NCBI RefSeq assembly: GCF_028368935.1
Contig: NZ_JAQNDK010000003.1
Coordinates: 930,001-994,000, forward strand
Origin: Sorangium aterium
Lineage (GTDB): Bacteria > Myxococcota_A > Polyangia > Polyangiales > Polyangiaceae
Direction of reading: 5' to 3'
Length of the DNA stretch: 64,000 nt
Position numbers and translations under genes: made by a program. Positions within the stretch are counted from its first letter, which is position 1; each line of letters starts with the position of its first letter. The notes under the pieces are model-generated. The model worked only from the letters and a program-made list of their open reading frames with translations, was not told the DNA's origin and made no database searches. Below are positions 1 through 64,000 of this stretch, piece after piece.

Positions 1-1280
1 GCTCGCTGGAAACGACCTGGAGGCCGTGTTTTCCCACACAGCTCGCGCCCTCACGCTCGGCGCGAGCGGCGAGGCGCGCGGGGAGCTGGCGCTCGTTCGG
101 ACCGAGGCGCATCACTGGCGCGGGGACATCGCCGAGGCGCTGCGCTGGGCGCAGGTGGCGATGGAGTCGCTGCCCAGGGGCAGCGCTCGCTGGTACGTGG
201 CCGTGGGCGACGTGGGCCAGACCGCGGGCAGGCTAGGACATCACGAGCGGCTGGTGGCGCTCGCCGATGCGCTCGCGGGCGCCTGGTCCGACGACGCGAC
301 GACCGGCCCGGCGGTGATGGCCGCCACGCGGGTGGTGGTGCGGCTGTTCTTCGCGGGCATCTACGATCGGGCCGAGCTGCTCCACGCCCGGATCGAGGCC
401 GTCGCCGGGCGGTTCTCGGGCGACCCGGCCGTGAGCGGGCCGATCTTCCGGGCGCTCAGCGTGCGCGCGCAGTTCGCCGGCCACCTCGATCGCTGCCGGG
501 CGCTGACGGAGGCCTCGCTGCTGCTTCGAGCAGACGGGCGACGTCCGCAACGCCTGTGTCGCCCGCGGCAACCTCGCGGAGGCCGAGATCAGGCTCGGCG
601 CTTACGCCGAAGCGGTGGCGCTCCTCCGCGGCGCGGTGGCCGACGCCGAGCGCATGGGGCTCGAGCGCGCGGTCATCACGGGCCGACACAACCTCGGCTT
701 CGCCCTCGGCCGCCTCGGCGCTATCGAGGAGGGGCTCGCTGTCGAGTCGGAGGCTGTCACTGCCGCCATGAAAGGCGACTGGCGGAGCATCGAGGGGGTC
801 TCGCGCGCCTACCTCGCATGGCTCTTGCGGAGCGCGGGTGAGCTCGAACGCGCCGAGGAGGAGGCCCGGCGTGCGGTGGCGCTGCTCGAGGCGGCGAAGC
901 CGTTCCAGGTCGTGGCCCGAGCGACGTGGGCCGAGGTGATGCTCGCGCGCGGGAGGCCGTCCGAGGCGCTCGCCGAGGCGCGTGAGGCGATGGCGCTGCT
1001 CGCCTCCCTCGGCAAGGTCGAGGAGGGCGAGGAGCTCGCCCGCCTTGTCTACGCGCGGGCGCTCGAGGCGATTGGCGACCATTCGGCAGCGCGCGCTGCC
1101 ATTGCGGACGCGCGCGACCACCTCCTCGCGACCGCGGCGCGGATCGACGATCTCCGCCGTCGCGACGGTTTCCTCCAGAACGTCTCCGAGAATGCGCAGA
1201 CATTGGAGCTCGCGCGGGAGTGGCTCGGGGCCGCTGCCATCCTCCCGGCGTTTGCTGGGGACGGCCGGCCACCGGCGTAG
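1..1280 (+). CDS. TPR-rich protein, 3' part, with internal frameshift
   Basis: The gene enters from the left edge, so its start is not in the window. The frame open from base 2 holds helical, Ala/Leu/Arg-rich repeats typical of tetratricopeptide arrays. It breaks near 524-527 and coding resumes one frame over, giving FEQTGDVRNACVARGNLAE and continuing to the TAG at 1278-1280. Restoring one missing base near 526 joins the halves. The break lies in a small hairpin, CTGCT-TCG-AGCAG, so a sequencing or assembly error is as likely as a real mutation. The end (RRDGFLQNVSENAQTLELAR then EWLG) resembles the C-termini of myxobacterial Ser/Thr kinase/AAA-TPR proteins; from memory of that family, the missing 5' part may encode a kinase or ATPase. 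The last ~340 coding bases are repeated at 3362-3698. Confidence 0.75.
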
Positions 1281-1336
1281 GCGTGAGAGCTGATTCAAAC
1301 AGCGCTCTGGGCGATCAGCCGAGCGAGCAATCAATC
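944..1336 (+). repeat. 393-bp direct repeat, copy 1
   Basis: This covers the last ~112 codons of the TPR gene plus 56 bp after its stop. It matches 3362-3754 at a constant offset of 2418 bp with only scattered substitutions and no indels seen. Homology stops abruptly at both ends. Confidence 0.93.
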
Positions 1337-1482
1337 CTTCTCACCGTTCGTGACGCCGCGCGATTCTTCGGGTCCGACTGGTTCAACAGAATCGTGTCAA
1401 AGCACTAGTACATCGCGCCGTGGCGCCCGCAGACACGCTTGCGCCCCTTCCCGAACCCGTTCACCATCTCGCCCGGCGAGGC

Positions 1483-2528
1483 ATGCCGACGGACCATGGC
1501 GAAGAAGAGGCAGCCGTCCTGGCCGCGGCGCGCGCCGGAGACCACGCGGCGTTCGCCGCGTTGAGCGAGCGCTACCGCCGCCAGCTTCGCGCGCACTGCT
1601 ATCGCATGCTCGGCTCGTTCGACGAGGCCGAGGACATGGTGCAAGAGGTCCTGCTCCGCGCCTGGCGTGGCCGCGAGGGGTTTCAGGGGCGATCGCTGTT
1701 TCGCACCTGGCTCTACTGCATCGCCACCAACGCCTGCCTGAACGCGCTGGAGCGCGCCCCGCCGCGGGTGCTGCCGCAGGACCTGGCGCCGCCGGTCACC
1801 GCCTCCACGCCGGCGTCGCAGGCGCGCTCCACGCCGCCCTGGGCGCCGGAGGTCCCGTGGCTCCAGCCGTTCCCGGACGACCTGCTCGACGCCGAGCCGC
1901 CCGCCGACGCCGTGGTAGAGGCGCGCGAGACCATCGCGCTGGCGTTCCTGGCCGCCCTGCAGCACCTACCGCCGCGCCAGCGCGCCGTGCTCATCCTGTC
2001 CGACGTGGTGGCTGGTCGGCCGCGGAGATCGCGGAGCTGCTCGAGCTGACCGTCCCGTCGGTGACCAGCGCGCTCCAGCGGGCGCGCTCGACGCTGCGCG
2101 CGCGCTTCCCCGCCGGGGCGCCGGACCCGTCTGCCGGCGCGCCGGTCACGGGTCGCGAGCGCGCCGCGCTCAAGGTGTTCATGGACGCGTGGGAGCAGGG
2201 AGACGCCGCCGAGCTGACCCGGCTCCTCCGCGAGGACGCGCGCTGGGCGATGCCGCCCGCGCCGCTCTGGTTCGACGGCCGCGCGGCGATCGCCACCCTG
2301 CTCGCGCTGTTCCCGCCCCGCTGGCAGGGACGCGAATTCAGGATGGCGCCGGTCGGCGCCAACCGGCAGCCGGCGGCCGCGGCCTACCTGCGCCGCCGGG
2401 GCGAGGCGGTGTTCCGGCTGTCGGGGATCCACGTGCTGCGCGTCTCTGACGGCCAGATCGCGGAGATCACGACGTTTTCGGCCGAGCTGTGCGCCGGGTT
2501 CCGGCTGCCGCCGACGCTCACCGATTAG
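1483..2528 (+). CDS. ECF sigma-70 factor with SnoaL-like C-terminal domain, frameshifted
   Basis: The first part has sigma region 2 (FAALSERYRRQLRAHCYRML, DEAEDMVQEVLLRAW, FRTWLYCIATNACLN). Region 4 begins at HLPPRQRAVLILSDVV. There the frame shifts: inserting one G near 2011 restores DVVGWSAAEIAELL and region 4 continues as VTSALQRARSTLRARF. A SnoaL/NTF2-like extension follows to the TGA/TAG region at 2528 (FMDAWEQGDAAELTRLL, WFDGRAAI, IHVLRVSDGQIAEI). This is the layout of the long ECF group resembling TIGR02960, about 340 residues, in which the SnoaL domain modulates activity. The start at 1483 (ATG, MPTDHGEE) follows a weak GGCGAGG; the frame is also open upstream. It lies 51 bp before an alpha/beta hydrolase gene, and the pair sits between two direct repeats. 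As sequenced, the sigma factor would lack most of region 4. Confidence 0.85.
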
Positions 2529-2579
2529 TTTTTCACCGCCTCGGGTCTACGCGACAGGACCGCGGAAAGGAGACCCGAG

Positions 2580-3335
2580 ATGAAGAAGACGACCTCCAGG
2601 GACGGCACCACCATCGCGTTCGACCAGACCGGTCAGGGGGCGCCGGTGATCCTGGTGCTGGGCGCGTTCAACGACCGGATGACGGGCGCGCCGCTGGCAG
2701 CGTACCTGGCGCGGCGGTTCACCGTGCTCGCGTATGATCGCCGGGGGCGCGGCGACAGCGGCGACGCGGCGACGTATACGATCGACCGTGAAGTCGAGGA
2801 CCTGGACGCGGTGATCCAGGCCGCGGGCGGCGCCGCGGCCGTCTTCGGCTACTCCTCCGGCGCGCTGCTCGCGCTGGCCGCCGCGGCGCGCGGCCTGGCC
2901 ATCACGCGGCTGGCGCTCTATGACGCGCCGCCCGGCCAGCCCGCCGAGCACACGCAGGCTCTGGCGTCGCTGGTCGCGGCCGGACGTCGCGGCGACGCCG
3001 TGGAGTACTTCCAGCGGCGCATGGTCGGGATCCCCGACGAGGTTGTAGCCCAGCTCAGGCACGCCCCCTTCCGCCCCGCGCTGGAGGCGATGGCGCACAC
3101 CCTGGTCTACGACGCGACGATCGTCGCCGACGGGCACATCACCGCCGCGCTCGCGGAGGTCCGCCAGCCGACGCTGGCGATCGCCGGCGGCGCGGGCGCG
3201 CCGGTCATGCGCCGGGTCGCCGAGACGCTCGCCGCGCAGCTGCCCGGCGGACGGGCGGTCACGATCGAGGGCGCCACCCACGACCTCGCGCCCGCCCTGC
3301 TCGTGCCGGTGCTGGAGCGGTTCCTCGACGGGTGA
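2580..3335 (+). CDS. alpha/beta hydrolase
   Basis: A 251-residue alpha/beta-hydrolase-fold protein. It has an early strand region (GQGAPVILVLGAFNDRM), a DRRGRGDSGD segment, a nucleophile elbow GYSSGAL with the predicted catalytic Ser, and a C-terminal His in EGATHDLAP. Length matches the small soluble esterase/haloperoxidase-like group; no signal peptide is visible. ATG at 2580 is preceded by a strong site, AAAGGAG (2566-2572), at good spacing. It lies 51 bp after the ECF sigma gene on the same strand, and such sigma factors often control a neighbouring enzyme, so the two probably form one unit. The substrate is unknown. The gene is intact although the sigma gene is frameshifted. Confidence 0.88.
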   Translation: MKKTTSRDGTTIAFDQTGQGAPVILVLGAFNDRMTGAPLAAYLARRFTVLAYDRRGRGDSGDAATYTIDREVEDLDAVIQAAGGAAAVFGYSSGALLALAAAARGLAITRLALYDAPPGQPAEHTQALASLVAAGRRGDAVEYFQRRMVGIPDEVVAQLRHAPFRPALEAMAHTLVYDATIVADGHITAALAEVRQPTLAIAGGAGAPVMRRVAETLAAQLPGGRAVTIEGATHDLAPALLVPVLERFLDG

Positions 3336-3361
3336 GCGTCAGCGGGCGTGCCCGCGCTCCA

Positions 3362-3698
3362 CGCGCGCGGGAGGCCGTCCGAGGCGCTCGCCGAGGCGCG
3401 TGAGGCGATGGCGCTGCTCGCCTCCCTCGGCAGGGTCGAGGAGGGCGAGGAGCTCGCCCGCCTCGTGTACGCTCGGGCGCTCGAGGCGATCGGCGACCAA
3501 CCATCGGCGCGGGCCGCCATCGCGGACGCGCGCGACCACCTCCTCGCGACCGCGGCGCGGATCGACGATCTCCGTCGTCGCGACGGTTTCCTCCAGAACG
3601 TCTCCGAGAATGCGCAGACATTGGAGCTCGCGCGGGAGTGGCTCGGGGCCGCCGCCATCGCCCCGGCGTTTGCCGGGGACGGCCGGCCACCGGCGTAG
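3362..3698 (+). pseudogene. Duplicated 3' fragment of the TPR gene
   Basis: A copy of the last ~112 codons of the gene ending at 1280. It starts abruptly 26 bp after the hydrolase stop. A GTG at 3348 opens the frame, but there is no matching 5' part and no Shine-Dalgarno sequence. The sequence RRDGFLQNVSENAQTLELAR is identical in both copies; differences include LGRVEE for LGKVEE and DQPSA for DHSAA. It probably has no function of its own and marks the right edge of an integrated or duplicated segment. Confidence 0.85.
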
Positions 3699-3754
3699 GC
3701 GTGAAGGCTGATTCAAACAGCCCTCGGGGCGCTCAGCCGAGCGAGCAATCAATC
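3362..3754 (+). repeat. 393-bp direct repeat, copy 2
   Basis: Partner of 944-1336. The similarity ends at CAATCAATC (3746-3754) in this copy and at 1328-1336 in the first. Confidence 0.93.
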
Positions 3755-3817
3755 GTTCAAGCCTGAGCGCGCCCCGCTCACTTCATGGATGTTACGAGTC
3801 GCAGCCCACGTCCCGCC

Positions 3818-3840
3818 CGTTCAAGAAGGCTGCTTGAACG
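3818..3840. terminator. Hairpin between converging genes
   Basis: A perfect 8-bp stem, CGTTCAAG/CTTGAACG, with a 7-nt loop. It lies between the TPR remnant (+) and the end of the oxygenase gene (-). No U-tract follows, so a terminator role is only likely. Confidence 0.5.
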
Positions 3841-3864
3841 ACGTGCCGTCGCGCGCCGACTGGC

Positions 3865-4653
3865 CTAGAACCATGTCTCCCAGCGGCCGCTGTCGATCTC
3901 GGCCGCGTGCACCGTCGCGGAGATGCGGTCGCGGTCGCCCGGGAACGGCTGTATCTGGTGCAGGCGGTAGCTGTCGATGACCAGCGCGCCGCCAGGGCTG
4001 TAGCCGGCGACGAGGCTCCGCGCGGACAGCGCCTCGTCGCGCGGGTCGTCTCGCCCATCGTAGAGGACGTCCCAGAGCTTCAGCCCGCCGTCCGCGTCCG
4101 GGAGCTCCAGCATCACGACGACCGTGATCGCACGGAGCCGGCGGGCAAGGTGGTAGTCGGAGAGCCCCTCCGTATCGAAGTGCACGACGCCGCCTTCACG
4201 CGCGACCTTCTCCCCCGCAGGGAAGATATGGACGCCTGGCCCGCAGAACCCGCGCCGGGGCTGCGCGAGCCCGCCGGTGAGCGCCGCGACGAGCTCGCGC
4301 ATCCGGCGCTGGAGCCCGGGGAGGTGGCGCTCGACGCGGGCGTCGGAGGCCGCCGCATCGGCGAAATAGACCCGGGAGCGCCCCTGCTCCAGGTGCGTGT
4401 AGAAGGCGCGCCCCAGCGAGAACTGCTCGCCTCCGAAGTCGGCAGTCCACTCGGCCTGGGCTGCGCGGACCCCTGCGACGAGCGCGGCGCGCTCCGCCTC
4501 GGCGAACACGCGCGGCACCTCCAGCGCGAAGTGGTGATCGAGCGCGTCGACGGGCCGGAGCATCGCGCGCGGGGACGCTGGAGAGGAAGCGGCGGAGGGC
4601 GGGCCGGGCGGGGGATCGAGCCGCAGTACGGAGGCGCGGCGCGCGGTCGGCAT
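3865..4653 (-). CDS. 2OG-Fe(II) oxygenase family protein
   Basis: A 262-residue protein resembling prolyl-4-hydroxylase-like 2-oxoglutarate/Fe(II) oxygenases. The C-terminal half carries the expected iron-site pattern: HFDTEGL (H-x-D) and, about 85 residues later, a distal His in IDSYRLHQIQPF. An Arg in GDRDRISATVHA suits 2-oxoglutarate binding. The double-stranded beta-helix runs from about residue 150 to the end. The start is ATG 4653; a TTG two codons upstream is possible, and neither has a clear ribosome site. It is transcribed leftward alone, divergent from minC with 159 bp between. The substrate cannot be told from sequence. No signal peptide. Confidence 0.75.
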   Translation of the reverse strand: MPTARRASVLRLDPPPGPPSAASSPASPRAMLRPVDALDHHFALEVPRVFAEAERAALVAGVRAAQAEWTADFGGEQFSLGRAFYTHLEQGRSRVYFADAAASDARVERHLPGLQRRMRELVAALTGGLAQPRRGFCGPGVHIFPAGEKVAREGGVVHFDTEGLSDYHLARRLRAITVVVMLELPDADGGLKLWDVLYDGRDDPRDEALSARSLVAGYSPGGALVIDSYRLHQIQPFPGDRDRISATVHAAEIDSGRWETWF

Positions 4654-4812
4654 GGCCAAACCACCGTTAGCACCGCGCGAGCCGGCCAGCCAAGCAGCGG
4701 CGCGCCGGCCGCGCCGCGAGGCCCGGAGCGCCTACCGGTTTTTCCCGCGCGAGCCGCCGGATCCGGGTTACAGTGCCGCCGCGGGAGCACCTTTTTGCGA
4801 GCGAGGACAGCG

Positions 4813-5643
4813 ATGGTGTCGGGCAGGCGAGGGGAGAAGCGGCAGGAGCAGCAGGCGTTTGCGCTCAAGGGCACGATGCCTGCCATCACGATGCTCTGTC
4901 TGAAGACGGCGAATGTCGCGGCCGTCGAGCGTCAGCTCGCCGACCACATCTCGCAGATGCCGCACTTCTTCCTGCACCTGCCGATCCTGCTCGACCTGGC
5001 GGAGCTCGGCGACGAGCCCGTCGACCTCGGCGCCCTCGCCGGGCTGCTGAGGAAGCACAACCTCGTGCCCATCGCCGTGCGCAACCCGACGGACGCCCAG
5101 CGCGAGCGGGCCGTCGCCGCCGGCCTCGGCGTGCTGCGGACGCCGCTCACGCGCTCGTCCCGCCAGGCCGGGTCGGCCGAGGGGAGCACCCCCACGCCGG
5201 GCCCCGTGGCGGTAGGGCCCGCGCCGGACCGCGGCGCGTCAGGGGCCGCCGCGGCGGCGCCCGCCCGCCGCCCGAGGGACGCCGCCCCGGCGCCGGACGC
5301 GGCCGGGGAGCCGCCGCCGGCGGGGCTCACCGTGCGGCAGCCGGTGCGCAGCGGGCAGGTCATCTATGTGCCGCACGGCGACCTCGTGGTCCTCTCGCCT
5401 GTCAGCTCGGGCGCGGAGCTCATCGCGAACGACAACATCCACGTCTATGCGCCGCTCCGCGGCCGCGCCATGGCCGGCGCCCACAACAACGCGGACGCGA
5501 GCATCTTCTGCATGAGCCTAGAGGCGGAGTTCGTCTCGATCGCCGGCCGCTACCTCATGGCCGACGAGATCCCCGACGAGCACCGCGGCAAGCCCGCCCG
5601 CATCTCGGTCCAGAACGACGGGCTCGTGGTCACGCGGCTCTAG
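4813..5643 (+). CDS. minC: Septum site-determining protein MinC
   Basis: A 276-residue MinC, inhibitor of FtsZ assembly and partner of MinD in placing the division site. The N-terminal FtsZ-inhibiting domain (FALKG to ~residue 115) is followed by a Pro/Ala-rich linker of about 60 residues. The C-terminal beta-helix domain has the hallmark stretches VRSGQVIYVPHGDLVV, GAELIANDNIHVYAPLRGR and AELVSIAG-like AEFVSIAGRYLMADEIP. Start ATG 4813 follows GCGAGGACAGCG; a longer frame upstream lies antisense to the oxygenase gene and is not coding. minC is normally beside minDE, but here minD-minE lie at 17784-18938. It stands alone, convergent with the binding-protein gene at 5650. Confidence 0.95.
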   Translation: MVSGRRGEKRQEQQAFALKGTMPAITMLCLKTANVAAVERQLADHISQMPHFFLHLPILLDLAELGDEPVDLGALAGLLRKHNLVPIAVRNPTDAQRERAVAAGLGVLRTPLTRSSRQAGSAEGSTPTPGPVAVGPAPDRGASGAAAAAPARRPRDAAPAPDAAGEPPPAGLTVRQPVRSGQVIYVPHGDLVVLSPVSSGAELIANDNIHVYAPLRGRAMAGAHNNADASIFCMSLEAEFVSIAGRYLMADEIPDEHRGKPARISVQNDGLVVTRL

Positions 5644-5649
5644 GGCGCG

Positions 5650-7404
5650 TCACCTCGGACGGAGCTCGGTCAGGACGAGCAAATACTCCGGGGGGTTGTT
5701 CGGCGTCAGCTTCGCGTACGGGTTCTCCATCGTCGGGAAGCCGGTGAACCGCTTCGTGCTGTACTCGCCCCACGACGGGTTGTTGAAGAGCGGGATCACC
5801 GGCGCGGCCTGCACGAAGATCATCTGCAGCCCGTCCAGGATGCGCTTCTGATCGACAGGGGCCGTCGCGGACTCGAACGCGTGGAACAGCACGTCGGCCT
5901 CCCTTGCGCCGAAACGGTGCCAGTTGCGCGGCGCCACCTCGCCGAGCGGCTTCACGAGATCTGCGCTCATCAGATCGCGATAAAAATTGTACGGCGTGGG
6001 CTCGACGCTGGTCCAGCCCATCGACAGATCGAACAGGCCCCTCTGCAGCGCCGCGTAAAACGCGCTGAAGTCATATGTCTTCATCGACGCGGCGATGCCC
6101 ACGCTCTCCAGGTTCTGCGTGATGATCTGCACCGCGCGCACCCAGTCCGACCAGCCGCTGACGACGTTGATGTCGAAGTGCATCGGCTTGCCGAGCCTCG
6201 TCCGGATCCCGTCCGCGCCCCTCGGGTAGCCCGCCTCGTCGAGGATCTGGTTGGCCCGCTGCGGATCGAACTTCACCCAGTCGCCCGCCTCCACCGCCTT
6301 GTCGCTGCGAAACCGCTCGTAGGAGTCGTCCAGCCCCGTCGCGTCCGCGCCATGCGTGTAGTTGTCCGCCGCGAGCTTGACGATCTGGTCGCGGTCGATC
6401 GCCATGCTGATGGCCTTGCGCACGCGCACGTCGTCGAACGGCTTCTTCGTGGCGTTCGGGTACAGCGTGGCGGTGCCCCCGACGAGCGGGAACCAGTAAT
6501 GATGGTTCGCCGGATCCTTGGCGACGAAGACCCGCTCGATGTCCGGCACGAAGGCGCCCGCCCAGTCGATCTCGCCGTTGACGAGCGCCAGGGTGACCTG
6601 GTCGTTGCTCGGATACGCCGGGAAGCGCAGCCCATCGACCGCCGGCTTGCCCTCCTGCCAGTAGCGCGGGTTCTTGCCGAGCTCGTACACCTGGTTCTGG
6701 AAGACCTTCACCTCGGTGAAGGGCCCTGTCGCCACGGGGTTCTCGTTCGCGAACGTGACGGGGTCCGCGACTTCCTTCCACACGTGCTCCGGCACGATCG
6801 GCTGGTGGCCGATGTAGCTGAGCCCGGGCACATAGGGGCGCCTCAATACGAACTCGACGGTGGTGTCGTCGATCGCCGTCACGGCGCCGAGGAACCGCCA
6901 CACCCCCGCGAGATCGAGCGCCGCGTGCTTCTTGATGAGCGCGAACGTGAACGCGACGTCCCTCGCCGAGAACGCCTGTCCGTCCGACCACTTGACGCCG
7001 GAGCGGGTCGTGAAGGTGAGCTTCTTGTTCGCGTCGCTCCACGCGTAGCTCGTCGCGAGCCACGGCGTGTACTCGCTCCGCATCGTGTTGTAGACGAGCA
7101 TCGGCTCGTAGATGCCGGCGACCGTCGGGAAGCGCGCGCTCCCCTCGGGGAGGAGGGGGTTGAAGTTGCGCACCCAGGTGGCCTGCTGTTCCCTCGCGAT
7201 CGTGACCACCGTGGCCCGCTTCGGCGGGGGCTGCTGCGCGGAGCCGGCCCCCGCCTCCTGCGCCGACCCCGCCGGCGTCGCCGCCCGCTCCGGAGCGGCG
7301 GACGGGTTCTCGCTGCCATTCTTCGAACGACAGCCCGCCGCGGCGCAGGTGGACAGCAGCAGCGCCGACAGGACGAACGCGCGGCGCGGCATGGTTCGAC
7401 TCAT
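5650..7404 (-). CDS. ABC transporter substrate-binding lipoprotein, family 5 (peptide/nickel type)
   Basis: A 584-residue solute-binding protein of the DppA/OppA family. The lipoprotein signal ends in AAGC with Cys25. The mature part has the family features: FNPLLPEGSARFP, YTPWLATSY, FTTRSGVKWSDGQAFSARDV, VATGPFTEVKVF, and repeated partially buried hydrophobic strands. Start ATG 7404 has GAGGTGG about 9 nt upstream; ATG 7413 overlaps that site and is less likely. No permease or ATPase gene lies nearby, so it either shares a distant transporter or acts as a receptor. It is divergent from the cyclase-family gene, with a dyad at 7574-7587 between them. The ligand is probably a peptide or another small cation-bearing molecule. 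Confidence 0.9.
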   Translation of the reverse strand: MSRTMPRRAFVLSALLLSTCAAAGCRSKNGSENPSAAPERAATPAGSAQEAGAGSAQQPPPKRATVVTIAREQQATWVRNFNPLLPEGSARFPTVAGIYEPMLVYNTMRSEYTPWLATSYAWSDANKKLTFTTRSGVKWSDGQAFSARDVAFTFALIKKHAALDLAGVWRFLGAVTAIDDTTVEFVLRRPYVPGLSYIGHQPIVPEHVWKEVADPVTFANENPVATGPFTEVKVFQNQVYELGKNPRYWQEGKPAVDGLRFPAYPSNDQVTLALVNGEIDWAGAFVPDIERVFVAKDPANHHYWFPLVGGTATLYPNATKKPFDDVRVRKAISMAIDRDQIVKLAADNYTHGADATGLDDSYERFRSDKAVEAGDWVKFDPQRANQILDEAGYPRGADGIRTRLGKPMHFDINVVSGWSDWVRAVQIITQNLESVGIAASMKTYDFSAFYAALQRGLFDLSMGWTSVEPTPYNFYRDLMSADLVKPLGEVAPRNWHRFGAREADVLFHAFESATAPVDQKRILDGLQMIFVQAAPVIPLFNNPSWGEYSTKRFTGFPTMENPYAKLTPNNPPEYLLVLTELRPR

Positions 7405-7573
7405 CCCAGACATCCACCTCTCCACGCGGGCGATCTCGACCCCCCGCGACGCTCCGTTCCCGTGACCGCTCCAGCGACGACGCCCGGACCCGCGCCCGCC
7501 GAGGCACCCAGGCACGACGCTCGCCCCCGTGAAGCATCGGGCCAGGTGTCGCCGCGCTCGCACTGTATCGGCG

Positions 7574-7587
7574 CATGTGAGCACATG
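7574..7587. promoter_or_regulatory. Dyad CATGTG-AG-CACATG
   Basis: A perfect 6+6 inverted repeat with a 2-nt spacer. It lies in the 312-bp divergent region between the binding-protein gene (starts 7404) and the cyclase gene (starts 7717). It is a candidate operator for either or both; nothing else was recognised in this gap. Confidence 0.4.
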
Positions 7588-7716
7588 TCAACTCGACCGG
7601 CTCGCGCCCGATTTCTGGATCTCCTCGCGTCCTCCCGCGAAACTGGCGGTGGCTCGGGGCCCCGACCGGGCGCACAGGAGGCTCCGCCGCGCGGAGCCCC
7701 TCCCGAGGAGCGGACC

Positions 7717-8388
7717 GTGACCACCCCCGTCTCACGAAAACTCGTCGACCTGAGCCACACCGTCGAGCACGGCATGACGACGTACAAGGGCGTGCCGGCG
7801 CCCGTCGTCTGCGATTTCCTCTCACGCGAGCAGTCCCGCGGCGTTTACGCGGAAGGCGTCGAATTCCACATCGGCCGAATCGACATGGTCGCAAACACGG
7901 GTACCTACGTGGACAGCCCGTTTCATCGCTATGCGAATGGCAAGGATCTCGCCGGCTTGCCGCTCGAATCGCTGGCCGATCTGGAGAGCGTTGTGGTCGA
8001 GGCGCGGGGCCGGTCCGGGCGGGCGATCGACGCTGACGCGTTCGACGGGCTCGATCTCGCCGGGAAGGCCGTCCTCGTGCGCACGGGCTGGAGCGCTCAC
8101 TGGCGCACGGACGGCTATTTCGAAGGACACCCGTACCTGACGCGGGACGCGGCGCGGCTCCTGGCCGGCGCAGGCGTCGTGTTCGTGGGCGTCGACACCT
8201 ACAATATCGACGACACGGCCGATCCCGCGCGGCCGGTCCACTCCCTCCTGCTCGGAGCGGACATCCCGATCTGCGAGCACATGACGGGGCTCGATCAGCT
8301 CCCCGCCGCCGGAGCCCGCCTCTTCGCCGTCCCGGTGAAGGTCCGCGCCTTCGGCACGTTCCCGGTCCGGGCGTTCGCCATCGTGTGA
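7717..8388 (+). CDS. Cyclase family protein (kynurenine formamidase-like hydrolase)
   Basis: A 223-residue member of the metal-dependent cyclase/KynB family. It opens with VDLSHTVEHGMTTYKGVPAP and has the metal-site segment NTGTYVDSPFHRY. The classic form is H-x-G-T-H-x-D-x-P-x-H; here Asn and Tyr replace the first two His while D, P and the last H remain, a variant seen in some family members. VGVDTYNIDD and ICEHMTGLDQL are further conserved strands. The start is GTG 7717 with GAGGAG at 7705-7710. Activity could be kynurenine formamidase or another ring- or amide-opening hydrolysis; the altered motif makes a specific call unsafe. The gene is monocistronic and converges on the DUF4423 regulator. 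Confidence 0.85.
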   Translation: MTTPVSRKLVDLSHTVEHGMTTYKGVPAPVVCDFLSREQSRGVYAEGVEFHIGRIDMVANTGTYVDSPFHRYANGKDLAGLPLESLADLESVVVEARGRSGRAIDADAFDGLDLAGKAVLVRTGWSAHWRTDGYFEGHPYLTRDAARLLAGAGVVFVGVDTYNIDDTADPARPVHSLLLGADIPICEHMTGLDQLPAAGARLFAVPVKVRAFGTFPVRAFAIV

Positions 8389-8477
8389 GCCGCGCAGGGC
8401 GCTCGGTGGAAGTCCGGTGAGGCGCGGGCTTGGCTTACCTGGCGCGGCGGCGCGGCGCCGCGGTGTCCGCAGCCGGC

Positions 8478-9443
8478 TCAGCCTCCGTCGAGCGGGAAGA
8501 GCTGCAGGTTCACGGCGACGACGCGCTCGGGCGGCCGCGATTCTGCGATCACCGCGCGCATGTTCTGGAAATAGCTCACGTGGAGCTCGGAGAGCTTCTC
8601 GAGATCGGCCGCGGAGACCGTGAAGACGTTGAACGAGAAGCGCCCCTCGGCCTTGCGCGTGAGCCGCGCCAGCCCGACGCCGGCCCAGAAGCACTTGAGC
8701 CGGTGCTCCGCGTCCGGATCCGGGCGCGTGTCCACCGTCCGGATCGGCGCGACGATCCACCGCCCGCGGCTCCTCCGGATCTGGCCGGCCTCCGCGAGCC
8801 GATCGAGGCAACGCGCCTCGTCCTCGACGGGGAACCCGAGCCGCCGCGCGATCCACCCCGGATCGTGGCGCGGCAGCGCCCGGTAGGCCGGCAGCTCCAG
8901 CGCGAGGAGGACGGCGGGGAGCAGCGGCTCCTCGTAAACGGCCCGGCGCTGGGCCTCGAGCGTGCGCCACGCCGCGCTCGCGGCCGGGAGCACCGCCGGG
9001 TCGGCGAAGAGCGCCACGAAATCGAGCAGGCGCAGCGAGCAGGCCTCGACCATCCGCAGGAAGTCCGGCAGCCGCGGCTCGGCCTCGCCCGAGAGCCAGC
9101 GCGCGACCGCGTAGCGGCTCCTGCCCGCGCGCCGCGCCACGTCGACGATGGGCGACATGGAGCGCATCTCCGAGAGGAGCGCCGCGACGCCCTCGGCCGA
9201 CGCCGGATCGGTGCGCGCGAGCCACGCGGGAAGCGACGGGAAGAAGCGCCTCACCGCCCCCGCGACGTCCACCCCCGCGCGCCGCGCGGCGACGAGGAAG
9301 GTGGCCGCGGTCGGCCAGCGCCTGCCGGACTCCCACGTGTAAACGACGTTGGTGCGGAAGCCGAGCCGGCGGCTGAAGGCCAGCTGCGAGCGCCGGCCGC
9401 GCAGGGCGCGGATCAGCTCCTTTGCAAGGGATTCATGGTCCAC
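8478..9443 (-). CDS. DUF4423 / TIGR02147-type HTH regulator
   Basis: A 321-residue protein with an N-terminal helix-turn-helix (SQLAFSRRLGFRTNVVYTWE) and a second HTH-like segment (VARRAGRSRYAVARWLSGEA). A long C-terminal domain follows (HDPGWIARRLGFPVEDEARC, VHVSYFQNM-like ELHVSYFQNMRAV, VVAVNLQLFPLD). This matches the DUF4423/TIGR02147 group, known mainly from myxobacteria, bdellovibrios and fibrobacters and of unknown function. The start ATG 9443 faces a divergent lipoprotein gene. A perfect 9-bp inverted repeat in the shared promoter region suggests that this protein controls itself and its neighbour, which is inference. Confidence 0.85.
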   Translation of the reverse strand: MDHESLAKELIRALRGRRSQLAFSRRLGFRTNVVYTWESGRRWPTAATFLVAARRAGVDVAGAVRRFFPSLPAWLARTDPASAEGVAALLSEMRSMSPIVDVARRAGRSRYAVARWLSGEAEPRLPDFLRMVEACSLRLLDFVALFADPAVLPAASAAWRTLEAQRRAVYEEPLLPAVLLALELPAYRALPRHDPGWIARRLGFPVEDEARCLDRLAEAGQIRRSRGRWIVAPIRTVDTRPDPDAEHRLKCFWAGVGLARLTRKAEGRFSFNVFTVSAADLEKLSELHVSYFQNMRAVIAESRPPERVVAVNLQLFPLDGG

Positions 9444-9453
9444 GTACCGCAGA

Positions 9454-9495
9454 TTCGCACATGTCGAGGCCAGTTTGCCCTATGGAATGTGCGAA
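9454..9495. promoter_or_regulatory. Paired 9-bp inverted repeat in divergent promoter
   Basis: TTCGCACAT (9454-9462) and ATGTGCGAA (9487-9495) are perfect inverses with centres 33 bp apart, about three helical turns. They lie between the divergent starts at 9443 and 9553, a position suited to an operator bound by a dimeric or tetrameric regulator. Confidence 0.55.
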
Positions 9496-9552
9496 GCTGA
9501 CCTGGCGTCGCGTCGATAACGAACGCAAGGTACGCCGCAGGAGGTCGTGAAC

Positions 9553-10245
9553 ATGCGCGAGCGGCGTTGGCTTTCTTGGGTGGTCGCGGTGGCGACGAGC
9601 GTCGGGCTCTTCGGGTGCGTCGATGGCGCGGGCGGCGCGCCGCAGGGCGGCCAGATCGGCGGAGTCCACGGCGCGGAGGGCGGGTGCGACGAGGAGAAGG
9701 AGGACATCGGCGCAGACGACGTCTCCCCGCTGGGCTTCTCGGCGCGAGCGGCGCTCACGGAGATCTCCGGAGAGCGCTCCGCCCCGCTCACGTGGGCGAA
9801 GGGCGGCAGCACGACGGCGACCGTCTCTGTCGGCGAGCTCATCGCCGCGCGCTTCGTGCGATCGACGGTGGCAGAGGGCGGCGATTCGAGCGGCGCCGAG
9901 CCGGCGCTCGCATTGGATTGCTCGGATCACCTGCAGCTCGACGTCCCGCTGGCCTTCTCGACCGAGGACGGCGCGTTCGACGAGTCGTTCGCTGTCACGC
10001 TCAGGGTCCCGCGGGTCGACGCTGCCAGCTTCTTTTACAAGATCGATCTCTCCGCGCTCCAGGGCTCGTACGAGGTCACCGAGGTCGATCCCGCGGAGTT
10101 CAAGGCGGTCACCGTGTACCTGAGCGGCGCGCTGAGCAGCGGCGCGGTCTCCGGCACGATCAGCGGGATCGCCGAGAGCCACCCGACCGGGAGCGGGCCG
10201 GACGGGTCGGTCTCCGCGCGGCAGTTCGGCGTGGCGCAGTTCTGA
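9553..10245 (+). CDS. Hypothetical lipoprotein
   Basis: A 230-residue protein I do not recognise. The N-terminus is a lipoprotein signal with lipobox LFGC (Cys22), so it is probably anchored in a membrane. The mature part is rich in Ser, Thr and acidic residues with alternating hydrophobics (FSTEDGAFDESFAVTLRVPR, VTVYLSGALSSGAVSGTISG), suggesting a beta-sandwich. ATG 9553 follows GCAGGAGG at 8 nt spacing; a GTG at 9547 overlaps that site. It is divergent from the DUF4423 regulator and followed by an inverted repeat at 10256-10271. Confidence 0.75.
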   Translation: MRERRWLSWVVAVATSVGLFGCVDGAGGAPQGGQIGGVHGAEGGCDEEKEDIGADDVSPLGFSARAALTEISGERSAPLTWAKGGSTTATVSVGELIAARFVRSTVAEGGDSSGAEPALALDCSDHLQLDVPLAFSTEDGAFDESFAVTLRVPRVDAASFFYKIDLSALQGSYEVTEVDPAEFKAVTVYLSGALSSGAVSGTISGIAESHPTGSGPDGSVSARQFGVAQF

Positions 10246-10255
10246 GCGCGGAGCC

Positions 10256-10271
10256 GCTGTCGCGCGACAGC
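10256..10271. terminator. 16-bp palindrome GCTGTCGCGCGACAGC
   Basis: A perfect palindrome 10 bp after the stop of the lipoprotein gene and upstream of the converging gene that ends at 10330. It could form a tight hairpin in both transcripts. No T-run follows. Confidence 0.4.
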
Positions 10272-10329
10272 CCTCTTCAGCGGAGCATCGCTGTCCAGGG
10301 CGATGCGCGCCGGGCGCGGCCCCGGCTCG

Positions 10330-12000
10330 CTACTGCGGCCCGTTCGCCGCCGCTGCCTTCGCGGAGGCGATGTAACGCTTGACGCCGTAGATGGCGAGCG
10401 CCGCGCTGGCGCCGAGGATCTCGACGCCGCCATGGCCGCTCAGCGTGAGATCCAGCCCACGGTCGCTCGGCGCGAGCGCGACCGAGACCAGCGTCGGCGA
10501 TGCGGCGAGCGCGCCGAAGCTCGCCGCCACAGGGCCGTCGAGCAGGCCCGCGAACGCCTGACGGTCGATGTACAGCTGCAAATGCGAGGCGCCCTTCGCG
10601 CGCGCCCGGGCCTCGGCGAACGACGGGGTCGCGGCCAGCGATTCCTTGTCCTTCCCGAAGCGCGCGGCGACCTGAGCGAGGTAGCCCCGGTCGCCCGCGC
10701 CGATCAGGACGAACCCGGGCCGGGTCTCTGCCCTCAGCTCGTTGCCGTCATCGAGATCGTGCGCCAGCGACCCAGGCTTGGACCTGAGCTTCTTCGTCGT
10801 CCGCTTCATGTGCGCGGCGACCGCGCCGAACACCTTCTTTTGCGCCGCCTCATCCGCGGTCGCCAGCGCGATCAGCACGGCGCCGTGCCTGAGCGCCTCG
10901 GCGCGCCCGCCGGCTGCGAGGCTGAGCTTGTGCTTCGGATCGCGATAGATCCCGACCGCGGCCTCGCCGCCGAGCGCCCTGTCGACATCGCCGAGCTCGA
11001 GCCCTACCTCGGCGAGCGCGGCCGCAGCCGCCGCCGCGGTGGGCTCGCCGGCGAGCCCGTCGAAGGCGCCGAGGACGTCGCTCACCGTCTTTCCCGGCGA
11101 CCGCTGAAGGGACAGCCCGAACGTCGCCAGCGCCCCCTGGGGCAGCTTCGCCATGGCCGCATGGTCCGTCGCCGACAGCACCGCGCCGAGCGCGGGGACT
11201 TCCGGTCCGAAGAGCGCGAGCTCCACGTGGAGCCCGGTCGCATCCTGGCTCATGGGAAGGGCGATGAAGAGCCGCGAGCCGGGCTCGGGGCCGCTGCCTT
11301 GCAGCCGGTGGAGGTCGATCGCGAGCCATGGATCCTTCGCGCGCCCGGGCTGGAAGAGCGCGGATGTCTTGAACGACGGCTCGCGCTGCCCCGCGACGCG
11401 CAGGGCCCTCGATAACGGCTCCGGCCGGGCGCATACGAGGGCGACCCGCGCCTCGGCGAGCCACGCGCCGTGGGCGACCACGCTGTCCTCGTCGTCTCGG
11501 AGCGCGAACCTGCCCTCGCCGGCCTCGCGCGGCAGCTCCTTCAGCAGCCGCTCGACCGGGGCTCCGTCGCGGAATCGCGCCGCTATGCAGCCGTTCTCGA
11601 CGATCGCCCCCAGCGATTCGCGCGGAGCTGCCTCGCCCCCGACGAACGCCGCGGCGCCGTCGAACGACGCCATCAGATCTCGGGCGAGGTCGGGGCTCAG
11701 GCCGGGCTGGCGCGCCAGGGCCGCCGTGACCTCCTCGAGGAACGTCTCCCGGATAAGGGGCGCAGCGCCGGCGAGGAGCGCGCCGGCCTGCGGGACGCTC
11801 ACGACCAGCACCGCATCGCCGGGAATGACGTCGACGAGCGACTCCACGCTTCGCGGCATCGCGGGGGCGGAAGGCGGCGCGGTCCCCGCGAGCGCCGGGG
11901 CCGCGGCCGAGCGCGGCGGCGCCGGCGCGGGGGGCCCTCCGCAGGACGCGAGCGCGACCAGCCCGGCCACGGCGAGGAGTCTGGGAAAGGCGCGGCGCAT
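10330..12000 (-). CDS. Hypothetical lipoprotein, 556 residues
   Basis: The signal peptide ends in the lipobox LASC (Cys20). An Ala/Pro-rich spacer follows, then a long domain with repeated hydrophobic strands and helices (VIPGDAVLVVSVPQAGALL, LMASFDGAAAFVGGEAAP, GFVLIGAGDRGYLAQVAARF). A region near the C-terminus, EILGASAALAIYGVKRYIAS, could be a membrane-active helix. The pattern recalls large uncharacterised myxobacterial lipoproteins, some similar to DUF3352; I cannot assign a function. AGGAG lies about 12 nt before ATG 12000. An in-frame ATG at 12021 would add 7 residues but has no ribosome site. It is downstream of the NADAR gene in the same direction with a 167-bp gap. Confidence 0.75.
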   Translation of the reverse strand: MRRAFPRLLAVAGLVALASCGGPPAPAPPRSAAAPALAGTAPPSAPAMPRSVESLVDVIPGDAVLVVSVPQAGALLAGAAPLIRETFLEEVTAALARQPGLSPDLARDLMASFDGAAAFVGGEAAPRESLGAIVENGCIAARFRDGAPVERLLKELPREAGEGRFALRDDEDSVVAHGAWLAEARVALVCARPEPLSRALRVAGQREPSFKTSALFQPGRAKDPWLAIDLHRLQGSGPEPGSRLFIALPMSQDATGLHVELALFGPEVPALGAVLSATDHAAMAKLPQGALATFGLSLQRSPGKTVSDVLGAFDGLAGEPTAAAAAAALAEVGLELGDVDRALGGEAAVGIYRDPKHKLSLAAGGRAEALRHGAVLIALATADEAAQKKVFGAVAAHMKRTTKKLRSKPGSLAHDLDDGNELRAETRPGFVLIGAGDRGYLAQVAARFGKDKESLAATPSFAEARARAKGASHLQLYIDRQAFAGLLDGPVAASFGALAASPTLVSVALAPSDRGLDLTLSGHGGVEILGASAALAIYGVKRYIASAKAAAANGPQ

Positions 12001-12167
12001 CGACAGGGGGGCTCTCCTCATGGACGTGCGCCGTGGTACACCCGACCGACCCAGGCGTCTCCGCCAAAGCGCCTGAGCCGCCGGGGGGCGCGTGCCCGGT
12101 CGCCGCGCGGGCCCTGCCCATCGCCGCAATCCCGGGCCGTCCGAGGCGAGAGCGCCGCCCCGACGCG

Positions 12168-12605
12168 TCAGCGGCGCAGCTGCGCGCGGACCTCCATCAG
12201 GATGACGCCCAGCATGTTCCGCCCGCTCCCGTCGCCGCCGTCGGCCCAGTAGGCGTCGTTCGCGGTGTGCTCGACGAGCTCCGCGTCCCCGGTGTCGAGC
12301 AGGGCGCGCTGGAGATCCTCGTGCTGGGTGAACTTCGCCAGCACCACCTCGCGCATGACATCGTCTTTGACCTGCTCCCAGTCGGGGCGCAGCGGGCGGC
12401 TCCGCTGCCGGCCCATGCGGGCCGCCTCGCCGGGGCCAGAGGCGTTGCGGATCGCCTCCTCGTGCTCGGTGCCGGGGAACTTCTGGGCCTGGAAGTAGTG
12501 CTCGCTCGTCGGCCACACCTTGCCTTTGAGCGTGACCGGGTGGAGAGAGAAGTTGGAGAAGAACCCGTGAGCGTCGCCGGAGCGATAGAAGCGGATGACG
12601 GTCAT
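12168..12605 (-). CDS. NADAR family protein (YbiA-like)
   Basis: A 145-residue protein with the complete NADAR fold: FYRSGDAHGFFSNFS near the start, VWPTSEHYFQAQKF, the region AARMGRQRSRPLRPDW, and GSGRNMLGVILMEVR at the end. Family members such as YbiA cleave the N-glycosidic bond of reactive intermediates of riboflavin synthesis, and related proteins act on ADP-ribose-type substrates. The Glu in TSEHYFQ and the Asp/Asn-rich WADGGDGSGRN stretch are the conserved parts. ATG 12605 is used. It is a soluble single-domain protein between a binding-protein gene and a lipoprotein gene with no evident functional link. Confidence 0.9.
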   Translation of the reverse strand: MTVIRFYRSGDAHGFFSNFSLHPVTLKGKVWPTSEHYFQAQKFPGTEHEEAIRNASGPGEAARMGRQRSRPLRPDWEQVKDDVMREVVLAKFTQHEDLQRALLDTGDAELVEHTANDAYWADGGDGSGRNMLGVILMEVRAQLRR

Positions 12606-12680
12606 GGGCCCAGTCTACCCCACGGCCCCCGCGGCACCGGGGTGGAACCTCGCCGCGAGCCCGCCGCCATCGCGGCGCCG

Positions 12681-13856
12681 CTACTGGATCGAGCCGATCT
12701 GGTCGAGGAAGTCGTTGTAGTCCTGGACCTTGTTCGCGGGGACCACGTCGACGCCGAGGTTGACCCGGTGCTCGTCGGGCATCTGGTTCTCGTCTGTCAT
12801 CAGCGGGCGGAGGATCTCCTTCGTCGCATCGAGGCCGATGTGCTGGATGCCATAGAGAATGTAGGGCACGAGGTACCCCTCATAGTACTGACGCTGGACG
12901 ACCGTGGCCTTGATGCGCTTCTTCTGCATGTATTCGACGGTCTTCGAATCGAAGTCGAACGCGACGATGGGGATGTCCGGCCTGTTGGCGGCTTCTGCGG
13001 CCATCACGCAGCGATACGAGATGTTGAACACGCCGATCATGCCCACGACGGGCGGGTCCGCGTTCAGGATCTGGGTCTTCATCTGATCGACGTCAAAGCC
13101 TTCCTGGCCGTTGATGAAGACGGCCTGGACCACCTGGGTCGTGTAGCCGGCCGCCCCGAGCGCCTCCAGGACGCCGAACGTTCGCTGGGACCCGTCGTAC
13201 CACTGCGTTGACGTGTCGCCGTGGACCACCACCGTGCCTGGCGGGGGGGGCAATTCCCCGATCCTGGAATCGAGGAGAGCCTGCGCCGCCCTGGCGCCGG
13301 CGGACTTCTGTATGGCGCCGACGTAGAGCGTGCGCCCCGAGTCCTTCAGGTCGGTGTCGAACGTCACCACGTGGAGCCCCTGCGCCGCGGCCTCATTGAT
13401 GGAGGCCTCGTTGAGGAAATCGTAGGGCGATATGCCGATGCCCTGGGCGCCATCCTCTATCGCGTTCGCGACCTGTTGATTCTGGAGGTTCTGCGACGCC
13501 GCGCCGTCGTCCGTGGTCATCTGCGTGCTGGGGCCGAGCACGTTCCCCACGGCCTCGAGCTCGCCCATGGCTCGGTTGGCGCCGGTGGCGATCGGCTCGA
13601 AGAAGGTGGAGAGGTGCTTCAAGAGGACCACCACCTGGATCGGCTTGAGCCCGCTCTGGTTGATCGCGCCGATGAGGTGGTCGACGGTATCCTCGAGCTG
13701 CGTTGGCGTGAACTCGGTGATCGGGCTCCGCTCTCGCTTGATCAGCGCGATCTCCTCGGTCGGCTTGTCCGACTGGGCGGCGTCCTCTGCCGCGCACGCC
13801 GCCGTCATCAGCATGAGCCCGAGGGCCGTCATCCAGCATCGTCCCGTCATCTTCAT
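12681..13856 (-). CDS. Sugar-type ABC transporter substrate-binding lipoprotein
   Basis: A 391-residue periplasmic-binding-protein fold of the ribose/LacI type (Peripla_BP_4). The lipobox is MTAAC with Cys21. Typical segments are GISPYDFLNEASINEAAAQG, VVTFDTDLKDSGRTLYVG, VVVHGDTSTQWYDGSQRTFG and VAFDFDSKTVEYMQKKRIKA. The last stretch is the hinge region near the ligand pocket. GGAGGG lies 6 nt before ATG 13856. As with the protein at 5650, no permease or ATPase is nearby, so it may serve a distant transporter or signal. A candidate promoter with a perfect TTGACA box lies at 14030-14059. Confidence 0.88.
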   Translation of the reverse strand: MKMTGRCWMTALGLMLMTAACAAEDAAQSDKPTEEIALIKRERSPITEFTPTQLEDTVDHLIGAINQSGLKPIQVVVLLKHLSTFFEPIATGANRAMGELEAVGNVLGPSTQMTTDDGAASQNLQNQQVANAIEDGAQGIGISPYDFLNEASINEAAAQGLHVVTFDTDLKDSGRTLYVGAIQKSAGARAAQALLDSRIGELPPPPGTVVVHGDTSTQWYDGSQRTFGVLEALGAAGYTTQVVQAVFINGQEGFDVDQMKTQILNADPPVVGMIGVFNISYRCVMAAEAANRPDIPIVAFDFDSKTVEYMQKKRIKATVVQRQYYEGYLVPYILYGIQHIGLDATKEILRPLMTDENQMPDEHRVNLGVDVVPANKVQDYNDFLDQIGSIQ

Positions 13857-14227
13857 GACATTCCCTCCTCGGCGGCCGGCGAGCACGATGCCGAGATCTG
13901 GGACGCGAGTCCCACAAGCGTCCTGGTCTCCGTACAGCGGAGCCGACATCTGCGATAAACGAGCACCATGTCGGTTCGACGGGCGCATTGCAACGTCGTG
14001 GGCGTCCTGAAACCCATGTTTGCAATTTTGAGATACGACGTCGACGAAGTGACTGTCAATAGGCACGGAAAATCGCCGATGAGGAGTGGCGTGAGGGCGA
14101 GGTGGGAGCTCTCGGCTGAAGGCGCCGCGCGCAGGGGCGCCATGAAAGCGCGATTACACACCTCGCCTCGCGCCGACGGTGCGCCTCGGCCAGCGCGCCG
14201 CCCGTCGAGGAAGGAGGCGGAGAATGC
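13857..14227. other. 371-bp gap with low-GC patch
   Basis: No gene is supported. The stretch at about 13990-14080 has noticeably lower GC than its surroundings and carries the candidate promoter for the leftward binding-protein gene. Confidence 0.6.
14030..14059 (-). promoter_or_regulatory. Candidate sigma-70 promoter
   Basis: On the minus strand, a perfect TTGACA (14054-14059) is followed after 18 nt by TATCTC (14030-14035). It lies about 175 bp upstream of the binding-protein start at 13856. The -10 match is partial. Confidence 0.4.
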
Positions 14228-15670
14228 TTAGGTGAGCTCGCTGAGCGCGCCCGTGGTGAGCGCCGGGTCGGGCTGGGAGCCGAACGACTCGATCTCGACG
14301 CCGAACGCCTGGGCGATCGACACGAGGATCCGGCTGTTCGTGACGGGCGTGAACGTGGCGTCGCTCTCGCCGCACCACGGCGCGTCGGCAGGGCAGTCCG
14401 CCCTGAGCTTGATGCGCCGGCCCATCCTGAACTTCCCGTTCGCCCCGCCCGCCAGCAGCGTCGGCACGTTGCGCTTGCTGTGCTGGGCGGGGTTCCCCAT
14501 GTCGCTCGACGCGTAGATCAGCGTGCTGTCGAGGGCGCCGAGCTGGTCGAGCCGCTGCATGAGGCGCGCGATCTTCGAGTAGCTGTACCGGTTGAACCTC
14601 GCGAGCGGCACCCAGGTTTCCGGGTTGCCAGCGCCGGGGCGGCCGTCGTTGCCGACCGGCGAGGCGTCGTACGTGTGCGCGACCGATCCGTGGTTGTCCG
14701 TCGGCAGCCCGAGCGGGTTGTTCGCGTAGGACAGGTCGTTCATGAACAGCGTGGCGAAGCGCGTGATGCCGCAGGCGAGCGCCTGCGCCAGGAGGTCGAC
14801 GTGCGCGTCGGTGATGGCGTCGAAGTAGGGCTCGCCGCCGTTGTACTGCTTCACCGACGGGAACTTCGACGCGTCGGGCTGGGGCGGCACGACGCACGCC
14901 GGTCCGCCGGCCGAGGGCGCGTCGTACTGCTTCTCCAGCTCGCGGAGCGACGTCAGGTGCTGGTCGAGCTTCTGCTGCTCGGCGGGCGCGAGGCGCGTGC
15001 GCAGGCGGTTGATGTCGCCCTTCACGAAGTCGATGACGCTCTGGCCGAGCTCGCGCTGCCGGGCCGCGCGGGCCTGGGCCTCGGGGTCGTCGCCCACGAC
15101 GAGGCCCGCGAACAGCAGGTTGAACGCCTCCACCGGGTGGATGATCTTCGGCAGCGGCGCGCCGCCCGCGCCGAAGGACAGCGTCTGCCCGGACTCGGTC
15201 CCGTCCATGCCCACCCCGAGCGCGACGCTCGTGATGCGCGTGTCCGCGCCGAGGCCCCTCTCCACGGCGAGGTACTGGTCGAGCGAGAGGTTGAGCGGCT
15301 TCTTCCCGTCGATGCGGCTGCCGGTCAGCATCGTGCCGGCCGAGTCGTGCCCGTTGGCGTTCGACAGGTGGTCGATGCCCTCGACGACGAGGATCTTGTC
15401 CTTGAAGCTCCGGCCGTAGGCCGCCGGGTCATCGAACGGCTGGAGAGAGCAGTTCTCGTACGCGATGTCGAAGCTCGTCTCCGTGTCCCCCGCGCGCATG
15501 GCCCAGTACTCGGCGGCGATGCCGTGGGGGTGATAGACGGCGACGAACTTGAGCGGCAGCTCCTCGCCGCCCGCCTGGGCGACGGAGTCCGCGAGCATGT
15601 TGACGAAGGGAAGCGTCGCGAGGCTCGCCCCCACGGCGCGAAGGAACGTACGGCGGGTCGACCGGCGCAT
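14228..15670 (-). CDS. DUF1552 domain-containing secreted protein
   Basis: A 480-residue DUF1552 protein with a Tat-type signal (RRSTRRTFLRAVGASLATLP). Family features include a YHPHGIAAEYW opening, a DSTLIYASSDMGNP-like SSDMGNPAQHSKRNVPTLL stretch and GRRIKLRADCP. In other bacteria DUF1552 genes sit beside DUF1592-type cytochrome genes and are probably exported partners; their reaction is unknown. It starts at ATG 15670, overlapping the TGA of the upstream DUF1592 gene by one base (GTG 15673 is an alternative), which indicates translational coupling. A paralogue without a DUF1592 partner lies at 27007. Confidence 0.88.
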   Translation of the reverse strand: MRRSTRRTFLRAVGASLATLPFVNMLADSVAQAGGEELPLKFVAVYHPHGIAAEYWAMRAGDTETSFDIAYENCSLQPFDDPAAYGRSFKDKILVVEGIDHLSNANGHDSAGTMLTGSRIDGKKPLNLSLDQYLAVERGLGADTRITSVALGVGMDGTESGQTLSFGAGGAPLPKIIHPVEAFNLLFAGLVVGDDPEAQARAARQRELGQSVIDFVKGDINRLRTRLAPAEQQKLDQHLTSLRELEKQYDAPSAGGPACVVPPQPDASKFPSVKQYNGGEPYFDAITDAHVDLLAQALACGITRFATLFMNDLSYANNPLGLPTDNHGSVAHTYDASPVGNDGRPGAGNPETWVPLARFNRYSYSKIARLMQRLDQLGALDSTLIYASSDMGNPAQHSKRNVPTLLAGGANGKFRMGRRIKLRADCPADAPWCGESDATFTPVTNSRILVSIAQAFGVEIESFGSQPDPALTTGALSELT

Positions 15671-17307
15671 CACTGGGGCCTCCGATGGCTGAAGAGACTG
15701 CTCTTGACGTAGGTGATCAGCGTTTCGACGAGCTTGCCCTGCTCTGCCTCAGGGACGGCCTGCCATGCCTTCAAGAACGACTCCTCGCTCTCCGCGGCGG
15801 CCTTGCCGCTGCGGCCCACCGAGGCGCGGAACACGTTGCGGGCGAAGCACGAGCGCACCGTCGGGCTCGTGGACAGGGCCTGCGCGAGGGCGTTGCTGTC
15901 GGCGTACGCACCGTCGAAATCGGCGCTGATCGCGACGGTGACCGCGCTATCGACGTCCGTCCCGTTGTCCTTCTCGCGGACCTTGCCCATGCCGTCGAAC
16001 CGCTCGAACGAGAACCCGATCGGATCGATGCTGTTGTGGCACCCCTTGCACTCCGCGTCGGTGGAGTGGATCTCGAAGCGCTGCCGCGTCGTCTTGCTCG
16101 GATCCGGCACCGGCGGGACGACGTTGATGTTCAGCTCGGTCGGCGACGGGATGTCGACGCAGGCGACGCGGCGCAGGACGGTCACCCCGCGCAGCACGGG
16201 CGCTGTCTCCGTGGCGTGCGCATACACGGAGAGGAACGCGCCCTGGTTGAGGATCCCCCGCCGATCGGAGAACGACACGCGCCCCGTGCCGGCGGCGCCG
16301 TACACGCTCATGAGCGGCTGATCGATGATGCTCCAGTCGGCGCCCAGGAGCTCGCCGACCGTCCCGGTGGAGTTCATCAGGACCTCCGTCACGAAGTCCT
16401 CCGTCTCGCGCTCCATCGAGGCCCTGGCGCCGGCGAAGTCGCCGTAGACGTTCGAGTCCTTCGCCGTCATGGCGATCCGGTCGACGCCGAGCCACTCGCG
16501 GACGACCCGCACGATGCGCTCGCGCGCCGCCGACGTCTGGAGCAGCCGGCGCACCTCGGCCTCCCGGCCCTCGGGGGTCGACAGCGCCCCCGCGACGGCG
16601 GCCTCCATCAGCGCATCATCGGGCGGGCCAGCGGTGATGAGGTAGGAGAGGGAGCTCGCCAGCTCATGGGGAGTCAGCGCCAGCGCATCTCCGCCGGATC
16701 CATCGCCGATCTCGGTCAGGTAGAGAAAGCCTGGCGACTGCAGGACCGCGCGCGCCACGAGCTCGATGCCGTCCGCGTAGGTCGCGCCCTTCGCGCCGAC
16801 CTGATAGACAGCGAGCAGCGCGTCGGCCTCCGCCGCGTCGAGCGGGCGGCGGTAGGCGCGCCCTCCGAACGACGTGATGAACGCCCTGGCGCAGCTCTCC
16901 GCCTGCGTCCCCGGATCGGCGCAGGGGGCGAGCTCCGCCGCCTTGCCCTTCACCTCGGCCGCGAGCGCCTCCGCCGCAGCGGCGAGCTGCTTCGCCAGCA
17001 CCGGATCGACGCGCTGCGCGTCGTTGACCGTGAAGCCGTCTTGCCGCGAATCCGGCGCGAAGCCCTCGCTCGGGTTGGTGGTGGTCCCTGTCAGCGCGCG
17101 CGCCGAGGCGGCGTACTCGGCGTTGGTGAGCCGGCGGATGCGCGCTGGGAGGAGGCTCGCGCTCTCCGTCCCATCGGGCAGCGTGACGCCGCCTCCGCCC
17201 GTCCCGGCAGCGTCGGGATCTCCTACGTCTCCCGTGCAGCCGGCGAACCCTGCCAGCGCTATCGCCAGCATGATCCCGGAAGAATGATAACCAAGTGATC
17301 GACCCAT
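15670..17307 (-). CDS. DUF1592 domain-containing lipoprotein with CxxCH heme motif
   Basis: A 545-residue protein with a lipoprotein-like signal (LAGFAGC). It then carries the multi-DUF arrangement typical of planctomycete and myxobacterial secreted cytochrome-like proteins: IRRLTNAEYAASARALTG, FGGRAYRRPLDAAEADAL (DUF1595-like), DUF1592, then DUF1588/DUF1585 with CKGCHNSIDPIGFSFERFDG. CKGCH is a c-type heme-binding motif. ATG 17307 lacks a clear ribosome site, and a TAAAAT box lies only a few bases upstream, so a short leader or the later ATG 17271 is possible. It is the first gene of the DUF1592-DUF1552 operon and is thought to be periplasmic and redox-linked. Confidence 0.88.
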   Translation of the reverse strand: MGRSLGYHSSGIMLAIALAGFAGCTGDVGDPDAAGTGGGGVTLPDGTESASLLPARIRRLTNAEYAASARALTGTTTNPSEGFAPDSRQDGFTVNDAQRVDPVLAKQLAAAAEALAAEVKGKAAELAPCADPGTQAESCARAFITSFGGRAYRRPLDAAEADALLAVYQVGAKGATYADGIELVARAVLQSPGFLYLTEIGDGSGGDALALTPHELASSLSYLITAGPPDDALMEAAVAGALSTPEGREAEVRRLLQTSAARERIVRVVREWLGVDRIAMTAKDSNVYGDFAGARASMERETEDFVTEVLMNSTGTVGELLGADWSIIDQPLMSVYGAAGTGRVSFSDRRGILNQGAFLSVYAHATETAPVLRGVTVLRRVACVDIPSPTELNINVVPPVPDPSKTTRQRFEIHSTDAECKGCHNSIDPIGFSFERFDGMGKVREKDNGTDVDSAVTVAISADFDGAYADSNALAQALSTSPTVRSCFARNVFRASVGRSGKAAAESEESFLKAWQAVPEAEQGKLVETLITYVKSSLFSHRRPQ

Positions 17308-17783
17308 GGTTCATTTTATGCGCGCGAGCGCTCCCGTCTGCAACCGCGCTTGCTCTCTCGGCGCGCCTGCGAACCAGCCCACGCGACACCGGATAATCGC
17401 TCTCACGATCGTCGATCTGCTCATCTGCGACGATATCGTGCTTGAGGTGATGAACAAGGAAGTGAGCCGCCACGTGGTCCAGCTCGTCGAATCGCCGCGC
17501 GCTCGGCGCGCCGCACACTCGCCGCCACCAGGCGCGCCTACATGTAGGTAACTTGGATCCAGATCGCCGGCCGGGGTACGCTGCAAGTTTCGTCGCGAAA
17601 AAGTTGTTCGTTCGGTTCGCGATGACGTACCCAGTCGAGCGCGTCCCCGGCCTCAATGGAATCGGGCGGGCGCCGAGCTCCCATCACGTCGACGCCGCCC
17701 CCTCAACGCCGGGAGGCGGGCATCCGCGCGGGCTCGGCCGTAGGACAGACCACGTCTCTCGAACCATCTCAAGGAGGTTTCTG
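17308..17783. other. 476-bp divergent intergenic region before minD
   Basis: This separates the divergent DUF1592 and minD genes and must hold both promoters. I see a 12-bp palindrome, CCTACATGTAGG (17537-17548), and the minD ribosome site AAGGAGGT (17771-17778). No additional gene is supported. Confidence 0.6.
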
Positions 17784-18611
17784 GTGTCAAAGGTAGTCGT
17801 CGTCACCTCGGGCAAAGGCGGAGTCGGCAAGACCACCACGACCGCAAACCTCGCGTCCGGCATCGCGGCCGTCGGTTGCAAGACGATCGCCATCGACTTC
17901 GATGTGGGGCTCCGCAACCTCGATCTCGTGATGGGGTGCGAGCGGCGCGTGGTCTACGATCTCGTCAACGTGATCCGCGGAGAGGCGACGCTCCGTCAGG
18001 CGGTGATCCGCGACAAGAGGCTCGATTCGCTCTACGTGCTCCCTGCGTCGCAGACGCGGGACAAGGACGCCCTCACGCTCGACGGCGTCGGGCGCATCCT
18101 CGACGAGCTGCGGGGCGCGGGCTTCGAGTACATCTTCTGCGACTCGCCGGCGGGCATCGAGTGGGGCGCGCAGATGGCGATGTATTTCGCCGACGAGGCG
18201 ATCGTGGTGACGAACCCCGAGGTCTCCTCGGTGCGGGACTCGGACCGCGTGCTCGGTCTCCTGGACGCGAAGACCCGCAGGGCGGAGCTCGGCGAGCCGC
18301 CGGTGAAGACGCACCTCCTGCTCACGCGGTACGCGCCGGCGCGCGTCGCCAAGGGCGAGATGCTGGCGCACCAGGACGTGCTGGAGCTCCTCGGCATCCC
18401 GCTGCTCGGCGTGATCCCGGAGTCGCCGGCGGTGCTCCAGGCGTCGAACGCCGGGACGCCCGTGGTCCTCGATCCGACCAGCGACGCGGCGCAGGCCTAC
18501 CTCGACGTGGTCCAGCGCTTCCTTGGCGCGGACCGCCCCCACCGCTTCCTGGAGCCGGCCAAGAAGGGGTTCTTCAGCCGGATTTTTGGCGGCCAGGCGG
18601 CGACCGTCTGA
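17784..18611 (+). CDS. minD: Septum site-determining ATPase MinD
   Basis: A 275-residue MinD/ParA-family ATPase that binds the membrane as an ATP dimer, recruits MinC and is stimulated by MinE. The deviant Walker A, KGGVGKTT, spans residues 11-18. AIDFDVGLRNLDLVMGCERR is the classic MinD switch region. FIFCDSPAG-like YIFCDSPAGIE is Walker B. The C-terminus, KKGFFSRIFGG, is the amphipathic membrane-targeting helix. GTG 17784 is preceded by a perfect AAGGAGGT. minE follows 12 bp later. minC lies apart at 4813. Confidence 0.97.
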   Translation: MSKVVVVTSGKGGVGKTTTTANLASGIAAVGCKTIAIDFDVGLRNLDLVMGCERRVVYDLVNVIRGEATLRQAVIRDKRLDSLYVLPASQTRDKDALTLDGVGRILDELRGAGFEYIFCDSPAGIEWGAQMAMYFADEAIVVTNPEVSSVRDSDRVLGLLDAKTRRAELGEPPVKTHLLLTRYAPARVAKGEMLAHQDVLELLGIPLLGVIPESPAVLQASNAGTPVVLDPTSDAAQAYLDVVQRFLGADRPHRFLEPAKKGFFSRIFGGQAATV

Positions 18612-18623
18612 GGGAGTTCTGCC

Positions 18624-18938
18624 ATGTCGATCATGGACTATTTCCGTAAGTCGCAGCCGAAGTCGGCCAGCGTGGCGAAGGAGCGTCTGCAGATCATCGT
18701 GGCGCGCGAGCGCGTGCGCCCGACGGGCGAGCCGGACTACCTGCCGCGGCTCAAGCAGGAGCTGCTCCAGGTGATCTCGAAGTACGAGCGGATCGACCTG
18801 GACCAGGTGAGCGTGAACGTGGAGCGGAGCGGCGATTGCGACGTGCTCGAGCTGAACGTCGTGCTCTCCGAGTCGGAGCGGGCGGCCGTGCGCGCCGCCG
18901 CGACCCGGGTCGGCGCCGCCGCCGCGCGGAACTGCTGA
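18624..18938 (+). CDS. minE: Cell division topological specificity factor MinE
   Basis: A 104-residue MinE. The N-terminal part, MDYFRKSQPKSASVAKERLQ, holds the membrane-binding and MinD-stimulating anti-MinCD region (AKERLQIIVARER). The C-terminal topological domain contains YLPRLKQELLQVISKYERID and a final strand, DVLELNVVLSE. The extra ~15 residues after that (RAAVRAAATRVGAAAARNC) are Ala-rich. It follows minD by 12 bp with GGGAG upstream and converges on the SWIM gene with only 8 bp between stops. Confidence 0.95.
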   Translation: MSIMDYFRKSQPKSASVAKERLQIIVARERVRPTGEPDYLPRLKQELLQVISKYERIDLDQVSVNVERSGDCDVLELNVVLSESERAAVRAAATRVGAAAARNC

Positions 18939-18946
18939 CGCGCGCC

Positions 18947-19870
18947 TCAGCCGGGCTCTCGCGCCCGTGGCGCGCCCTCCGCCATCGCGATCTCCCGCGC
19001 CCGCTCCGACGCCGCCCGGAGGAGCGGTCCGAAGAGATCCGCCGGAGAGCGCTCCTCGGTCCAGCCTGGCGGCGCGCCGAGCTGCGACAGGAGCGCCGCG
19101 TGGGCCGCGGGTGGGTCCAGCGCCACGTCGAGCGCCGGCGGCGCCTCGCGCCAGGCGTCGTAGTCTTTCGCCGCCATCTTGCCGGGCGTCACCGTCGCGA
19201 TCGCCGGCGCCTCACCGGCGCAGGGGGCGCCTTTGCCGGCGCCCGCCCGCCTGGCGCGCGCGGGAGCGCCCCGCGCGGCGCGGATCGCCTCGATCACCTG
19301 CTCGCGCGTGCGCCCGCGCAGCTCGAACAGCAGGAAGGGGTCCTTGTCGAACGCCTCGCCGAGCACGTAGTGCGTCGCGGCGACGTGCTTGCAGGGGTTC
19401 GCGGCGTCGGGGCACGAGCAGGCCGTGGTGAGGTCCTCAGGCCGCTCCGGGAACAAGCTCGTCCCGGCGCTCTGGAACGCGGTCTCGATCTCCTCCGGCA
19501 TCTGTCCCGCGAGGAGCGCCGCCGCGAAGCTCGCCCGCTTCGCCATGGCGGCGATCGCCTTCGCCCAGGTGGCGTCGTCGAGCCGCGCGATCGTGACGAT
19601 CACCTTGTACGGCCTCGGCTGCGAGCCGGTCACGCGCGCGGTCACGAGGCCGGGCTTCACCGTGAGATCGTGCGTCCTGCCCGCGCGCGCGTACGTGCGC
19701 CCGCGCGCAAGGCGGCCCGCGTCGTCCGGCGCCATCCGCTCCAGCGCCTCCAGCCAGCGCTTCCCCCACCAGGTCGTGCCGGCCCGCTTCATCCGGATGC
19801 CTCGCGCCGGCGGCGGCGGCTTCGGCCCGGCCTCCCGGTGGAACGACGCCCATCGCGCCGGCGGGCTCAT
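18947..19870 (-). CDS. SWIM zinc-finger protein
   Basis: A 307-residue protein. The N-terminal half has the conserved block WWGKRWLEALERM, YARAGRTHDLTVKPGLVTA and KVIVTIARLDDATW. The SWIM zinc finger follows, C-x-C then C-x-H: CSCPDAANPCKHVAATHYVL. The tail is low-complexity. Such proteins are regularly encoded directly beside a SNF2 helicase; here the ATG at 19870 overlaps the helicase stop by 4 bp (ATGA), so the two are translationally coupled. SWIM fingers are thought to bind DNA or proteins; the pair probably remodels nucleoprotein complexes, for example in repair or transcription recycling. Confidence 0.88.
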   Translation of the reverse strand: MSPPARWASFHREAGPKPPPPARGIRMKRAGTTWWGKRWLEALERMAPDDAGRLARGRTYARAGRTHDLTVKPGLVTARVTGSQPRPYKVIVTIARLDDATWAKAIAAMAKRASFAAALLAGQMPEEIETAFQSAGTSLFPERPEDLTTACSCPDAANPCKHVAATHYVLGEAFDKDPFLLFELRGRTREQVIEAIRAARGAPARARRAGAGKGAPCAGEAPAIATVTPGKMAAKDYDAWREAPPALDVALDPPAAHAALLSQLGAPPGWTEERSPADLFGPLLRAASERAREIAMAEGAPRAREPG

Positions 19871-22800
19871 GTGGGCGCTCCTCCCCGCGCTCGGTTCACC
19901 CGAGGCCCCGCGCCCGCCCGCCGGCTCTCGGCGCGGCGCACCTGCCGCGCGCGCGGTGAATCGCCGCGACCGCCTTCGTGCGCGCCGCGCTCGCCTTCCG
20001 GCACGCCGCGCCCGTCCAGCGCGTCGCCGCGCTCCTTCGCAGGGTCCGGCTCCGGCTCCTCGCGATCGTCCAGCTCGCCGGCGCCGGTCACGGCGTCCCT
20101 CGACAGCGCGAACAGCTCGCGCAGCGCCGCGTCGTCGAGCTCGGTGATCCACGCCTCGCCCTGGCCGACCACCTGCGCCGCCAGATCGCGCTTCTGCTCC
20201 AGCATCCGGTCGACCTTCTCCTCCACGGTGCCCGCGCAGACGAGCTTGTGGACCTGCACCGCGCGCCGCTGCCCGATCCGGTGCGCGCGGTCCGTCGCCT
20301 GATCCTCGACCGCGGGGTTCCACCAGCGATCGAAGTGGAACACGTGGCTCGCCGCCGTCAGGTTGAGCCCCGCGCCGCCGGCCTTCAGCGAGAGGACGAA
20401 CACGCGCGGCCCCCGCGGATCGTCCTGGAACCGCCGCACCATCTCGTCGCGCGCGAGCCTCGGCGTGCCGCCGTGCAGGAAGAGGACCTCCGTGTCGAGC
20501 GAGGGCGCGAGGTGCCGGACGAGCCGGTCGCCCATCTCGCGGAACTGCGTGAACACGAGCGCGCGATCGCCCGCCGCGAGCGCCTCCTCGAGCATCTCGG
20601 TGAGCCGCGCGAGCTTGCCTGACCGGCCCGCGAGCGGCCCCGCCTCCCCGAGGCACTGCGCCGGGTGGTTGCAGATCTGCTTGAGCACCGTCAGCAGCGA
20701 GAGCACGAGCCCGCGCCGCTCGATGCCCTCGGCCTCCTCGATGCGGCGCATCGCCTCGTCGAGCGCCGCCTGGTAGAGCGTCACCTGCTCGCGCGTGAGC
20801 GCGCAGAAGACCCTGGCCTCGTCCTTCGGCGGAAGGTCCTGAAGCACGGCGGGATCGTTCTTGATGCGTCGCAACAGGAACGGCCCGGCGACGCGCCGGA
20901 GCCGCTCTGCGGCCTTCCGGTCGCCGTAGCGCTCGATGGGCACCGCGTAGGCGCGCCGGAACGCCTCGAGCGGGCCGAGCAGTCCGGGGTTCGCGAACTC
21001 GAGGATCGACCAGAGCTCGGCGAGGCGGTTCTCGACGGGCGTTCCGGTCATTGCGACGCGGTGCGGGGCGCGGAGCGCGCGCGCGGCGCGGGCGGTGCGC
21101 GACGAGGCGTTCTTGATGTTCTGCGCCTCGTCCAGCACGACGGCCGCCCAGTCGACGGCGGCGAGCGCCGCGGCGTCGCGGCGGAGCAGGCCGTACGTGG
21201 TCAGGACGAGCCCGCCGCCCGCGCGGCGCGCGCCGCCGTCGCTTCCCTGGGCGGGCCGCTCGCTCGCGCCGGAGGCCCGCGACGCGAGCTCCTCGGCCGA
21301 GCGGGCGCGCCCCTCGCCGTAGTGCCGCACGAGGGGCAGGGCAGGGGCGAACCGCGCCGCCTCCCGCTCCCAGTTGCCGACGACCGACGTCGGGGCGACG
21401 AGCAGCGTCGGGCGCGTGTCCTCGGGCGCCGCCGCCCGCCGGCCGACAAGGAACGCGAGCAGCTGGACGGTCTTGCCCAGGCCCATGTCGTCGGCGAGGC
21501 AGGCGCCCAGGCCGAGGCTCGCCATCGTCTGCAGCCAGGCGACGCCGCGCGCCTGGTACGGGCGCAGCGTCCCCACGAACCCCGCGGGCGGCGCGGCGGC
21601 GCGCTCGGCGCCCGAGCGGAGCCGCTCCATCGCGCGCGCGAGCGCGCCCTCGGCGACCACGGGGACGGCCAGGCCGTCGACGTGGGTCTCGCCGGCGAGC
21701 GCGCCCTCCAGCGCCTCGCGCGCCGAGATGCGACCGCCGCCGGCCTCGAGGCGCCGCGCTATCTCGGCGAGCTCCTCGGGGACCACGACCACCCAGGCCC
21801 CGCGGTGCCGGACGAGCGGCGATTTCTGCCGCGCGAGGGCGGCGAGCTCGCGCGCGGAGAGCGCCTCGTCGCCGAGCGCCGCCTCCCACACGAAATCGAG
21901 CGCCTCGTCGAGGCCGAGCCCGGCGCTGCCCGCGACGACGCCGGCGGTGCGGCGCGCCGCGCCGACGCGCATGCGAAGGCGCAGGCGGCGCTGCCCCGAG
22001 GCCAGGAGCTCGCCCGGCACGACCACGCCGAACCCGGCCTCGCCCAGCGCCGGCGCGGCCTGCGCGAGGAAGGCCCACGCCTCCGCGGGGTCGAGGTCCA
22101 CGCGCTCCGGCCGCGCCTCGCCGAGGGCGCGGGCGATCGGCGCGAAGAGCCGCGCCGCGGCGCCGAGCGCGCCGAGGAGGACCTCCTCGGCGTCGGAGAA
22201 CGCCCGCCCGAGCGCCTTCAGCATGCGCCCCTGGGTCTTCCACACGTCGGCGGCGGGCACGAGCAGGCTGGCATCGTCGGTCGCCTGCAGCAGGAAGCGG
22301 AGCACGAAGCCGCGGTCGCCCTGGGGCAGCTCCAGCCGGAAGCAGGCGCGCAGCGCGTCGCAGGCGCCGAGCGCGGGCCGGATCCATGCGTCGAGATCGG
22401 CCACGAGCGCGCGCTCGGCGAGGCCTTCTGCGGCGAAGGCGCGCTGCGGACCCGTCAGGGCGAGCACCAGCCGACGCTCCCACGGGGCGTGCGCGGGGCG
22501 CGGCGCGCGCGCCGGGCGATCGGTGGCGCCGCCGCGCGCGAGCGCGTCGGCCGCGGCGTCCAGGAAGGCGCGCAGCAGGGCCTCGGCGGACCAGACCTCC
22601 GCGGCGCGGGGCCCGCGGGGGCGCCCGCGGCCCTCGTGAGCGGGGGCGGCCTGCGCGCCCGCTGGCACCGCGTGCGCGGCCGGCGGCATGGCCCGGGCGA
22701 GCGCCGCGACGCGCGCGGCGTCCTCCGGGGCGGCGAGCGACACCGCCCAGCGGGCCTCCGTGCGCCCCCCTGCGGCGCCGGCCGGCACCACGCGGGGCAC

Positions 22801-23088
22801 GACCCGCTCGCGCACCACGAGATCGAGGGCGAGCTTGCTCGCCAGGCTCCATGCGGCGACGGACGGCGGAGCTCGCCCGAGGTCGTCCTGGGCCATGCTG
22901 GCGAGCGCGGACAGGCCGTCCAGGAGCGCCGCGGCCTCTCCGGTCTTCCTCACGGCCCGGCCCGCCTCGGAGACCACGACCGCCTCCGCCGGGGTCGTCG
23001 CGCCGAGCGACCGGGCCGCGAGCCGATCCACGGCCGTGTCGTCCCAGAGGAAGAAGCGGAGATCGCCGGGCAGAAAGACGAGCGGCAT
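19867..23088 (-). CDS. SNF2-family DNA-dependent ATPase / helicase (RapA/HepA-like)
   Basis: A 1073-residue Swi2/Snf2 ATPase. The N-terminal ~550 residues are the helicase-associated region. The motor follows: QARGVAWLQTMASLGLG and DDMGLGKTVQLLAFLV (motif I), LDEAQNIKN (II, DEAQ), AMTGTPVENRLAELW (III), then the C-terminal lobe with FTQFREMGDRLV, LHGGTPRLARDEMV, LSLKAGGAGLNLTAA (V) and DQATDRAHRIGQRR (VI). All key residues for ATP hydrolysis are present. ATG 23088 begins MPLVFLPGDLRFFLW; a GTG 7 codons upstream is possible. It is first in an operon with the SWIM gene. It probably moves along duplex DNA to displace proteins or RNA polymerase. Confidence 0.93.
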   Translation of the reverse strand: MPLVFLPGDLRFFLWDDTAVDRLAARSLGATTPAEAVVVSEAGRAVRKTGEAAALLDGLSALASMAQDDLGRAPPSVAAWSLASKLALDLVVRERVVPRVVPAGAAGGRTEARWAVSLAAPEDAARVAALARAMPPAAHAVPAGAQAAPAHEGRGRPRGPRAAEVWSAEALLRAFLDAAADALARGGATDRPARAPRPAHAPWERRLVLALTGPQRAFAAEGLAERALVADLDAWIRPALGACDALRACFRLELPQGDRGFVLRFLLQATDDASLLVPAADVWKTQGRMLKALGRAFSDAEEVLLGALGAAARLFAPIARALGEARPERVDLDPAEAWAFLAQAAPALGEAGFGVVVPGELLASGQRRLRLRMRVGAARRTAGVVAGSAGLGLDEALDFVWEAALGDEALSARELAALARQKSPLVRHRGAWVVVVPEELAEIARRLEAGGGRISAREALEGALAGETHVDGLAVPVVAEGALARAMERLRSGAERAAAPPAGFVGTLRPYQARGVAWLQTMASLGLGACLADDMGLGKTVQLLAFLVGRRAAAPEDTRPTLLVAPTSVVGNWEREAARFAPALPLVRHYGEGRARSAEELASRASGASERPAQGSDGGARRAGGGLVLTTYGLLRRDAAALAAVDWAAVVLDEAQNIKNASSRTARAARALRAPHRVAMTGTPVENRLAELWSILEFANPGLLGPLEAFRRAYAVPIERYGDRKAAERLRRVAGPFLLRRIKNDPAVLQDLPPKDEARVFCALTREQVTLYQAALDEAMRRIEEAEGIERRGLVLSLLTVLKQICNHPAQCLGEAGPLAGRSGKLARLTEMLEEALAAGDRALVFTQFREMGDRLVRHLAPSLDTEVLFLHGGTPRLARDEMVRRFQDDPRGPRVFVLSLKAGGAGLNLTAASHVFHFDRWWNPAVEDQATDRAHRIGQRRAVQVHKLVCAGTVEEKVDRMLEQKRDLAAQVVGQGEAWITELDDAALRELFALSRDAVTGAGELDDREEPEPDPAKERGDALDGRGVPEGERGAHEGGRGDSPRARQVRRAESRRAGAGPRVNRARGGAPT

Positions 23089-23641
23089 CGACGCGCAGAT
23101 CCATTGCACAGACGGCGACGGCGAAAAGGGGGCTTCACGCGTCGTGAGCCAAAAAGCGATGGGCCGGACGGGAGCGCTCTCGCTGAATCACGGGTGTGGC
23201 CCATTGCGGGTCATGGCTGTGAATTGCCAGAATTTGTTTGAAACCTCTGTTCGGGAGGGTTTTGAGAACATCTCATGGAAAAAATCGTGGCTCGAGGGAA
23301 TGGGCCTCGCACCGTGCTGCGCCGGGACCATGGCGAGCTCGAGCGGTCGGTTGACGCCGAGCGCGCGCAGGGGCGCCTGGGCCGCCCGGGCGCCGCGCGA
23401 GAGGCAGGCCGCCACGTGGTCCGCTTCGGCGGCCCGCTCGCCGTGCCCGTGAGGCTCGCGGCATCCGTCTCGAGGTCGTGGACGCGCTGGAAGGCACACC
23501 GCCGGGTCGCGCGGAATGCTTCGTCAGCATGGTTCAAAGATGGTGGAAGGGTTCTAGCGCTCGTTAGCCCCGGCGGTGCTCCAGGAGCTGAATGTTCCGT
23601 GATCGGGAGGCATCTGAGGCGGCGAAGGAGAGAGAGACGGA
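23089..23641. other. 553-bp divergent intergenic region
   Basis: Lies between the SNF2 gene (-) and the kelch gene (+). Open frames here are shadows without ribosome sites or recognisable similarity. Lower-GC sequence near 23215-23300 is a plausible place for promoters, but no clear box was found. Confidence 0.5.
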
Positions 23642-26617
23642 ATGCGATCGAGCCGGTACCCGGGAGTTGCCCTGGCCTGCGCGGCGGTGGTGTTGCCAGC
23701 GGGAGAGGTCTGGGCCGACGGAACGCCGTCCTGGGAGGAGTTACCTGCGATGATCACCCCGCGCAGCGGGCATACGGCCACGTTGCTCCCGGATGGCCGG
23801 GTGCTCGTGGCGGGCGGCCACGGCAGCGACGGGACAACGCTCCTTCGAGAGGTCGAGGTCTATGGCCCGGCGAGCAAGACGTGGGCGCCCGCCGCGCCGC
23901 TCCGCAGCCCGCTCCGCGAGGTCGCCGCGACGGCCCTCCTGCCGAGCGGGCTGGCCCTCTCGACGGACGGCGAGCATGTCGAGGTCTATTCCCCGGCTCT
24001 CGATCAGTGGCAAGCGGCGGCGCCCCTGACGCCGGGCCTCGCCGCGCCCCGCGCCGTGGCCCTCCCGAGCGGCAAGCTGATGATGCTCGGCCAGGCGTCG
24101 GGCTCCCTCGCGGGCAGCATCTATGATGACGCCGCGGGCACCTGGACCCCCATCCGATCGCTGAGCGGCGCGACCGCCAGGACCGCGACGTTGCTCCGCG
24201 ACGGCCGCGTGCTCGCAGCGGGCAGCAACCGCGCCAATATCTACGATCCGGAGACCGATTCCTGGACACCGACCTCCGGGTTCCTCGGCGGGGCCATGGC
24301 GTCCCCCGCGACGCGGCTCGCCAGCGGCGATGTCCTCTTCGTGGGCGGATACCCCTTCTGGAACACGCATACCTCGCAGCATTACCTCCCCAAGGCCGAT
24401 GTCTGGGTGGCGATCCCGGGGCATGACCCTTTCTACGACCCGTATCCTGAATGCTTCCCGGACGGGGACTACGACATGGGCCTGGGCGTCTCGCTGCTTC
24501 CCAGCGGAAGCGTCCTCCTGACAGGAGGCATGGTGACGTACATCTGCGGAATCCAGGACCAGAATGGCCAGCTCTTGAACGAGTGGCGCTACAGCGAGTT
24601 CAGCGCCGCGCTGGAGCTGTATGATCCGGCGAAGGCTTTCTGGGTACCCCTCGAGGTGGAGCCGCCGGAGACGATGGCGCGCGGGTATCACACGGCGACG
24701 AGCCTCGACGACGGCAGCGTGCTGATCGTCGGCGGGCTTGTCGCGTCCGGCTCGCCCGTCGATGCGCCGGTGCCGACGGCCTCCGCCCTGCTCTTCCACG
24801 AACGCGCGCCGCTCGGCGCGGCCTGTGAGGCCGGCGGCGACTGCGCGAGCGGCTTCTGCGCGGATTCGGTCTGCTGCGATGCGGCCTGCGCCGGTCCGTG
24901 CGACGCGTGCGCGGCCTCGGCGGGGGCCACGAAGGACGGCGCCTGCACGCCGATCTCGGGCACGCCCTGCGACGACACTGGCGCGTGCCTCAAGGGGGGT
25001 GTCTGCGAGGCGGGCACCTGCGCCGGCGGCGTCCCTGCACCCGACGGAACCCCGTGCGACGACGCCGAGGTGTGCTCCGCGACGAGCACATGCGAGGCGG
25101 GCGCTTGCGTCGCGGCGAGCCCGGCGAGCTGCCAGGCGACGGACGGCTGTCACGAGCCTCCCGCATGCGATCCTGCGCTCGGGTGCTCGGGGCGTGCGCC
25201 CGAGAAGCCGGACGGCGCGCGCTGCGATTTCGCCGGGACGCCGGATGCCTGGCAGGCCGCGGCGCGGATGCCGAACGAGATGAAGCACGCCCACACGGCC
25301 ACGTTGCTGCAGGACGGCACGGTGCTGGTCCTCGGGGTGGAGGATAGCTCGGCCACACGCGGGATGGCGATGCGCTACGACCCGAGCATGGATCGATGGC
25401 AGCTCATCGAGGGGACGACTCCGCAGGTGCGGTCGATCATGCGCCCCACGCCGCTGCTGCGGGACGGCACGGTCCTTGTGATCAGTGGCGATCGCGTGGA
25501 CCGGTTCAACCCGGCCACGGGCGCATGGGAGCAGGCTGCGCCCCTCATGGTCCGGAGTCACATGTTTGGCACGGCGACGCTGCTCCAGGACGGGAGGGTG
25601 CTCGTCATGGGGGGCAGCGACGCGTCCGCGGAGGTGTATGACCCCGCCGCGGACGTCTGGACCTTGGTCGCGACCGCGAACGCGCGGCGATACAACCACA
25701 CGGCGACGCTGCTCCAGGACGGCAGAGTGCTGGTCGCGGGCGGCAGCAGCGACGATGGGGCGAGCGCCGAGGTGTACGACCCGGCGACCGACGTCTGGAC
25801 GCCTGTGGCGTCGATGCGCCAGGCACGCGCGGCGCATGCGGCCACGCTGCTCCAGGACGGCAGGGTGCTCGTGGTGGGGGGCAGCTCCGAGGGCATCGCC
25901 CGCGCGATAGCCGAGCTCTACGATCCGGCGAACGACACCTGGACGTCAGCGGGGGAGATGGTCGCCCCACGGTATATCAATGAGGTCGTGCTTCTTGCCG
26001 ACGGCAGGGTGCTCGTGGTGGGCGATCTGGATGGTGATGGTCAGTATTCGCTCGATTATACGGCTGAGCTTTACGATCCTGCGAGGGGCATCTGGTCGCC
26101 GGGGCCGGCCTTGAACATCCCGCTCACCTATAGCGTGAGGGCGCGGCTGGATGACGGTCGCGTTCTGATAGCGGGCGGCACGCTCGGCAGTCCGTACTAC
26201 CCGTCCCCCCTCGTGCACCTCTATGTTCCTGGGCAGCGTCCGGGCTCAGGGGTGTGCCAGGCTGGCGTATGCGTGCCCAGCGCAGGTGGAGAGGGTGGCG
26301 CCGGCAGCAGCGGTGGCGGAGAGGGCGGCAGCGGCGGCGCTGCCGGAAGCGGCGGCGATGCCAGCGGTGCCGGCGGCAGCGAAGGCACCACGAGCACGAG
26401 CGCAGGCGCTACCAGCGGGACGGGCGAAGGAGGGAGCGCCGGTGGAGCCGGCGCGCAGAGCGGCGCTGGTGGCGGCCCGCCAGGCGGCGACAGCGGTGGT
26501 TGGCATTGCCAGATGGGGCCCGGATTCCAGGGGACACCCCCATGGCTCGTCCTCCTCGGGGGGCTCGCTGCCCTGCGCGCGCGCCGGCGCGCCGTGAGGA
26601 TCCGCGGCGCTGCGTGA
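23642..26617 (+). CDS. Large secreted kelch-repeat protein with Cys-rich insert
   Basis: A 991-residue exported protein with a signal peptide at residues 1-26 (ending VWADG). Two kelch-type beta-propeller regions carry repeated blocks such as TATLLPDGRVLVAGG, TATLLRDGRVLAAGS and TATLLQDGRVLVMGG followed by VYDPA..W. They are separated by about 130 residues of Cys-rich EGF-like repeats (CASGFCADSVCCDAAC and following). After the second propeller comes a Gly/Ser-rich stretch of roughly 90 residues. A hydrophobic segment, WLVLLGGLAALRARRRA, ends in basic residues, the layout of a C-terminal surface-sorting tail, though the usual myxobacterial GC signature is not clear. GGAGAG lies upstream of ATG 23642. 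It is probably a surface adhesin or binding protein. Confidence 0.9.
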   Translation: MRSSRYPGVALACAAVVLPAGEVWADGTPSWEELPAMITPRSGHTATLLPDGRVLVAGGHGSDGTTLLREVEVYGPASKTWAPAAPLRSPLREVAATALLPSGLALSTDGEHVEVYSPALDQWQAAAPLTPGLAAPRAVALPSGKLMMLGQASGSLAGSIYDDAAGTWTPIRSLSGATARTATLLRDGRVLAAGSNRANIYDPETDSWTPTSGFLGGAMASPATRLASGDVLFVGGYPFWNTHTSQHYLPKADVWVAIPGHDPFYDPYPECFPDGDYDMGLGVSLLPSGSVLLTGGMVTYICGIQDQNGQLLNEWRYSEFSAALELYDPAKAFWVPLEVEPPETMARGYHTATSLDDGSVLIVGGLVASGSPVDAPVPTASALLFHERAPLGAACEAGGDCASGFCADSVCCDAACAGPCDACAASAGATKDGACTPISGTPCDDTGACLKGGVCEAGTCAGGVPAPDGTPCDDAEVCSATSTCEAGACVAASPASCQATDGCHEPPACDPALGCSGRAPEKPDGARCDFAGTPDAWQAAARMPNEMKHAHTATLLQDGTVLVLGVEDSSATRGMAMRYDPSMDRWQLIEGTTPQVRSIMRPTPLLRDGTVLVISGDRVDRFNPATGAWEQAAPLMVRSHMFGTATLLQDGRVLVMGGSDASAEVYDPAADVWTLVATANARRYNHTATLLQDGRVLVAGGSSDDGASAEVYDPATDVWTPVASMRQARAAHAATLLQDGRVLVVGGSSEGIARAIAELYDPANDTWTSAGEMVAPRYINEVVLLADGRVLVVGDLDGDGQYSLDYTAELYDPARGIWSPGPALNIPLTYSVRARLDDGRVLIAGGTLGSPYYPSPLVHLYVPGQRPGSGVCQAGVCVPSAGGEGGAGSSGGGEGGSGGAAGSGGDASGAGGSEGTTSTSAGATSGTGEGGSAGGAGAQSGAGGGPPGGDSGGWHCQMGPGFQGTPPWLVLLGGLAALRARRRAVRIRGAA

Positions 26618-27006
26618 GCCGCTCGCGCAGCTCGACGTGACGTCGGTCGATCGCCTCGTGAGGGACCTTGCGAGGCGCGCCCTCGCCGCGCAGATCGCGG
26701 CGAGGGCGCGATGCCGACGCCTGCGGTAAGCGCAATCGTTTGACCGCCCAGTACTGCGAGAGCACCTCGACGCCCTGTTCCGAGATCGCTCTCGAGGACT
26801 GCCACGACCTGCCGGGCTGCCGCGTCGAGCGGTGATCGGCAGGGCATCGCTCCGCTCGAGGAACACGACCGGCCGAGCGAATTGCAAATACGTTCACGGA
26901 TCCGCGGGGATTAAGGGGACATGGATCCGTGACAAGCTCGGGCATCCGAGGGCGTTCCGAGTGGCAGCCGGGCGCTTGCGTCCATTGAGGTAGGAAAAGT
27001 ACGACC
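26618..27006. other. 389-bp intergenic region
   Basis: After the kelch gene there is a strong hairpin (26676-26710). Beyond it I find no supported gene. A lower-GC patch at 26880-26930 may hold the promoter of the DUF1552 gene at 27007. Confidence 0.5.
26676..26710 (+). terminator. 15-bp perfect stem-loop after the kelch gene
   Basis: CGCGCCCTCGCCGCG and its exact complement are separated by the 5-nt loop CAGAT, 58 bp after the kelch stop. The stem is very stable; no T-run follows, so it may act as a Rho-independent-like terminator or as mRNA 3'-end protection. Confidence 0.6.
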
Positions 27007-28641
27007 ATGTCAAAGCGCATGAACCGAAGAATTTTCCTCCGGGGGCTGGGCGGAGCTTGCGTCGCGGCGCCGTTCCTCGGCTCGATCCTCGACCGAACCG
27101 TGATGGCGCAGCAGGCCGCGCCGCCGAAGCGGCTGATCGTGATGTTCACGCCCTATGGCTGCATCACGACGCGGTGGTTCCCGAAGAAGTCGCACGGGCC
27201 GCTCACCGCCGCGGACCTCCAGCCGACGACGCTCAAGCACCTGGCGCCTCACGTCGACAAGCTCCTCATGCCCCGAGGCATCCGCGCGATGAACGAGTGG
27301 ACGGCGAAGCTGGAGCGGGGGCAGGGGAACGATCCCCACACGCAGGTGAACGGGTCGTACTTCACTTGCCACCCGGTCACGCCCAACAGCGACGACCCGT
27401 TCAGCTTCGACCAGGCGACGAAGTTCAACGCCCAACCGACCGGTCCCTCGCTGGACCACGTCATCGCACGACAGCTCACCCCGCAAGGCACGCCGTTGCT
27501 CTTGAACACGGCTGGTCAGAACGAAAACCCTCAGTCGGCGATCTCCTACTCCGCCGCCGTGACCCTCTTCAAGGGCGTCAACGCGTCGCAGGCCTTCAGC
27601 AGCCTCACGGGCCTCTTCGAGGCGGGGAAGCCGACGTCTCCGGACACCTACGCGGCGATGCGCGGCAAGAGCGTCCTCGACGTCGTGAAGGACGATCTGC
27701 AGAGGCTCGAGCGGTTCGACATGAGCCGTTCCGACAAGCAGAAGCTCGCAGCCTGGAAGGAGCTCCTCAGCTCGACAGGAAACGTGGTGGCTTCTGCGCA
27801 GTGCAACACGTCGCTCGCCACGGCGCTCGGCGCGACGCAAGAGAACGTCGCCCTGGCGATCACGCGCCCGAGCGTCGACGACGTGCTGACGCAGCGAATC
27901 TCGGACAGCCTGGATGGAGCGGACCTCTGTTCGAACCTCGCCGTGCTCGCGGCGGCGTGCAACGCGAACCCCGTCATCCTCCTGAAATACCCCGGGAACT
28001 ACGTCTTCAAGGGGCTCGGCGTGAACCGCGAGAGCGCCAGCCTCTCGCGTCGCCTGGACAATGCGGGCATGACGGGCACCTGTGTCCCGGGGGCCATCGA
28101 CATGCTCCTCACGATCGACGACTACTATGCGAGGAAGTTCGCCCACCTCGTCGAGCAGCTGAACCGTATCGAGGAGGGCGACGGGACGCTCCTCGACAAC
28201 TGCGCGGCCGTGTGGTTCCAGGACGTGTCGGACGGCTGCGCCCGCAACCTCAACAACCTTCCGATCGTCCAGGCCGGCAGCGCCGGCGGCTATTTCAAGA
28301 CCGGCTGGGCCGTGAACGTCGATGACGGCTCGCCCGATCTCACGACCGGCAACAGCGAGATCACGTGTGCCGACGGCACGTCGGACCAGGTCGACGCGAT
28401 CTCCCAAGAAACAGGGACCGATCCGTCGCTCGCCAACGCGCCGATCAACAAGTACTACTGCAGCTTGATGAACGCCCTCGGCGTCAAGGCAGGACCGGAT
28501 GGCTTCCCGGCGCGGGGCGGTTCGGGGCCGGTGACCCACTTCGGCATGTACGACCGGACGGAGGACTTCATCGGCGGCGGGACCAATCCCCCGACCATCC
28601 ACGATCCAGGCGAGTTCACCGCGCTCAAGGCGAGCTCCTGA
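27007..28641 (+). CDS. DUF1552 domain-containing secreted protein (orphan paralogue)
   Basis: A 544-residue DUF1552 protein with a Tat signal (NRRIFLRGLGGACVAAPFLG, twin Arg at 7-8). Like the copy at 14228 it shows an N-terminal FTPYGCITTRWFPKK block and the central QRISDSLDGADLCSN region. Here no DUF1592 cytochrome gene is adjacent: the kelch gene precedes and an SMP-30-like gene follows. Several Cys in the C-terminal half suit an exported, disulfide-bonded protein. ATG 27007 lies behind GAGGTAGG. It is probably secreted through Tat; activity is unknown. Confidence 0.88.
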   Translation: MSKRMNRRIFLRGLGGACVAAPFLGSILDRTVMAQQAAPPKRLIVMFTPYGCITTRWFPKKSHGPLTAADLQPTTLKHLAPHVDKLLMPRGIRAMNEWTAKLERGQGNDPHTQVNGSYFTCHPVTPNSDDPFSFDQATKFNAQPTGPSLDHVIARQLTPQGTPLLLNTAGQNENPQSAISYSAAVTLFKGVNASQAFSSLTGLFEAGKPTSPDTYAAMRGKSVLDVVKDDLQRLERFDMSRSDKQKLAAWKELLSSTGNVVASAQCNTSLATALGATQENVALAITRPSVDDVLTQRISDSLDGADLCSNLAVLAAACNANPVILLKYPGNYVFKGLGVNRESASLSRRLDNAGMTGTCVPGAIDMLLTIDDYYARKFAHLVEQLNRIEEGDGTLLDNCAAVWFQDVSDGCARNLNNLPIVQAGSAGGYFKTGWAVNVDDGSPDLTTGNSEITCADGTSDQVDAISQETGTDPSLANAPINKYYCSLMNALGVKAGPDGFPARGGSGPVTHFGMYDRTEDFIGGGTNPPTIHDPGEFTALKASS

Positions 28642-28771
28642 GCGATCTCGTTCCCGAGCCTGTCGGCCTCGGGGCGGTGCGCCTGATCGAGATGTCCCCA
28701 TCGGCGAGGGGGGTGTTATGCTGGCCCGCGTCGAGCGAGCGCGGCGCGGCGCCGTGCCGGGAGGTCGTTGG

Positions 28772-29734
28772 ATGTCATCTGTCAGGGGTTTCACCCTCGA
28801 GCTGTCTCGGATCGAGTACGTCGGGCAAGGCCTTGTCCGGCCGGAGTGCGTGATCGCCGAGCCCGGCGGCACGCTCTGGACCTCGGATGCTCGCGGTATC
28901 GCGACGCGCATCGAGCCGGATGGCAGGCAGGCGACCCTCGGCCCCGAGGTGCCCGAGCCGAACGGCATGGCGATGGATCGGCAGGGCAACCTCATCGTCG
29001 CCAGCATGTCCGGCGGCAAGATCCACAAGCTCCACCGCGACGGCCGGTCCGAGGTCCTCCTCGACTCCATCGACGGCAAGCCGCTCGGCGCCGTGAACTT
29101 CTGCTTCATCGACTCGCGGGATCGCCTCTGGATCTCCGTCACGACACGGCATCTCCCGTGGTGGACCGCGGTCGTGGGCAGCATCCGCGATGGGTACATC
29201 GTGCTCGTCGACGAGAAGGGCGCTCGCATCGTGGCCGACGGCCTCAGCTTGACGAACGAGGTGCGCCTCGACGCCGCCGAGCGGTTCCTGTACGCCGTCG
29301 AGACCGTCCCCGGCCGCCTCCTCCGGTTCCCGGTGCGCGACGACGGCAGTCTCGGCGATCCCGAGCAGTTCGGGCCCGACAGCCTCGGCATCGGCGGGTA
29401 CATGGATGGCTTCGCCTTCGACGCCGAGGGCAACATCTGGGTGGCGGCCGTCTGTCGCAACGGCCTCGCGGTGATCTTCCCCGACGGCAGCTACCAGACC
29501 GTCTTCGAGGATCCGCGCCCTGCAGTCCTCGAGACGATGACCCTGAAGCAGAGGAACGGGACCATCGAGCCGGCCGATCTCGGCGCCTGCGCGGGAAACA
29601 CCCTGCAGCTGCCCACGAGCATCGCGTTCGGCGGCCCCGATCTCCGCACGTGTTACATGGGGTCGCTGGCGATGCCCCACCTCCTCACGTTCCGCGCGCC
29701 CGTCGCGGGGCTCCCGCTCGCGCACATGCGCTGA
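28772..29734 (+). CDS. SMP-30/gluconolactonase/LRE family protein
   Basis: A 320-residue six-bladed propeller of the SMP-30/gluconolactonase family. Typical blade turns are GGTLWTSDARGIATRIEPDG, MDRQGNLIVASMSGGKIHKL, DSRDRLWISVTT and FDAEGNIWVAAVCRNGLAVI. The metal-site residues of true lactonases (Glu early, Asn and Asp later) are plausibly met by PECVIAEP, LTNEVRLD and MDGFAFD. No signal peptide, so cytoplasmic. ATG 28772 has GGAGG at 28759-28763; a longer frame from 28718 lacks one. The asparaginase gene follows after 24 bp, so the two are probably co-transcribed. Confidence 0.88.
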   Translation: MSSVRGFTLELSRIEYVGQGLVRPECVIAEPGGTLWTSDARGIATRIEPDGRQATLGPEVPEPNGMAMDRQGNLIVASMSGGKIHKLHRDGRSEVLLDSIDGKPLGAVNFCFIDSRDRLWISVTTRHLPWWTAVVGSIRDGYIVLVDEKGARIVADGLSLTNEVRLDAAERFLYAVETVPGRLLRFPVRDDGSLGDPEQFGPDSLGIGGYMDGFAFDAEGNIWVAAVCRNGLAVIFPDGSYQTVFEDPRPAVLETMTLKQRNGTIEPADLGACAGNTLQLPTSIAFGGPDLRTCYMGSLAMPHLLTFRAPVAGLPLAHMR

Positions 29735-29758
29735 TCGGCTTCACGCGAACAACCATCC

Positions 29759-30742
29759 ATGCCTCGTGTTCACCTCGTCACCACCGGCGGTACCATCGCG
29801 AGCCGCGTCGACCCGAAGACGGGCGCCGCCGTGCCCGCCGTCCGCGCGGAGGAGCTCGTCGCCGACGTGCCCGCGCTCGGCCGCGTCGCCGAGATCGCCG
29901 TCACCGAGTTCTGCCTCGAGAGCAGCTGGAACCTCGGCCCGGACAGGATCGCGGCGCTCGCGCGCGCCGTGCGCGATCTTCAGGGTGACCCCGAGGTGGC
30001 CGGCGTCGTCGTCACCCACGGCACGGACACGCTCGAAGAGACGGCGTTCGCGCTGGATCTGCTGCTCGACGGGGACACCCCGGTGGTGCTCACAGGGGCG
30101 ATGCGGGACGCGAGCACCGCGGGGACCGACGGCCCGCGCAACCTCGTCTCGGCCGCGCGGATCGCGGTCGACCCGTCGGCGCGGGGGCTCGGCGTGCTCG
30201 TCGCGCTGAACGACGAGATCCACGCCGCGCGGTGCGTGATGAAGACCCACACGACCGCGCTCGGCACGTTCGCCTCGCCGGGCGTGGGGCCGCTCGGCTG
30301 GGTCGACGGCGAGGGCGTCCGCGTCCACGCGCGCCCCGCGAGGACGCCGACGCTGCCGCTCGCGCCGCCCGAGCCGCGGGTCTACCTCGTGAAGATGGCG
30401 TCCGGGATGGACGATCTCCTCCTGCGCGCGCTCCTCGATGCCGGGGCGCGCGGGGTGGTGATCGAGGGCTCGGGCGCGGGGAACGTCTGCGGGAGCTGGG
30501 AGGGGGCGATCGGCGCGCTGGTGCAGGCCGGCACGCCGGTGGTGCTGAGCTCGCGCTGCCCCGGCGGGCGGGTCACGCCGACGTACGGCGCGCCCGGCGG
30601 CGGGCGGCGGCTCCGGGACCTCGGGGTGATCGCCGCGGGCGCGCTCTCGGGGCCCAAGGCGAGGCTCGCGCTGATGTTCGCGCTCGGGGCAGGGCTCGAC
30701 GCCGCGGCGCTACGCGCGTATTTCGACCGGCTTGCCGGGTAG
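29759..30742 (+). CDS. Asparaginase / glutaminase family protein
   Basis: A 327-residue L-asparaginase of the bacterial type I/II fold. Both active-site signatures are present: VTTGGTIAS near the N-terminus (nucleophile Thr) and VVVTHGTDTLEETAF at about residues 80-95 (second Thr and Asp). GAMRDASTAGTDGPRNL completes the pocket. There is no signal peptide, so it is probably the cytoplasmic enzyme, releasing ammonia from asparagine or a related amide. It follows the SMP-30-like gene by 24 bp. Its 3' end overlaps the converging amidohydrolase gene by 33 bp. Substrate preference cannot be read from sequence. Confidence 0.92.
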   Translation: MPRVHLVTTGGTIASRVDPKTGAAVPAVRAEELVADVPALGRVAEIAVTEFCLESSWNLGPDRIAALARAVRDLQGDPEVAGVVVTHGTDTLEETAFALDLLLDGDTPVVLTGAMRDASTAGTDGPRNLVSAARIAVDPSARGLGVLVALNDEIHAARCVMKTHTTALGTFASPGVGPLGWVDGEGVRVHARPARTPTLPLAPPEPRVYLVKMASGMDDLLLRALLDAGARGVVIEGSGAGNVCGSWEGAIGALVQAGTPVVLSSRCPGGRVTPTYGAPGGGRRLRDLGVIAAGALSGPKARLALMFALGAGLDAAALRAYFDRLAG

Positions 30743-32317
30743 ACCCTCGCTCCTCGCGCCCGGCTGCGGGCCGCGCCGCTCGTCACCGGCGCCCGCCTTG
30801 CGCTTCAGCTTCTCCTCGACCCGCGTGCCCTTGAAGAAGCTCGCGTTGGCCTCCGTATAGAGCTTGTACGGGTTCTCGAACACATACGCCTTGAAGTCCT
30901 CGGCGCTGAGGACGCCCTCCTCCACGAGCTTCCAGCTCTCCGCGAGCGCCTCGGTCAGGTCGGGGACGTCCCAGTGGCCGACGTCGGAGGAGTAGATGGC
31001 GTTGATCTTCACGCCGAGCGGGTTCGCCTTGGCGTTGAACGCGGACGCGATGGTGCGGTCGTCCGACTCGGATCCGAAGAAGAAGTTATTGACCCAGCGG
31101 TCGCGGATGTCCTCGATCTTCTCGATGCCCGCGGCCGCGAAGTCATTGCGGTACTCCGGCGCAGGCTGGCGGGCGTCGCTCGTGTACCCGGCCCCCAGCG
31201 TGTCGGCGATCAGCTGCTCGCCCTCGATGGAGCGCCCGTTTGAAAGCTTTGCGAGATCCGCGCCGTAGCGCCGGAAGAGCTCGGTGAAGAGCGCGCGATC
31301 GGTCGCCGACGGGTCGTAATGCTTCAGGCCCTCCGGGCCGCGCTTCTGGAAGCGGTCGACAAGGTGGATGTAGACCCGCGCGCCCCAGTCCGCCCCGCCC
31401 TCGAGCATGCCGATGCGCAGCCCGGGGAAGCGGCGGGTGACGCCGCCGAAGAACAGCGCCTTGGCGAACGCCTCCGAGCCGTCGGCGAAGTGGCCGACGT
31501 GGTTGTTCATGTAGTTGCTGATCGACGAGCGCCCCGTCCAGCCCTGGCTCCCGTAATGGGTGAGGACAGGCACGCCGAGCTCGACAACCTTCGCCCAGAA
31601 AGGATCGTAGTTGTACTCGCTGTCGATGCCGTAGAAATCGATGTACGTCGCGTACTTCGCGATCTCCGGGTGGTGCGCCGGCGGGTACTTCTCCGCGATC
31701 GCTTTGATGGGGCGGCGCACGCCGCCGGCGATGTTGATCGCCTTGAGCCCCAGCTTCTTGACGGCGAACTCCAGCTCTTCGATGCCCTCCTCGGGCGTGT
31801 TCAGCGGGATGCCGGCGACCGGGGTGAGGCGGTCGCTGTACTTGCGAAACAGCTCCGCGTGGTAATGGTTGATCGCGCGCTGGAGCGCCTGCCGCGAGCC
31901 CGGGTCCTTCACGGCGAGCGGCGCGAGGGTGTTGTTCGGGAACAGGACCGAGTAATCGGACCCTTGCTCCTCGAGGCGCTCGGCGAGCAGCTCCGGCAGG
32001 TGGTACGTGGCCACGTCCAGCGTGTTGCGCGTCACCCGCGCCCACCACGGCGACCTGACCGTGCGGTAGTGCTGCCGCTCCTCGGGCGTCTGGCTGTACC
32101 AGTCCTTGCCGCTGCTGTTCTCGGCGTTGCGGCGGCGGGAGCTCAGCGCCTTGCGCAGGTCGTCGACGAGCTTGGCGCCTCCGTAGGTGGCGACGAAATC
32201 CTCCAGCGCCGGCGAGTAATCGTTGGTGTGGATGTCCGTGTCGATGACGGGGTAATCGAGCTTCTCCTTGACAGCCACGGAGGGCGAGGCCTTGAGACGA
32301 GCGATACGGTCAGTCAT
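30710..32317 (-). CDS. Amidohydrolase family metal-dependent hydrolase
   Basis: A 535-residue amidohydrolase-2 (PF04909-like) protein. It begins VIDTDIHTND (metal-site D-x-H region), and later has TPVAGIPLNTPEEGIEELEF, VLTHYGSQGW, GVTRRFPGLRIGMLEGGADWG and IYSSDVGHWDVPD with the final metal Asp. Family members decarboxylate or hydrolyse small carboxylic acids and amides. ATG 32317 has GGAG 6 nt before it; upstream codons in the same frame lack a site. It is transcribed leftward, after but well separated from the ABC/deaminase operon, and its stop lies 33 bp inside the asparaginase gene on the other strand. Confidence 0.88.
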   Translation of the reverse strand: MTDRIARLKASPSVAVKEKLDYPVIDTDIHTNDYSPALEDFVATYGGAKLVDDLRKALSSRRRNAENSSGKDWYSQTPEERQHYRTVRSPWWARVTRNTLDVATYHLPELLAERLEEQGSDYSVLFPNNTLAPLAVKDPGSRQALQRAINHYHAELFRKYSDRLTPVAGIPLNTPEEGIEELEFAVKKLGLKAINIAGGVRRPIKAIAEKYPPAHHPEIAKYATYIDFYGIDSEYNYDPFWAKVVELGVPVLTHYGSQGWTGRSSISNYMNNHVGHFADGSEAFAKALFFGGVTRRFPGLRIGMLEGGADWGARVYIHLVDRFQKRGPEGLKHYDPSATDRALFTELFRRYGADLAKLSNGRSIEGEQLIADTLGAGYTSDARQPAPEYRNDFAAAGIEKIEDIRDRWVNNFFFGSESDDRTIASAFNAKANPLGVKINAIYSSDVGHWDVPDLTEALAESWKLVEEGVLSAEDFKAYVFENPYKLYTEANASFFKGTRVEEKLKRKAGAGDERRGPQPGARSEGLPGKPVEIRA

Positions 32318-32566
32318 GAAAGACTCCGGAAAGGGGTTGGGCGCGCCGATGTCGCCGGTGTGAGATCGATGGCCGTGCTGGCGCGCGGCAATCTGCAACC
32401 TGCGTGCCTTGACGCCGTTGCCTCCATGTCGCTGTTTGACCGCGGATCTCGGCGTCTCTCCGGCGCGCTCTGCCCGCGCGTTGCTCGGAATCGAGCACCG
32501 ATTCAGCGCGGCTGCTTCCTGAGCAACACTCAATCCGGACCGATGCTGTCCGCCCGCGCGGGAACC

Positions 32567-32716
32567 CTACGAGGGCACGTGCCGGGCCGAGGAGGGATCT
32601 TCCTTGAGCCGCGCGCGGGCGAGCGTCAGCGTGCGGGCGTCGGCGGAGATGCTCTCCAGAAAGCGCTTCCTGAACGCGGGATCGCCGGTCCTGTCGGCGC
32701 GGGCGAGCGCGTCACG
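32567..32716 (-). pseudogene. Small remnant of a kinase/TPR protein C-terminus
   Basis: A minus-strand fragment reading DPAFRKRFLESISADARTL then TLARARL. It shares the pattern F-x(6-8)-N/D-A-x-T-L-x-L-A-R-x-W/R-L with the C-termini at 1280 and 3698. Only about 50 codons survive, overlapping the 3' end of the deaminase gene. It looks like what is left of another TPR/kinase gene and probably has no function. Confidence 0.45.
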
Positions 32717-33167
32717 ACGGGCTGAAGAGCGCGAGGCACCGGTCGGCGAGGACACCGCCGACGAGATCGACGGGAGCGCCGGAGTTCTCGTTCATCCAGC
32801 GCGCGGGGACGGCCAGCTCGCGCTGCGCGCCGCCTGTCGCCGCCGTGACCTCCTGCATCGTGCAGCCGAAGATGACGCGGCTCACCCGGGCGAGCCAGGC
32901 CGCGGTGAAGCACATCGGGCACGGCTCCACGGTGGTGTACAGCGTGTAGCCCGTCAGGTCCGGCCCGGCGGCCGCGCAGGCGCGGCGGACAGCGCCGACC
33001 TCGGCGTGCCACGTGAAGTCGCGCTGGGCGTTCACCTCGTCGGTCGCCTCGGCGACGACGGTGCCGTCGGGGGCGGCCACCAGGGCGCCGAACGGCGGCT
33101 CGCCCGCGCGCTGCGCGCCGCGCGCGAGCTCCAGCGCGCGCGCCATGAGCGCCTCGTCGCGGCTCAT
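32712..33167 (-). CDS. Nucleoside/nucleobase deaminase (CDA fold)
   Basis: A 151-residue zinc deaminase of the cytidine-deaminase superfamily. The zinc and proton-shuttle site is HAE (residues 54-56), with PCPMC supplying Cys83 and Cys86. PPFGALVAAPDG near the N-terminus resembles guanine deaminase and TadA-like enzymes. It is the last gene of the operon, its ATG overlapping the stop of the binding-protein gene by 4 bp. Because it is coupled to an uptake system and an amidohydrolase, a role in deaminating an imported base is more likely than tRNA editing, which is inference. Confidence 0.9.
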   Translation of the reverse strand: MSRDEALMARALELARGAQRAGEPPFGALVAAPDGTVVAEATDEVNAQRDFTWHAEVGAVRRACAAAGPDLTGYTLYTTVEPCPMCFTAAWLARVSRVIFGCTMQEVTAATGGAQRELAVPARWMNENSGAPVDLVGGVLADRCLALFSPS

Positions 33168-34204
33168 CGGACGAGCCTCGGGTCGAGCAGCGACTCCGGC
33201 GCCGGCGCCTTCTTGACGAGCTTGGACTCGACCGCGAAGTCGACCACCGCCTTCATCGAGGCGTACACGGGGCCGGCCTTCTCCGCCGTGCCGAAGAGCT
33301 GCTTGTTCTCCGCCAGGTCGTAGATCTTGTCGCCGGCCAGCATGCCCTTCACGTCCTCGGGCGGAGCGTTCAAGTACTTTCCGACGATGGGAATCGCCTT
33401 GTCGGGCTCGCCGCGCAGGACGCGCACCCCCTGATCGATGGCGCCGATGAACCTCGAGCAGGCGTCACCGGACTCGGCGAGCCGCGATCGGCGCACGGCC
33501 ACCGCGTCCATGATGGTGTCGGGGACGCTGGCGCTCGAGAAGATCACGTGACCGCCGCCCTTGGTCGCCTTGGTGATCCACGGCTCCCAGGTGACCGCGG
33601 CGTCGACCTTCCCCGCGACGAACGCGGCCCCGGCGTCGTCGGCGCTCATGCTCGTGATCTTCACGTCGTCCGGGGCGACCCCGGCCTTCTTCAGGCCGGT
33701 GAGGAACAGCATGTGATTGACCTCGCCGAGGGTGAGCGCGACCGTCTTGCCCTTGAGCTCGGTCATGGACGCGACGCCCTCCTTCGCCACCACCGCGTCC
33801 GCGCCGTTCGAGCTGTCGATGAGCGCGATGGCCACGACGTCCGTGTCGCCGTTGCCGCTCAGCACGGCCAGGTTCTGCAGGGTCGTCAGGCCGATATCGA
33901 GCTTCCCCGCGGCCAGCGCCGGCAGCGTGTCCCCGGGGTTCGAGAACGGCTTGAGCTCGACGTCGAGGCCAGCCTGCTTGAACAGCCCGAGCTCGTTCGC
34001 GATGAACACGCCCGCATAGCCGATCCACAGGTCGTGTCCCACGGTCAGCTTCACCGGCGCGTTCGCCGCGGCCCCGGGCTTCTCGCCCGGCGCGGCGGCG
34101 GCGGGCATCTCGCGCGCTGGCTCGTCCTTCTTCGAGCAGCCTGGCGACAGGACGAGGCAGGCGAGCGCTGCCCCGAGCTCTAGCACGACGGTCCTTCGGT
34201 TCAT
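33164..34204 (-). CDS. ABC transporter substrate-binding lipoprotein, NMT1/SsuA type
   Basis: A 346-residue binding lipoprotein with lipobox LSPGC (Cys23). The mature domain has the NMT1/THI5/SsuA signature: LTVGHDLWIGYAGVFIANELG, LDVELKPFSNPGDTLPALAAG, LDIGLTTLQNLAVLSGNG and VDAAVTWEPW. Members bind nitrate, taurine, sulfonates or thiamine/pyrimidine precursors. ATG 34204 overlaps the ATPase stop by 4 bp. In context with the deaminase and isochorismatase-like enzyme, a nitrogen heterocycle or amide is the best guess for the ligand. Confidence 0.92.
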   Translation of the reverse strand: MNRRTVVLELGAALACLVLSPGCSKKDEPAREMPAAAAPGEKPGAAANAPVKLTVGHDLWIGYAGVFIANELGLFKQAGLDVELKPFSNPGDTLPALAAGKLDIGLTTLQNLAVLSGNGDTDVVAIALIDSSNGADAVVAKEGVASMTELKGKTVALTLGEVNHMLFLTGLKKAGVAPDDVKITSMSADDAGAAFVAGKVDAAVTWEPWITKATKGGGHVIFSSASVPDTIMDAVAVRRSRLAESGDACSRFIGAIDQGVRVLRGEPDKAIPIVGKYLNAPPEDVKGMLAGDKIYDLAENKQLFGTAEKAGPVYASMKAVVDFAVESKLVKKAPAPESLLDPRLVR

Positions 34205-35046
34205 GGATCCTCTCCCCTCGGCGTATGCGTGAGCCCGAGGAGCAAGCGGCGGCGCTGCTCCTCGGGGCGGGCCCTCCCCCGCAGGAGCGAGAGGATATCC
34301 CGTTTGAGGCGCAGCAACGCCTCGTCGAGCTTGAGGTCGGGCGAGCGATCCGCCCGCGGTACCGGCACGTCGAAGGTGGCCACGACGCGGCCGGGGCGCT
34401 CGGAGAAGACCACCACGCGATCGGACAGGATCAGGGCCTCATCCACGTCGTGGGTGACGAAGAGCGTCGTGATCCGGTGATGCTGGATCACATGGAGCAG
34501 GAGCCCCTGCATCTCCTCACGTGTCTGGGCGTCGAGGGCGCCGAACGGCTCATCCATCAGCAGCACCTCCGGCTGCGCGGCGAGCGCCCGCGCCAGCGCG
34601 GCGCGCTGCTGCATGCCGCCGCTCAGCTCCGCGGGCGCGCTGTCGCGGAACTCCCACAGATCGACGAGGCGCAGCAGGCGCTCGACGCGGTCCGCCTCTC
34701 GCTCGGGGCCGGCGTGCCGCGCCCGGCTGCGGTGGCGGGCCAGCGTCAGCGGGAAGCGGACGTTCTCCCGCACGCTGAGCCACGGGAAGAGCGTCTGTTG
34801 CTGGAACACGACGCCGAGCTCGGCGCCGGGGCCGAGGACGCGCTCGCCGCCGAGCGTGACGGTCCCGGTGGTCGCCGGCTCGAGCCCCGCGACGATGTGC
34901 AGCAGCGTCGATTTCCCGCACCCGGAGGGGCCCACGAGGCTCACGAACTCGCCCTCGCCGACATCGAGGTCGAGCGGGCAGAGGGCGCTGGTCTCGCCGC
35001 GACGGCCGGCGAACGCCTTGCTGACGCCGCGCACGGAGAGCGTCAC
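34201..35046 (-). CDS. ABC transporter ATP-binding protein (SsuB/TauB type)
   Basis: A 281-residue ATPase with Walker A GPSGCGKST (residues 39-47), Q-loop VVFQQQTLFPW, signature LSGGMQQRAALARAL, Walker B VLLMDEPFGALD and H-loop FVTHDVDEAL. It is the closest type to the nitrate/sulfonate/taurine importers. A 30-40 residue Arg-rich tail follows the ATPase core. GTG 35046 overlaps the permease stop by 4 bp (GTGA). It drives the importer formed with its two neighbours. Confidence 0.93.
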   Translation of the reverse strand: MTLSVRGVSKAFAGRRGETSALCPLDLDVGEGEFVSLVGPSGCGKSTLLHIVAGLEPATTGTVTLGGERVLGPGAELGVVFQQQTLFPWLSVRENVRFPLTLARHRSRARHAGPEREADRVERLLRLVDLWEFRDSAPAELSGGMQQRAALARALAAQPEVLLMDEPFGALDAQTREEMQGLLLHVIQHHRITTLFVTHDVDEALILSDRVVVFSERPGRVVATFDVPVPRADRSPDLKLDEALLRLKRDILSLLRGRARPEEQRRRLLLGLTHTPRGEDP

Positions 35047-35888
35047 GCGTCGCGCCCCCTGGCCCAGCGGAAGAGCCGGCGGTGCGCCGCGCCGAACGCC
35101 CAGTCGAGCCCCAGGCCGATCGCGCCCAGCACCGCCAGGTACGCGTAGATGCTGGGCGTCTGGATGAAGCGATAGAACCTGAGGACGCGGAAGCCGAGGC
35201 CCTCGGTGGCGGCCACGAGCTCCGCGACGACGACGTAGCTCCACGCCCAGCCGTTGCACATGCGCAGCGCGCTCCAGATGCCGGGGAGGGCGGCCGGGGC
35301 CAGCACGCGCCAGACGATCTCCCGCCGGGTGGCGCCGAGGCTCTGGCTGACCTGGAGCAGCGGCGCCGGGACCCGCCGCACCTCGTCCGCGGTCATGAGC
35401 AGCAGCTGGAAGAAGGTCCCCAGGAAGACGAGGAGGACCTTCGCGCCCTCGCCGATGCCCGCCGCGATCATGACGAGCGGGATCAGCGCCGGCACGGGGA
35501 CATAGCGGAGGAACTCGGTCGGCGGCTCGATCAGCGCGGCGATCGATCGGAACGCGCCGGCGAGCACGCCGAGCGGCACCGCGAGGAGCGCGGCGGCCAC
35601 GAACCCGGCCGTGACCCGCAGGAAGCTGTAGCGGACGTCGAGCCAGAGCTCCGCCGAGCCGAGCGCGTCGGCCGTCGCCCGCCCGATGCTCGCGAGCGTG
35701 GGAGCGAGGGCGGTGTTCACCCCGTCGCGGCCCGTTAGCCAGGCGTACGCCGCGAGGGTGGCGAGGAAGCTCGCCGCGCCGAGCGCGAGACGGACCCTGG
35801 CGGAAACGGGGCGGCCGAGCGCGAGCCAGCGCGGCGGCGGTCGCTCGCACTGTCGCGACGGGGCCCGCGGCGCTCGGTCGCCGGGCAT
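35043..35888 (-). CDS. ABC transporter permease (SsuC/TauC type)
   Basis: A 281-residue permease with about six membrane segments and the coupling-loop motif EAA---G-like RREIVWRVLAPAALPGIWSALRM. The cytoplasmic N-terminus is Arg-rich. Segments such as AAGFVAAALLAVPLGVLAGA and VLLVFLGTFFQLLLMTADEV fit the binding-protein-dependent transport family. Start ATG 35888 lies 3 bp after the stop of the isochorismatase-type gene, so the operon begins with that enzyme. Confidence 0.92.
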   Translation of the reverse strand: MPGDRAPRAPSRQCERPPPRWLALGRPVSARVRLALGAASFLATLAAYAWLTGRDGVNTALAPTLASIGRATADALGSAELWLDVRYSFLRVTAGFVAAALLAVPLGVLAGAFRSIAALIEPPTEFLRYVPVPALIPLVMIAAGIGEGAKVLLVFLGTFFQLLLMTADEVRRVPAPLLQVSQSLGATRREIVWRVLAPAALPGIWSALRMCNGWAWSYVVVAELVAATEGLGFRVLRFYRFIQTPSIYAYLAVLGAIGLGLDWAFGAAHRRLFRWARGRDA

Positions 35889-35891
35889 CCG

Positions 35892-36494
35892 TCAGCCGAA
35901 GAGCTGCATCACCGAGGCGCTCTCGGTGACGTAGGCGAACGCGTTGCTCATGCAGAGGATCGCGGCGTCGTGGAGCTCCCGTGAGGTCCCGGCCACGGCG
36001 TCGACCGGGAGCAGCACGCGGTAATCCAGGTTCCTCGCGGTGAGCACGGTGCTGAGCACGCAGATGTTCGTGCACACGCCGCAGCAGATGAGGTTCTCCA
36101 CCCGCTTGCACCGGAGCAGCAGGTCGAGGTCGGTGCCCAGAAAACAGTCGTAGCGCCGCTTGGTGAAGATCCGATGATCCTGCGGCTCGATCCGCAGCCC
36201 ATCGACCATGTCGGCGCCGCGGGATCCCTCGAGGCAGTGCAGCGGCTCGAACTCCAGCTCGATGCCGAAGTCGCACCGATCGGCCCTGTGCATCTCCTGC
36301 GTGAAGACGACGGGCAGCTCACGCCCTCTCGCCCACGCGACGAGCGCGTTGATTCTCCGCACGATCTCGAGCGCCCCGCGCGCTTCGCAGGGCGCGCCCT
36401 CCTCGACGAAGTCCCGCTGCATGTCGATGACGAGGAGGGCGGTATTGGCAGGGTGGACTTTGTCGAGGGGCAACGGGCGGATACGCGGCGTCAT
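35892..36494 (-). CDS. Isochorismatase-family cysteine hydrolase
   Basis: A 200-residue cysteine hydrolase with a complete Asp-Lys-Cys triad: Asp24 in LVIDMQRDF, Lys112 in IFTKRRYDCF and Cys145 in CCGVCTNICVLST. Relatives hydrolyse isochorismate, nicotinamide, N-carbamoylsarcosine, biuret or ureidoacrylate. ATG 36494 starts MTPRIRPLPLDK; a GTG at 36527 is in frame but neither has a strong ribosome site. As the first gene of an operon ending in a deaminase and containing an importer, it is likely to open or deaminate an imported amide. Confidence 0.9.
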   Translation of the reverse strand: MTPRIRPLPLDKVHPANTALLVIDMQRDFVEEGAPCEARGALEIVRRINALVAWARGRELPVVFTQEMHRADRCDFGIELEFEPLHCLEGSRGADMVDGLRIEPQDHRIFTKRRYDCFLGTDLDLLLRCKRVENLICCGVCTNICVLSTVLTARNLDYRVLLPVDAVAGTSRELHDAAILCMSNAFAYVTESASVMQLFG

Positions 36495-36783
36495 CGCGGG
36501 TCTGACCGCTCGACGCGCGGGGGACACCGGGCGCGGCGAGCTCGCTGAGGGGTGGTGAAGAGGTGAACCGGCCCGCTCTACACCAGCCGGGAATGAAGCG
36601 TCAAAAGGCTGAACGGAATGTAACCGGCGCCTCGCCGGAGGGTCAAGCGAGACCTGGCGCGTGAGGACTTCGAGGGGGCGCGAGGCCGGCTGTTACGTGG
36701 AAGGCCGCGGGGAAGGATGCGTGGAAGAGCATGTGCGGGGGAGTGGGACAGGTCTGCTGGTGTCTCTCGATGTCTCTCGCCAT

Positions 36784-37788
36784 CTACGGTGGCGCCATCG
36801 GATGCACGCGGGCCATGGCCTTCCGCCGCGCCATCGCGTAACGCACACCGGCCCGGAGATCTCTCAGGAGGACGATCCCCTCCAGCGTCTCGCCGAGGCT
36901 CGCGAGCGCTGCGGCGGTGCTCGCGGACATCCCCACTAGGACGCACTCGGCGCCGAGCAGGCGCGCGGCGTGCACCGTGCGCAGGAGGTGGTGCGCGACG
37001 GCGCTGTCGATCATCGGGACGCCGGTGAGATCGACGATCACGAGCTCGGCGTCGTGGCGCTCCACGCCTTGCAGGAGGGCCTCCATGAGCTGGCTGCCCC
37101 GCGCCGTGTCGAGATGGCCGATGAGCGGCACGAGGATGATGCCGTGCTCGATGGGCAGGACCGGGGTCGAGAGAGCGGCTATCGTCTCGAGCAGGCGCGA
37201 TTGGATGGCGAGGAGATCGGCCTCGGTGCTCCGCAGGGCCTCTTCCGTCCTCTTTCGTGCGGTCATGTCGACCACGACCCCGACCATCCCGATCACGCGC
37301 CCGCTCGCGTCGCGGAACGGGACGTTGTTCTCCAGCGTCCAGCCGTCGCTCCCGTCCTCGAGCTTCCACTGGAGCTCCACGTTGAGCCGCGGGATCCCCT
37401 CCGACATGATGTTCTCGTCGTTGTCGCGGTAGCTGCGCGCGACCTCTTCGACGAAAATGTCCTCATCGCGCTTCCCGATGATCCTGTCGGCCGAGAGGTG
37501 ATAGTGCGCCGCGTAGGCCTTGTTGACGGCGAGGTACCGGTGGTGTCGATCCTTGAAGAACACCATCGCCGGGATCGCGTCGAGCATCGCGACGTACCCC
37601 GAGGCCTCCGCCGCGAAGAGGCTGGCCAGGAGCCCAGGATCGCGCTCGTCTGGCTGCGCCTCGTGCGTCGCCGCGCCCGGCTGCTGCGCCTCGGCCAGCG
37701 CCTGCTCCAGCTCCGCGACGCGCCTGCGGAGCGCCGCGACCTGCTCGTTGAGCAGCGTCTGGGGATCTGGATCTGAAAAACACTGCAT
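36784..37788 (-). CDS. PAS-STAS domain regulator (RsbR-like)
   Basis: A 334-residue protein. After a coiled-coil (residues 12-36), a PAS domain runs from ~66 to ~185 (YVAMLDAIPAMVFFKDRHHR, DGWTLENNVPFRDASGRVIG, VVVDMTARKRTEEAL). The C-terminal STAS domain (~220-325) contains PIEHGIILVPLIGHLDTARG and IVDLTGVPMIDSAVAHHLLR; the last stretch is the phosphorylation region of the RsbR/SpoIIAA family. It is probably a sensory component of a stressosome-like or anti-sigma pathway; no partner genes are adjacent. I chose ATG 37788 because a promoter with perfect TTGACA lies just upstream; an ATG at 37848 would precede that promoter. Confidence 0.9.
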   Translation of the reverse strand: MQCFSDPDPQTLLNEQVAALRRRVAELEQALAEAQQPGAATHEAQPDERDPGLLASLFAAEASGYVAMLDAIPAMVFFKDRHHRYLAVNKAYAAHYHLSADRIIGKRDEDIFVEEVARSYRDNDENIMSEGIPRLNVELQWKLEDGSDGWTLENNVPFRDASGRVIGMVGVVVDMTARKRTEEALRSTEADLLAIQSRLLETIAALSTPVLPIEHGIILVPLIGHLDTARGSQLMEALLQGVERHDAELVIVDLTGVPMIDSAVAHHLLRTVHAARLLGAECVLVGMSASTAAALASLGETLEGIVLLRDLRAGVRYAMARRKAMARVHPMAPP

Positions 37789-38373
37789 TACAGGGGACCA
37801 CGTTTCGGCCGGACCACAGTGAACGCATGATTGTCGGGGGCGCAACACTTGTCAAGTATTCGATATCCGCTCTCGACTCACGGCGTGTCGCCGGTGCGGC
37901 CCGGGAGGTGCGGGGCATGTCGACCAAGACGTTTCGCGCGCTCGCCCCGTGCAGGCGCCGGCGCCCGCGTCACGCGCCGTTCGAGCTGGACCCGTGCTCA
38001 TTCGTCAGCACCGCACCTGCGGAGAGCGGGGGTTCGCGTCGTTCAGCACGGACGATGCATGGCGGCGCCGCGTGGGGTCGAGCAAGCGACGTGGACCTGT
38101 AATTCGTTGTCTTGCAGGTTTCAATTTCGGGTCGGGTGGCACGACCGAGACGCCTTGAACGATCGGCTCTCCCCTGGTCGAGACGAGCCGTGGCCGGGCG
38201 TGGCTCAGCGGCTCGCGCGGGCCGCCGTGCCTTCGCCGGCGGCGGCGCAGACCGGGGCGTGAGCGTTTCGGGCGCACCAATGAGCGCCGCGGGCGCGCGC
38301 CGCGCGGCGACCCGGCGCAGGGTAGGCGCACCAGCCGGCGCGTCGCCGGCCCGTTCACACGAGAGATCACACC
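37789..38373. other. 585-bp divergent intergenic region
   Basis: Holds the promoter of the PAS-STAS gene near 37827-37855 and presumably that of the SMP-30-like gene at 38374. No further gene or RNA could be supported. Confidence 0.5.
37827..37855 (-). promoter_or_regulatory. Candidate sigma-70 promoter of the PAS-STAS gene
   Basis: On the minus strand TTGACA (37850-37855) is followed after 17 nt by AATCAT (37827-37832). This places the transcript start about 30 nt before ATG 37788. The -35 box also lies within an 11-bp palindrome, ACTTGTCAAGT (37847-37857), a possible operator. Confidence 0.55.
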
Positions 38374-39291
38374 ATGAAAACGCAATCGAAACGCGCCGCC
38401 GCGGTCCTCGCCTGCCTCTCTGCCGTCCTCCCGGCGTGCGCCGAGAGCGAGGCCCCGGCCGCACCGGAGCTCCGCCGCGTCGGCGGCTTCAGCACACCCG
38501 AGTCCGTGCTCCACGACGAGGAGCGCGACGTTTACCTGGTCTCGAACATCGTCGGCTCACCCGTCGAGAAGGACGACCGCGCGTTCATCTCGCGCGTCTC
38601 GCCGGACGGCGAGGTCCTCGATTTGACATGGATCGACGGCGCGTCGGAGGGCGTGACGCTGAACGCCCCGAAGGGCATGGCCATCGCGGGCGGCAGGCTC
38701 TATGTGGCCGATATCGACGCGATCCGCGTCTTCGACGCGAGCGACGGCGCGCCGATCGAGGACATCGAGGTGGCCGGCGCCGGCTTGCTCAACGATGTCG
38801 CGGCCATGCCCGACGGGTCGATCGTGGTCTCGGACTCCGGCGTGGCCATCGAGGACGGCGCGTTCGCCTCGATCGGCACCGATGCGCTCGTCTCGGTCGA
38901 TCCGGGCGGGGAGGTCTCCCGGTTGATCGCGGATCCCGCGCTGCCGCACCCGAACGGCGTGGCGTGCGCGGAAGGCGAGATCTGGGTGGCTTACCTCGGC
39001 GCAGCGCGGGTCGACGCGCTCGACGCCTCGGGGAAGCTCCGGCGCGAGATCTCCCTGCCCGCTGGCACGCTGGACGGCCTCGTGCGCCTCGACGACGGCC
39101 GGCTCCTCGTGTCGAGCTGGGACGCGGGCGCCGTCTTCGAGATCGACCCCGCCGGGGACGCGGCGCCGCGCGTCTCCACGCTCGCGGCGGATCTCCCGAG
39201 CCCCGCCGATCTCGGCTGGGATCGCGCGAGAGATCGCCTGCTCGTCCCGCTCTTCAACGACGGCGAGATCGTCCTGCTCGACGTGAAGTGA
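38374..39291 (+). CDS. SMP-30/gluconolactonase-like lipoprotein
   Basis: A 305-residue propeller-type protein with a lipoprotein signal ending in LPAC (Cys22). Blade motifs are STPESVLHDEERDVYLVSNI, GMAIAGGRLYVADIDAIRVF, AMPDGSIVVSDSGVAIEDG and PNGVACAEGEIWVAYLGAAR. It resembles the SMP-30 family more than kelch or NHL proteins, and unlike its relative at 28772 it is exported. Catalytic metal residues are not obvious, so it may only bind. It is upstream of and codirectional with the AraC regulator, 115 bp apart. Confidence 0.82.
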   Translation: MKTQSKRAAAVLACLSAVLPACAESEAPAAPELRRVGGFSTPESVLHDEERDVYLVSNIVGSPVEKDDRAFISRVSPDGEVLDLTWIDGASEGVTLNAPKGMAIAGGRLYVADIDAIRVFDASDGAPIEDIEVAGAGLLNDVAAMPDGSIVVSDSGVAIEDGAFASIGTDALVSVDPGGEVSRLIADPALPHPNGVACAEGEIWVAYLGAARVDALDASGKLRREISLPAGTLDGLVRLDDGRLLVSSWDAGAVFEIDPAGDAAPRVSTLAADLPSPADLGWDRARDRLLVPLFNDGEIVLLDVK

Positions 39292-39406
39292 GCCGGCGGA
39301 GCAGCGCTTTGGGCCGAGGGGCGGCGCGGTTACGCTGCGCCGCCCCGGCCGGCCCCGCGCTGTGTCTCCGCGGCGAGAGACGCGCCCTTTTCAATCAGGA
39401 GCGACG

Positions 39407-40396
39407 ATGAAGACCCATCTCACCCGACTGCTCGAGCCCACCGATCAAGCCCAGGCCTGGGGCGCGCTCAGAGAGGCCATCTCCCGCCTGGAGCGCACGT
39501 CCTCGGCGAGCGGCGCCGGCCTGGCCCGATGGCTCGGCGTCTTCACCCGCACGCGCGAGCGGATAACGATACAGCGGCTCTCCCGGCCGCTCGTCGTGCT
39601 CATCCTCGACGGCGCGAAGCGGATCTTCCTCGACGGCCCGGACGGCAACACGCGCCTCGTCGCCCGGGAGGGGCAGATACTGCTCGTGCCGCAGGGCATC
39701 CCCCTCGAGCTGGTGAACGAGCCCGATCCGGAGCGCGGCGCGTACCGCTCGTTCACGATCGAGCTCTTGAGCGAGGTCGACGAGCGGCTCCAGCGCCGCT
39801 ATCCCACGCTCTGCGTCCAGCGGGGGCTCGGCGGCTTCGAGGCGGATCGGCCGCACCTGCTGCGCTCCGCGATGCCGTCGATCCAGGCGCTGATCCACCT
39901 CGTGAACACGCTCCTCCTGCCCGGCGCGCATGCGCTGCTCATCGAGCACCGGCTGGAGGATCTCATCCTGACCCTGCTCCTGCAGCACCGGGAGCAGCTC
40001 GACGAGGCGCGCGCCGCCTCGTCGACGCTGGCGCTCGATCCGACGCTCGCGGTGCGGGCGCTGGTGCGCCGCGATCCGGCGCGCCCGTGGGCGGCCCCGG
40101 AGGTCGCGCGCGCGCTCGGGGTGAGCGACGCGACGCTGCGCCGCCGGCTCGGCGCGAAGGGGGTCTCGTTCAGGGCCCTGCTGTGGAAGGAGCGCCTCGA
40201 TCTCGCCAAGGCGCTCCTGCGCTCGGGCCGCCACGGCGTGCTGGAGGTCGCGACGGCCTGCGGCTACGACTCGGCGTCGCGCTTCGCCGAGCAGTTCCGG
40301 CGCTCCGAGGGGGTCAGCCCCTCGGAGTACCGCGCGCGACACCGGGCGAGCGCGAACGACTGCTGGAGCGAAGAGCCCGAGCTCGACGCGAGGTGA
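39407..40396 (+). CDS. AraC-family transcriptional regulator
   Basis: A 329-residue regulator. The N-terminal ~200 residues form a cupin-like sensing domain (ERITIQRLSRPLVVLILDGA, GQILLVPQGIPLELVNEPDP). The C-terminus has the double helix-turn-helix of the family: APEVARALGVSDATLRRRLG and VLEVATACGYDSASRFAEQF, ending in GVSPSEYRARH. ATG 39407 follows AGGAG at 7-8 nt; the earlier ATG at 39362 is less likely. It converges with the pirin gene, 34 bp apart. The inducer is unknown. Confidence 0.92.
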   Translation: MKTHLTRLLEPTDQAQAWGALREAISRLERTSSASGAGLARWLGVFTRTRERITIQRLSRPLVVLILDGAKRIFLDGPDGNTRLVAREGQILLVPQGIPLELVNEPDPERGAYRSFTIELLSEVDERLQRRYPTLCVQRGLGGFEADRPHLLRSAMPSIQALIHLVNTLLLPGAHALLIEHRLEDLILTLLLQHREQLDEARAASSTLALDPTLAVRALVRRDPARPWAAPEVARALGVSDATLRRRLGAKGVSFRALLWKERLDLAKALLRSGRHGVLEVATACGYDSASRFAEQFRRSEGVSPSEYRARHRASANDCWSEEPELDAR

Positions 40397-40430
40397 GGGA
40401 TCGGCGCCCCGGCACGCGGTAACGAGGGGC

Positions 40431-41561
40431 TCAGCCCGCCTTGTCGATGCGGCCGTCGGGGTAGCGCGCGAAGCGGCCTTCCGCGCGTCCGTGGACCGGG
40501 CCGTCGCTCGGCCACGGCCATCCGCCGAAGCCCGTCCGCCGGTAGTCGAGGAAGGCCTGCTGGACCTCCGCCATCGAGGTCATCACGAAGGGGCCGTGTT
40601 GCGCGACGGGCTCGCCGATGGGCTGGCCCTGGAGGAGCAGGAGCTCGGCCTCGTCGGGGCCGTTCTCGAGCAGCGCGGCGGCGCCGTCGCGGAGCGTGAT
40701 CCTGTGGGCCGCGGGGACGCGGCGGGCGCCGACGCGCAGCTCGGCGCCGCGGAAGAAGTAGAGCGCGCGGTTCGTGCCGGGGGAGGCGGCCGGCAGCGTG
40801 AACCGCGCGCCCGGGGCCATCTTGAGCGTCCAGATCGCCACGTCGGACGCCGCGCGCGCCGCCCACGACCTCGGCGGCGGGGCCGGCGGGCGGAGCTCGC
40901 CGAGGCGGCCGGCGACGATCGTGATCTCGGTCGCCTTGCCCGCGGCGTCGCGCGCGATCTGCCTGGGGATCGTGTCGCCCCACAGCATCACGAAGTGCGG
41001 CTCGGCGAGCTTGTCGGCGCGCGGCAGGTTGAGCCAGATCTGGAAGAGCTCGAGCGGGTTGGGCCCGTCCTTCTCGACGAGCGGGAACATCTCCGCGTGG
41101 ACGATGCCGCCCCCCGCCGTGAGCCACTGGACGTCGCCGCGCCCATAGCGCGCGGCCGCGCCGAGCGAGTCCGCGTGATCGACGAGCCCGCGCCGCACGA
41201 CCGTCACGGTCTCGAAGCCGCGGTGCGGGTGCTGCGGGAAGCCGGGGACCACGTCGCCGTGGTACATGCGCCAGCCGTCCTTGCCCGCGAAGTCGCGCCC
41301 GATGGCGCGGCCCGCGAGCGAGGCGGCCGGGCCCATCCGCTCGTTGCCGGCCGGATACGCGTCGTCGTGGTGGACGCAGAACAGGAAGGGGTCGAGCGTC
41401 TCCCAGGGGAACCCGAGCGGCGCCACGTCGCGGACGACGTCCGCCGCGGCGAGCGCGGCTTCGTCGGTGCGCTCGGGCGAGGGCGGGGAGGGGTCGCACG
41501 CGGCGACGACGGGCGTTGCGGCGAGGGCGCCGAGGGCGGTGCGGCGATCCATGGGGCTCAT
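40431..41561 (-). CDS. Pirin family protein with exported N-terminus
   Basis: A 376-residue protein with two cupin barrels. The N-terminal cupin has the pirin metal site HPHRGFETVTVV with GDVQWLTAGGGIVHAEMFP, giving the H-x-H, H and E ligands. The C-terminal pirin domain follows after FQIWLNLPRADKL. Most bacterial pirins are cytoplasmic redox or quercetinase-like proteins, but this one begins MDRRTALGALAATPVVAACD, a Tat/lipoprotein-like signal with lipobox VAAC, suggesting that it is exported. It starts at ATG 41561 (41552 also possible) without a clear ribosome site. Confidence 0.9.
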   Translation of the reverse strand: MSPMDRRTALGALAATPVVAACDPSPPSPERTDEAALAAADVVRDVAPLGFPWETLDPFLFCVHHDDAYPAGNERMGPAASLAGRAIGRDFAGKDGWRMYHGDVVPGFPQHPHRGFETVTVVRRGLVDHADSLGAAARYGRGDVQWLTAGGGIVHAEMFPLVEKDGPNPLELFQIWLNLPRADKLAEPHFVMLWGDTIPRQIARDAAGKATEITIVAGRLGELRPPAPPPRSWAARAASDVAIWTLKMAPGARFTLPAASPGTNRALYFFRGAELRVGARRVPAAHRITLRDGAAALLENGPDEAELLLLQGQPIGEPVAQHGPFVMTSMAEVQQAFLDYRRTGFGGWPWPSDGPVHGRAEGRFARYPDGRIDKAG

Positions 41562-41768
41562 CGTCTCATCGTAAGGTGGACCTCATGGAGGGACAACGGT
41601 GCGAGCGCGCAACGCGGCGTTGCGCCGGGAGCAACCCGCGCAATGCGCGAGCCGAGGTGAGCAGGGAAGCGGTGAGGGTGCGCGTGAGGGCATGGGCGCG
41701 GCGAGTCGCGGCGCTTTTTCGCGTCGAGGCGGGGCGGGCGCGCTCGGAGTCGACTAGAGTCAACCCTC

Positions 41769-42992
41769 GTGTCCAGACAGCGCTCCGAATCGAGCATCAT
41801 CTTCCTTGTCGCAGCGGTCCAGTTCATCAACATCCTCGACTTCGTGATGGTGATGCCGCTCGGGCCCGACTTCGCGGTCGCCCTCGGCATCCCGATGTCC
41901 AGCATCGGCTTCATCGGCGGCAGCTACACGGCGGCGGCCGCGATCTCGGGCCTCGCCGGTGCGTTCTTCCTCGACCGCTTCGACCGCCGCAGCGCGCTCG
42001 CCGTGGCGATGCTCGGCCTCGTCGCCGGCACGGCGGCCGGGGGCTTCGCGACGGGGCTCCCGAGCCTCATGGCGGCGCGCGTGCTCGCGGGGGCGTTCGG
42101 CGGGCCCGCGACATCCGTCTCGTTCTCGATCGTCGCCGACGTTATCCCGCCCGAGCGGCGCGGCAAGGCGATGGGCGTCGTGATGGCCTCGTTCTCGGTC
42201 GCCTCGGTGCTCGGCGTCCCCGCCGGGCTGGAGCTCGCGCGTCGCGGGGGCTTTCCGCTGCCGTTCTTCGCGGTCGCGGCGCTCGGGCTGCTCGTCGCCG
42301 GGCTCGCGATCTTCCTCCTGCCGTCGATGCGGGATCACCTGACCGACGCGCGGCCGTCCGGCAGCTCGCTCGGCGATCTCGGCGCGCTCCTCGGCCGGCC
42401 GATCGTGCTGCTCTCGTACGCGACGACGGCGATCCTGACGGTGGCGTCGTTCCTGGTGATCCCCAACATCTCTGCGTACGTGCAGTACAACCTCGGGTAT
42501 CCGCGCGAGCGGCTCGGGCTGCTCTACTTCGTGGGGGGCCTTGTGAGCTTCTTCGCGATGCGGGCCGTGGGCCCGTTGGTGGACCGCTTCGGCGCGTTCC
42601 AGACGGGCTCGGTGGGGGCGGTGGTGCTCGTGAGCGTCCTGTACGCGGGGTTCGTCTCGTATACGCCGGGGCTGCCGGTGCTCGCCATCTTCATCGTCTT
42701 CATGCTGGGCATGACGTTCCGCAACGTCTCGCACAACACGCTGACGTCGAAGGTGCCGCGCCCCGCCGAGCGAGCGCGCTTCACCTCGATGCAGTCGGCC
42801 GTGCAGCACATGGCGTCCGCGCTCGCCGCGTTCTCGTCGGCCAGGCTGCTCCACGAGCTGCCGGACCACCGCCTCGACGGCATGCCGGTCGTCGCGGGGC
42901 TGTCGATCGTGTTCACGGTGGCGCTGCCGCTGCTGTTCCTGGGGATCGAGCGGCGCGTCGCGCTCGCGGCGGTCGGGCGCCCGGCCCCCTGA
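41769..42992 (+). CDS. MFS transporter
   Basis: A 407-residue major facilitator transporter with about 12 membrane segments. The first loop has the family motif region DRFDRRSALAVAMLG, and MAARVLAGAFGGPATSVSFS covers helix 4. A central cytoplasmic loop (MRDHLTDARPSGSSLGD) separates the halves. It resembles drug/sugar efflux members with a GPDFAVALGIPMSSIGFIGG start. The start is GTG 41769 with no Shine-Dalgarno sequence; a TAGAGT box about 9 nt upstream hints at a leaderless transcript. The substrate is unknown. Confidence 0.9.
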   Translation: MSRQRSESSIIFLVAAVQFINILDFVMVMPLGPDFAVALGIPMSSIGFIGGSYTAAAAISGLAGAFFLDRFDRRSALAVAMLGLVAGTAAGGFATGLPSLMAARVLAGAFGGPATSVSFSIVADVIPPERRGKAMGVVMASFSVASVLGVPAGLELARRGGFPLPFFAVAALGLLVAGLAIFLLPSMRDHLTDARPSGSSLGDLGALLGRPIVLLSYATTAILTVASFLVIPNISAYVQYNLGYPRERLGLLYFVGGLVSFFAMRAVGPLVDRFGAFQTGSVGAVVLVSVLYAGFVSYTPGLPVLAIFIVFMLGMTFRNVSHNTLTSKVPRPAERARFTSMQSAVQHMASALAAFSSARLLHELPDHRLDGMPVVAGLSIVFTVALPLLFLGIERRVALAAVGRPAP

Positions 42993-43000
42993 GGCTGCTG

Positions 43001-43028
43001 GCCGACGGCGGACGAGCGCGGCGTCGGC
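43001..43028. terminator. Stem-loop between converging genes
   Basis: GCCGACGGCG pairs with CGGCGTCGGC with one mismatch and an 8-nt loop, just after the MFS stop and before the end of the small membrane-protein gene. Confidence 0.4.
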
Positions 43029-43067
43029 GGCGGGATGGGCCGGAGATCGCAGCAGGACGCCTCCCCG

Positions 43068-43421
43068 TCAGCGGGCAGGCTCCATCTGCGAGAAGCGGTA
43101 AGCCCCCACGGTGGCGGCGATGGACGAGAGGACGAGGAGCGCGAGCGCGAGCCCGATGTTGTTGAGCGACTCGCCGATGCCGACGAGCCATATCCAGCGC
43201 GTGTCGGGGTCCACCGCGCCGATGTACGTGAGCGATTTGATCGTGCCGCTGACGAACCCGAGCCCGCCGGCCACCAGCGTCAGGATACCGAGGCTCACCT
43301 GGAGGGGTACGAAGCGCCGCTCGGGCGAGATGGCATAACGGACGGATGCGGCCAGGAGCAGCAGCCCGAAGACGAGTGTCGGAAACATGCCCCAGCCGCC
43401 CATGTGGAAAGCTTCAGCCAT
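43068..43421 (-). CDS. Small integral membrane protein, MotA/ExbB-like
   Basis: A 117-residue protein that is almost entirely membrane-spanning: FPTLVFGLLLLAASVRYAIS, LQVSLGILTLVAGGLGFVSG and IGLALALLVLSSIAATVGAY. The order and the GESLNNIGLAL stretch recall the core of MotA/TolQ/ExbB proton-channel subunits, but it is too short for a full one and no partner (ExbD/MotB) is nearby. ATG 43421 is preceded by AAGGAGG at 8 nt. It is divergent from the FHA regulator. The function is unassigned. Confidence 0.78.
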   Translation of the reverse strand: MAEAFHMGGWGMFPTLVFGLLLLAASVRYAISPERRFVPLQVSLGILTLVAGGLGFVSGTIKSLTYIGAVDPDTRWIWLVGIGESLNNIGLALALLVLSSIAATVGAYRFSQMEPAR

Positions 43422-43611
43422 GACGAGTGCCTCCTTCGATAGCGCTCTTGACAGGCGCCGGCGGCGAAGGTTCCGGGGCGGGAGAGGGGTTCCTTCGAAG
43501 CGCCCCGGCCACGCCATCCACGCTTGAGCCGCGGAAAGCGCTGTGGTCCGTCGCTGACCCGAGAGGCTCGCAGCTTGCATGGGCGCGGGCTTCGACTATA
43601 GCCTCGGGCTG

Positions 43612-45411
43612 ATGAGCGGCCCCGAGAGCTCGCCGTTGACGACGCAGACCTTCGATCTGCGGCAGTCCCCGGACAGCCCGGGAATCTACTCCTACCTCCT
43701 CGTCATCGGCGCTTCCTCATCGTACAGGCGCGCCCTGCCCGACGACGGCGTGCTCGTCGTGGGGCGCAGCGACGAGGCCGACGTGAGGCTCGACACCGCG
43801 GCGGTCTCCCGGCGGCACGCCGAGCTCGTCTTCTCCAGAGGCGAGATCCGGATCACCGATCTCGGCAGCCACAATGGGACGCTCGTCAACGGCGAGCGCA
43901 TCGAGGGCTCGTGCGCGCTCGGCTCCGGCGATGTCATCACCATGGGCGATACAACGCTGATCCTCCGGCGCGAGGCGCCGCCCCGGGGCAGCGCCCTCAT
44001 CGAGATGGGCCGGCTGCGCCGGCGCGTGGAGGAGGAGATCGAGCGCGCCGCCGACTCGGCGCGGCCGTTCGGCCTGGCGGTGGTGTCCCTCGGGTCCGTG
44101 CAGATGCGCACGATGCTCGCGCATCGGGCGCTCTCGGCGCTCCGGCTCGTGGACATCGTCGCCTGGGACGGCGCCTCTCACCTGGCGATCGGGTTTCCCG
44201 AGCTCGGCGGAGAGGCGGCGCGCGCCGCGGTGCTCCAGGTGCTCGAGGCGATCGCGCCGCTGGCCCCCGAGGCGCGGGGCGGACTGGCCTCCTACCCGTT
44301 CGACGGCGGCGACACCGAGACGCTCCTCGCCGGCGCGCGGACCGCCGCGTCGATCGCGGCTCCGGGGGCGATCGCCTTCGCCTCGCAGACCGCCGTCCGG
44401 CACGTCATCGGCGATCGCACCATCGTGGTGGCCGACTCGGCCATGATCCGGCTGTTCGAGCTGATCCGGCGCCTCGCGGCGAGCGATCTGCCGGTCCTCG
44501 TCCTCGGCGAGACGGGGGCGGGCAAGGAGAACGCCGCCGCGGCCGTGCACCACTGGTCTGCGCGGGCGCAGAAGACGCTGATCACGCTCAACTGCGCCGC
44601 GCTCCCGGACGCGCTGGTGGAGAGCGAGCTCTTCGGCTACGAGAAGGGCGCGTTCTCGGAGGCGCGGGCGCCCAAGCCCGGCCTGCTGGAGCGAGCGCAC
44701 GGCGGCACCGTCTTCCTCGACGAGATCGGCGAGCTGCCCCTCGGCGCGCAGGCCAAGCTGCTCCGCGCGCTCGAGGCGAAGCGGATCACCCGCCTCGGCG
44801 ACGTCCGCGATCGCGAGGTGGACATCCGCATCGTCGCTGCCACGAACCGCGATCTCGAGGCCGAGGTCCACGCGGGCCGCTTCCGTCAAGACCTGCTCTT
44901 CCGCCTGAGCGCCGCCGTCGTCGAGCTGCCCCCGCTCCGGCACAGGCGGCGTGAGCTGCCGATCCTGGCCCGTCTGTTCCTCGCCGAGGCGTGCGCTCGG
45001 ACCGGGCGGCCTGCGCTCGAGCTCTCGGAAGCCGCGCTCGCCGCGCTCTTCGCTCACCCGTTCCCTGGCAACGTGCGCGAGCTCAAGAACGCGATGGAGT
45101 ACGCGGCCGCCACGGCGGACGGCCCGGCGCTCGAGCCCTGGGGGCTGCCCGAGCGCATCGCCGGGCTCGATGTCCCGCCGCGGACCACGGTGGACAACAC
45201 CTCGGCCCCGCCCGCCGCGGCGCCCGCCCGCTTCAAGCCCATCGCCGAGGAGCTCCGGGAAATCGAGCGCACGCGCATGCGTCAGGCGCTCGACGCCGCG
45301 GACGGGGTCCAGAAGCGGGCGGCGGCGCTCCTCGGGATGCCTGTTCGCACCTTCACCTTCAAGCTCAAGCAATTCGGTATCTCGGCGCGGGAGGGGAAGC
45401 GGAGCGCGTGA
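43612..45411 (+). CDS. FHA-AAA+-Fis regulator with degenerate GAFTGA loop
   Basis: About 600 residues. An N-terminal FHA domain (VVGRSDEADVRLDTAAVSRR to SHNGTLVNGERI) binds phosphothreonine. A central sensory stretch is followed by the AAA+ domain: Walker A GETGAGKE, Walker B TVFLDEIGEL, arginine-finger region FRQDLLFRLSAAVVELPPLR and NVRELKNAMEYA. A C-terminal Fis HTH follows (QKRAAALLGMPVRTFTFKLK). The sigma54-contacting loop, normally GAFTGA, reads GAFSEA (44647-44664), so contact with sigma54 is doubtful. ATG 43612 or 43579 could start it; neither has a clear site. Such FHA regulators are partners of Ser/Thr kinases, which are abundant here. Confidence 0.9.
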   Translation: MSGPESSPLTTQTFDLRQSPDSPGIYSYLLVIGASSSYRRALPDDGVLVVGRSDEADVRLDTAAVSRRHAELVFSRGEIRITDLGSHNGTLVNGERIEGSCALGSGDVITMGDTTLILRREAPPRGSALIEMGRLRRRVEEEIERAADSARPFGLAVVSLGSVQMRTMLAHRALSALRLVDIVAWDGASHLAIGFPELGGEAARAAVLQVLEAIAPLAPEARGGLASYPFDGGDTETLLAGARTAASIAAPGAIAFASQTAVRHVIGDRTIVVADSAMIRLFELIRRLAASDLPVLVLGETGAGKENAAAAVHHWSARAQKTLITLNCAALPDALVESELFGYEKGAFSEARAPKPGLLERAHGGTVFLDEIGELPLGAQAKLLRALEAKRITRLGDVRDREVDIRIVAATNRDLEAEVHAGRFRQDLLFRLSAAVVELPPLRHRRRELPILARLFLAEACARTGRPALELSEAALAALFAHPFPGNVRELKNAMEYAAATADGPALEPWGLPERIAGLDVPPRTTVDNTSAPPAAAPARFKPIAEELREIERTRMRQALDAADGVQKRAAALLGMPVRTFTFKLKQFGISAREGKRSA

Positions 45412-45439
45412 GGCTCGGGCTCAGAACACGAGCCGAGCC
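45412..45439 (+). terminator. Stem-loop right after the FHA regulator
   Basis: GGCTCGGGCTC and GAGCCGAGCC pair with a single bulged G and a 7-nt loop, starting at the base after the stop codon. Confidence 0.55.
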
Positions 45440-45853
45440 CTGTGCGCCCCCGGTCGGCATGCCACCCGGGGTGTAGATCAACGACATCACGAACGCCGAC
45501 GTCGCTGCATGACGGAGCGCGTCTCCGCCTCGCCGACGACCCGAGACCGCTGGGCTCGGCTCCTTGCCCCGTAGTCGCATTCTACCCTCGCCTTCGCCCT
45601 CGCTCAGCGACCGTGCACCTCGGCTGAGGGCTGGTTCGATGCCATCGAGGACACCTCGAGATCCAACGAATCGGTTGCCCCGTTCGCGATTGGAACGACG
45701 TCCTCAGCTCGCCGGGGGCACCCCGAGCGGCGCACGCAAACAGTAGACCACGGAGATCTGATGGGTCGCGAGCCGGCCCGAGGAAGGGGCGTCGGTCCGG
45801 GAGGGAAGTCGTGGTCGCCTCGGCGCGTCCGGGGCGCGGGGGGCGGCGCGCGA

Positions 45854-45918
45854 TGGCAATCCTTGCCGCCTCTTCCTCCGAGGGCTGGCAAGCTTTGCCA
45901 CGACGGCAAAGTTTGCCA
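45854..45918. promoter_or_regulatory. Cluster of three TGGCAA-N3-TTGCCA dyads
   Basis: Copies are at 45854-45868 (TGGCAATCCTTGCCG), 45886-45900 (TGGCAAGCTTTGCCA) and 45904-45918 (CGGCAAAGTTTGCCA). All are 15 bp with 6-bp arms and a 3-nt spacer. They lie about 180 bp upstream of the Cys-rich lipoprotein gene. GG-to-GC spacing is 8, so they are not sigma54 promoters. They could be operators or copies of a dispersed intergenic repeat. Confidence 0.6.
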
Positions 45919-46100
45919 CCCGCGCGCTGGCCCAGGACGGGACAGCGGCCGCGGGCCGACCGCTCGATTGTGCGGCCGATCTTCTTCGATCGCGCAGCCG
46001 ATCTGCTGCGGATCCCCATCGCGCGCAGGGGCGGCACGCCGGATGCGATGACGCTCTGCCAACCCGGCTCGCCGGAGATGACAGCGAAAGGTAAAAAATC

Positions 46101-46685
46101 ATGAGAACGATCCAGAACATCCTCCTCTGCGGTCCCTTCGTCTGCGCCGTCGCTGTGGCCCTGCCGGGTTGTTCGAGCGAGCCCGGAGCGCCGCCAGATC
46201 CCGAGGAGATCCGCTGCGACAAGCTGGCCGAGTGCGGGAAGCTGAGCGAGGGCGTGGCGGCCGAGCAGTGCGCGGCCAGGATGAGCCTACTCCACGACCA
46301 GGCAGTGAAGGAGATGAACGTCTGCACGCCGGTCTTCAACCAGATCCAGAGCCTCATGGCCTGTGCGGCGCAGCAGGAGGGTTGCGAGAGCGACGTCGGT
46401 ATGGAGGCCGCCGATCTCCCGCAGGAACACCCGTGCTTCGAGGAGAACGAGAGCTACAAGAAGGCCTTGCAGGAGGTGGAGGATCAGCGTCACGAGCCCG
46501 ACGCAGGGGCCCTGTGCGTCTTCTTCTATGAGAGGGCCATGGCGTTGGCGACGACTCCCGCGACGGGCCAGGCGTGCACGACGAACGCCGATTGTCCAGA
46601 TGTCGAATGTCCGGACCCGGCGCTCGGGAGGCGCGGCTATTGCCAGTTTGGCAAGTGCAAGACGGCAATCGACATCTGCGAGTGA
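46101..46685 (+). CDS. Hypothetical Cys-rich lipoprotein
   Basis: A 194-residue protein with a lipoprotein signal ending in LPGC (Cys24). The mature part has 14 Cys in pairs (CDKLAECGKL, CAAQQEGC, CTTNADCPDVEC, YCQFGKCKTAIDIC), so it should be heavily disulfide-bonded outside the cytoplasm. I do not recognise a family. ATG 46101 follows AAAGG. It converges on the first PEGA gene of the duplicated module and lies 180 bp downstream of the dyad cluster. Confidence 0.8.
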   Translation: MRTIQNILLCGPFVCAVAVALPGCSSEPGAPPDPEEIRCDKLAECGKLSEGVAAEQCAARMSLLHDQAVKEMNVCTPVFNQIQSLMACAAQQEGCESDVGMEAADLPQEHPCFEENESYKKALQEVEDQRHEPDAGALCVFFYERAMALATTPATGQACTTNADCPDVECPDPALGRRGYCQFGKCKTAIDICE

Positions 46686-46718
46686 ACGCGCCGCTCGATC
46701 CTGCCGGAGTCGGACGGC

Positions 46719-47807
46719 TCAGAACGCGAGCCAGGTCGACACCATCGCAGCGTCGGGCGCCGCGGCGGGCCGGATCTCGACCTTCACGCCACCTCGGTCC
46801 TCGGTGCGGTACATCTGTGGCCTGTTCATGAAGAGCATGGCCGTCGCCGTGATCACCGTTGCTCCGCCGGCGAGGAGGGAGCCGGCAGCCAGCCAGCTCT
46901 CGTTGACGCTGGCGTCGTACTGGAAGCCGGGGGACGGAGGGCACGACCGACCGCACTCGCGCACGCTCCGCTCCTGGGCGTAGCCATGAAGGTCGTCGGC
47001 CTGCCACATCAACCGGCCACCCATGACGGCGACGGCCGCCCCGGCCCCGAGCGTGGCCCAGGGGAGCCAGGCGGGCCAGCGCTGCCTGGCGACGACGGTA
47101 TCGGCGCTCAGGGCGAGCTGGCCGGAGGCCTCTTTGCCGGCGACCATGAAGATGGGCTTGGCGACGGTGAAGTAGCCGTCCTTTCTCGCTGTGAGGACAT
47201 GCTCTCCGGGCGTGACCATCTGGCGCCGGGCGCCGGGTCCGACGAACCAGGGCTTGCCATCCATCAGCACGGTGGCCCCCGGCTCGTCGCAGCGGATCTC
47301 GATGGCGGCGAGCTCCTCCTCCAGGAGCGCCCGCAGCGCCGTGCGCGCCTCCTGCTCCTTCTCGGCGTCGAGCGAGCCAGGCCCCCATCGCAGGGAGAGG
47401 CGCAGGTTATCATAGGCCAGCACCGGCAGGCCGATGCTCCTCAACACCCGCCCGAGATAGAGCCGGAGCTCGGGGTGCTCCCACAAAGCCAGCGCCTCTT
47501 CGTACTTGGCCCGCGCCTCGGCGAACATCATGCGCCGGTGAAAATTCCGGGCCTCCTCGAAGAGCGCGCGGGCCATCTGCTTTCGATCCTCGGAGATGCC
47601 CTGATGCCATGGGGGCACCGACGATGCCGGGGGCGGCGGCGACTCCGCTGTCGCTGGAGGATGCGGCGATGAGGACGATGACGGCGGCGGCGCCTGGGCG
47701 AGCGCAGGCGTAGCGCAGAGGGCCAGGAGGGTGATGGGCAGGAGGAGCTTCGCCGACGGAAGGGAGACGTGGACAGGTCGTCTACGGGTCGTCGCCATGA
47801 AAGCCAA
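46719..47807 (-). CDS. TPR/PEGA-domain membrane protein, module unit A
   Basis: A 362-residue exported protein. A signal peptide (LLPITLLALCATPALAQ) and a Pro/Ser-rich spacer are followed by a helical TPR-like region (ARALFEEARNFHRRMMFAEA to LPVLAYDNLRLSL). A PEGA domain comes next (IEIRCDEPGATVLMDGKPWF to SGQLAL), then two membrane segments (WLPWATLGAGAAVAVMGG and WLAAGSLLAGGATVITATAM). The start is TTG 47807: GGAGGAG lies 8 nt before it and the paralogue at 53571 has the same TTG, ribosome site and following codons. The ATG three codons later is too far from that site. It is divergent from the kinase gene. PEGA proteins act at the cell surface. Confidence 0.88.
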   Translation of the reverse strand: MAFMATTRRRPVHVSLPSAKLLLPITLLALCATPALAQAPPPSSSSSPHPPATAESPPPPASSVPPWHQGISEDRKQMARALFEEARNFHRRMMFAEARAKYEEALALWEHPELRLYLGRVLRSIGLPVLAYDNLRLSLRWGPGSLDAEKEQEARTALRALLEEELAAIEIRCDEPGATVLMDGKPWFVGPGARRQMVTPGEHVLTARKDGYFTVAKPIFMVAGKEASGQLALSADTVVARQRWPAWLPWATLGAGAAVAVMGGRLMWQADDLHGYAQERSVRECGRSCPPSPGFQYDASVNESWLAAGSLLAGGATVITATAMLFMNRPQMYRTEDRGGVKVEIRPAAAPDAAMVSTWLAF

Positions 47808-48038
47808 TCGCTCTCCTCCGGCTCGCCCGTCATGCCACATCGTGCGTTCGCCCCGCTCGCCGGGCCGATGAGCAAGCTCCGCGCTCCAGGATATGCCCGC
47901 GCATGTCCTGTGTGAAGCGCTCTGGCGGCGGGTCTGTGTGTACACGGCTGCGCTGGGCGCCTATGCTCTCGTCATCGCGCCAGCCGCCGCGGAGGCGACG
48001 ATTTTGATGGACATGTCTTTTTACAGGCAGGAGTGGCG

Positions 48039-51000
48039 GTGCCCACCGAGCTGATCACCCTGGAGTCGGTCCGTCGATCCTCCGGCGCGGCGCCGCTCGA
48101 GCGTGAAGGGCGCTCTGGCATCAGCACCGAGAGCCTCGTGGACGTGGCCGACTCCGGCGCGGCGCTCGTGGGCAGGGGGCTCCCGCGGGCCGCGCTCGCC
48201 GCCGCCGGGGCGACGGTCAGTGTCGTGCCGGCCGGCGTTCATGGGGCGAGGCGCGACGCGGTGAGCGACGCGAGCGCTCCGCCGTCCTCGTCGATTCCGC
48301 GAGCCGATCCGCCCATGGCCGGCACCCGCATCGGCCACTACGAGCTCTTGCGCGAGCTCGGCCGGGGCGGCATGGGCGTGGTCTTCCTCGCGCGCGACCT
48401 CCGGCTCGCTCGCCTCGTCGCGATCAAGCTCCTCACGAGGCTCAGCAGGAGCGGTCTACAGCGCTTCCTGATCGAGGCGCAGGCGACCGCGCGCTGCAAG
48501 CACGAGCACATCGTGACGATCCATGAGGTGAACGAGCACGATGGATACCCGTACATGGTGCTCGAGTACATCGAGGGGCAGAGCCTCCGCGCCTGGATGA
48601 GGCAGCGCAGGCCCGCGGACGCCGGCGAAGGGGTGTCGACGGCGCCGGTGCCGCCCGGCCTGGCGGTCGACATGATGGTCCCCGTCCTGCGCGCGCTCTC
48701 GCGAGCGCACGTGTCCGGCATCATCCACCGTGACCTCAAACCCGAGAACATCATGCTGGAGGCGTCGGGGGCGATCAAGGTGGTCGATTTCGGCATCGCG
48801 GAGCTGCGCGACGACGAGGCGAGCCTCGCGGTCGAGCGCGAGGCCGCCGAGCACAAGAATACGCGGCTCACCGGCGAAGGAGCGGTCATCGGAACGATGC
48901 CTTATATGTCCCCCGAGCAGTGGAGGGGGACGGACATCGATCAAGCCAGCGATATCTGGGCGGTCGGCATCATGCTCCACGAGCTCGTGATCGGCTCGCA
49001 CCCGCTCGCGCCCGTCAACCCGGGGAGGCTCTTGGGCGTGACGCTCCTCGATGAGCCCATGCCCCAGGTCAGCGCGCGCCACCCGGAGCTCGGCGCGCTC
49101 GGCGCGATCATCGATCGCTGCCTGTGCAAGCGGAAATCCGAGCGGTTCGCCTCCGCGCAGGAGCTCTTGACCGAGCTCTTGCCGCTGCTGCCCGGGCGCC
49201 GTGAGATCCTCCTCGGCGCCGACGAGAGCCCGTTCGCGGGGCTCTCCTCGTTCCAGGAGGCCGACGCCGACCGCTTCTTCGGCCGCGCGCAGGACCTCGC
49301 GGGCGTGGCGGCGCGGCTCCGGAACCAGCCGCTGCTCGCGATCGCCGGGGCGTCGGGCGTGGGGAAGTCATCGCTCGTGAGGGCGGGGGTGATCCCTGCG
49401 CTCAAGCGCTCCGGCGAGGGCTGGGAAGCGCTCGTCGTGCGGCCCGGGCGTGAGCCGATGGCAGCGCTCGCGGATCTGTCCAGCCATGCCGCCGCGACGC
49501 TGGGCGCAGCTCCGCCGACGCCCGTTCCGGAGGGCGCCGCGGCGGCGGGCTCGGCCTTGGCCCCGTGGCTGCGCGCCGAGCCCGGCCTCCTGGGCGCGTG
49601 GCTGCGCGCGTGGTCGGACCGCGCGCAGAGGCGCCTCGTGCTGTTCATCGATCAGTTCGAGGAGCTCTTCACGCTCGGCGCCCCGGCCGTCGAGCGCGCG
49701 GCGTTCCTCGCGTGCCTCGCGGGGGTCGCCGACGACGCCTCGTCACGGCTCCGGGTGGTCCTGGCGGTGCGAGCCGATTTCCTCGAGCGGATGGCCGAGC
49801 ACGAGCATTTCATGGCGGCGATGATCCGCGGCCTCGTGTTCCTCCGGCCGATGGGGCGCGAGGGGCTGCGCGAAGCCTTGATGAGGCCGATCGAGGCGGC
49901 GCGGCACGAGATCGACGATCCCGCGATGATCGAGGGCATCCTCGACGCGCTGGCGACGACGCGCGGCGCGCTGCCGCTGCTGCAGTTCACCGCGGCCCGG
50001 CTGTGGGAGATGCGCGATCGGGGGCGCAAGCTGCTCACGCGGGCGAGCTACGAGGCGCTCGGGGGCGTGGCGGGCGCGCTGGCGAGCCACGCCGATACGG
50101 TGCTGGCCGGGATGAGCGAGCGCCGGGCGAAGCTCGCGCGGGCGGTGCTGGAGCGGCTGGTGACGCCGGAGCGGACGCGGGCGGTGGCGAGCCTGGGCGA
50201 GCTCTGCGAGCTGCCCGGGGATCGAGGCGAGATCGAGCGGGTGGTGGAGCTGCTCGCCGAGGCGCGGCTCCTGGCGATCGAGACGGGGAGCGACCGCGCG
50301 GGCAGCACGGTGGAGATCGTGCACGAGTCGCTGATCGAGCGGTGGCCGACGCTCCGGCGCTGGCTCGACGAGAACCAGGAAGACGCCGCGTTCCTGGACC
50401 GGCTGCGCGCGGCGGCGAGGCTCTGGGACGCGAGCGGCCGCGCCGCGGACACGCTCTGGCGCGGCAAGGTCGCCGAGGAGGCGCGCGGCTTTCGCGGGCG
50501 CTACCGCGGGGAGCTGCCGGAGCGGGAGAGGCTCTATCTGGAGGAGGTGCTCCGCTTCGCCGATCAGCAGCAACGCGGGAGGCGCCGCCTCGCGTCCGGG
50601 ATCATCGCGGCGCTGTCGCTGCTGGCCTTCGCCGCGGGGGGCGGATACGTGAAGGTGACCCGCCAGTACCAGGTGATCATGAAACAGTTCGAGGAGATCC
50701 GGACCGCGGAGCTCACCTTGAAGGAGGCGCTCGCGCGCGAGGAGGCGGCCCGGAGCGCGGCGGAGAGGGCGCGACAGGAGAGCGAGGCGGCGCGGCAGGA
50801 CAGCGAGGCGCAGCGGCGGCGGGCCGAGCGGCTGCAGCGCGACGCCGAGGAGGCCCGGGACCGGGCGGAGGCAGAGGCCGAGAGGGCCCGCGTCGCGGCC
50901 AACCAGGCGCGGATGGCGCGGGGGGAGACGCAGAAGGCCGAGGCCGAGGCGCGAAAGGCCGAGGTCAAGGCCACCGAGGAGGAGCAGAAGACCAGGGCCG

Positions 51001-51083
51001 TCGAGGCGGAGCTGCGGAGCAAGAGCGAGCTGGAGCTGCTCATCGAGCGCGCCGTGGGGAAGATCGACGCGACGTTGAAGTAG
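48039..51083 (+). CDS. Ser/Thr protein kinase-nSTAND protein, module unit A
   Basis: About 1014 residues. The kinase domain begins at ~101 (glycine loop [11 protein letters not shown], Lys130 in [14 protein letters not shown] 230-237, DFG 250-252, [10 protein letters not shown]) and looks active. From ~397 follows an nSTAND NTPase with Walker A GASGVGKSS (437-445) and Walker B LVLFIDQFEEL. A winged-helix-like region, one membrane helix (~850-868, GIIAALSLLAFAAGGGYV) and ~140 residues of charged coiled coil end the protein. GTG 48039 follows GGAG at 6 nt; GTG 48033 overlaps it. Many relatives carry WD40 repeats after the coiled coil; this one stops there, and a propeller protein is encoded by the converging gene 7 bp away. 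Confidence 0.92.
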   Translation: MPTELITLESVRRSSGAAPLEREGRSGISTESLVDVADSGAALVGRGLPRAALAAAGATVSVVPAGVHGARRDAVSDASAPPSSSIPRADPPMAGTRIGHYELLRELGRGGMGVVFLARDLRLARLVAIKLLTRLSRSGLQRFLIEAQATARCKHEHIVTIHEVNEHDGYPYMVLEYIEGQSLRAWMRQRRPADAGEGVSTAPVPPGLAVDMMVPVLRALSRAHVSGIIHRDLKPENIMLEASGAIKVVDFGIAELRDDEASLAVEREAAEHKNTRLTGEGAVIGTMPYMSPEQWRGTDIDQASDIWAVGIMLHELVIGSHPLAPVNPGRLLGVTLLDEPMPQVSARHPELGALGAIIDRCLCKRKSERFASAQELLTELLPLLPGRREILLGADESPFAGLSSFQEADADRFFGRAQDLAGVAARLRNQPLLAIAGASGVGKSSLVRAGVIPALKRSGEGWEALVVRPGREPMAALADLSSHAAATLGAAPPTPVPEGAAAAGSALAPWLRAEPGLLGAWLRAWSDRAQRRLVLFIDQFEELFTLGAPAVERAAFLACLAGVADDASSRLRVVLAVRADFLERMAEHEHFMAAMIRGLVFLRPMGREGLREALMRPIEAARHEIDDPAMIEGILDALATTRGALPLLQFTAARLWEMRDRGRKLLTRASYEALGGVAGALASHADTVLAGMSERRAKLARAVLERLVTPERTRAVASLGELCELPGDRGEIERVVELLAEARLLAIETGSDRAGSTVEIVHESLIERWPTLRRWLDENQEDAAFLDRLRAAARLWDASGRAADTLWRGKVAEEARGFRGRYRGELPERERLYLEEVLRFADQQQRGRRRLASGIIAALSLLAFAAGGGYVKVTRQYQVIMKQFEEIRTAELTLKEALAREEAARSAAERARQESEAARQDSEAQRRRAERLQRDAEEARDRAEAEAERARVAANQARMARGETQKAEAEARKAEVKATEEEQKTRAVEAELRSKSELELLIERAVGKIDATLK

Positions 51084-51090
51084 CCTGTCG

Positions 51091-52215
51091 CTACCACGGT
51101 GACACGGAGACGCTCTCGGAGATGGCCACGCCGTTGTCGCCGACGATATGGAATTTCAGGGCGTCGCCCCAGATGGCATTGAGCGAAGCGTCCGCTGGGA
51201 GGCGGCGACTCCAGCCGAGGCTGTCGTGCCGCAAGAGCATGCCATCGTCTCCGACGACGTAGACGACATATTGGCTAAGGTCCCACCTGGTCCCCCATAC
51301 GAAATTCAACGTTTTCTGTGCTGTCGGCGCCGATGTGATGGCCGTCCAGCCTGTGCCGTCGAAGTGCAGGATGGTGCCGCCCTCGCCGACGACAAATACG
51401 TCCTGCGGCCCGCTCCCCCATACGGAATTCAATGATTTTGGCGGGATTGACTCGTGGTTCACGGCTTCCCAGCGCTCGCCCTCGAAGTGCAGGATGGTGC
51501 CGTTTTCGCCGACGGCGAATATGTCTTGCGGCCCGCTTCCCCACACGGCGTTCAATGATGCTCGCGGAGCCGACTCGTGTGTCGTGGCCTTCCACTGCCC
51601 GTCTTTGAAGCGCAGGATGGTGCCTTCGTCGCCGACGGCGAGCACGTCTCGCGGCCCGTTTCCCCACACTGAATTCAATGTTATTTGTGGGATCGACTCG
51701 TGTTTTATGATTTCCCAGCGTTCGCCGTCGAAGTGAAGGATGGTGCCTTCTTCGCCCACCACGAACACGTCTTTGGGCCCGCTCCCCCACACGGCGTTCA
51801 GCGAATTCCGTGGGATCGATCCGAGCGGTATGAATTTCCAGTTGCTGCCGTCGTAGTGGAGGATCGTGCCCCCCTTGCCAACGGCGAATATGTTGTTTGG
51901 CCCGCTCCCCCACACGCTCTTCAGGTCTTCCTGTAAGCAGGTATTGCCGTCTGGCGTAAGCGGGACGTCGCAGCGCTTGCCCGTGGCTCGCGCAAAGCAC
52001 GTCGGGTTGCCTTCGCGGTCGGGGTCGCACACATAGCCGGCCGGGCAGAAGCTCGCGCCGCACGCGGCTCCGGTGTCGAAGCACGCGCCGAGGGTGGTCA
52101 TCGGCGCGATCGCGGACGCCAGCGCAGCCGCGTAGCAAAGCGCTCTGCCGCCGTGCCGGCGACCCGCGGCGTCCTCGTTCCGCTCGACGCCCCATCTCCG
52201 GATGAATGCGCGCAT
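51091..52215 (-). CDS. VWGSGP-repeat beta-propeller lipoprotein (7 repeats), module unit A
   Basis: A 374-residue lipoprotein (Cys45 in TLGAC). A short Cys-rich segment (CGASFCPAGYVCDPDREGNP) is followed by seven ~40-residue repeats of the form VWGSGP..DVFAVG..GTILH.DG..W, fitting one seven-bladed propeller. The last two repeats are degenerate. The N-terminal region (RRWGV..AAGRRHGG) matches that of the larger paralogue at 59129. ATG 52215 was chosen over 52251 by that alignment. Its stop is 7 bp from the kinase stop. It is probably a surface-exposed sensor or binding protein of this unit. Confidence 0.87.
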   Translation of the reverse strand: MRAFIRRWGVERNEDAAGRRHGGRALCYAAALASAIAPMTTLGACFDTGAACGASFCPAGYVCDPDREGNPTCFARATGKRCDVPLTPDGNTCLQEDLKSVWGSGPNNIFAVGKGGTILHYDGSNWKFIPLGSIPRNSLNAVWGSGPKDVFVVGEEGTILHFDGERWEIIKHESIPQITLNSVWGNGPRDVLAVGDEGTILRFKDGQWKATTHESAPRASLNAVWGSGPQDIFAVGENGTILHFEGERWEAVNHESIPPKSLNSVWGSGPQDVFVVGEGGTILHFDGTGWTAITSAPTAQKTLNFVWGTRWDLSQYVVYVVGDDGMLLRHDSLGWSRRLPADASLNAIWGDALKFHIVGDNGVAISESVSVSPW

Positions 52216-52292
52216 CCTCTGCTCGTCCCTCAGCTCGTCGTACCAACCCACCGTTCGCCCAGGTCGCCGCGGCGCGCCGGGCGCCTGCGGCG

Positions 52293-52309
52293 CGAGCGTA
52301 CGGCGGGGC
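52293..52309 (-). promoter_or_regulatory. 17-bp motif upstream of propeller gene A
   Basis: CGAGCGTACGGCGGGGC (plus-strand reading) is identical to 59180-59196 upstream of propeller gene B. It lies 78 bp before the start, while the surrounding spacer is not conserved. Confidence 0.55.
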
Positions 52310-52389
52310 GCCTCCTCTTGGGAAGGCCCCGCGCCGGGTCTCCGGTCCCGGAGGGAAGGCCGGGGCGAGGCACCGTCCGGCGGCGCGTC

Positions 52390-53571
52390 TCAGAGCACGA
52401 AGCGGGCCCACAGCATCGCAGCGTCGAGCGACGCGGCGGGGAGGATCTCGAGCTTCACGCCGCCGCGATCGTCGGTGCGGTACGATTGTGGCCTGTTCAT
52501 GAGGAGCAGGACCGTGCCTGTGATCGCGCTCGCTCCGCCGGCGATGAGGGCGCCGATCGCGAGCCGGTCCTCGAGGACGCTGCCCTCGTACTCGTCGCCG
52601 GCGGATGGCATGCACGACGGCGTGCAGCTGGTCTGGAAGCGCTTATCCGCCTCGTCGTGAGCTGCTCCAGCGTGCCATTTCAGCAGGGCACCGGCCGAGC
52701 CCAGGGCGGCGCCGGCCCCGAGCGTGGCCCAGGGGATCCATGCGGGCCACCTCTGGCTGGTGACGACGGTATCGGGGCTCAACGCGAGCTGGCCCGAAAC
52801 CTCTTTGCCGGCGAGCACGACGACGGGCTTGACGACCGTGAAGTAACCCGTCTTTCTCGCCGTGACGACGTGCTCTCCCGGCGTCACGATCCGGCGCCGG
52901 GTGCCGGGGCCGACGAACCAGGGCTTGCCGTCGACCAGCAGGGCGGCGCCCGGCTCGTCGCAGCGAACCTCGATGACCGCGAGCTCGTGCTCCACGAGCG
53001 CGCGCATCGCCGCGCGCGCCTCCTGCTCCGCCTCGGGATCGAGCGCCCCCGGACCCCATTGCAGCGACATGCGCAGGTTCTCATAGGCCAGCAGCGGCAG
53101 ACCGATGCTCGCGAGCGCCCGCCCCAGGTAGAGACGGAGTTCGGGGTGCTCCCAGGAAGCCAGCGCCTGTTCGTACTTCGCCCGCGCTTCCGCGAGCATC
53201 ATGCGCCGGTGCAGCTCCCGCGCCTCCTCGAACAGCGCCTGGGCCTTCTGCTTCCGATCCTCGGAGACTCCCCGGTGCCATGGTGGCGGCGCTGACGGCT
53301 CCGCCGCTGGCGAAGGCGCTGGCGCCGGCGGCGATGGGGGCAACTCCGCCGTTGGCGGCGCTGGAGCGCTCGGCGGCGGCGCTGACGACTCCACCGTTGG
53401 CGGCGCTGACGACTCCGCCGTTGGCGGCGCTGACGACTCCGCCGTTGGCGGCGCTGCCTGCGCTCCCGCAGGCGAGGCGTACAGGGCCACGAGAGCGATG
53501 GGCACGAGGCGCTTCACACAGGAGAGGCCGACCTGAGCGGGTCGCTTGCGGGTCGTCGTGATGACAGCCAA
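52390..53571 (-). CDS. TPR/PEGA-domain membrane protein, module unit B
   Basis: A 393-residue paralogue of the protein at 46719. It has the same order: signal peptide (IALVALYASPAGAQ), a long Pro/Ala spacer, helical TPR-like region (AQALFEEARELHRRMMLAEA), PEGA domain (IEVRCDEPGAALLVDGKPWF), and two membrane segments. TTG 53571 is the start, after GGAGGAGAGGCAC, matching the first copy. The spacer is longer because of three 24-bp tandem repeats (PPTAESSA units). It is divergent from the second kinase gene. Confidence 0.88.
   Translation of the reverse strand: MAVITTTRKRPAQVGLSCVKRLVPIALVALYASPAGAQAAPPTAESSAPPTAESSAPPTVESSAPPPSAPAPPTAELPPSPPAPAPSPAAEPSAPPPWHRGVSEDRKQKAQALFEEARELHRRMMLAEARAKYEQALASWEHPELRLYLGRALASIGLPLLAYENLRMSLQWGPGALDPEAEQEARAAMRALVEHELAVIEVRCDEPGAALLVDGKPWFVGPGTRRRIVTPGEHVVTARKTGYFTVVKPVVVLAGKEVSGQLALSPDTVVTSQRWPAWIPWATLGAGAALGSAGALLKWHAGAAHDEADKRFQTSCTPSCMPSAGDEYEGSVLEDRLAIGALIAGGASAITGTVLLLMNRPQSYRTDDRGGVKLEILPAASLDAAMLWARFVL
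53381..53452 (-). repeat. Three 24-bp tandem repeats in PEGA gene B
   Basis: In-frame units at 53381, 53405 and 53429 encode PPTAESSA/PPTVESSA in the Pro/Ala spacer. The first differs by one base. The copy number probably varies. Confidence 0.85.
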
Positions 53572-53824
53572 GTGCCTCTCCTCCGGAGCGCCGCGGAACC
53601 TCGAGCGCGCGCTGGCCGCCCTGGGCGCGACGAGCAGACGTCGTGGTTCAGGCTACACCCGTGCTGGTCCTCCTGTGAAGTGGCCGGGGCCAGGGGTGCT
53701 GTTGGAACTACCCGGGGCGCCCGGCGGCCACGAGGAGGTCGCGGTGCAGGGGGCGGGCCGGAGCCGCGGCGCGCAAACGCTGTGCTGGTGAACTCGGACA
53801 CGGCTATGCTTTCACGGCGGTGCG

Positions 53825-56806
<2,982 letters not shown>

Positions 56807-56834
56807 CGGGCGCGCCGCGGGCGAGGCTGCGCTG

Positions 56835-59129
56835 CTACCGCGCTGGCGGCGGACCGATGTGACGGTAGATCGCGGCGTCCTGGCCGACGACGAAGGAGAT
56901 CCGGCCCTGGCCCCACACGGCGTCGAGCGTGGAGTTCGTCGTGGAGTTGAGCGTCAGCCAGGAGATGCCGTCGTAGCGCAAGAGCGCGCCGCCCGTGCCG
57001 ACCGCGAAGACATCGGTCGGCCCGCTCCCCCACACGCCGTAGAGCGATGCCAGCGTCGGCGCTTCCATCCTGCGCCAGCTCTCGCCGTCGTAGTGCAAGA
57101 TCGCGCTCTCCAGCCCGACGGCGAAGACATCGGTCGGCCCGCTTCCCCAGACGGCCTGGAGATATTCCCCTGAGTCCGAGTGCGTCACCTGCCAGCTCTC
57201 GCCGTCGTAGTGCGCGATCGTGCCCTCGTCACCGATGGCGAAGACATCGTCTGGCCCGCTCCCCCAGACGGCATTGAGGTATTCCCCTGAGTCCAGGAGC
57301 GTCGCCTGCCAGCTGTCACCATCGTAGTGCGCGATCGTGCCGGCCTGACCGACGGCGAAGACATCGTCCGGACCGCTCCCCCACACGCCATCGAGATAAT
57401 CCAGGGTGCCCGAATCCATCGTCTGCCATCTCTGGCCATCGTAGCGCAGGATGGTGCCGGCCTGGCCGACGGCGAAGGCATCGTCCGGTCCGCTCGCCCA
57501 GACGCCGCCGAGACGAGCCGACGTCGGCGAATCCATCGTCCGCCAGACCTGGCCATCGTGGTGCAGGATCGCGCCGGCCTGGGCGCCGGCCTGACCGACG
57601 GCGAAGACGTCGTCCGGACTGCTGCCCCACACGGCGTGCAGCTCCAGCTCGTCCGGCACCGGTGATTCCATCTTCTGCCAGCTCTGGCCGTCGTGGCGCG
57701 CGATCGTACCGAGCTGACCGACGGCAAAGACGTCGTCCGGACCGCTGCCCCACACGCCGATGAAGTCGGCCGTCGTTTGCGCATCGAGCTGGTGCCAGCG
57801 CTGGCCGTCGTAGTGGACGATCGTGCCGGCATCACCGACGGCGAAGACATCGCCCGGTCCGCTGCCCCAGACGCCAGCCAAGGAGAGCTCGGCCGACAGG
57901 TGGTGTTCCATCTCGTGCCAGCTCTCGCCGTCGTAATGCAGGATGACGCCTGCCAGGCCGACAGCAAAGACGTCGTCCGGTCCGCTTCCCCACACGCCGA
58001 GCAAGCTGGTCGTCGTCGGTGAATCCATCTCGTGCCAGCTCTCGCCGTCGTAGTGCATGATGGCGCCTGCCAGGCCGACAGCAAAGACGTCATCCGGTCC
58101 GCTCCCCCACACGCGACGCCAGTTCGCTGAGATCTCCGCATCGATCTTGTGCCAGCTCTGGCCGTCGTAGCGGACGATCGCGCCGTTGTCACCGACGGCA
58201 ACGACATCGTTCGATTCGCTCCCCCACACGCAGAAGAGATTCTCCCCTGTTGGCGAGTCCATCATCTGCCAGCTCTGGCCATCGTAGTGCAGGATCGTGC
58301 CGTCCTGACCGGCGACGAAGACGTCATCCGGTCCAGTACCCCATATGCCAAAGACAAATTCTGTCGTCGGCGAGTCCATCATCTGCCAGCTCTGGCCGTC
58401 GTAGTGCGCGGTCGTGTTTCCCAGGACGGCGAACACGTCCTCCTTCCCGCTCCCCCACACGCTCATGAAGGACAACACCGTGCCGATGGATTCGAACCGC
58501 CAGTTCCAGTCGCCGCATGGAGCTGTGGAGAGAGCGTCGCAGGTGCTCGTGCACCCGGGGCGACCGAAATCATAGCGCAGGTTCACGCAGGAGCCGGCGA
58601 CCGGCGCGCCGGTGTCGCACTGCTCGTGCTCTGCGACCGCGCCGTCGCCGCAATGTGCCTTGCAGTCCTTCCGGCAATAACCGTCGGAATCCGCGTTCTG
58701 TCGACCGCGACATCGAGCGTCCGTGGGACCGAACTCGCCAGCGCCGCAGTCGCACTCTTCCTCGCGTATCGTATCGACGATACCGTTGCCGCAGCGCTCG
58801 TCGGAGCTGCAGTCGAAGCTGCACCCGTCGCCGCTCTCGCCGTTGCCGTCATCGCAGGCCTCGCCGTCCTCGACGACGCGGTTGCCGCAGGTATTGACCT
58901 CGGTCGGGACGATGCATGCCGGGTTGCCGTCCCTGTCCACGGCGCATGTATGGCCGATCGGGCACGAGCCCTCGCCGCAGCGGAGCCCTCCTTCGAGGCA
59001 CGCGCCGGCGACGGCGAGCAGCGCCGTCACGAAGGCCATCGCCGTCGCAGTGTGAAGCGCGCCGCCCCGCCGGCGGCCCGCGGCGCTCCTGCTCGATTTC
59101 ACGCCCGATCTCCGCGTCAATGCGTGCAT
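56835..59129 (-). CDS. VWGSGP-repeat beta-propeller lipoprotein (14 repeats), module unit B
   Basis: A 764-residue lipoprotein (Cys44 in AGAC). After a Cys-rich opening (CGEGSCPIGHTCAVDRDGNP) come Myxococcus-type Cys-rich repeats (CGNRVVEDGEACDDGNGESG, CGNGIVDTIREEECDCGAG). Fourteen ~40-residue repeats follow, VWGSGPDDVFAVGxxGTIxHYDGxSW, exactly twice the count in unit A and fitting two seven-bladed propellers. Neighbouring repeats are nearly identical at the DNA level, so the array grew by internal duplication. ATG 59129 has GAGGGG just upstream and aligns with the first copy. It is secreted and probably surface-exposed. Confidence 0.88.
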   Translation of the reverse strand: MHALTRRSGVKSSRSAAGRRRGGALHTATAMAFVTALLAVAGACLEGGLRCGEGSCPIGHTCAVDRDGNPACIVPTEVNTCGNRVVEDGEACDDGNGESGDGCSFDCSSDERCGNGIVDTIREEECDCGAGEFGPTDARCRGRQNADSDGYCRKDCKAHCGDGAVAEHEQCDTGAPVAGSCVNLRYDFGRPGCTSTCDALSTAPCGDWNWRFESIGTVLSFMSVWGSGKEDVFAVLGNTTAHYDGQSWQMMDSPTTEFVFGIWGTGPDDVFVAGQDGTILHYDGQSWQMMDSPTGENLFCVWGSESNDVVAVGDNGAIVRYDGQSWHKIDAEISANWRRVWGSGPDDVFAVGLAGAIMHYDGESWHEMDSPTTTSLLGVWGSGPDDVFAVGLAGVILHYDGESWHEMEHHLSAELSLAGVWGSGPGDVFAVGDAGTIVHYDGQRWHQLDAQTTADFIGVWGSGPDDVFAVGQLGTIARHDGQSWQKMESPVPDELELHAVWGSSPDDVFAVGQAGAQAGAILHHDGQVWRTMDSPTSARLGGVWASGPDDAFAVGQAGTILRYDGQRWQTMDSGTLDYLDGVWGSGPDDVFAVGQAGTIAHYDGDSWQATLLDSGEYLNAVWGSGPDDVFAIGDEGTIAHYDGESWQVTHSDSGEYLQAVWGSGPTDVFAVGLESAILHYDGESWRRMEAPTLASLYGVWGSGPTDVFAVGTGGALLRYDGISWLTLNSTTNSTLDAVWGQGRISFVVGQDAAIYRHIGPPPAR

Positions 59130-59179
59130 CGTCCCCTCGCTTCGCCCTCGACCGACCGCCCCGCAGCTTGCCTGTCGCT

Positions 59180-59196
59180 CGAGCGTACGGCGGGGC
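59180..59196 (-). promoter_or_regulatory. 17-bp motif upstream of propeller gene B
   Basis: Identical to 52293-52309; here it lies 51 bp before the gene start. Confidence 0.55.
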
Positions 59197-59212
59197 CCGA
59201 AAGGTCTGAGAA

Positions 59213-59326
59213 CGTTTACGTTTACGTAATCGTGGTCGTGGTCGTGGTCGTCAACGGCAGGTCGTGAACGACCACGACCACGACCACGACCACGTAAACG
59301 TAAACGTAAACGTAAACGTTTACGTT
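59213..59326. repeat. Hexanucleotide inverted-repeat element
   Basis: The left arm is (CGTTTA)2 CGTAAT (CGTGGT)3; the right arm (59269-59326) is (CGACCA)4 (CGTAAA)4 CGTTTA. The arms are imperfect reverse complements around a ~16-nt centre and could form a long hairpin. It lies between the pheT stop (59390) and the propeller gene B start, so it may end pheST transcription. The period-6 structure suggests replication slippage. Confidence 0.85.
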
Positions 59327-59389
59327 CGTGAGCGATGGTGGGGTGGGGGCGACGGCTTCGTGCCCTGAACGTGACCGAACGAGCTTCGG

Positions 59390-61849
59390 TTAGCGCTGCT
59401 GCGCCCCGAACCGCGCCTTCGCCGCGTCCACCGCGGCCTTCGTCCACTTGTCGACCTCGTCGTCCGTCAGCGTCCGCTCGGCCGACCGGAACCACAGCGC
59501 GAACCCCAGCGAGTGCGTCCCCGCCGGCAGCTCTTCGCCGCGGTACCGATCGAACATCTCGACCTTCTCGCAGCGCTCCCCCGCGGTCGTCCGCAGCACC
59601 TCGAGCACCTCTCCCGCCGGCACGTCGAGCGGCAAGAGCAGCGCCACGTCGTGCCGCATCGCCGGGAACCGGCTCGGCTTCGCGGCCACCGGCGCGCGGT
59701 ACGCCGCCGCGACCGCCGCGAGATCCAGCTCCGCCACGACGGCCCCGCTCGTGATCTCCAGCGCCTCGCGCACGTCCGGGTGCAGCTCCGCCACGTACCC
59801 GACCTCGCGGCCGTCGAGCAGGACGCGGGCGCCCTTCTTCGGGTGCGCCCACGGCGGCGCCTCGCCCGAGAGGTCGAACGCCGGCGTCACGTTGCCCGCG
59901 AGCTCCGCGACCACCGCCTCGACCGCGCCCTTGCCGTCGTAGAAATCGACGTCCTCGGGCCGCGTCAGGTAACTGTCGCGCGGACCCGCCAGGAAGATCG
60001 TGAGCCGCGTCGGCTCGTTCACCGGCGGCCGCTCGACCCGCGCCAGCTGGCTCGCGCCGCTCGCCTCGTCCTGCCACGGCAGGAACACCTGGCTCACCTC
60101 GAACAGCCGCACCCGCGGCACGTTGTACCGCTGCGAGCGCTGCACCACCGTGAGCAGCCCAGGGACCAGCGACGGCCGCATCACCGACTTCTCCTCGGAG
60201 AGCGGGTTGAGCAGCCGCAGGAGCGACCCGTCGTCGTAGCGCGCCGCCTTCAGCTCCTGGGGCGACAGGAACGAGTACGTCACCGCCTCGTGCAGCCCGA
60301 TCCCCGTGCAGATCTGCCGCACCCTGCGCCGCAGACGGTAATCGCCCCTGGCGCCCGCGGGCGCGGCCCCCACGCGCGGCAGCCGGCTCGGGATCTGGTC
60401 GTAACCAGCGATGCGCGCGACCTCCTCGATGAGGTCGATCTCCTCCGCGATGTCGGGCCGGTGCTCCGGCACCTCGACGAGGAGCCGGTCCGCCTTCTGC
60501 TCCAGCACCGAGAGCCCCAGCGTCTCCAGGATCTCGCGCGCCCGCGCCGGGGCCTCGGCCCCGATGATCCGCTGGTACCGCGGGAGCCGGAGCGTCAGGC
60601 GGCGCGGCGCGCGCGGCGCCACGTACACGTCGATCGGCTCGCCCGCCGCCTCGCCGCCCGCGAGCTCGCAGATGAGCGCGCTCCCGCGGTCGCGCGACAG
60701 GGGGACCCCCGAGAGGTCCACCTCCCGCTCGAAGCGGTGCGACGCCTCCGTGTGGAAGCCGTACCGGCGCGCCGACCTGCGGATCCCGCGCGGCTCGAAG
60801 TACGCCGACTCCAGGAACACCCGCCGCGTCGTCGCGGTGACGCCGCTGTCCGCGCCGCCGATGACGCCCGCCAGGGCCACCACGCGGTCCGCGTCGGCGA
60901 TGACGAGGTCGTCCTCGTCGAGGGACAGCTTCTGCCCGTCGAGCGCAACGAACGCCTCGCCCGGCTGAGCCCGCCGGATCTCGATCGGCAGCCGCAGCGT
61001 GTCGAGATCGAACGCGTGGAGCGGCTGCCCCCGCTCGAGCATCACCAGGTTGGTCGCGTCGACGACATTGGCGATCGGCCGCACGCCGAGGCGGCCGAGC
61101 CGCACCCGCGCCCAGAGCGGCGAGGGGCCCACGCCGACGCCCTCGATCACCTGCCCGTCATACCGGGGGCAGCGGTCCCCGTCGCGCACCTCCACGGCGG
61201 CGCGTGTCTGCACGGCCGCGGGCGCTCCGGCGCCGTTCGCCCGCGGCGCGGCGACGGCGGGCGGCCGGAACGGTAGGCCGAGCACCGCGGCCACGTCCCG
61301 CGCCACGCCCAGGTGCCCCAGCGCGTCGGGCCGGTTCGGGGTGACGCTGAGCTCGATGATCCAGTCCTCGAGGCGAGGCTCCCAGTCGAGCAGCGATTGC
61401 CCCGGACGCCCGCCCTCCACGGTCAGGAGCCCCTCGTGGCTCGACCCGAGCCCGAGCTCGTCCTCGGCGCAGAGCATACCGGGCGACGCGAAGCCGGCGA
61501 CCGCCTTCTCGGTCAACGTCACGAGCGCGCCGTTGCGGTCGAGCACCTGCGCCCCGACGGGCGCATAACAGACGAGCGCCGGAGCCGCCGGGATGACCGG
61601 CGCGCCGCACGCGACCTCCACGCCTTCTCCGCCTCCGCCCGCGTCCACGCGGACCACCGTGAGGCCCTTCTTGCCCGCCGGGTGCGGCCGCGTCGCGACG
61701 ACGCTCGCGAGGACCACGGAGCGCAGCGCGGCGCCGACGTGCGTCACGCGGTCGACCTCGAGCCCGCCGCGGCCGAGCGCCGAGGTCACCGCGTCGATGC
61801 CGGGATCGGCGCCGAGGATCTCTTGAAGCCACTTGTAGGATATCAACAT
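59390..61849 (-). CDS. pheT: Phenylalanine--tRNA ligase beta subunit
   Basis: An 819-residue PheT, forming an alpha2-beta2 enzyme with PheS. The start is typical (MLISYKWLQEIL). Domains are the N-terminal tRNA-binding OB fold (~40-150), B3/B4 with RYDGQVIEGVGVGPSPLWAR, YFEPRGIRRSARRYGFHTEA and SHRFEREVDLSGV, B5, and the C-terminal anticodon-binding FDX-ACB domain (RFPAMRHDVALLLPLDVPAG to FRSAERTLTDDEVDKWTKAA). Length is normal. It follows pheS by 33 bp on the minus strand. A large hexanucleotide hairpin lies 64 bp after the stop. Confidence 0.96.
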   Translation of the reverse strand: MLISYKWLQEILGADPGIDAVTSALGRGGLEVDRVTHVGAALRSVVLASVVATRPHPAGKKGLTVVRVDAGGGGEGVEVACGAPVIPAAPALVCYAPVGAQVLDRNGALVTLTEKAVAGFASPGMLCAEDELGLGSSHEGLLTVEGGRPGQSLLDWEPRLEDWIIELSVTPNRPDALGHLGVARDVAAVLGLPFRPPAVAAPRANGAGAPAAVQTRAAVEVRDGDRCPRYDGQVIEGVGVGPSPLWARVRLGRLGVRPIANVVDATNLVMLERGQPLHAFDLDTLRLPIEIRRAQPGEAFVALDGQKLSLDEDDLVIADADRVVALAGVIGGADSGVTATTRRVFLESAYFEPRGIRRSARRYGFHTEASHRFEREVDLSGVPLSRDRGSALICELAGGEAAGEPIDVYVAPRAPRRLTLRLPRYQRIIGAEAPARAREILETLGLSVLEQKADRLLVEVPEHRPDIAEEIDLIEEVARIAGYDQIPSRLPRVGAAPAGARGDYRLRRRVRQICTGIGLHEAVTYSFLSPQELKAARYDDGSLLRLLNPLSEEKSVMRPSLVPGLLTVVQRSQRYNVPRVRLFEVSQVFLPWQDEASGASQLARVERPPVNEPTRLTIFLAGPRDSYLTRPEDVDFYDGKGAVEAVVAELAGNVTPAFDLSGEAPPWAHPKKGARVLLDGREVGYVAELHPDVREALEITSGAVVAELDLAAVAAAYRAPVAAKPSRFPAMRHDVALLLPLDVPAGEVLEVLRTTAGERCEKVEMFDRYRGEELPAGTHSLGFALWFRSAERTLTDDEVDKWTKAAVDAAKARFGAQQR

Positions 61850-61882
61850 GGGGAATCGGGGCTGCGGGCGAGGGGCAGTGGC

Positions 61883-62932
61883 CTAGAGGCTTCCGAGGAA
61901 GCGGACGTCGTTCTCGTAGAAGGCGCGGATATCGTCGACGGCGAACTTCATGTTGGCCGTGCGATCCACGCCGATGCCGAACGCCAGCCCCGTGTATTCC
62001 TCCGGGTCGATCCCGACGTTCCGGAGCACCGTCGGGTGGACCATGCCGCACCCGAGGACCTCCAGCCAGCCGGTCCCCTTGCACTGCGGACAGGCGCGGT
62101 TCTCGCCGAAACAGACGAGGCAGGACACGTCGAGCTCGGCGCTGGGCTCGGTGAAGGGGAAATAGCTCGGCCGGAAGCGCGTCCTCGTGGCCTCGCCGAA
62201 CATCCGGCGGCTGTAGACCTCGAGCAGGCCCTTCAGATCGGCGAGGGACACGTCGCGGTCGACCACGAGCCCCTCGATCTGCACGAACATGGGGCTGTGG
62301 CTCGCGTCGTCGTCGCGGCGATACACGACCCCGGGCGCGACGATCATCACCGGCGGAGGGTGGGAGAGCATCTCGCGCACCTGGACCGGGCTCGTGTGCG
62401 TGCGGAGGAGCACGTTCTGGCCGGGATCGCCGGCCATGTAGAACGTGTCGTGCATGTCCATGGCCGGGTGATCCGCCGGGAACCCGAGGAGATCGAAGTT
62501 GTAGCGCGCGAGCTCGATCTGCGGCCCTTCGGCCACGTCGAACCCGAGCCCGACGAAGATATCGACGATCTCGTCGAGGGTCCTCATGATCGGGTGCGAC
62601 CGCCCGGGCGCGCGCCAGCGGCCGGGCAGGGTGATATCGAGGGGCGGCGCGGAGAGCTCGCGATCGCGCGCAGCGCGCTTGATCCTCGCCGTCGCCTCCT
62701 CGCGGGCGCGCTCCACGCGGCCCTTGACGGCGTTGAGGCGCTGGCCGAGCGCCTTGCGCTCCTCGGGCGCCGCGCCGGGCAGCTGCTTCATCAGCGCATT
62801 GAGCGACCCGCGGCGCCCGAGCAAGCTGGCATACAGGCGGTTCAGCTCATCGAGATCGCCGGCTGCGGCGAACTGGACGTCCACCGTGCGATCGACCTCG
62901 TCGATGAGGCGGCCGAGTTCGGGACCACTCAT
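61883..62932 (-). CDS. pheS: Phenylalanine--tRNA ligase alpha subunit
   Basis: A 349-residue PheS with an N-terminal coiled coil (LYASLLGRRGSLNALMKQLP, ERKALGQRLNAVKGRVERAR) and the class II catalytic core: HPIMRTLDEIVDIFVGLGFD, FPADHPAMDMHDTFYM, LLRTHTSPVQVREM (motif 2 region), RPSYFPFTEPSAELDV, and GMVHPTVLRNVGIDPEEYTG with FGIGVDRTANMKF (motif 3). ATG 62932 follows AAGGGGG; the frame open further upstream is not supported. The usual infC-rpmI-rplT genes are not immediately upstream; a long repeat-rich spacer is instead. Confidence 0.96.
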   Translation of the reverse strand: MSGPELGRLIDEVDRTVDVQFAAAGDLDELNRLYASLLGRRGSLNALMKQLPGAAPEERKALGQRLNAVKGRVERAREEATARIKRAARDRELSAPPLDITLPGRWRAPGRSHPIMRTLDEIVDIFVGLGFDVAEGPQIELARYNFDLLGFPADHPAMDMHDTFYMAGDPGQNVLLRTHTSPVQVREMLSHPPPVMIVAPGVVYRRDDDASHSPMFVQIEGLVVDRDVSLADLKGLLEVYSRRMFGEATRTRFRPSYFPFTEPSAELDVSCLVCFGENRACPQCKGTGWLEVLGCGMVHPTVLRNVGIDPEEYTGLAFGIGVDRTANMKFAVDDIRAFYENDVRFLGSL

Positions 62933-63253
62933 TGCCGCCCCCTTACCGCGAAGGCCATGGCAACGCAAGACGTTGACCTCCCGCGCCGCCCCCAGCTGCT
63001 CGCGCCAGCCAGCGCGCGGCCCGCACGCATGATCCGGAGGCTCGACGACCACGACCGCGGCGGACGCGCCTCGCCGCTCCCGCTGCGCGGCCCCGCCCTG
63101 CGCGCGGCGCGCGCAACAGCGCCGTGCGCGCAACAGCCGATGTCCACGCGGTCAACGTCGGGTTGACAGCCTCCGCTCGCGACGGCGCGATCCGCCCGGA
63201 GACGACGTCCGCGCCCGGGTGGCGGGGTACTTTGGCCGAACGCGGGAGCTTTT

Positions 63254-63324
63254 GAACCGCCAAGCGCGCCAAGGACGCCAAGAAAACCACAAAATCTTGG
63301 CGTCTTATGGCGACTTGGCGGTTC
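63254..63324. repeat. Inverted repeat with CGCCAAG units
   Basis: GAACCGCCAAG is repeated in inverted form as CTTGGCGGTTC, with GACGCCAAGA and TCTTGGCGTC paired inside. Total length is 71 bp with an AT-rich centre. It resembles CGCCAAG-type dispersed repeats known from intergenic regions of several phyla. It is either a mobile-repeat remnant or a terminator. Confidence 0.8.
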
Positions 63325-63570
63325 CATCATTCCGGCAGGGTGGGGGGACCCAGCTCGCGCGAGCGCCGCGCGGGACACGGGACACGGGACACGGGAGTTG
63401 CGCGTCCACCGCCGGTGTCGGTCGCGTCAACCGTGTCAACCCGAGGTTTACGGGCTCTCCACGGCGGCTGCCCATCTGAATCGGGATTCGCATTCTGGCC
63501 GCGGCGAGGACGCCTGGATCGTGGCGCTGCGACCGAGCCGGTCGCCTCTGGCCCATCGCTTGCTTTGAAC

Positions 63571-63620
63571 GTTGAGGAACGTTGAGGAACGTTGAGGAAC
63601 GTTGAGGAACGTTGAGGAAC
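63571..63620. repeat. Five tandem copies of GTTGAGGAAC
   Basis: Five perfect 10-bp units, followed by degenerate ones (GTTGACGAGC and GTTGTGAACG) to about 63640. No coding role is seen. Confidence 0.95.
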
Positions 63621-63797
63621 GTTGACGAGCGTTGTGAACGTTGACGGACGCGGGCGAGCGCGCCTGAGCGTCACCGCTGCGAGCATTCCAATCGATGAGC
63701 GAGCCACGCGAAGCGTGCTCGTCGGGGCCTTTTCGCCTGACGACAACCCCGCCGCTTGCGCTGCTGCCGCTCCAACACACCACGAGATCGGCACACC

Positions 63798-64000
63798 TTG
63801 AATCCCATCCTCCATCTCTCTTGCGACCCTGCGCACGACGCCCGCTGCGCTCCGCGGCGCGGCACAGTCTCCGCCCTGCTCGGCGCGGCGCTCTGGGTGT
63901 CTCCAGCGGTCGTGAACGGGCAGCCGACGACGACTCCGACTCCGGCGCCCGAGGCGCCTCCAGCGGTCGTGAACGCGCAGCCGCCGCCCCCTCCGACTCC
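63798..64000 (+). CDS. Start of a secreted Pro/Thr-rich protein, 3' partial
   Basis: An open frame from TTG 63798 runs off the window. It encodes a basic stretch then a hydrophobic signal (GTVSALLGAALWVSPAVVNG) followed by Pro/Thr-rich spacers containing two PPAVVN/SPAVVN-QP units. The layout resembles the N-termini of the PEGA-type proteins in this window (signal then Pro-rich linker). TTG has only a weak upstream site, so the start is uncertain and the rest of the protein is unseen. Confidence 0.5.
   Translation, partial: MNPILHLSCDPAHDARCAPRRGTVSALLGAALWVSPAVVNGQPTTTPTPAPEAPPAVVNAQPPPPPT

What the first reader, a model, noticed from the sequence alone, without database searches (positions are those of the whole stretch)
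46719..59129. Tandemly duplicated three-gene kinase/propeller/PEGA module
The same three genes occur twice in the same order and orientation: TPR/PEGA membrane protein (-), Ser/Thr kinase-nSTAND-TM-coiled coil (+), VWGSGP-repeat lipoprotein (-). Divergent kinase/PEGA and convergent kinase/propeller gene ends, with 7 and 28 bp between the convergent stops, are kept in both units. As a linked set, this looks like a discrete sensing system. I do not know of a described system with this composition.
Basis: partly seen in the sequence, partly recalled or inferred. Interest (0 to 1): 0.9.

Follow-up and report, generated by a model that had tools for sequence, protein, structure and literature searches.

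The report
Kinase receptor with swappable surface sensor
Two neighbouring copies of a three-gene set in a soil bacterium belong to a family of probable cell-surface signalling systems, for which I found no description, in which a conserved membrane kinase and partner protein are paired with an outside-facing lipoprotein whose binding head differs widely from one system to the next.

Summary
In detail: two units, each TPR/PEGA protein (-), Pkinase-nSTAND1-TM-tail (+) and VWGSGP lipoprotein (-), with 7 and 28 bp between the convergent stops. The copies are old (kinase 79%, PEGA 67%, lipoprotein 45% identical) with a converted nSTAND patch of 98-98.7%. The trio recurs in 5 of 6 Sorangium genomes (PEGA damaged in two; the sixth is cut by a contig end). 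Outside the genus, 32 of 41 PEGA loci have the kinase within 3 kb and 33 of 41 a large exported third gene; 20 random stretches give 0 and 2. Kinase and PEGA tree distances correlate (r 0.82, 0 of 1000 shuffles). The VWGSGP propeller is not the constant part: third genes share a lipobox/Cys-rich anchor, but heads are VWGSGP, Kelch, NHL or RCC1 propellers, InlB-type repeats or DUF4215 arrays, and this gene diverges fastest. Sister kinases in this genome carry WD40 repeats fused after the TM and no PEGA neighbour. Best reading: a split transmembrane receptor kinase with a constant core and an exchangeable lipoprotein head, working like GlnH-GlnX-PknG. Ligand, contacts and output are untested.

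The parts
46719..47798 (-). Unit 1 TPR/PEGA membrane protein (359 aa): signal peptide, Pro-rich linker, TPR-like helices, PEGA-like beta domain, two C-terminal hydrophobic helices
   Evidence: PEGA sub-threshold; model of the unit 2 copy
48033..51083 (+). Unit 1 kinase (1016 aa): Pkinase (103-379), nSTAND1 (400-805), one TM after nSTAND1, 145-aa tail
51091..52251 (-). Unit 1 lipoprotein (386 aa): lipobox, Cys-rich anchor, seven VWG motifs, modelled as a Ycf48-like propeller
52390..53571 (-). Unit 2 TPR/PEGA membrane protein (393 aa)
53825..56806 (+). Unit 2 kinase (993 aa): Pkinase (88-356), nSTAND1 (383-788), one TM after nSTAND1, 135-aa tail
56835..59129 (-). Unit 2 lipoprotein (764 aa): lipobox, Cys-rich anchor with myxobacterial Cys-rich repeats, 14 VWGSGP blades
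43579..45411 (+). FHA-domain sigma-54 activator (610 aa), convergent with PEGA 1 and next to PEGA in four other Sorangium genomes; candidate output gene (inferred), not a constant member

Best explanation
Each unit is a split transmembrane receptor kinase. The lipoprotein is exported and anchored by its lipidated Cys-rich N-terminus, and its repeat head (here a VWGSGP beta-propeller) meets an extracytoplasmic ligand. The TPR/PEGA protein, on the periplasmic side with two C-terminal membrane helices, passes or holds the signal. The kinase has its catalytic and nSTAND1 domains in the cytoplasm, one TM and a tail of about 145 residues outside. A change in the tail drives ATP-dependent nSTAND1 oligomerisation and kinase activation. 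In Sorangium the phosphorylation may be read by the neighbouring FHA-sigma54 activator. Shown here: gene linkage, domain content, a TM plus a tail of conserved length, kinase and P-loop motifs, correlated kinase and PEGA distances, a shared anchor with exchanged heads, and fastest divergence in the third gene. Inferred: topology, physical contact, ligand sensing, nSTAND1-driven activation and the FHA-sigma54 output.
For: Linkage: 7 three-gene units in 5 of 6 genus genomes; the 11 propeller loci with E <= 1e-40 all have a module PEGA gene adjacent or one gene away, and 7 have the kinase adjacent. Outside the genus: nSTAND1 kinase within 3 kb of PEGA in 32 of 41 loci, third gene within 5 kb in 33 of 41, both in 25 of 41; 20 control stretches 0, 2, 0. 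Conversely, 35 of 43 tested kinases lie within 6 kb of such a PEGA; 0 of 7 WD40-type rows do. Kinase and PEGA tree distances correlate: r 0.82 (41 pairs), 0.81 within one family (28 pairs), 0 of 1000 shuffles each. Of 49 kinases whose TM is covered, 46 have a tail of 93-177 aa (one of them, L073, cut by a contig end) and three of 710-725 aa; HRDxKxxN, DFG and Walker A patterns occur in 51 of 51. Pfam confirms 14 WD40 repeats in the two long ones scanned. Heads differ while the anchor is shared. Identity falls kinase > PEGA > third gene in all 15 pairs measured for all three. Five proteins of this genome hold Pkinase and PEGA in one frame.
Against: No ligand, interaction or phosphorylation data. 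9 of 41 loci lack the kinase within 3 kb and 8 of 41 lack a recognised third gene (some at contig ends). In the genus the kinase also stands alone (5 loci), PEGA plus propeller stand without a kinase (L041, L047, L048), and two of the seven trios have a damaged PEGA gene (L042, L044). The 41 loci were chosen mostly by PEGA score, which favours module-like genes. The anchor motif also occurs away from modules: 16 of 40 hits not within 6 kb, and seven such places fetched show no module kinase or PEGA (L130-L136). Three kinase loci fetched have no PEGA or third gene (L127-L129). The FHA-sigma54 neighbour is not general outside the genus. Blade number is often but not always 7 or 14. One candidate PADLOC model (C3a189, 'kinase') aligns over most of the kinase, which leaves a defence role open.
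Confidence: 0.62

Rival explanations
1. A membrane-bound conflict or recognition system in the manner of NLR/STAND immunity. The exchangeable, fast-evolving head recognises phage, prey or non-kin cells, and the nSTAND1-kinase acts as a death or alarm effector rather than an environmental sensor.
For: nSTAND1 was named in putative counter-invader systems (PMC8195603, passage). Heads diverge quickly and exchange scaffolds over conserved cores: kinases 87-92% identical with InlB-type against DUF4215 heads, and Ka in the third gene 10 times that of the kinase for L085/L087. Copy numbers vary, up to seven PEGA hits in one genome. PADLOC candidate C3a189 ('kinase') aligns over residues 107-982 of kinase 1 (E 2.6e-41) and 92-954 of kinase 2.
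Against: No toxic effector domain was seen in the six proteins. The other PADLOC rows shown are kinase-domain matches, and the lipoproteins and PEGA proteins give none. Retroelements were not looked for.
Confidence: 0.2
2. An envelope-assembly or adhesion unit. The lipoproteins are surface adhesins or structural proteins, and the kinase/PEGA pair controls their export, anchoring or turnover rather than listening to them.
For: InlB-type repeats, VIT/VWA and large Cys-rich proteins are common in surface adhesion (recalled). PEGA is listed among peptidoglycan-associating domains in PMC7159879 (passage).
Against: Sister kinases in this genome carry a propeller fused after the TM, which points to the head as an input of the kinase.
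Confidence: 0.13
3. Neighbourhood without joint function: PEGA, kinase and propeller genes are so numerous in these genomes that they co-occur by chance or by shared ancestry of one locus.
For: The genome has 151 listed kinase matches (150 of 358 candidates scored) and 42 Pfam PEGA genes. Some linkage within the genus is plain synteny next to the same FHA-sigma54 gene.
Against: Control stretches 0 of 20 for the kinase; codirectional, divergent and convergent arrangements; full sets in another class of the phylum; correlated trees.
Confidence: 0.03

Closest known systems
GlnH-GlnX-PknG of mycobacteria (PMC6069109; abstract and section list seen)
   Same: Three co-conserved genes: a lipoprotein sensor, a transmembrane protein that passes the signal on, and a Ser/Thr kinase; a ligand outside is proposed to activate the kinase through protein contacts.
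   Different: GlnH is a solute-binding protein, not a repeat head. PknG carries TPR on the kinase and is soluble (recalled); here the kinase is membrane-spanning with nSTAND1. No shared family beyond the kinase fold was tested.
Pkinase-nSTAND1-TM-WD40 fused kinases of Sorangium (L057, L058 in this genome)
   Same: Same Pkinase and nSTAND1 (55-58% identical), a TM at the same place; sister group of the genus's module kinases in a FastTree tree.
   Different: 14 WD40 repeats after the TM in the two scanned; none of 7 rows of this type lies within 6 kb of a module PEGA.
PASTA receptor Ser/Thr kinases (PknB/Stk1 type) and kinase-PEGA fusions
   Same: Kinase inside, TM, envelope-facing domain (recalled for PASTA kinases); in this genome five kinases hold PEGA in the same frame.
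   Different: The PknB_PASTA model is far below cut-off (232 and 236 of 450 bits); the envelope-facing parts here are separate genes.
STAND/nSTAND and iSTAND ternary conflict systems (PMC8195603, PMC7159879, PMC10907252; passages read)
   Same: STAND-type NTPase beside a variable recognition part; some iSTAND systems include TM-borne PEGA domains.
   Different: The passages describe MoxR-vWA cores, effector-associated domains or DGR-diversified lectin-fold sensors; a kinase-nSTAND1/PEGA/lipoprotein trio is not in the passages found.

Membership tests
Pkinase (Hanks-type Ser/Thr kinase) | Complete kinase domain with catalytic motifs | tested here: met
   Pfam E 4.5e-43 and 4.6e-42; HRDxKxxN and DFG patterns in 51 of 51 and a VAIK-type pattern in 44 of 51 family members
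nSTAND1 NTPase | nSTAND1 domain over curated cut-off, with Walker A and B | tested here: met
   374 bits against cut-off 27.1; Walker A pattern 51 of 51, Walker B pattern 46 of 51
PEGA domain protein | Pfam PEGA over curated cut-off | tested here: not met
   14.6 and 13.8 bits against 20.8. The predicted TPR, beta-domain, two-helix layout fits, so it looks and may work like a TPR-PEGA protein but is not a member by Pfam's rule
Ycf48/BNR-type beta-propeller | Propeller fold of the Ycf48 type | tested here: met
   AlphaFold model of lipoprotein 1; Foldseek E 7.8e-10, TM-scores 0.58/0.70 to 5ojr_B (YCF48); Pfam PSII_BNR 29.2 bits against 27. NCBIfam Ycf48 equivalog far below cut-off (38 of 326 bits), so fold only
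Bacterial lipoprotein | Signal sequence and lipobox Cys | tested here: met
   LGAC and AGAC followed by the Cys-rich anchor; lipidation itself not testable
GlnH-GlnX-PknG type sensing system | Solute-binding lipoprotein | tested here: not met
   Pfam and NCBIfam give no solute-binding family in the two lipoproteins; the likeness is functional only
PASTA receptor kinase (PknB/Stk1) | NCBIfam NF033483 over cut-off, PASTA repeats | tested here: not met
   232 and 236 bits against 450, kinase domain only
Anti-phage defence system (PADLOC) | System-specific matches for the parts | tested here: not met
   PEGA proteins and lipoproteins no match; kinases match kinase-domain models and, over most of their length, one candidate model C3a189 (25 of 32 and 25 of 33 rows shown)
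Split receptor kinase (proposed here) | Physical complex of the three proteins; lipoprotein controls the kinase | not testable with these tools
   needs co-purification and kinase assays

The most novel reading that the evidence does not exclude
A receptor platform of the phylum Myxococcota in which one conserved membrane core (nSTAND1 receptor kinase plus TPR/PEGA adaptor) is re-targeted in evolution by exchanging whole recognition scaffolds on a common lipoprotein anchor, and used for self/non-self or prey recognition in social predatory bacteria, much as animal and plant receptors vary their ectodomains.
Probability: 0.25. Interest if true: 0.9.

Novelty: new variant of a known kind. Interest (0 to 1): 0.76.

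Why it matters
What activates the hundreds of eukaryotic-like kinases of myxobacteria is largely unknown (own knowledge). This set offers a defined input part, adaptor and kinase that can be tested together. It also shows one signalling core paired with unrelated recognition scaffolds, a natural series for asking how ligand specificity is exchanged. The fused (WD40) and split (lipoprotein) forms of the same kinase core in one genome give a built-in comparison.

Tried and rejected
A recent tandem duplication was rejected: the identity gradient and the two-part trees show old paralogues with gene conversion. The VWGSGP propeller as the defining part was rejected: it is in 121 of 192 class genomes and other heads replace it. 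Blade number strictly a multiple of seven was rejected: the genus counts by profile are 6 (seven by motif), 10, 13, 14, 15 and 17, with 14 commonest. The FHA-sigma54 gene as a general fourth member was rejected: it is beside PEGA in five Sorangium genomes and another copy lies beside the propeller in L049, but otherwise only scattered sigma-54 or FHA matches appear (L047, L064, L068, L071), with one in 20 controls. A PADLOC assignment was not made. The related-loci scan of genome contigs found only two loci. Gene calling with a Sorangium codon model found no PEGA gene in L072, L075, L082, L084, L096, L097 and L099, so counts rest on stop-to-stop frames. The tree comparison used only loci with one kinase and one PEGA row, plus the two window pairs (41 pairs). 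In one search, 50 of the 84 rows were used: 43 kinases and 7 set aside as WD40-type by frame length (Pfam-checked in two); the 34 weaker rows were not tested. Its PEGA list came, which scored only part of the candidates per genome. Of 88 non-window rows, 41 were covered by the 40 stretches fetched. The pairs were picked by me.
Full report
WHAT IS THERE. The window lies in a 13.5-Mb genome of a Sorangium-like myxobacterium. Two units lie head to tail, each PEGA (-), kinase (+), lipoprotein (-), with coordinates as in the parts list. The kinases carry Pkinase and nSTAND1, one hydrophobic helix after nSTAND1 and a charged tail. The PEGA match is below Pfam's cut-off. A model of PEGA 2 (mean pLDDT 64, three sequences) shows TPR-like helices, a beta domain and two long helices. 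Lipoprotein 1 is modelled as a propeller nearest Ycf48 structures (mean pLDDT 69.5). Lipoprotein 2 has 14 blades after a Cys-rich region.

AGE OF THE DUPLICATION. Kinases are 79% identical (Ka 0.135), PEGA proteins 67% (Ka 0.23), lipoproteins 45% over about half of the longer one (Ka 0.50). In 150-bp blocks the kinases are about 50% identical over the first 300 aligned bases, 70 to 96% over most of the rest, and 98 to 98.7% over about 600 bp of the nSTAND part. The earlier part of kinase 1 groups with L044 and L050 (94), the later part with kinase 2 (99). These are two diverged units with local gene conversion.

THE GENUS. Of six genomes (G000-G005), five hold the three genes together: two units in the window, L042, L044, L046, L053, and L049, where order and strand differ (PROP +, KIN +, PEGA +). 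In L042 only a C-terminal piece of PEGA is left, and in L044 the PEGA gene changes frame near its end. The sixth genome (L054) has PEGA and a kinase cut by the contig end. Partial forms: PEGA plus propeller without kinase (L041, L047, L048, which has a kinase-less nSTAND1 protein beside it, and an extra pair in L046), kinase plus PEGA without propeller (L050), PEGA with a kinase fragment (L045), kinase alone (L043, L051, L052, L055, L056). The 11 propeller loci with E <= 1e-40 all have a module PEGA gene adjacent or one gene away; seven have the kinase adjacent. Five weaker propeller loci are not counted; the two fetched (L059, L060) have no module PEGA. Contig length identifies G003 as So ceGT47 and suggests that G004 is So0157-2 (genome size in an abstract seen in the listing).

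BEYOND THE GENUS. A profile of the genus's PEGA proteins hit 47 of 192 class genomes at E <= 1e-12, the window's own included and 26 of them in one family, f23. I fetched 40 stretches covering 41 of its 88 non-window rows, mostly the best scores with several skipped and some lower ones added, plus L039: 41 loci. With fixed limits, 32 of 41 have an nSTAND1-kinase match within 3 kb of PEGA, 33 of 41 an exported third-gene match within 5 kb, and 25 both. Of 20 control stretches of 18 kb from ten of the same genomes, counted anywhere in the stretch, 0, 2 and 0 have them. Genes lie codirectional, divergent or convergent. In the other direction, 35 of 43 tested kinases lie within 6 kb of such a PEGA gene; none of seven WD40-type rows does. 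Three of the kinases without PEGA were fetched and have no module partner (L127-L129). In another class of the phylum (family f64), of four loci fetched two carry all three genes (L122, L123), one has PEGA, third gene and a kinase without nSTAND (L121), and one weaker PEGA match has neither (L126). Kinase and PEGA tree distances correlate at 0.82 over 41 pairs and 0.81 over 28 pairs within one family with many paralogues; no shuffle of 1000 reached these values.

THE THIRD GENE. Outside the genus the neighbour is usually a large exported protein. Pfam finds Kelch propellers (L068, L086, L088, L098), NHL propellers (L080, L089), an RCC1 propeller (L073), InlB-type repeats (L062, L085, L087), a VIT/VWA protein (L067), and DUF4215 repeats without another strong domain (L039, L069, L070, L077, L083, L091, L093, L094; L095 also TIG). 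VWGSGP-type matches occur in L074, L078, L082, L096 and L137, clearly in L096 and weaker in the others. L064, L065 and L084 have heads that Pfam does not name beyond weak DUF4215. A lipobox followed by a Cys-rich stretch is shared across these heads: 25 places in 22 of the 62 module and kinase loci examined, none in 20 controls. As a profile it gave 40 places in 13 of 14 genomes, 24 of them within 6 kb of a module gene and 14 of the 19 at E <= 1e-8; the profile was built from some of these loci, so the figure is favourable. Seven places away from modules were fetched and show no module kinase or PEGA (L130-L136). In all 15 pairs measured for all three genes, identity falls from kinase to PEGA to third gene, and in all 20 pairs from kinase to third gene; in L085/L087 Ka rises from 0.024 to 0.038 to 0.241. 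L085 against L077 and L092 has kinases 87-92% identical with different heads (InlB-type repeats against DUF4215 arrays).

FUSED AND SPLIT FORMS. Of 49 kinases whose TM is covered, 46 have a tail of 93-177 residues (L073 is cut by a contig end). Three from this genome have 710-725 residues after the TM; Pfam finds 14 WD40 repeats in the two scanned. The kinase-nSTAND1 core thus occurs either with a propeller fused after the TM or with a separate lipoprotein. In the same genome five of 42 Pfam-PEGA genes are in one frame with a kinase and six more lie within 3 kb of one of the 150 kinases listed: 11 in all, against a random mean of 3.2 and a maximum of 11 in 500 draws. The five fusions support a working link between kinases and PEGA domains.

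HOW IT PROBABLY WORKS. Basic residues before the TM of the kinase put kinase and nSTAND1 inside and the tail outside (sequence; inference). The lipoprotein and the TPR/PEGA part face the periplasm or surface (inference from signal sequences). Binding at the head would be passed through PEGA to the tail, and nSTAND1 would cluster and activate the kinases (inference from STAND biology). In Sorangium an FHA-sigma54 activator gene is convergent with PEGA, 1.3 kb away in the window and 18-84 bp away in four other genomes. FHA domains bind phosphothreonine (established knowledge), so this is a candidate reader; it is not a constant member.

LITERATURE. Full-text searches found no paper with both 'PEGA domain' and 'myxobacteria', none with DUF4215, and two with nSTAND1. 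In those two and in PMC7159879 I read passages found by term only; none mentions this set. Other searches gave listings only. The nearest working analogue is GlnH-GlnX-PknG (abstract). The library lacks most subscription papers, so absence from print is not shown.

LIMITS. Loci were selected mostly by PEGA score; one fast method was used for the large trees; the gene caller was trained on this window; the structure models are shallow; function is untested.

Noticed in passing
window 43579-45411: An FHA-domain sigma-54 activator next to unit 1 is 93-96% identical in its sigma-54 part to genes beside PEGA in four other Sorangium genomes; another FHA-sigma54 gene stands beside the propeller of the rearranged unit L049.
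   Followed up: partly
window 48033-56806 (kinase pair): About 600 bp of the nSTAND part is 98-98.7% identical between the two kinases against 70-96% in most other blocks, a likely gene-conversion tract.
   Followed up: yes
L042:6575-7135, L044:6517-7776 and L045:8935-10548: Damaged units: only a C-terminal piece of PEGA in L042, a PEGA gene that changes frame near its end in L044, and a PEGA gene with only a kinase fragment beside it in L045.
   Followed up: partly
G000 C1:1510577, C1:2621298, C2:1094738, C2:2030795, C5:492034: Five single frames hold both a Ser/Thr kinase and a PEGA domain.
   Followed up: partly
L059:9110-13024 and L060:6046-9951: A more distant VWGSGP-like lipoprotein (33-34% identical) lies near a different kinase in both G000 and G004: perhaps another kinase-propeller pair.
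   Followed up: no
L061, L079, L088 downstream of PEGA: A sub-clade has a SnoaL-like protein, probably a lipoprotein, beside PEGA; in L088 enoyl-CoA hydratase and HMGL-like genes follow.
   Followed up: no
L052, L055, L056: A lone copy of the kinase sits beside genes of 399 and 486 aa (in L052 a saccharopine-dehydrogenase-like protein and an amidase) in three Sorangium genomes, without PEGA or lipoprotein.
   Followed up: no
PEGA proteins, C-terminal ends (alignment A1): Ten of 13 rows end in Phe after a short conserved stretch, reminiscent of outer-membrane protein ends; the meaning is unclear next to two hydrophobic helices.
   Followed up: no
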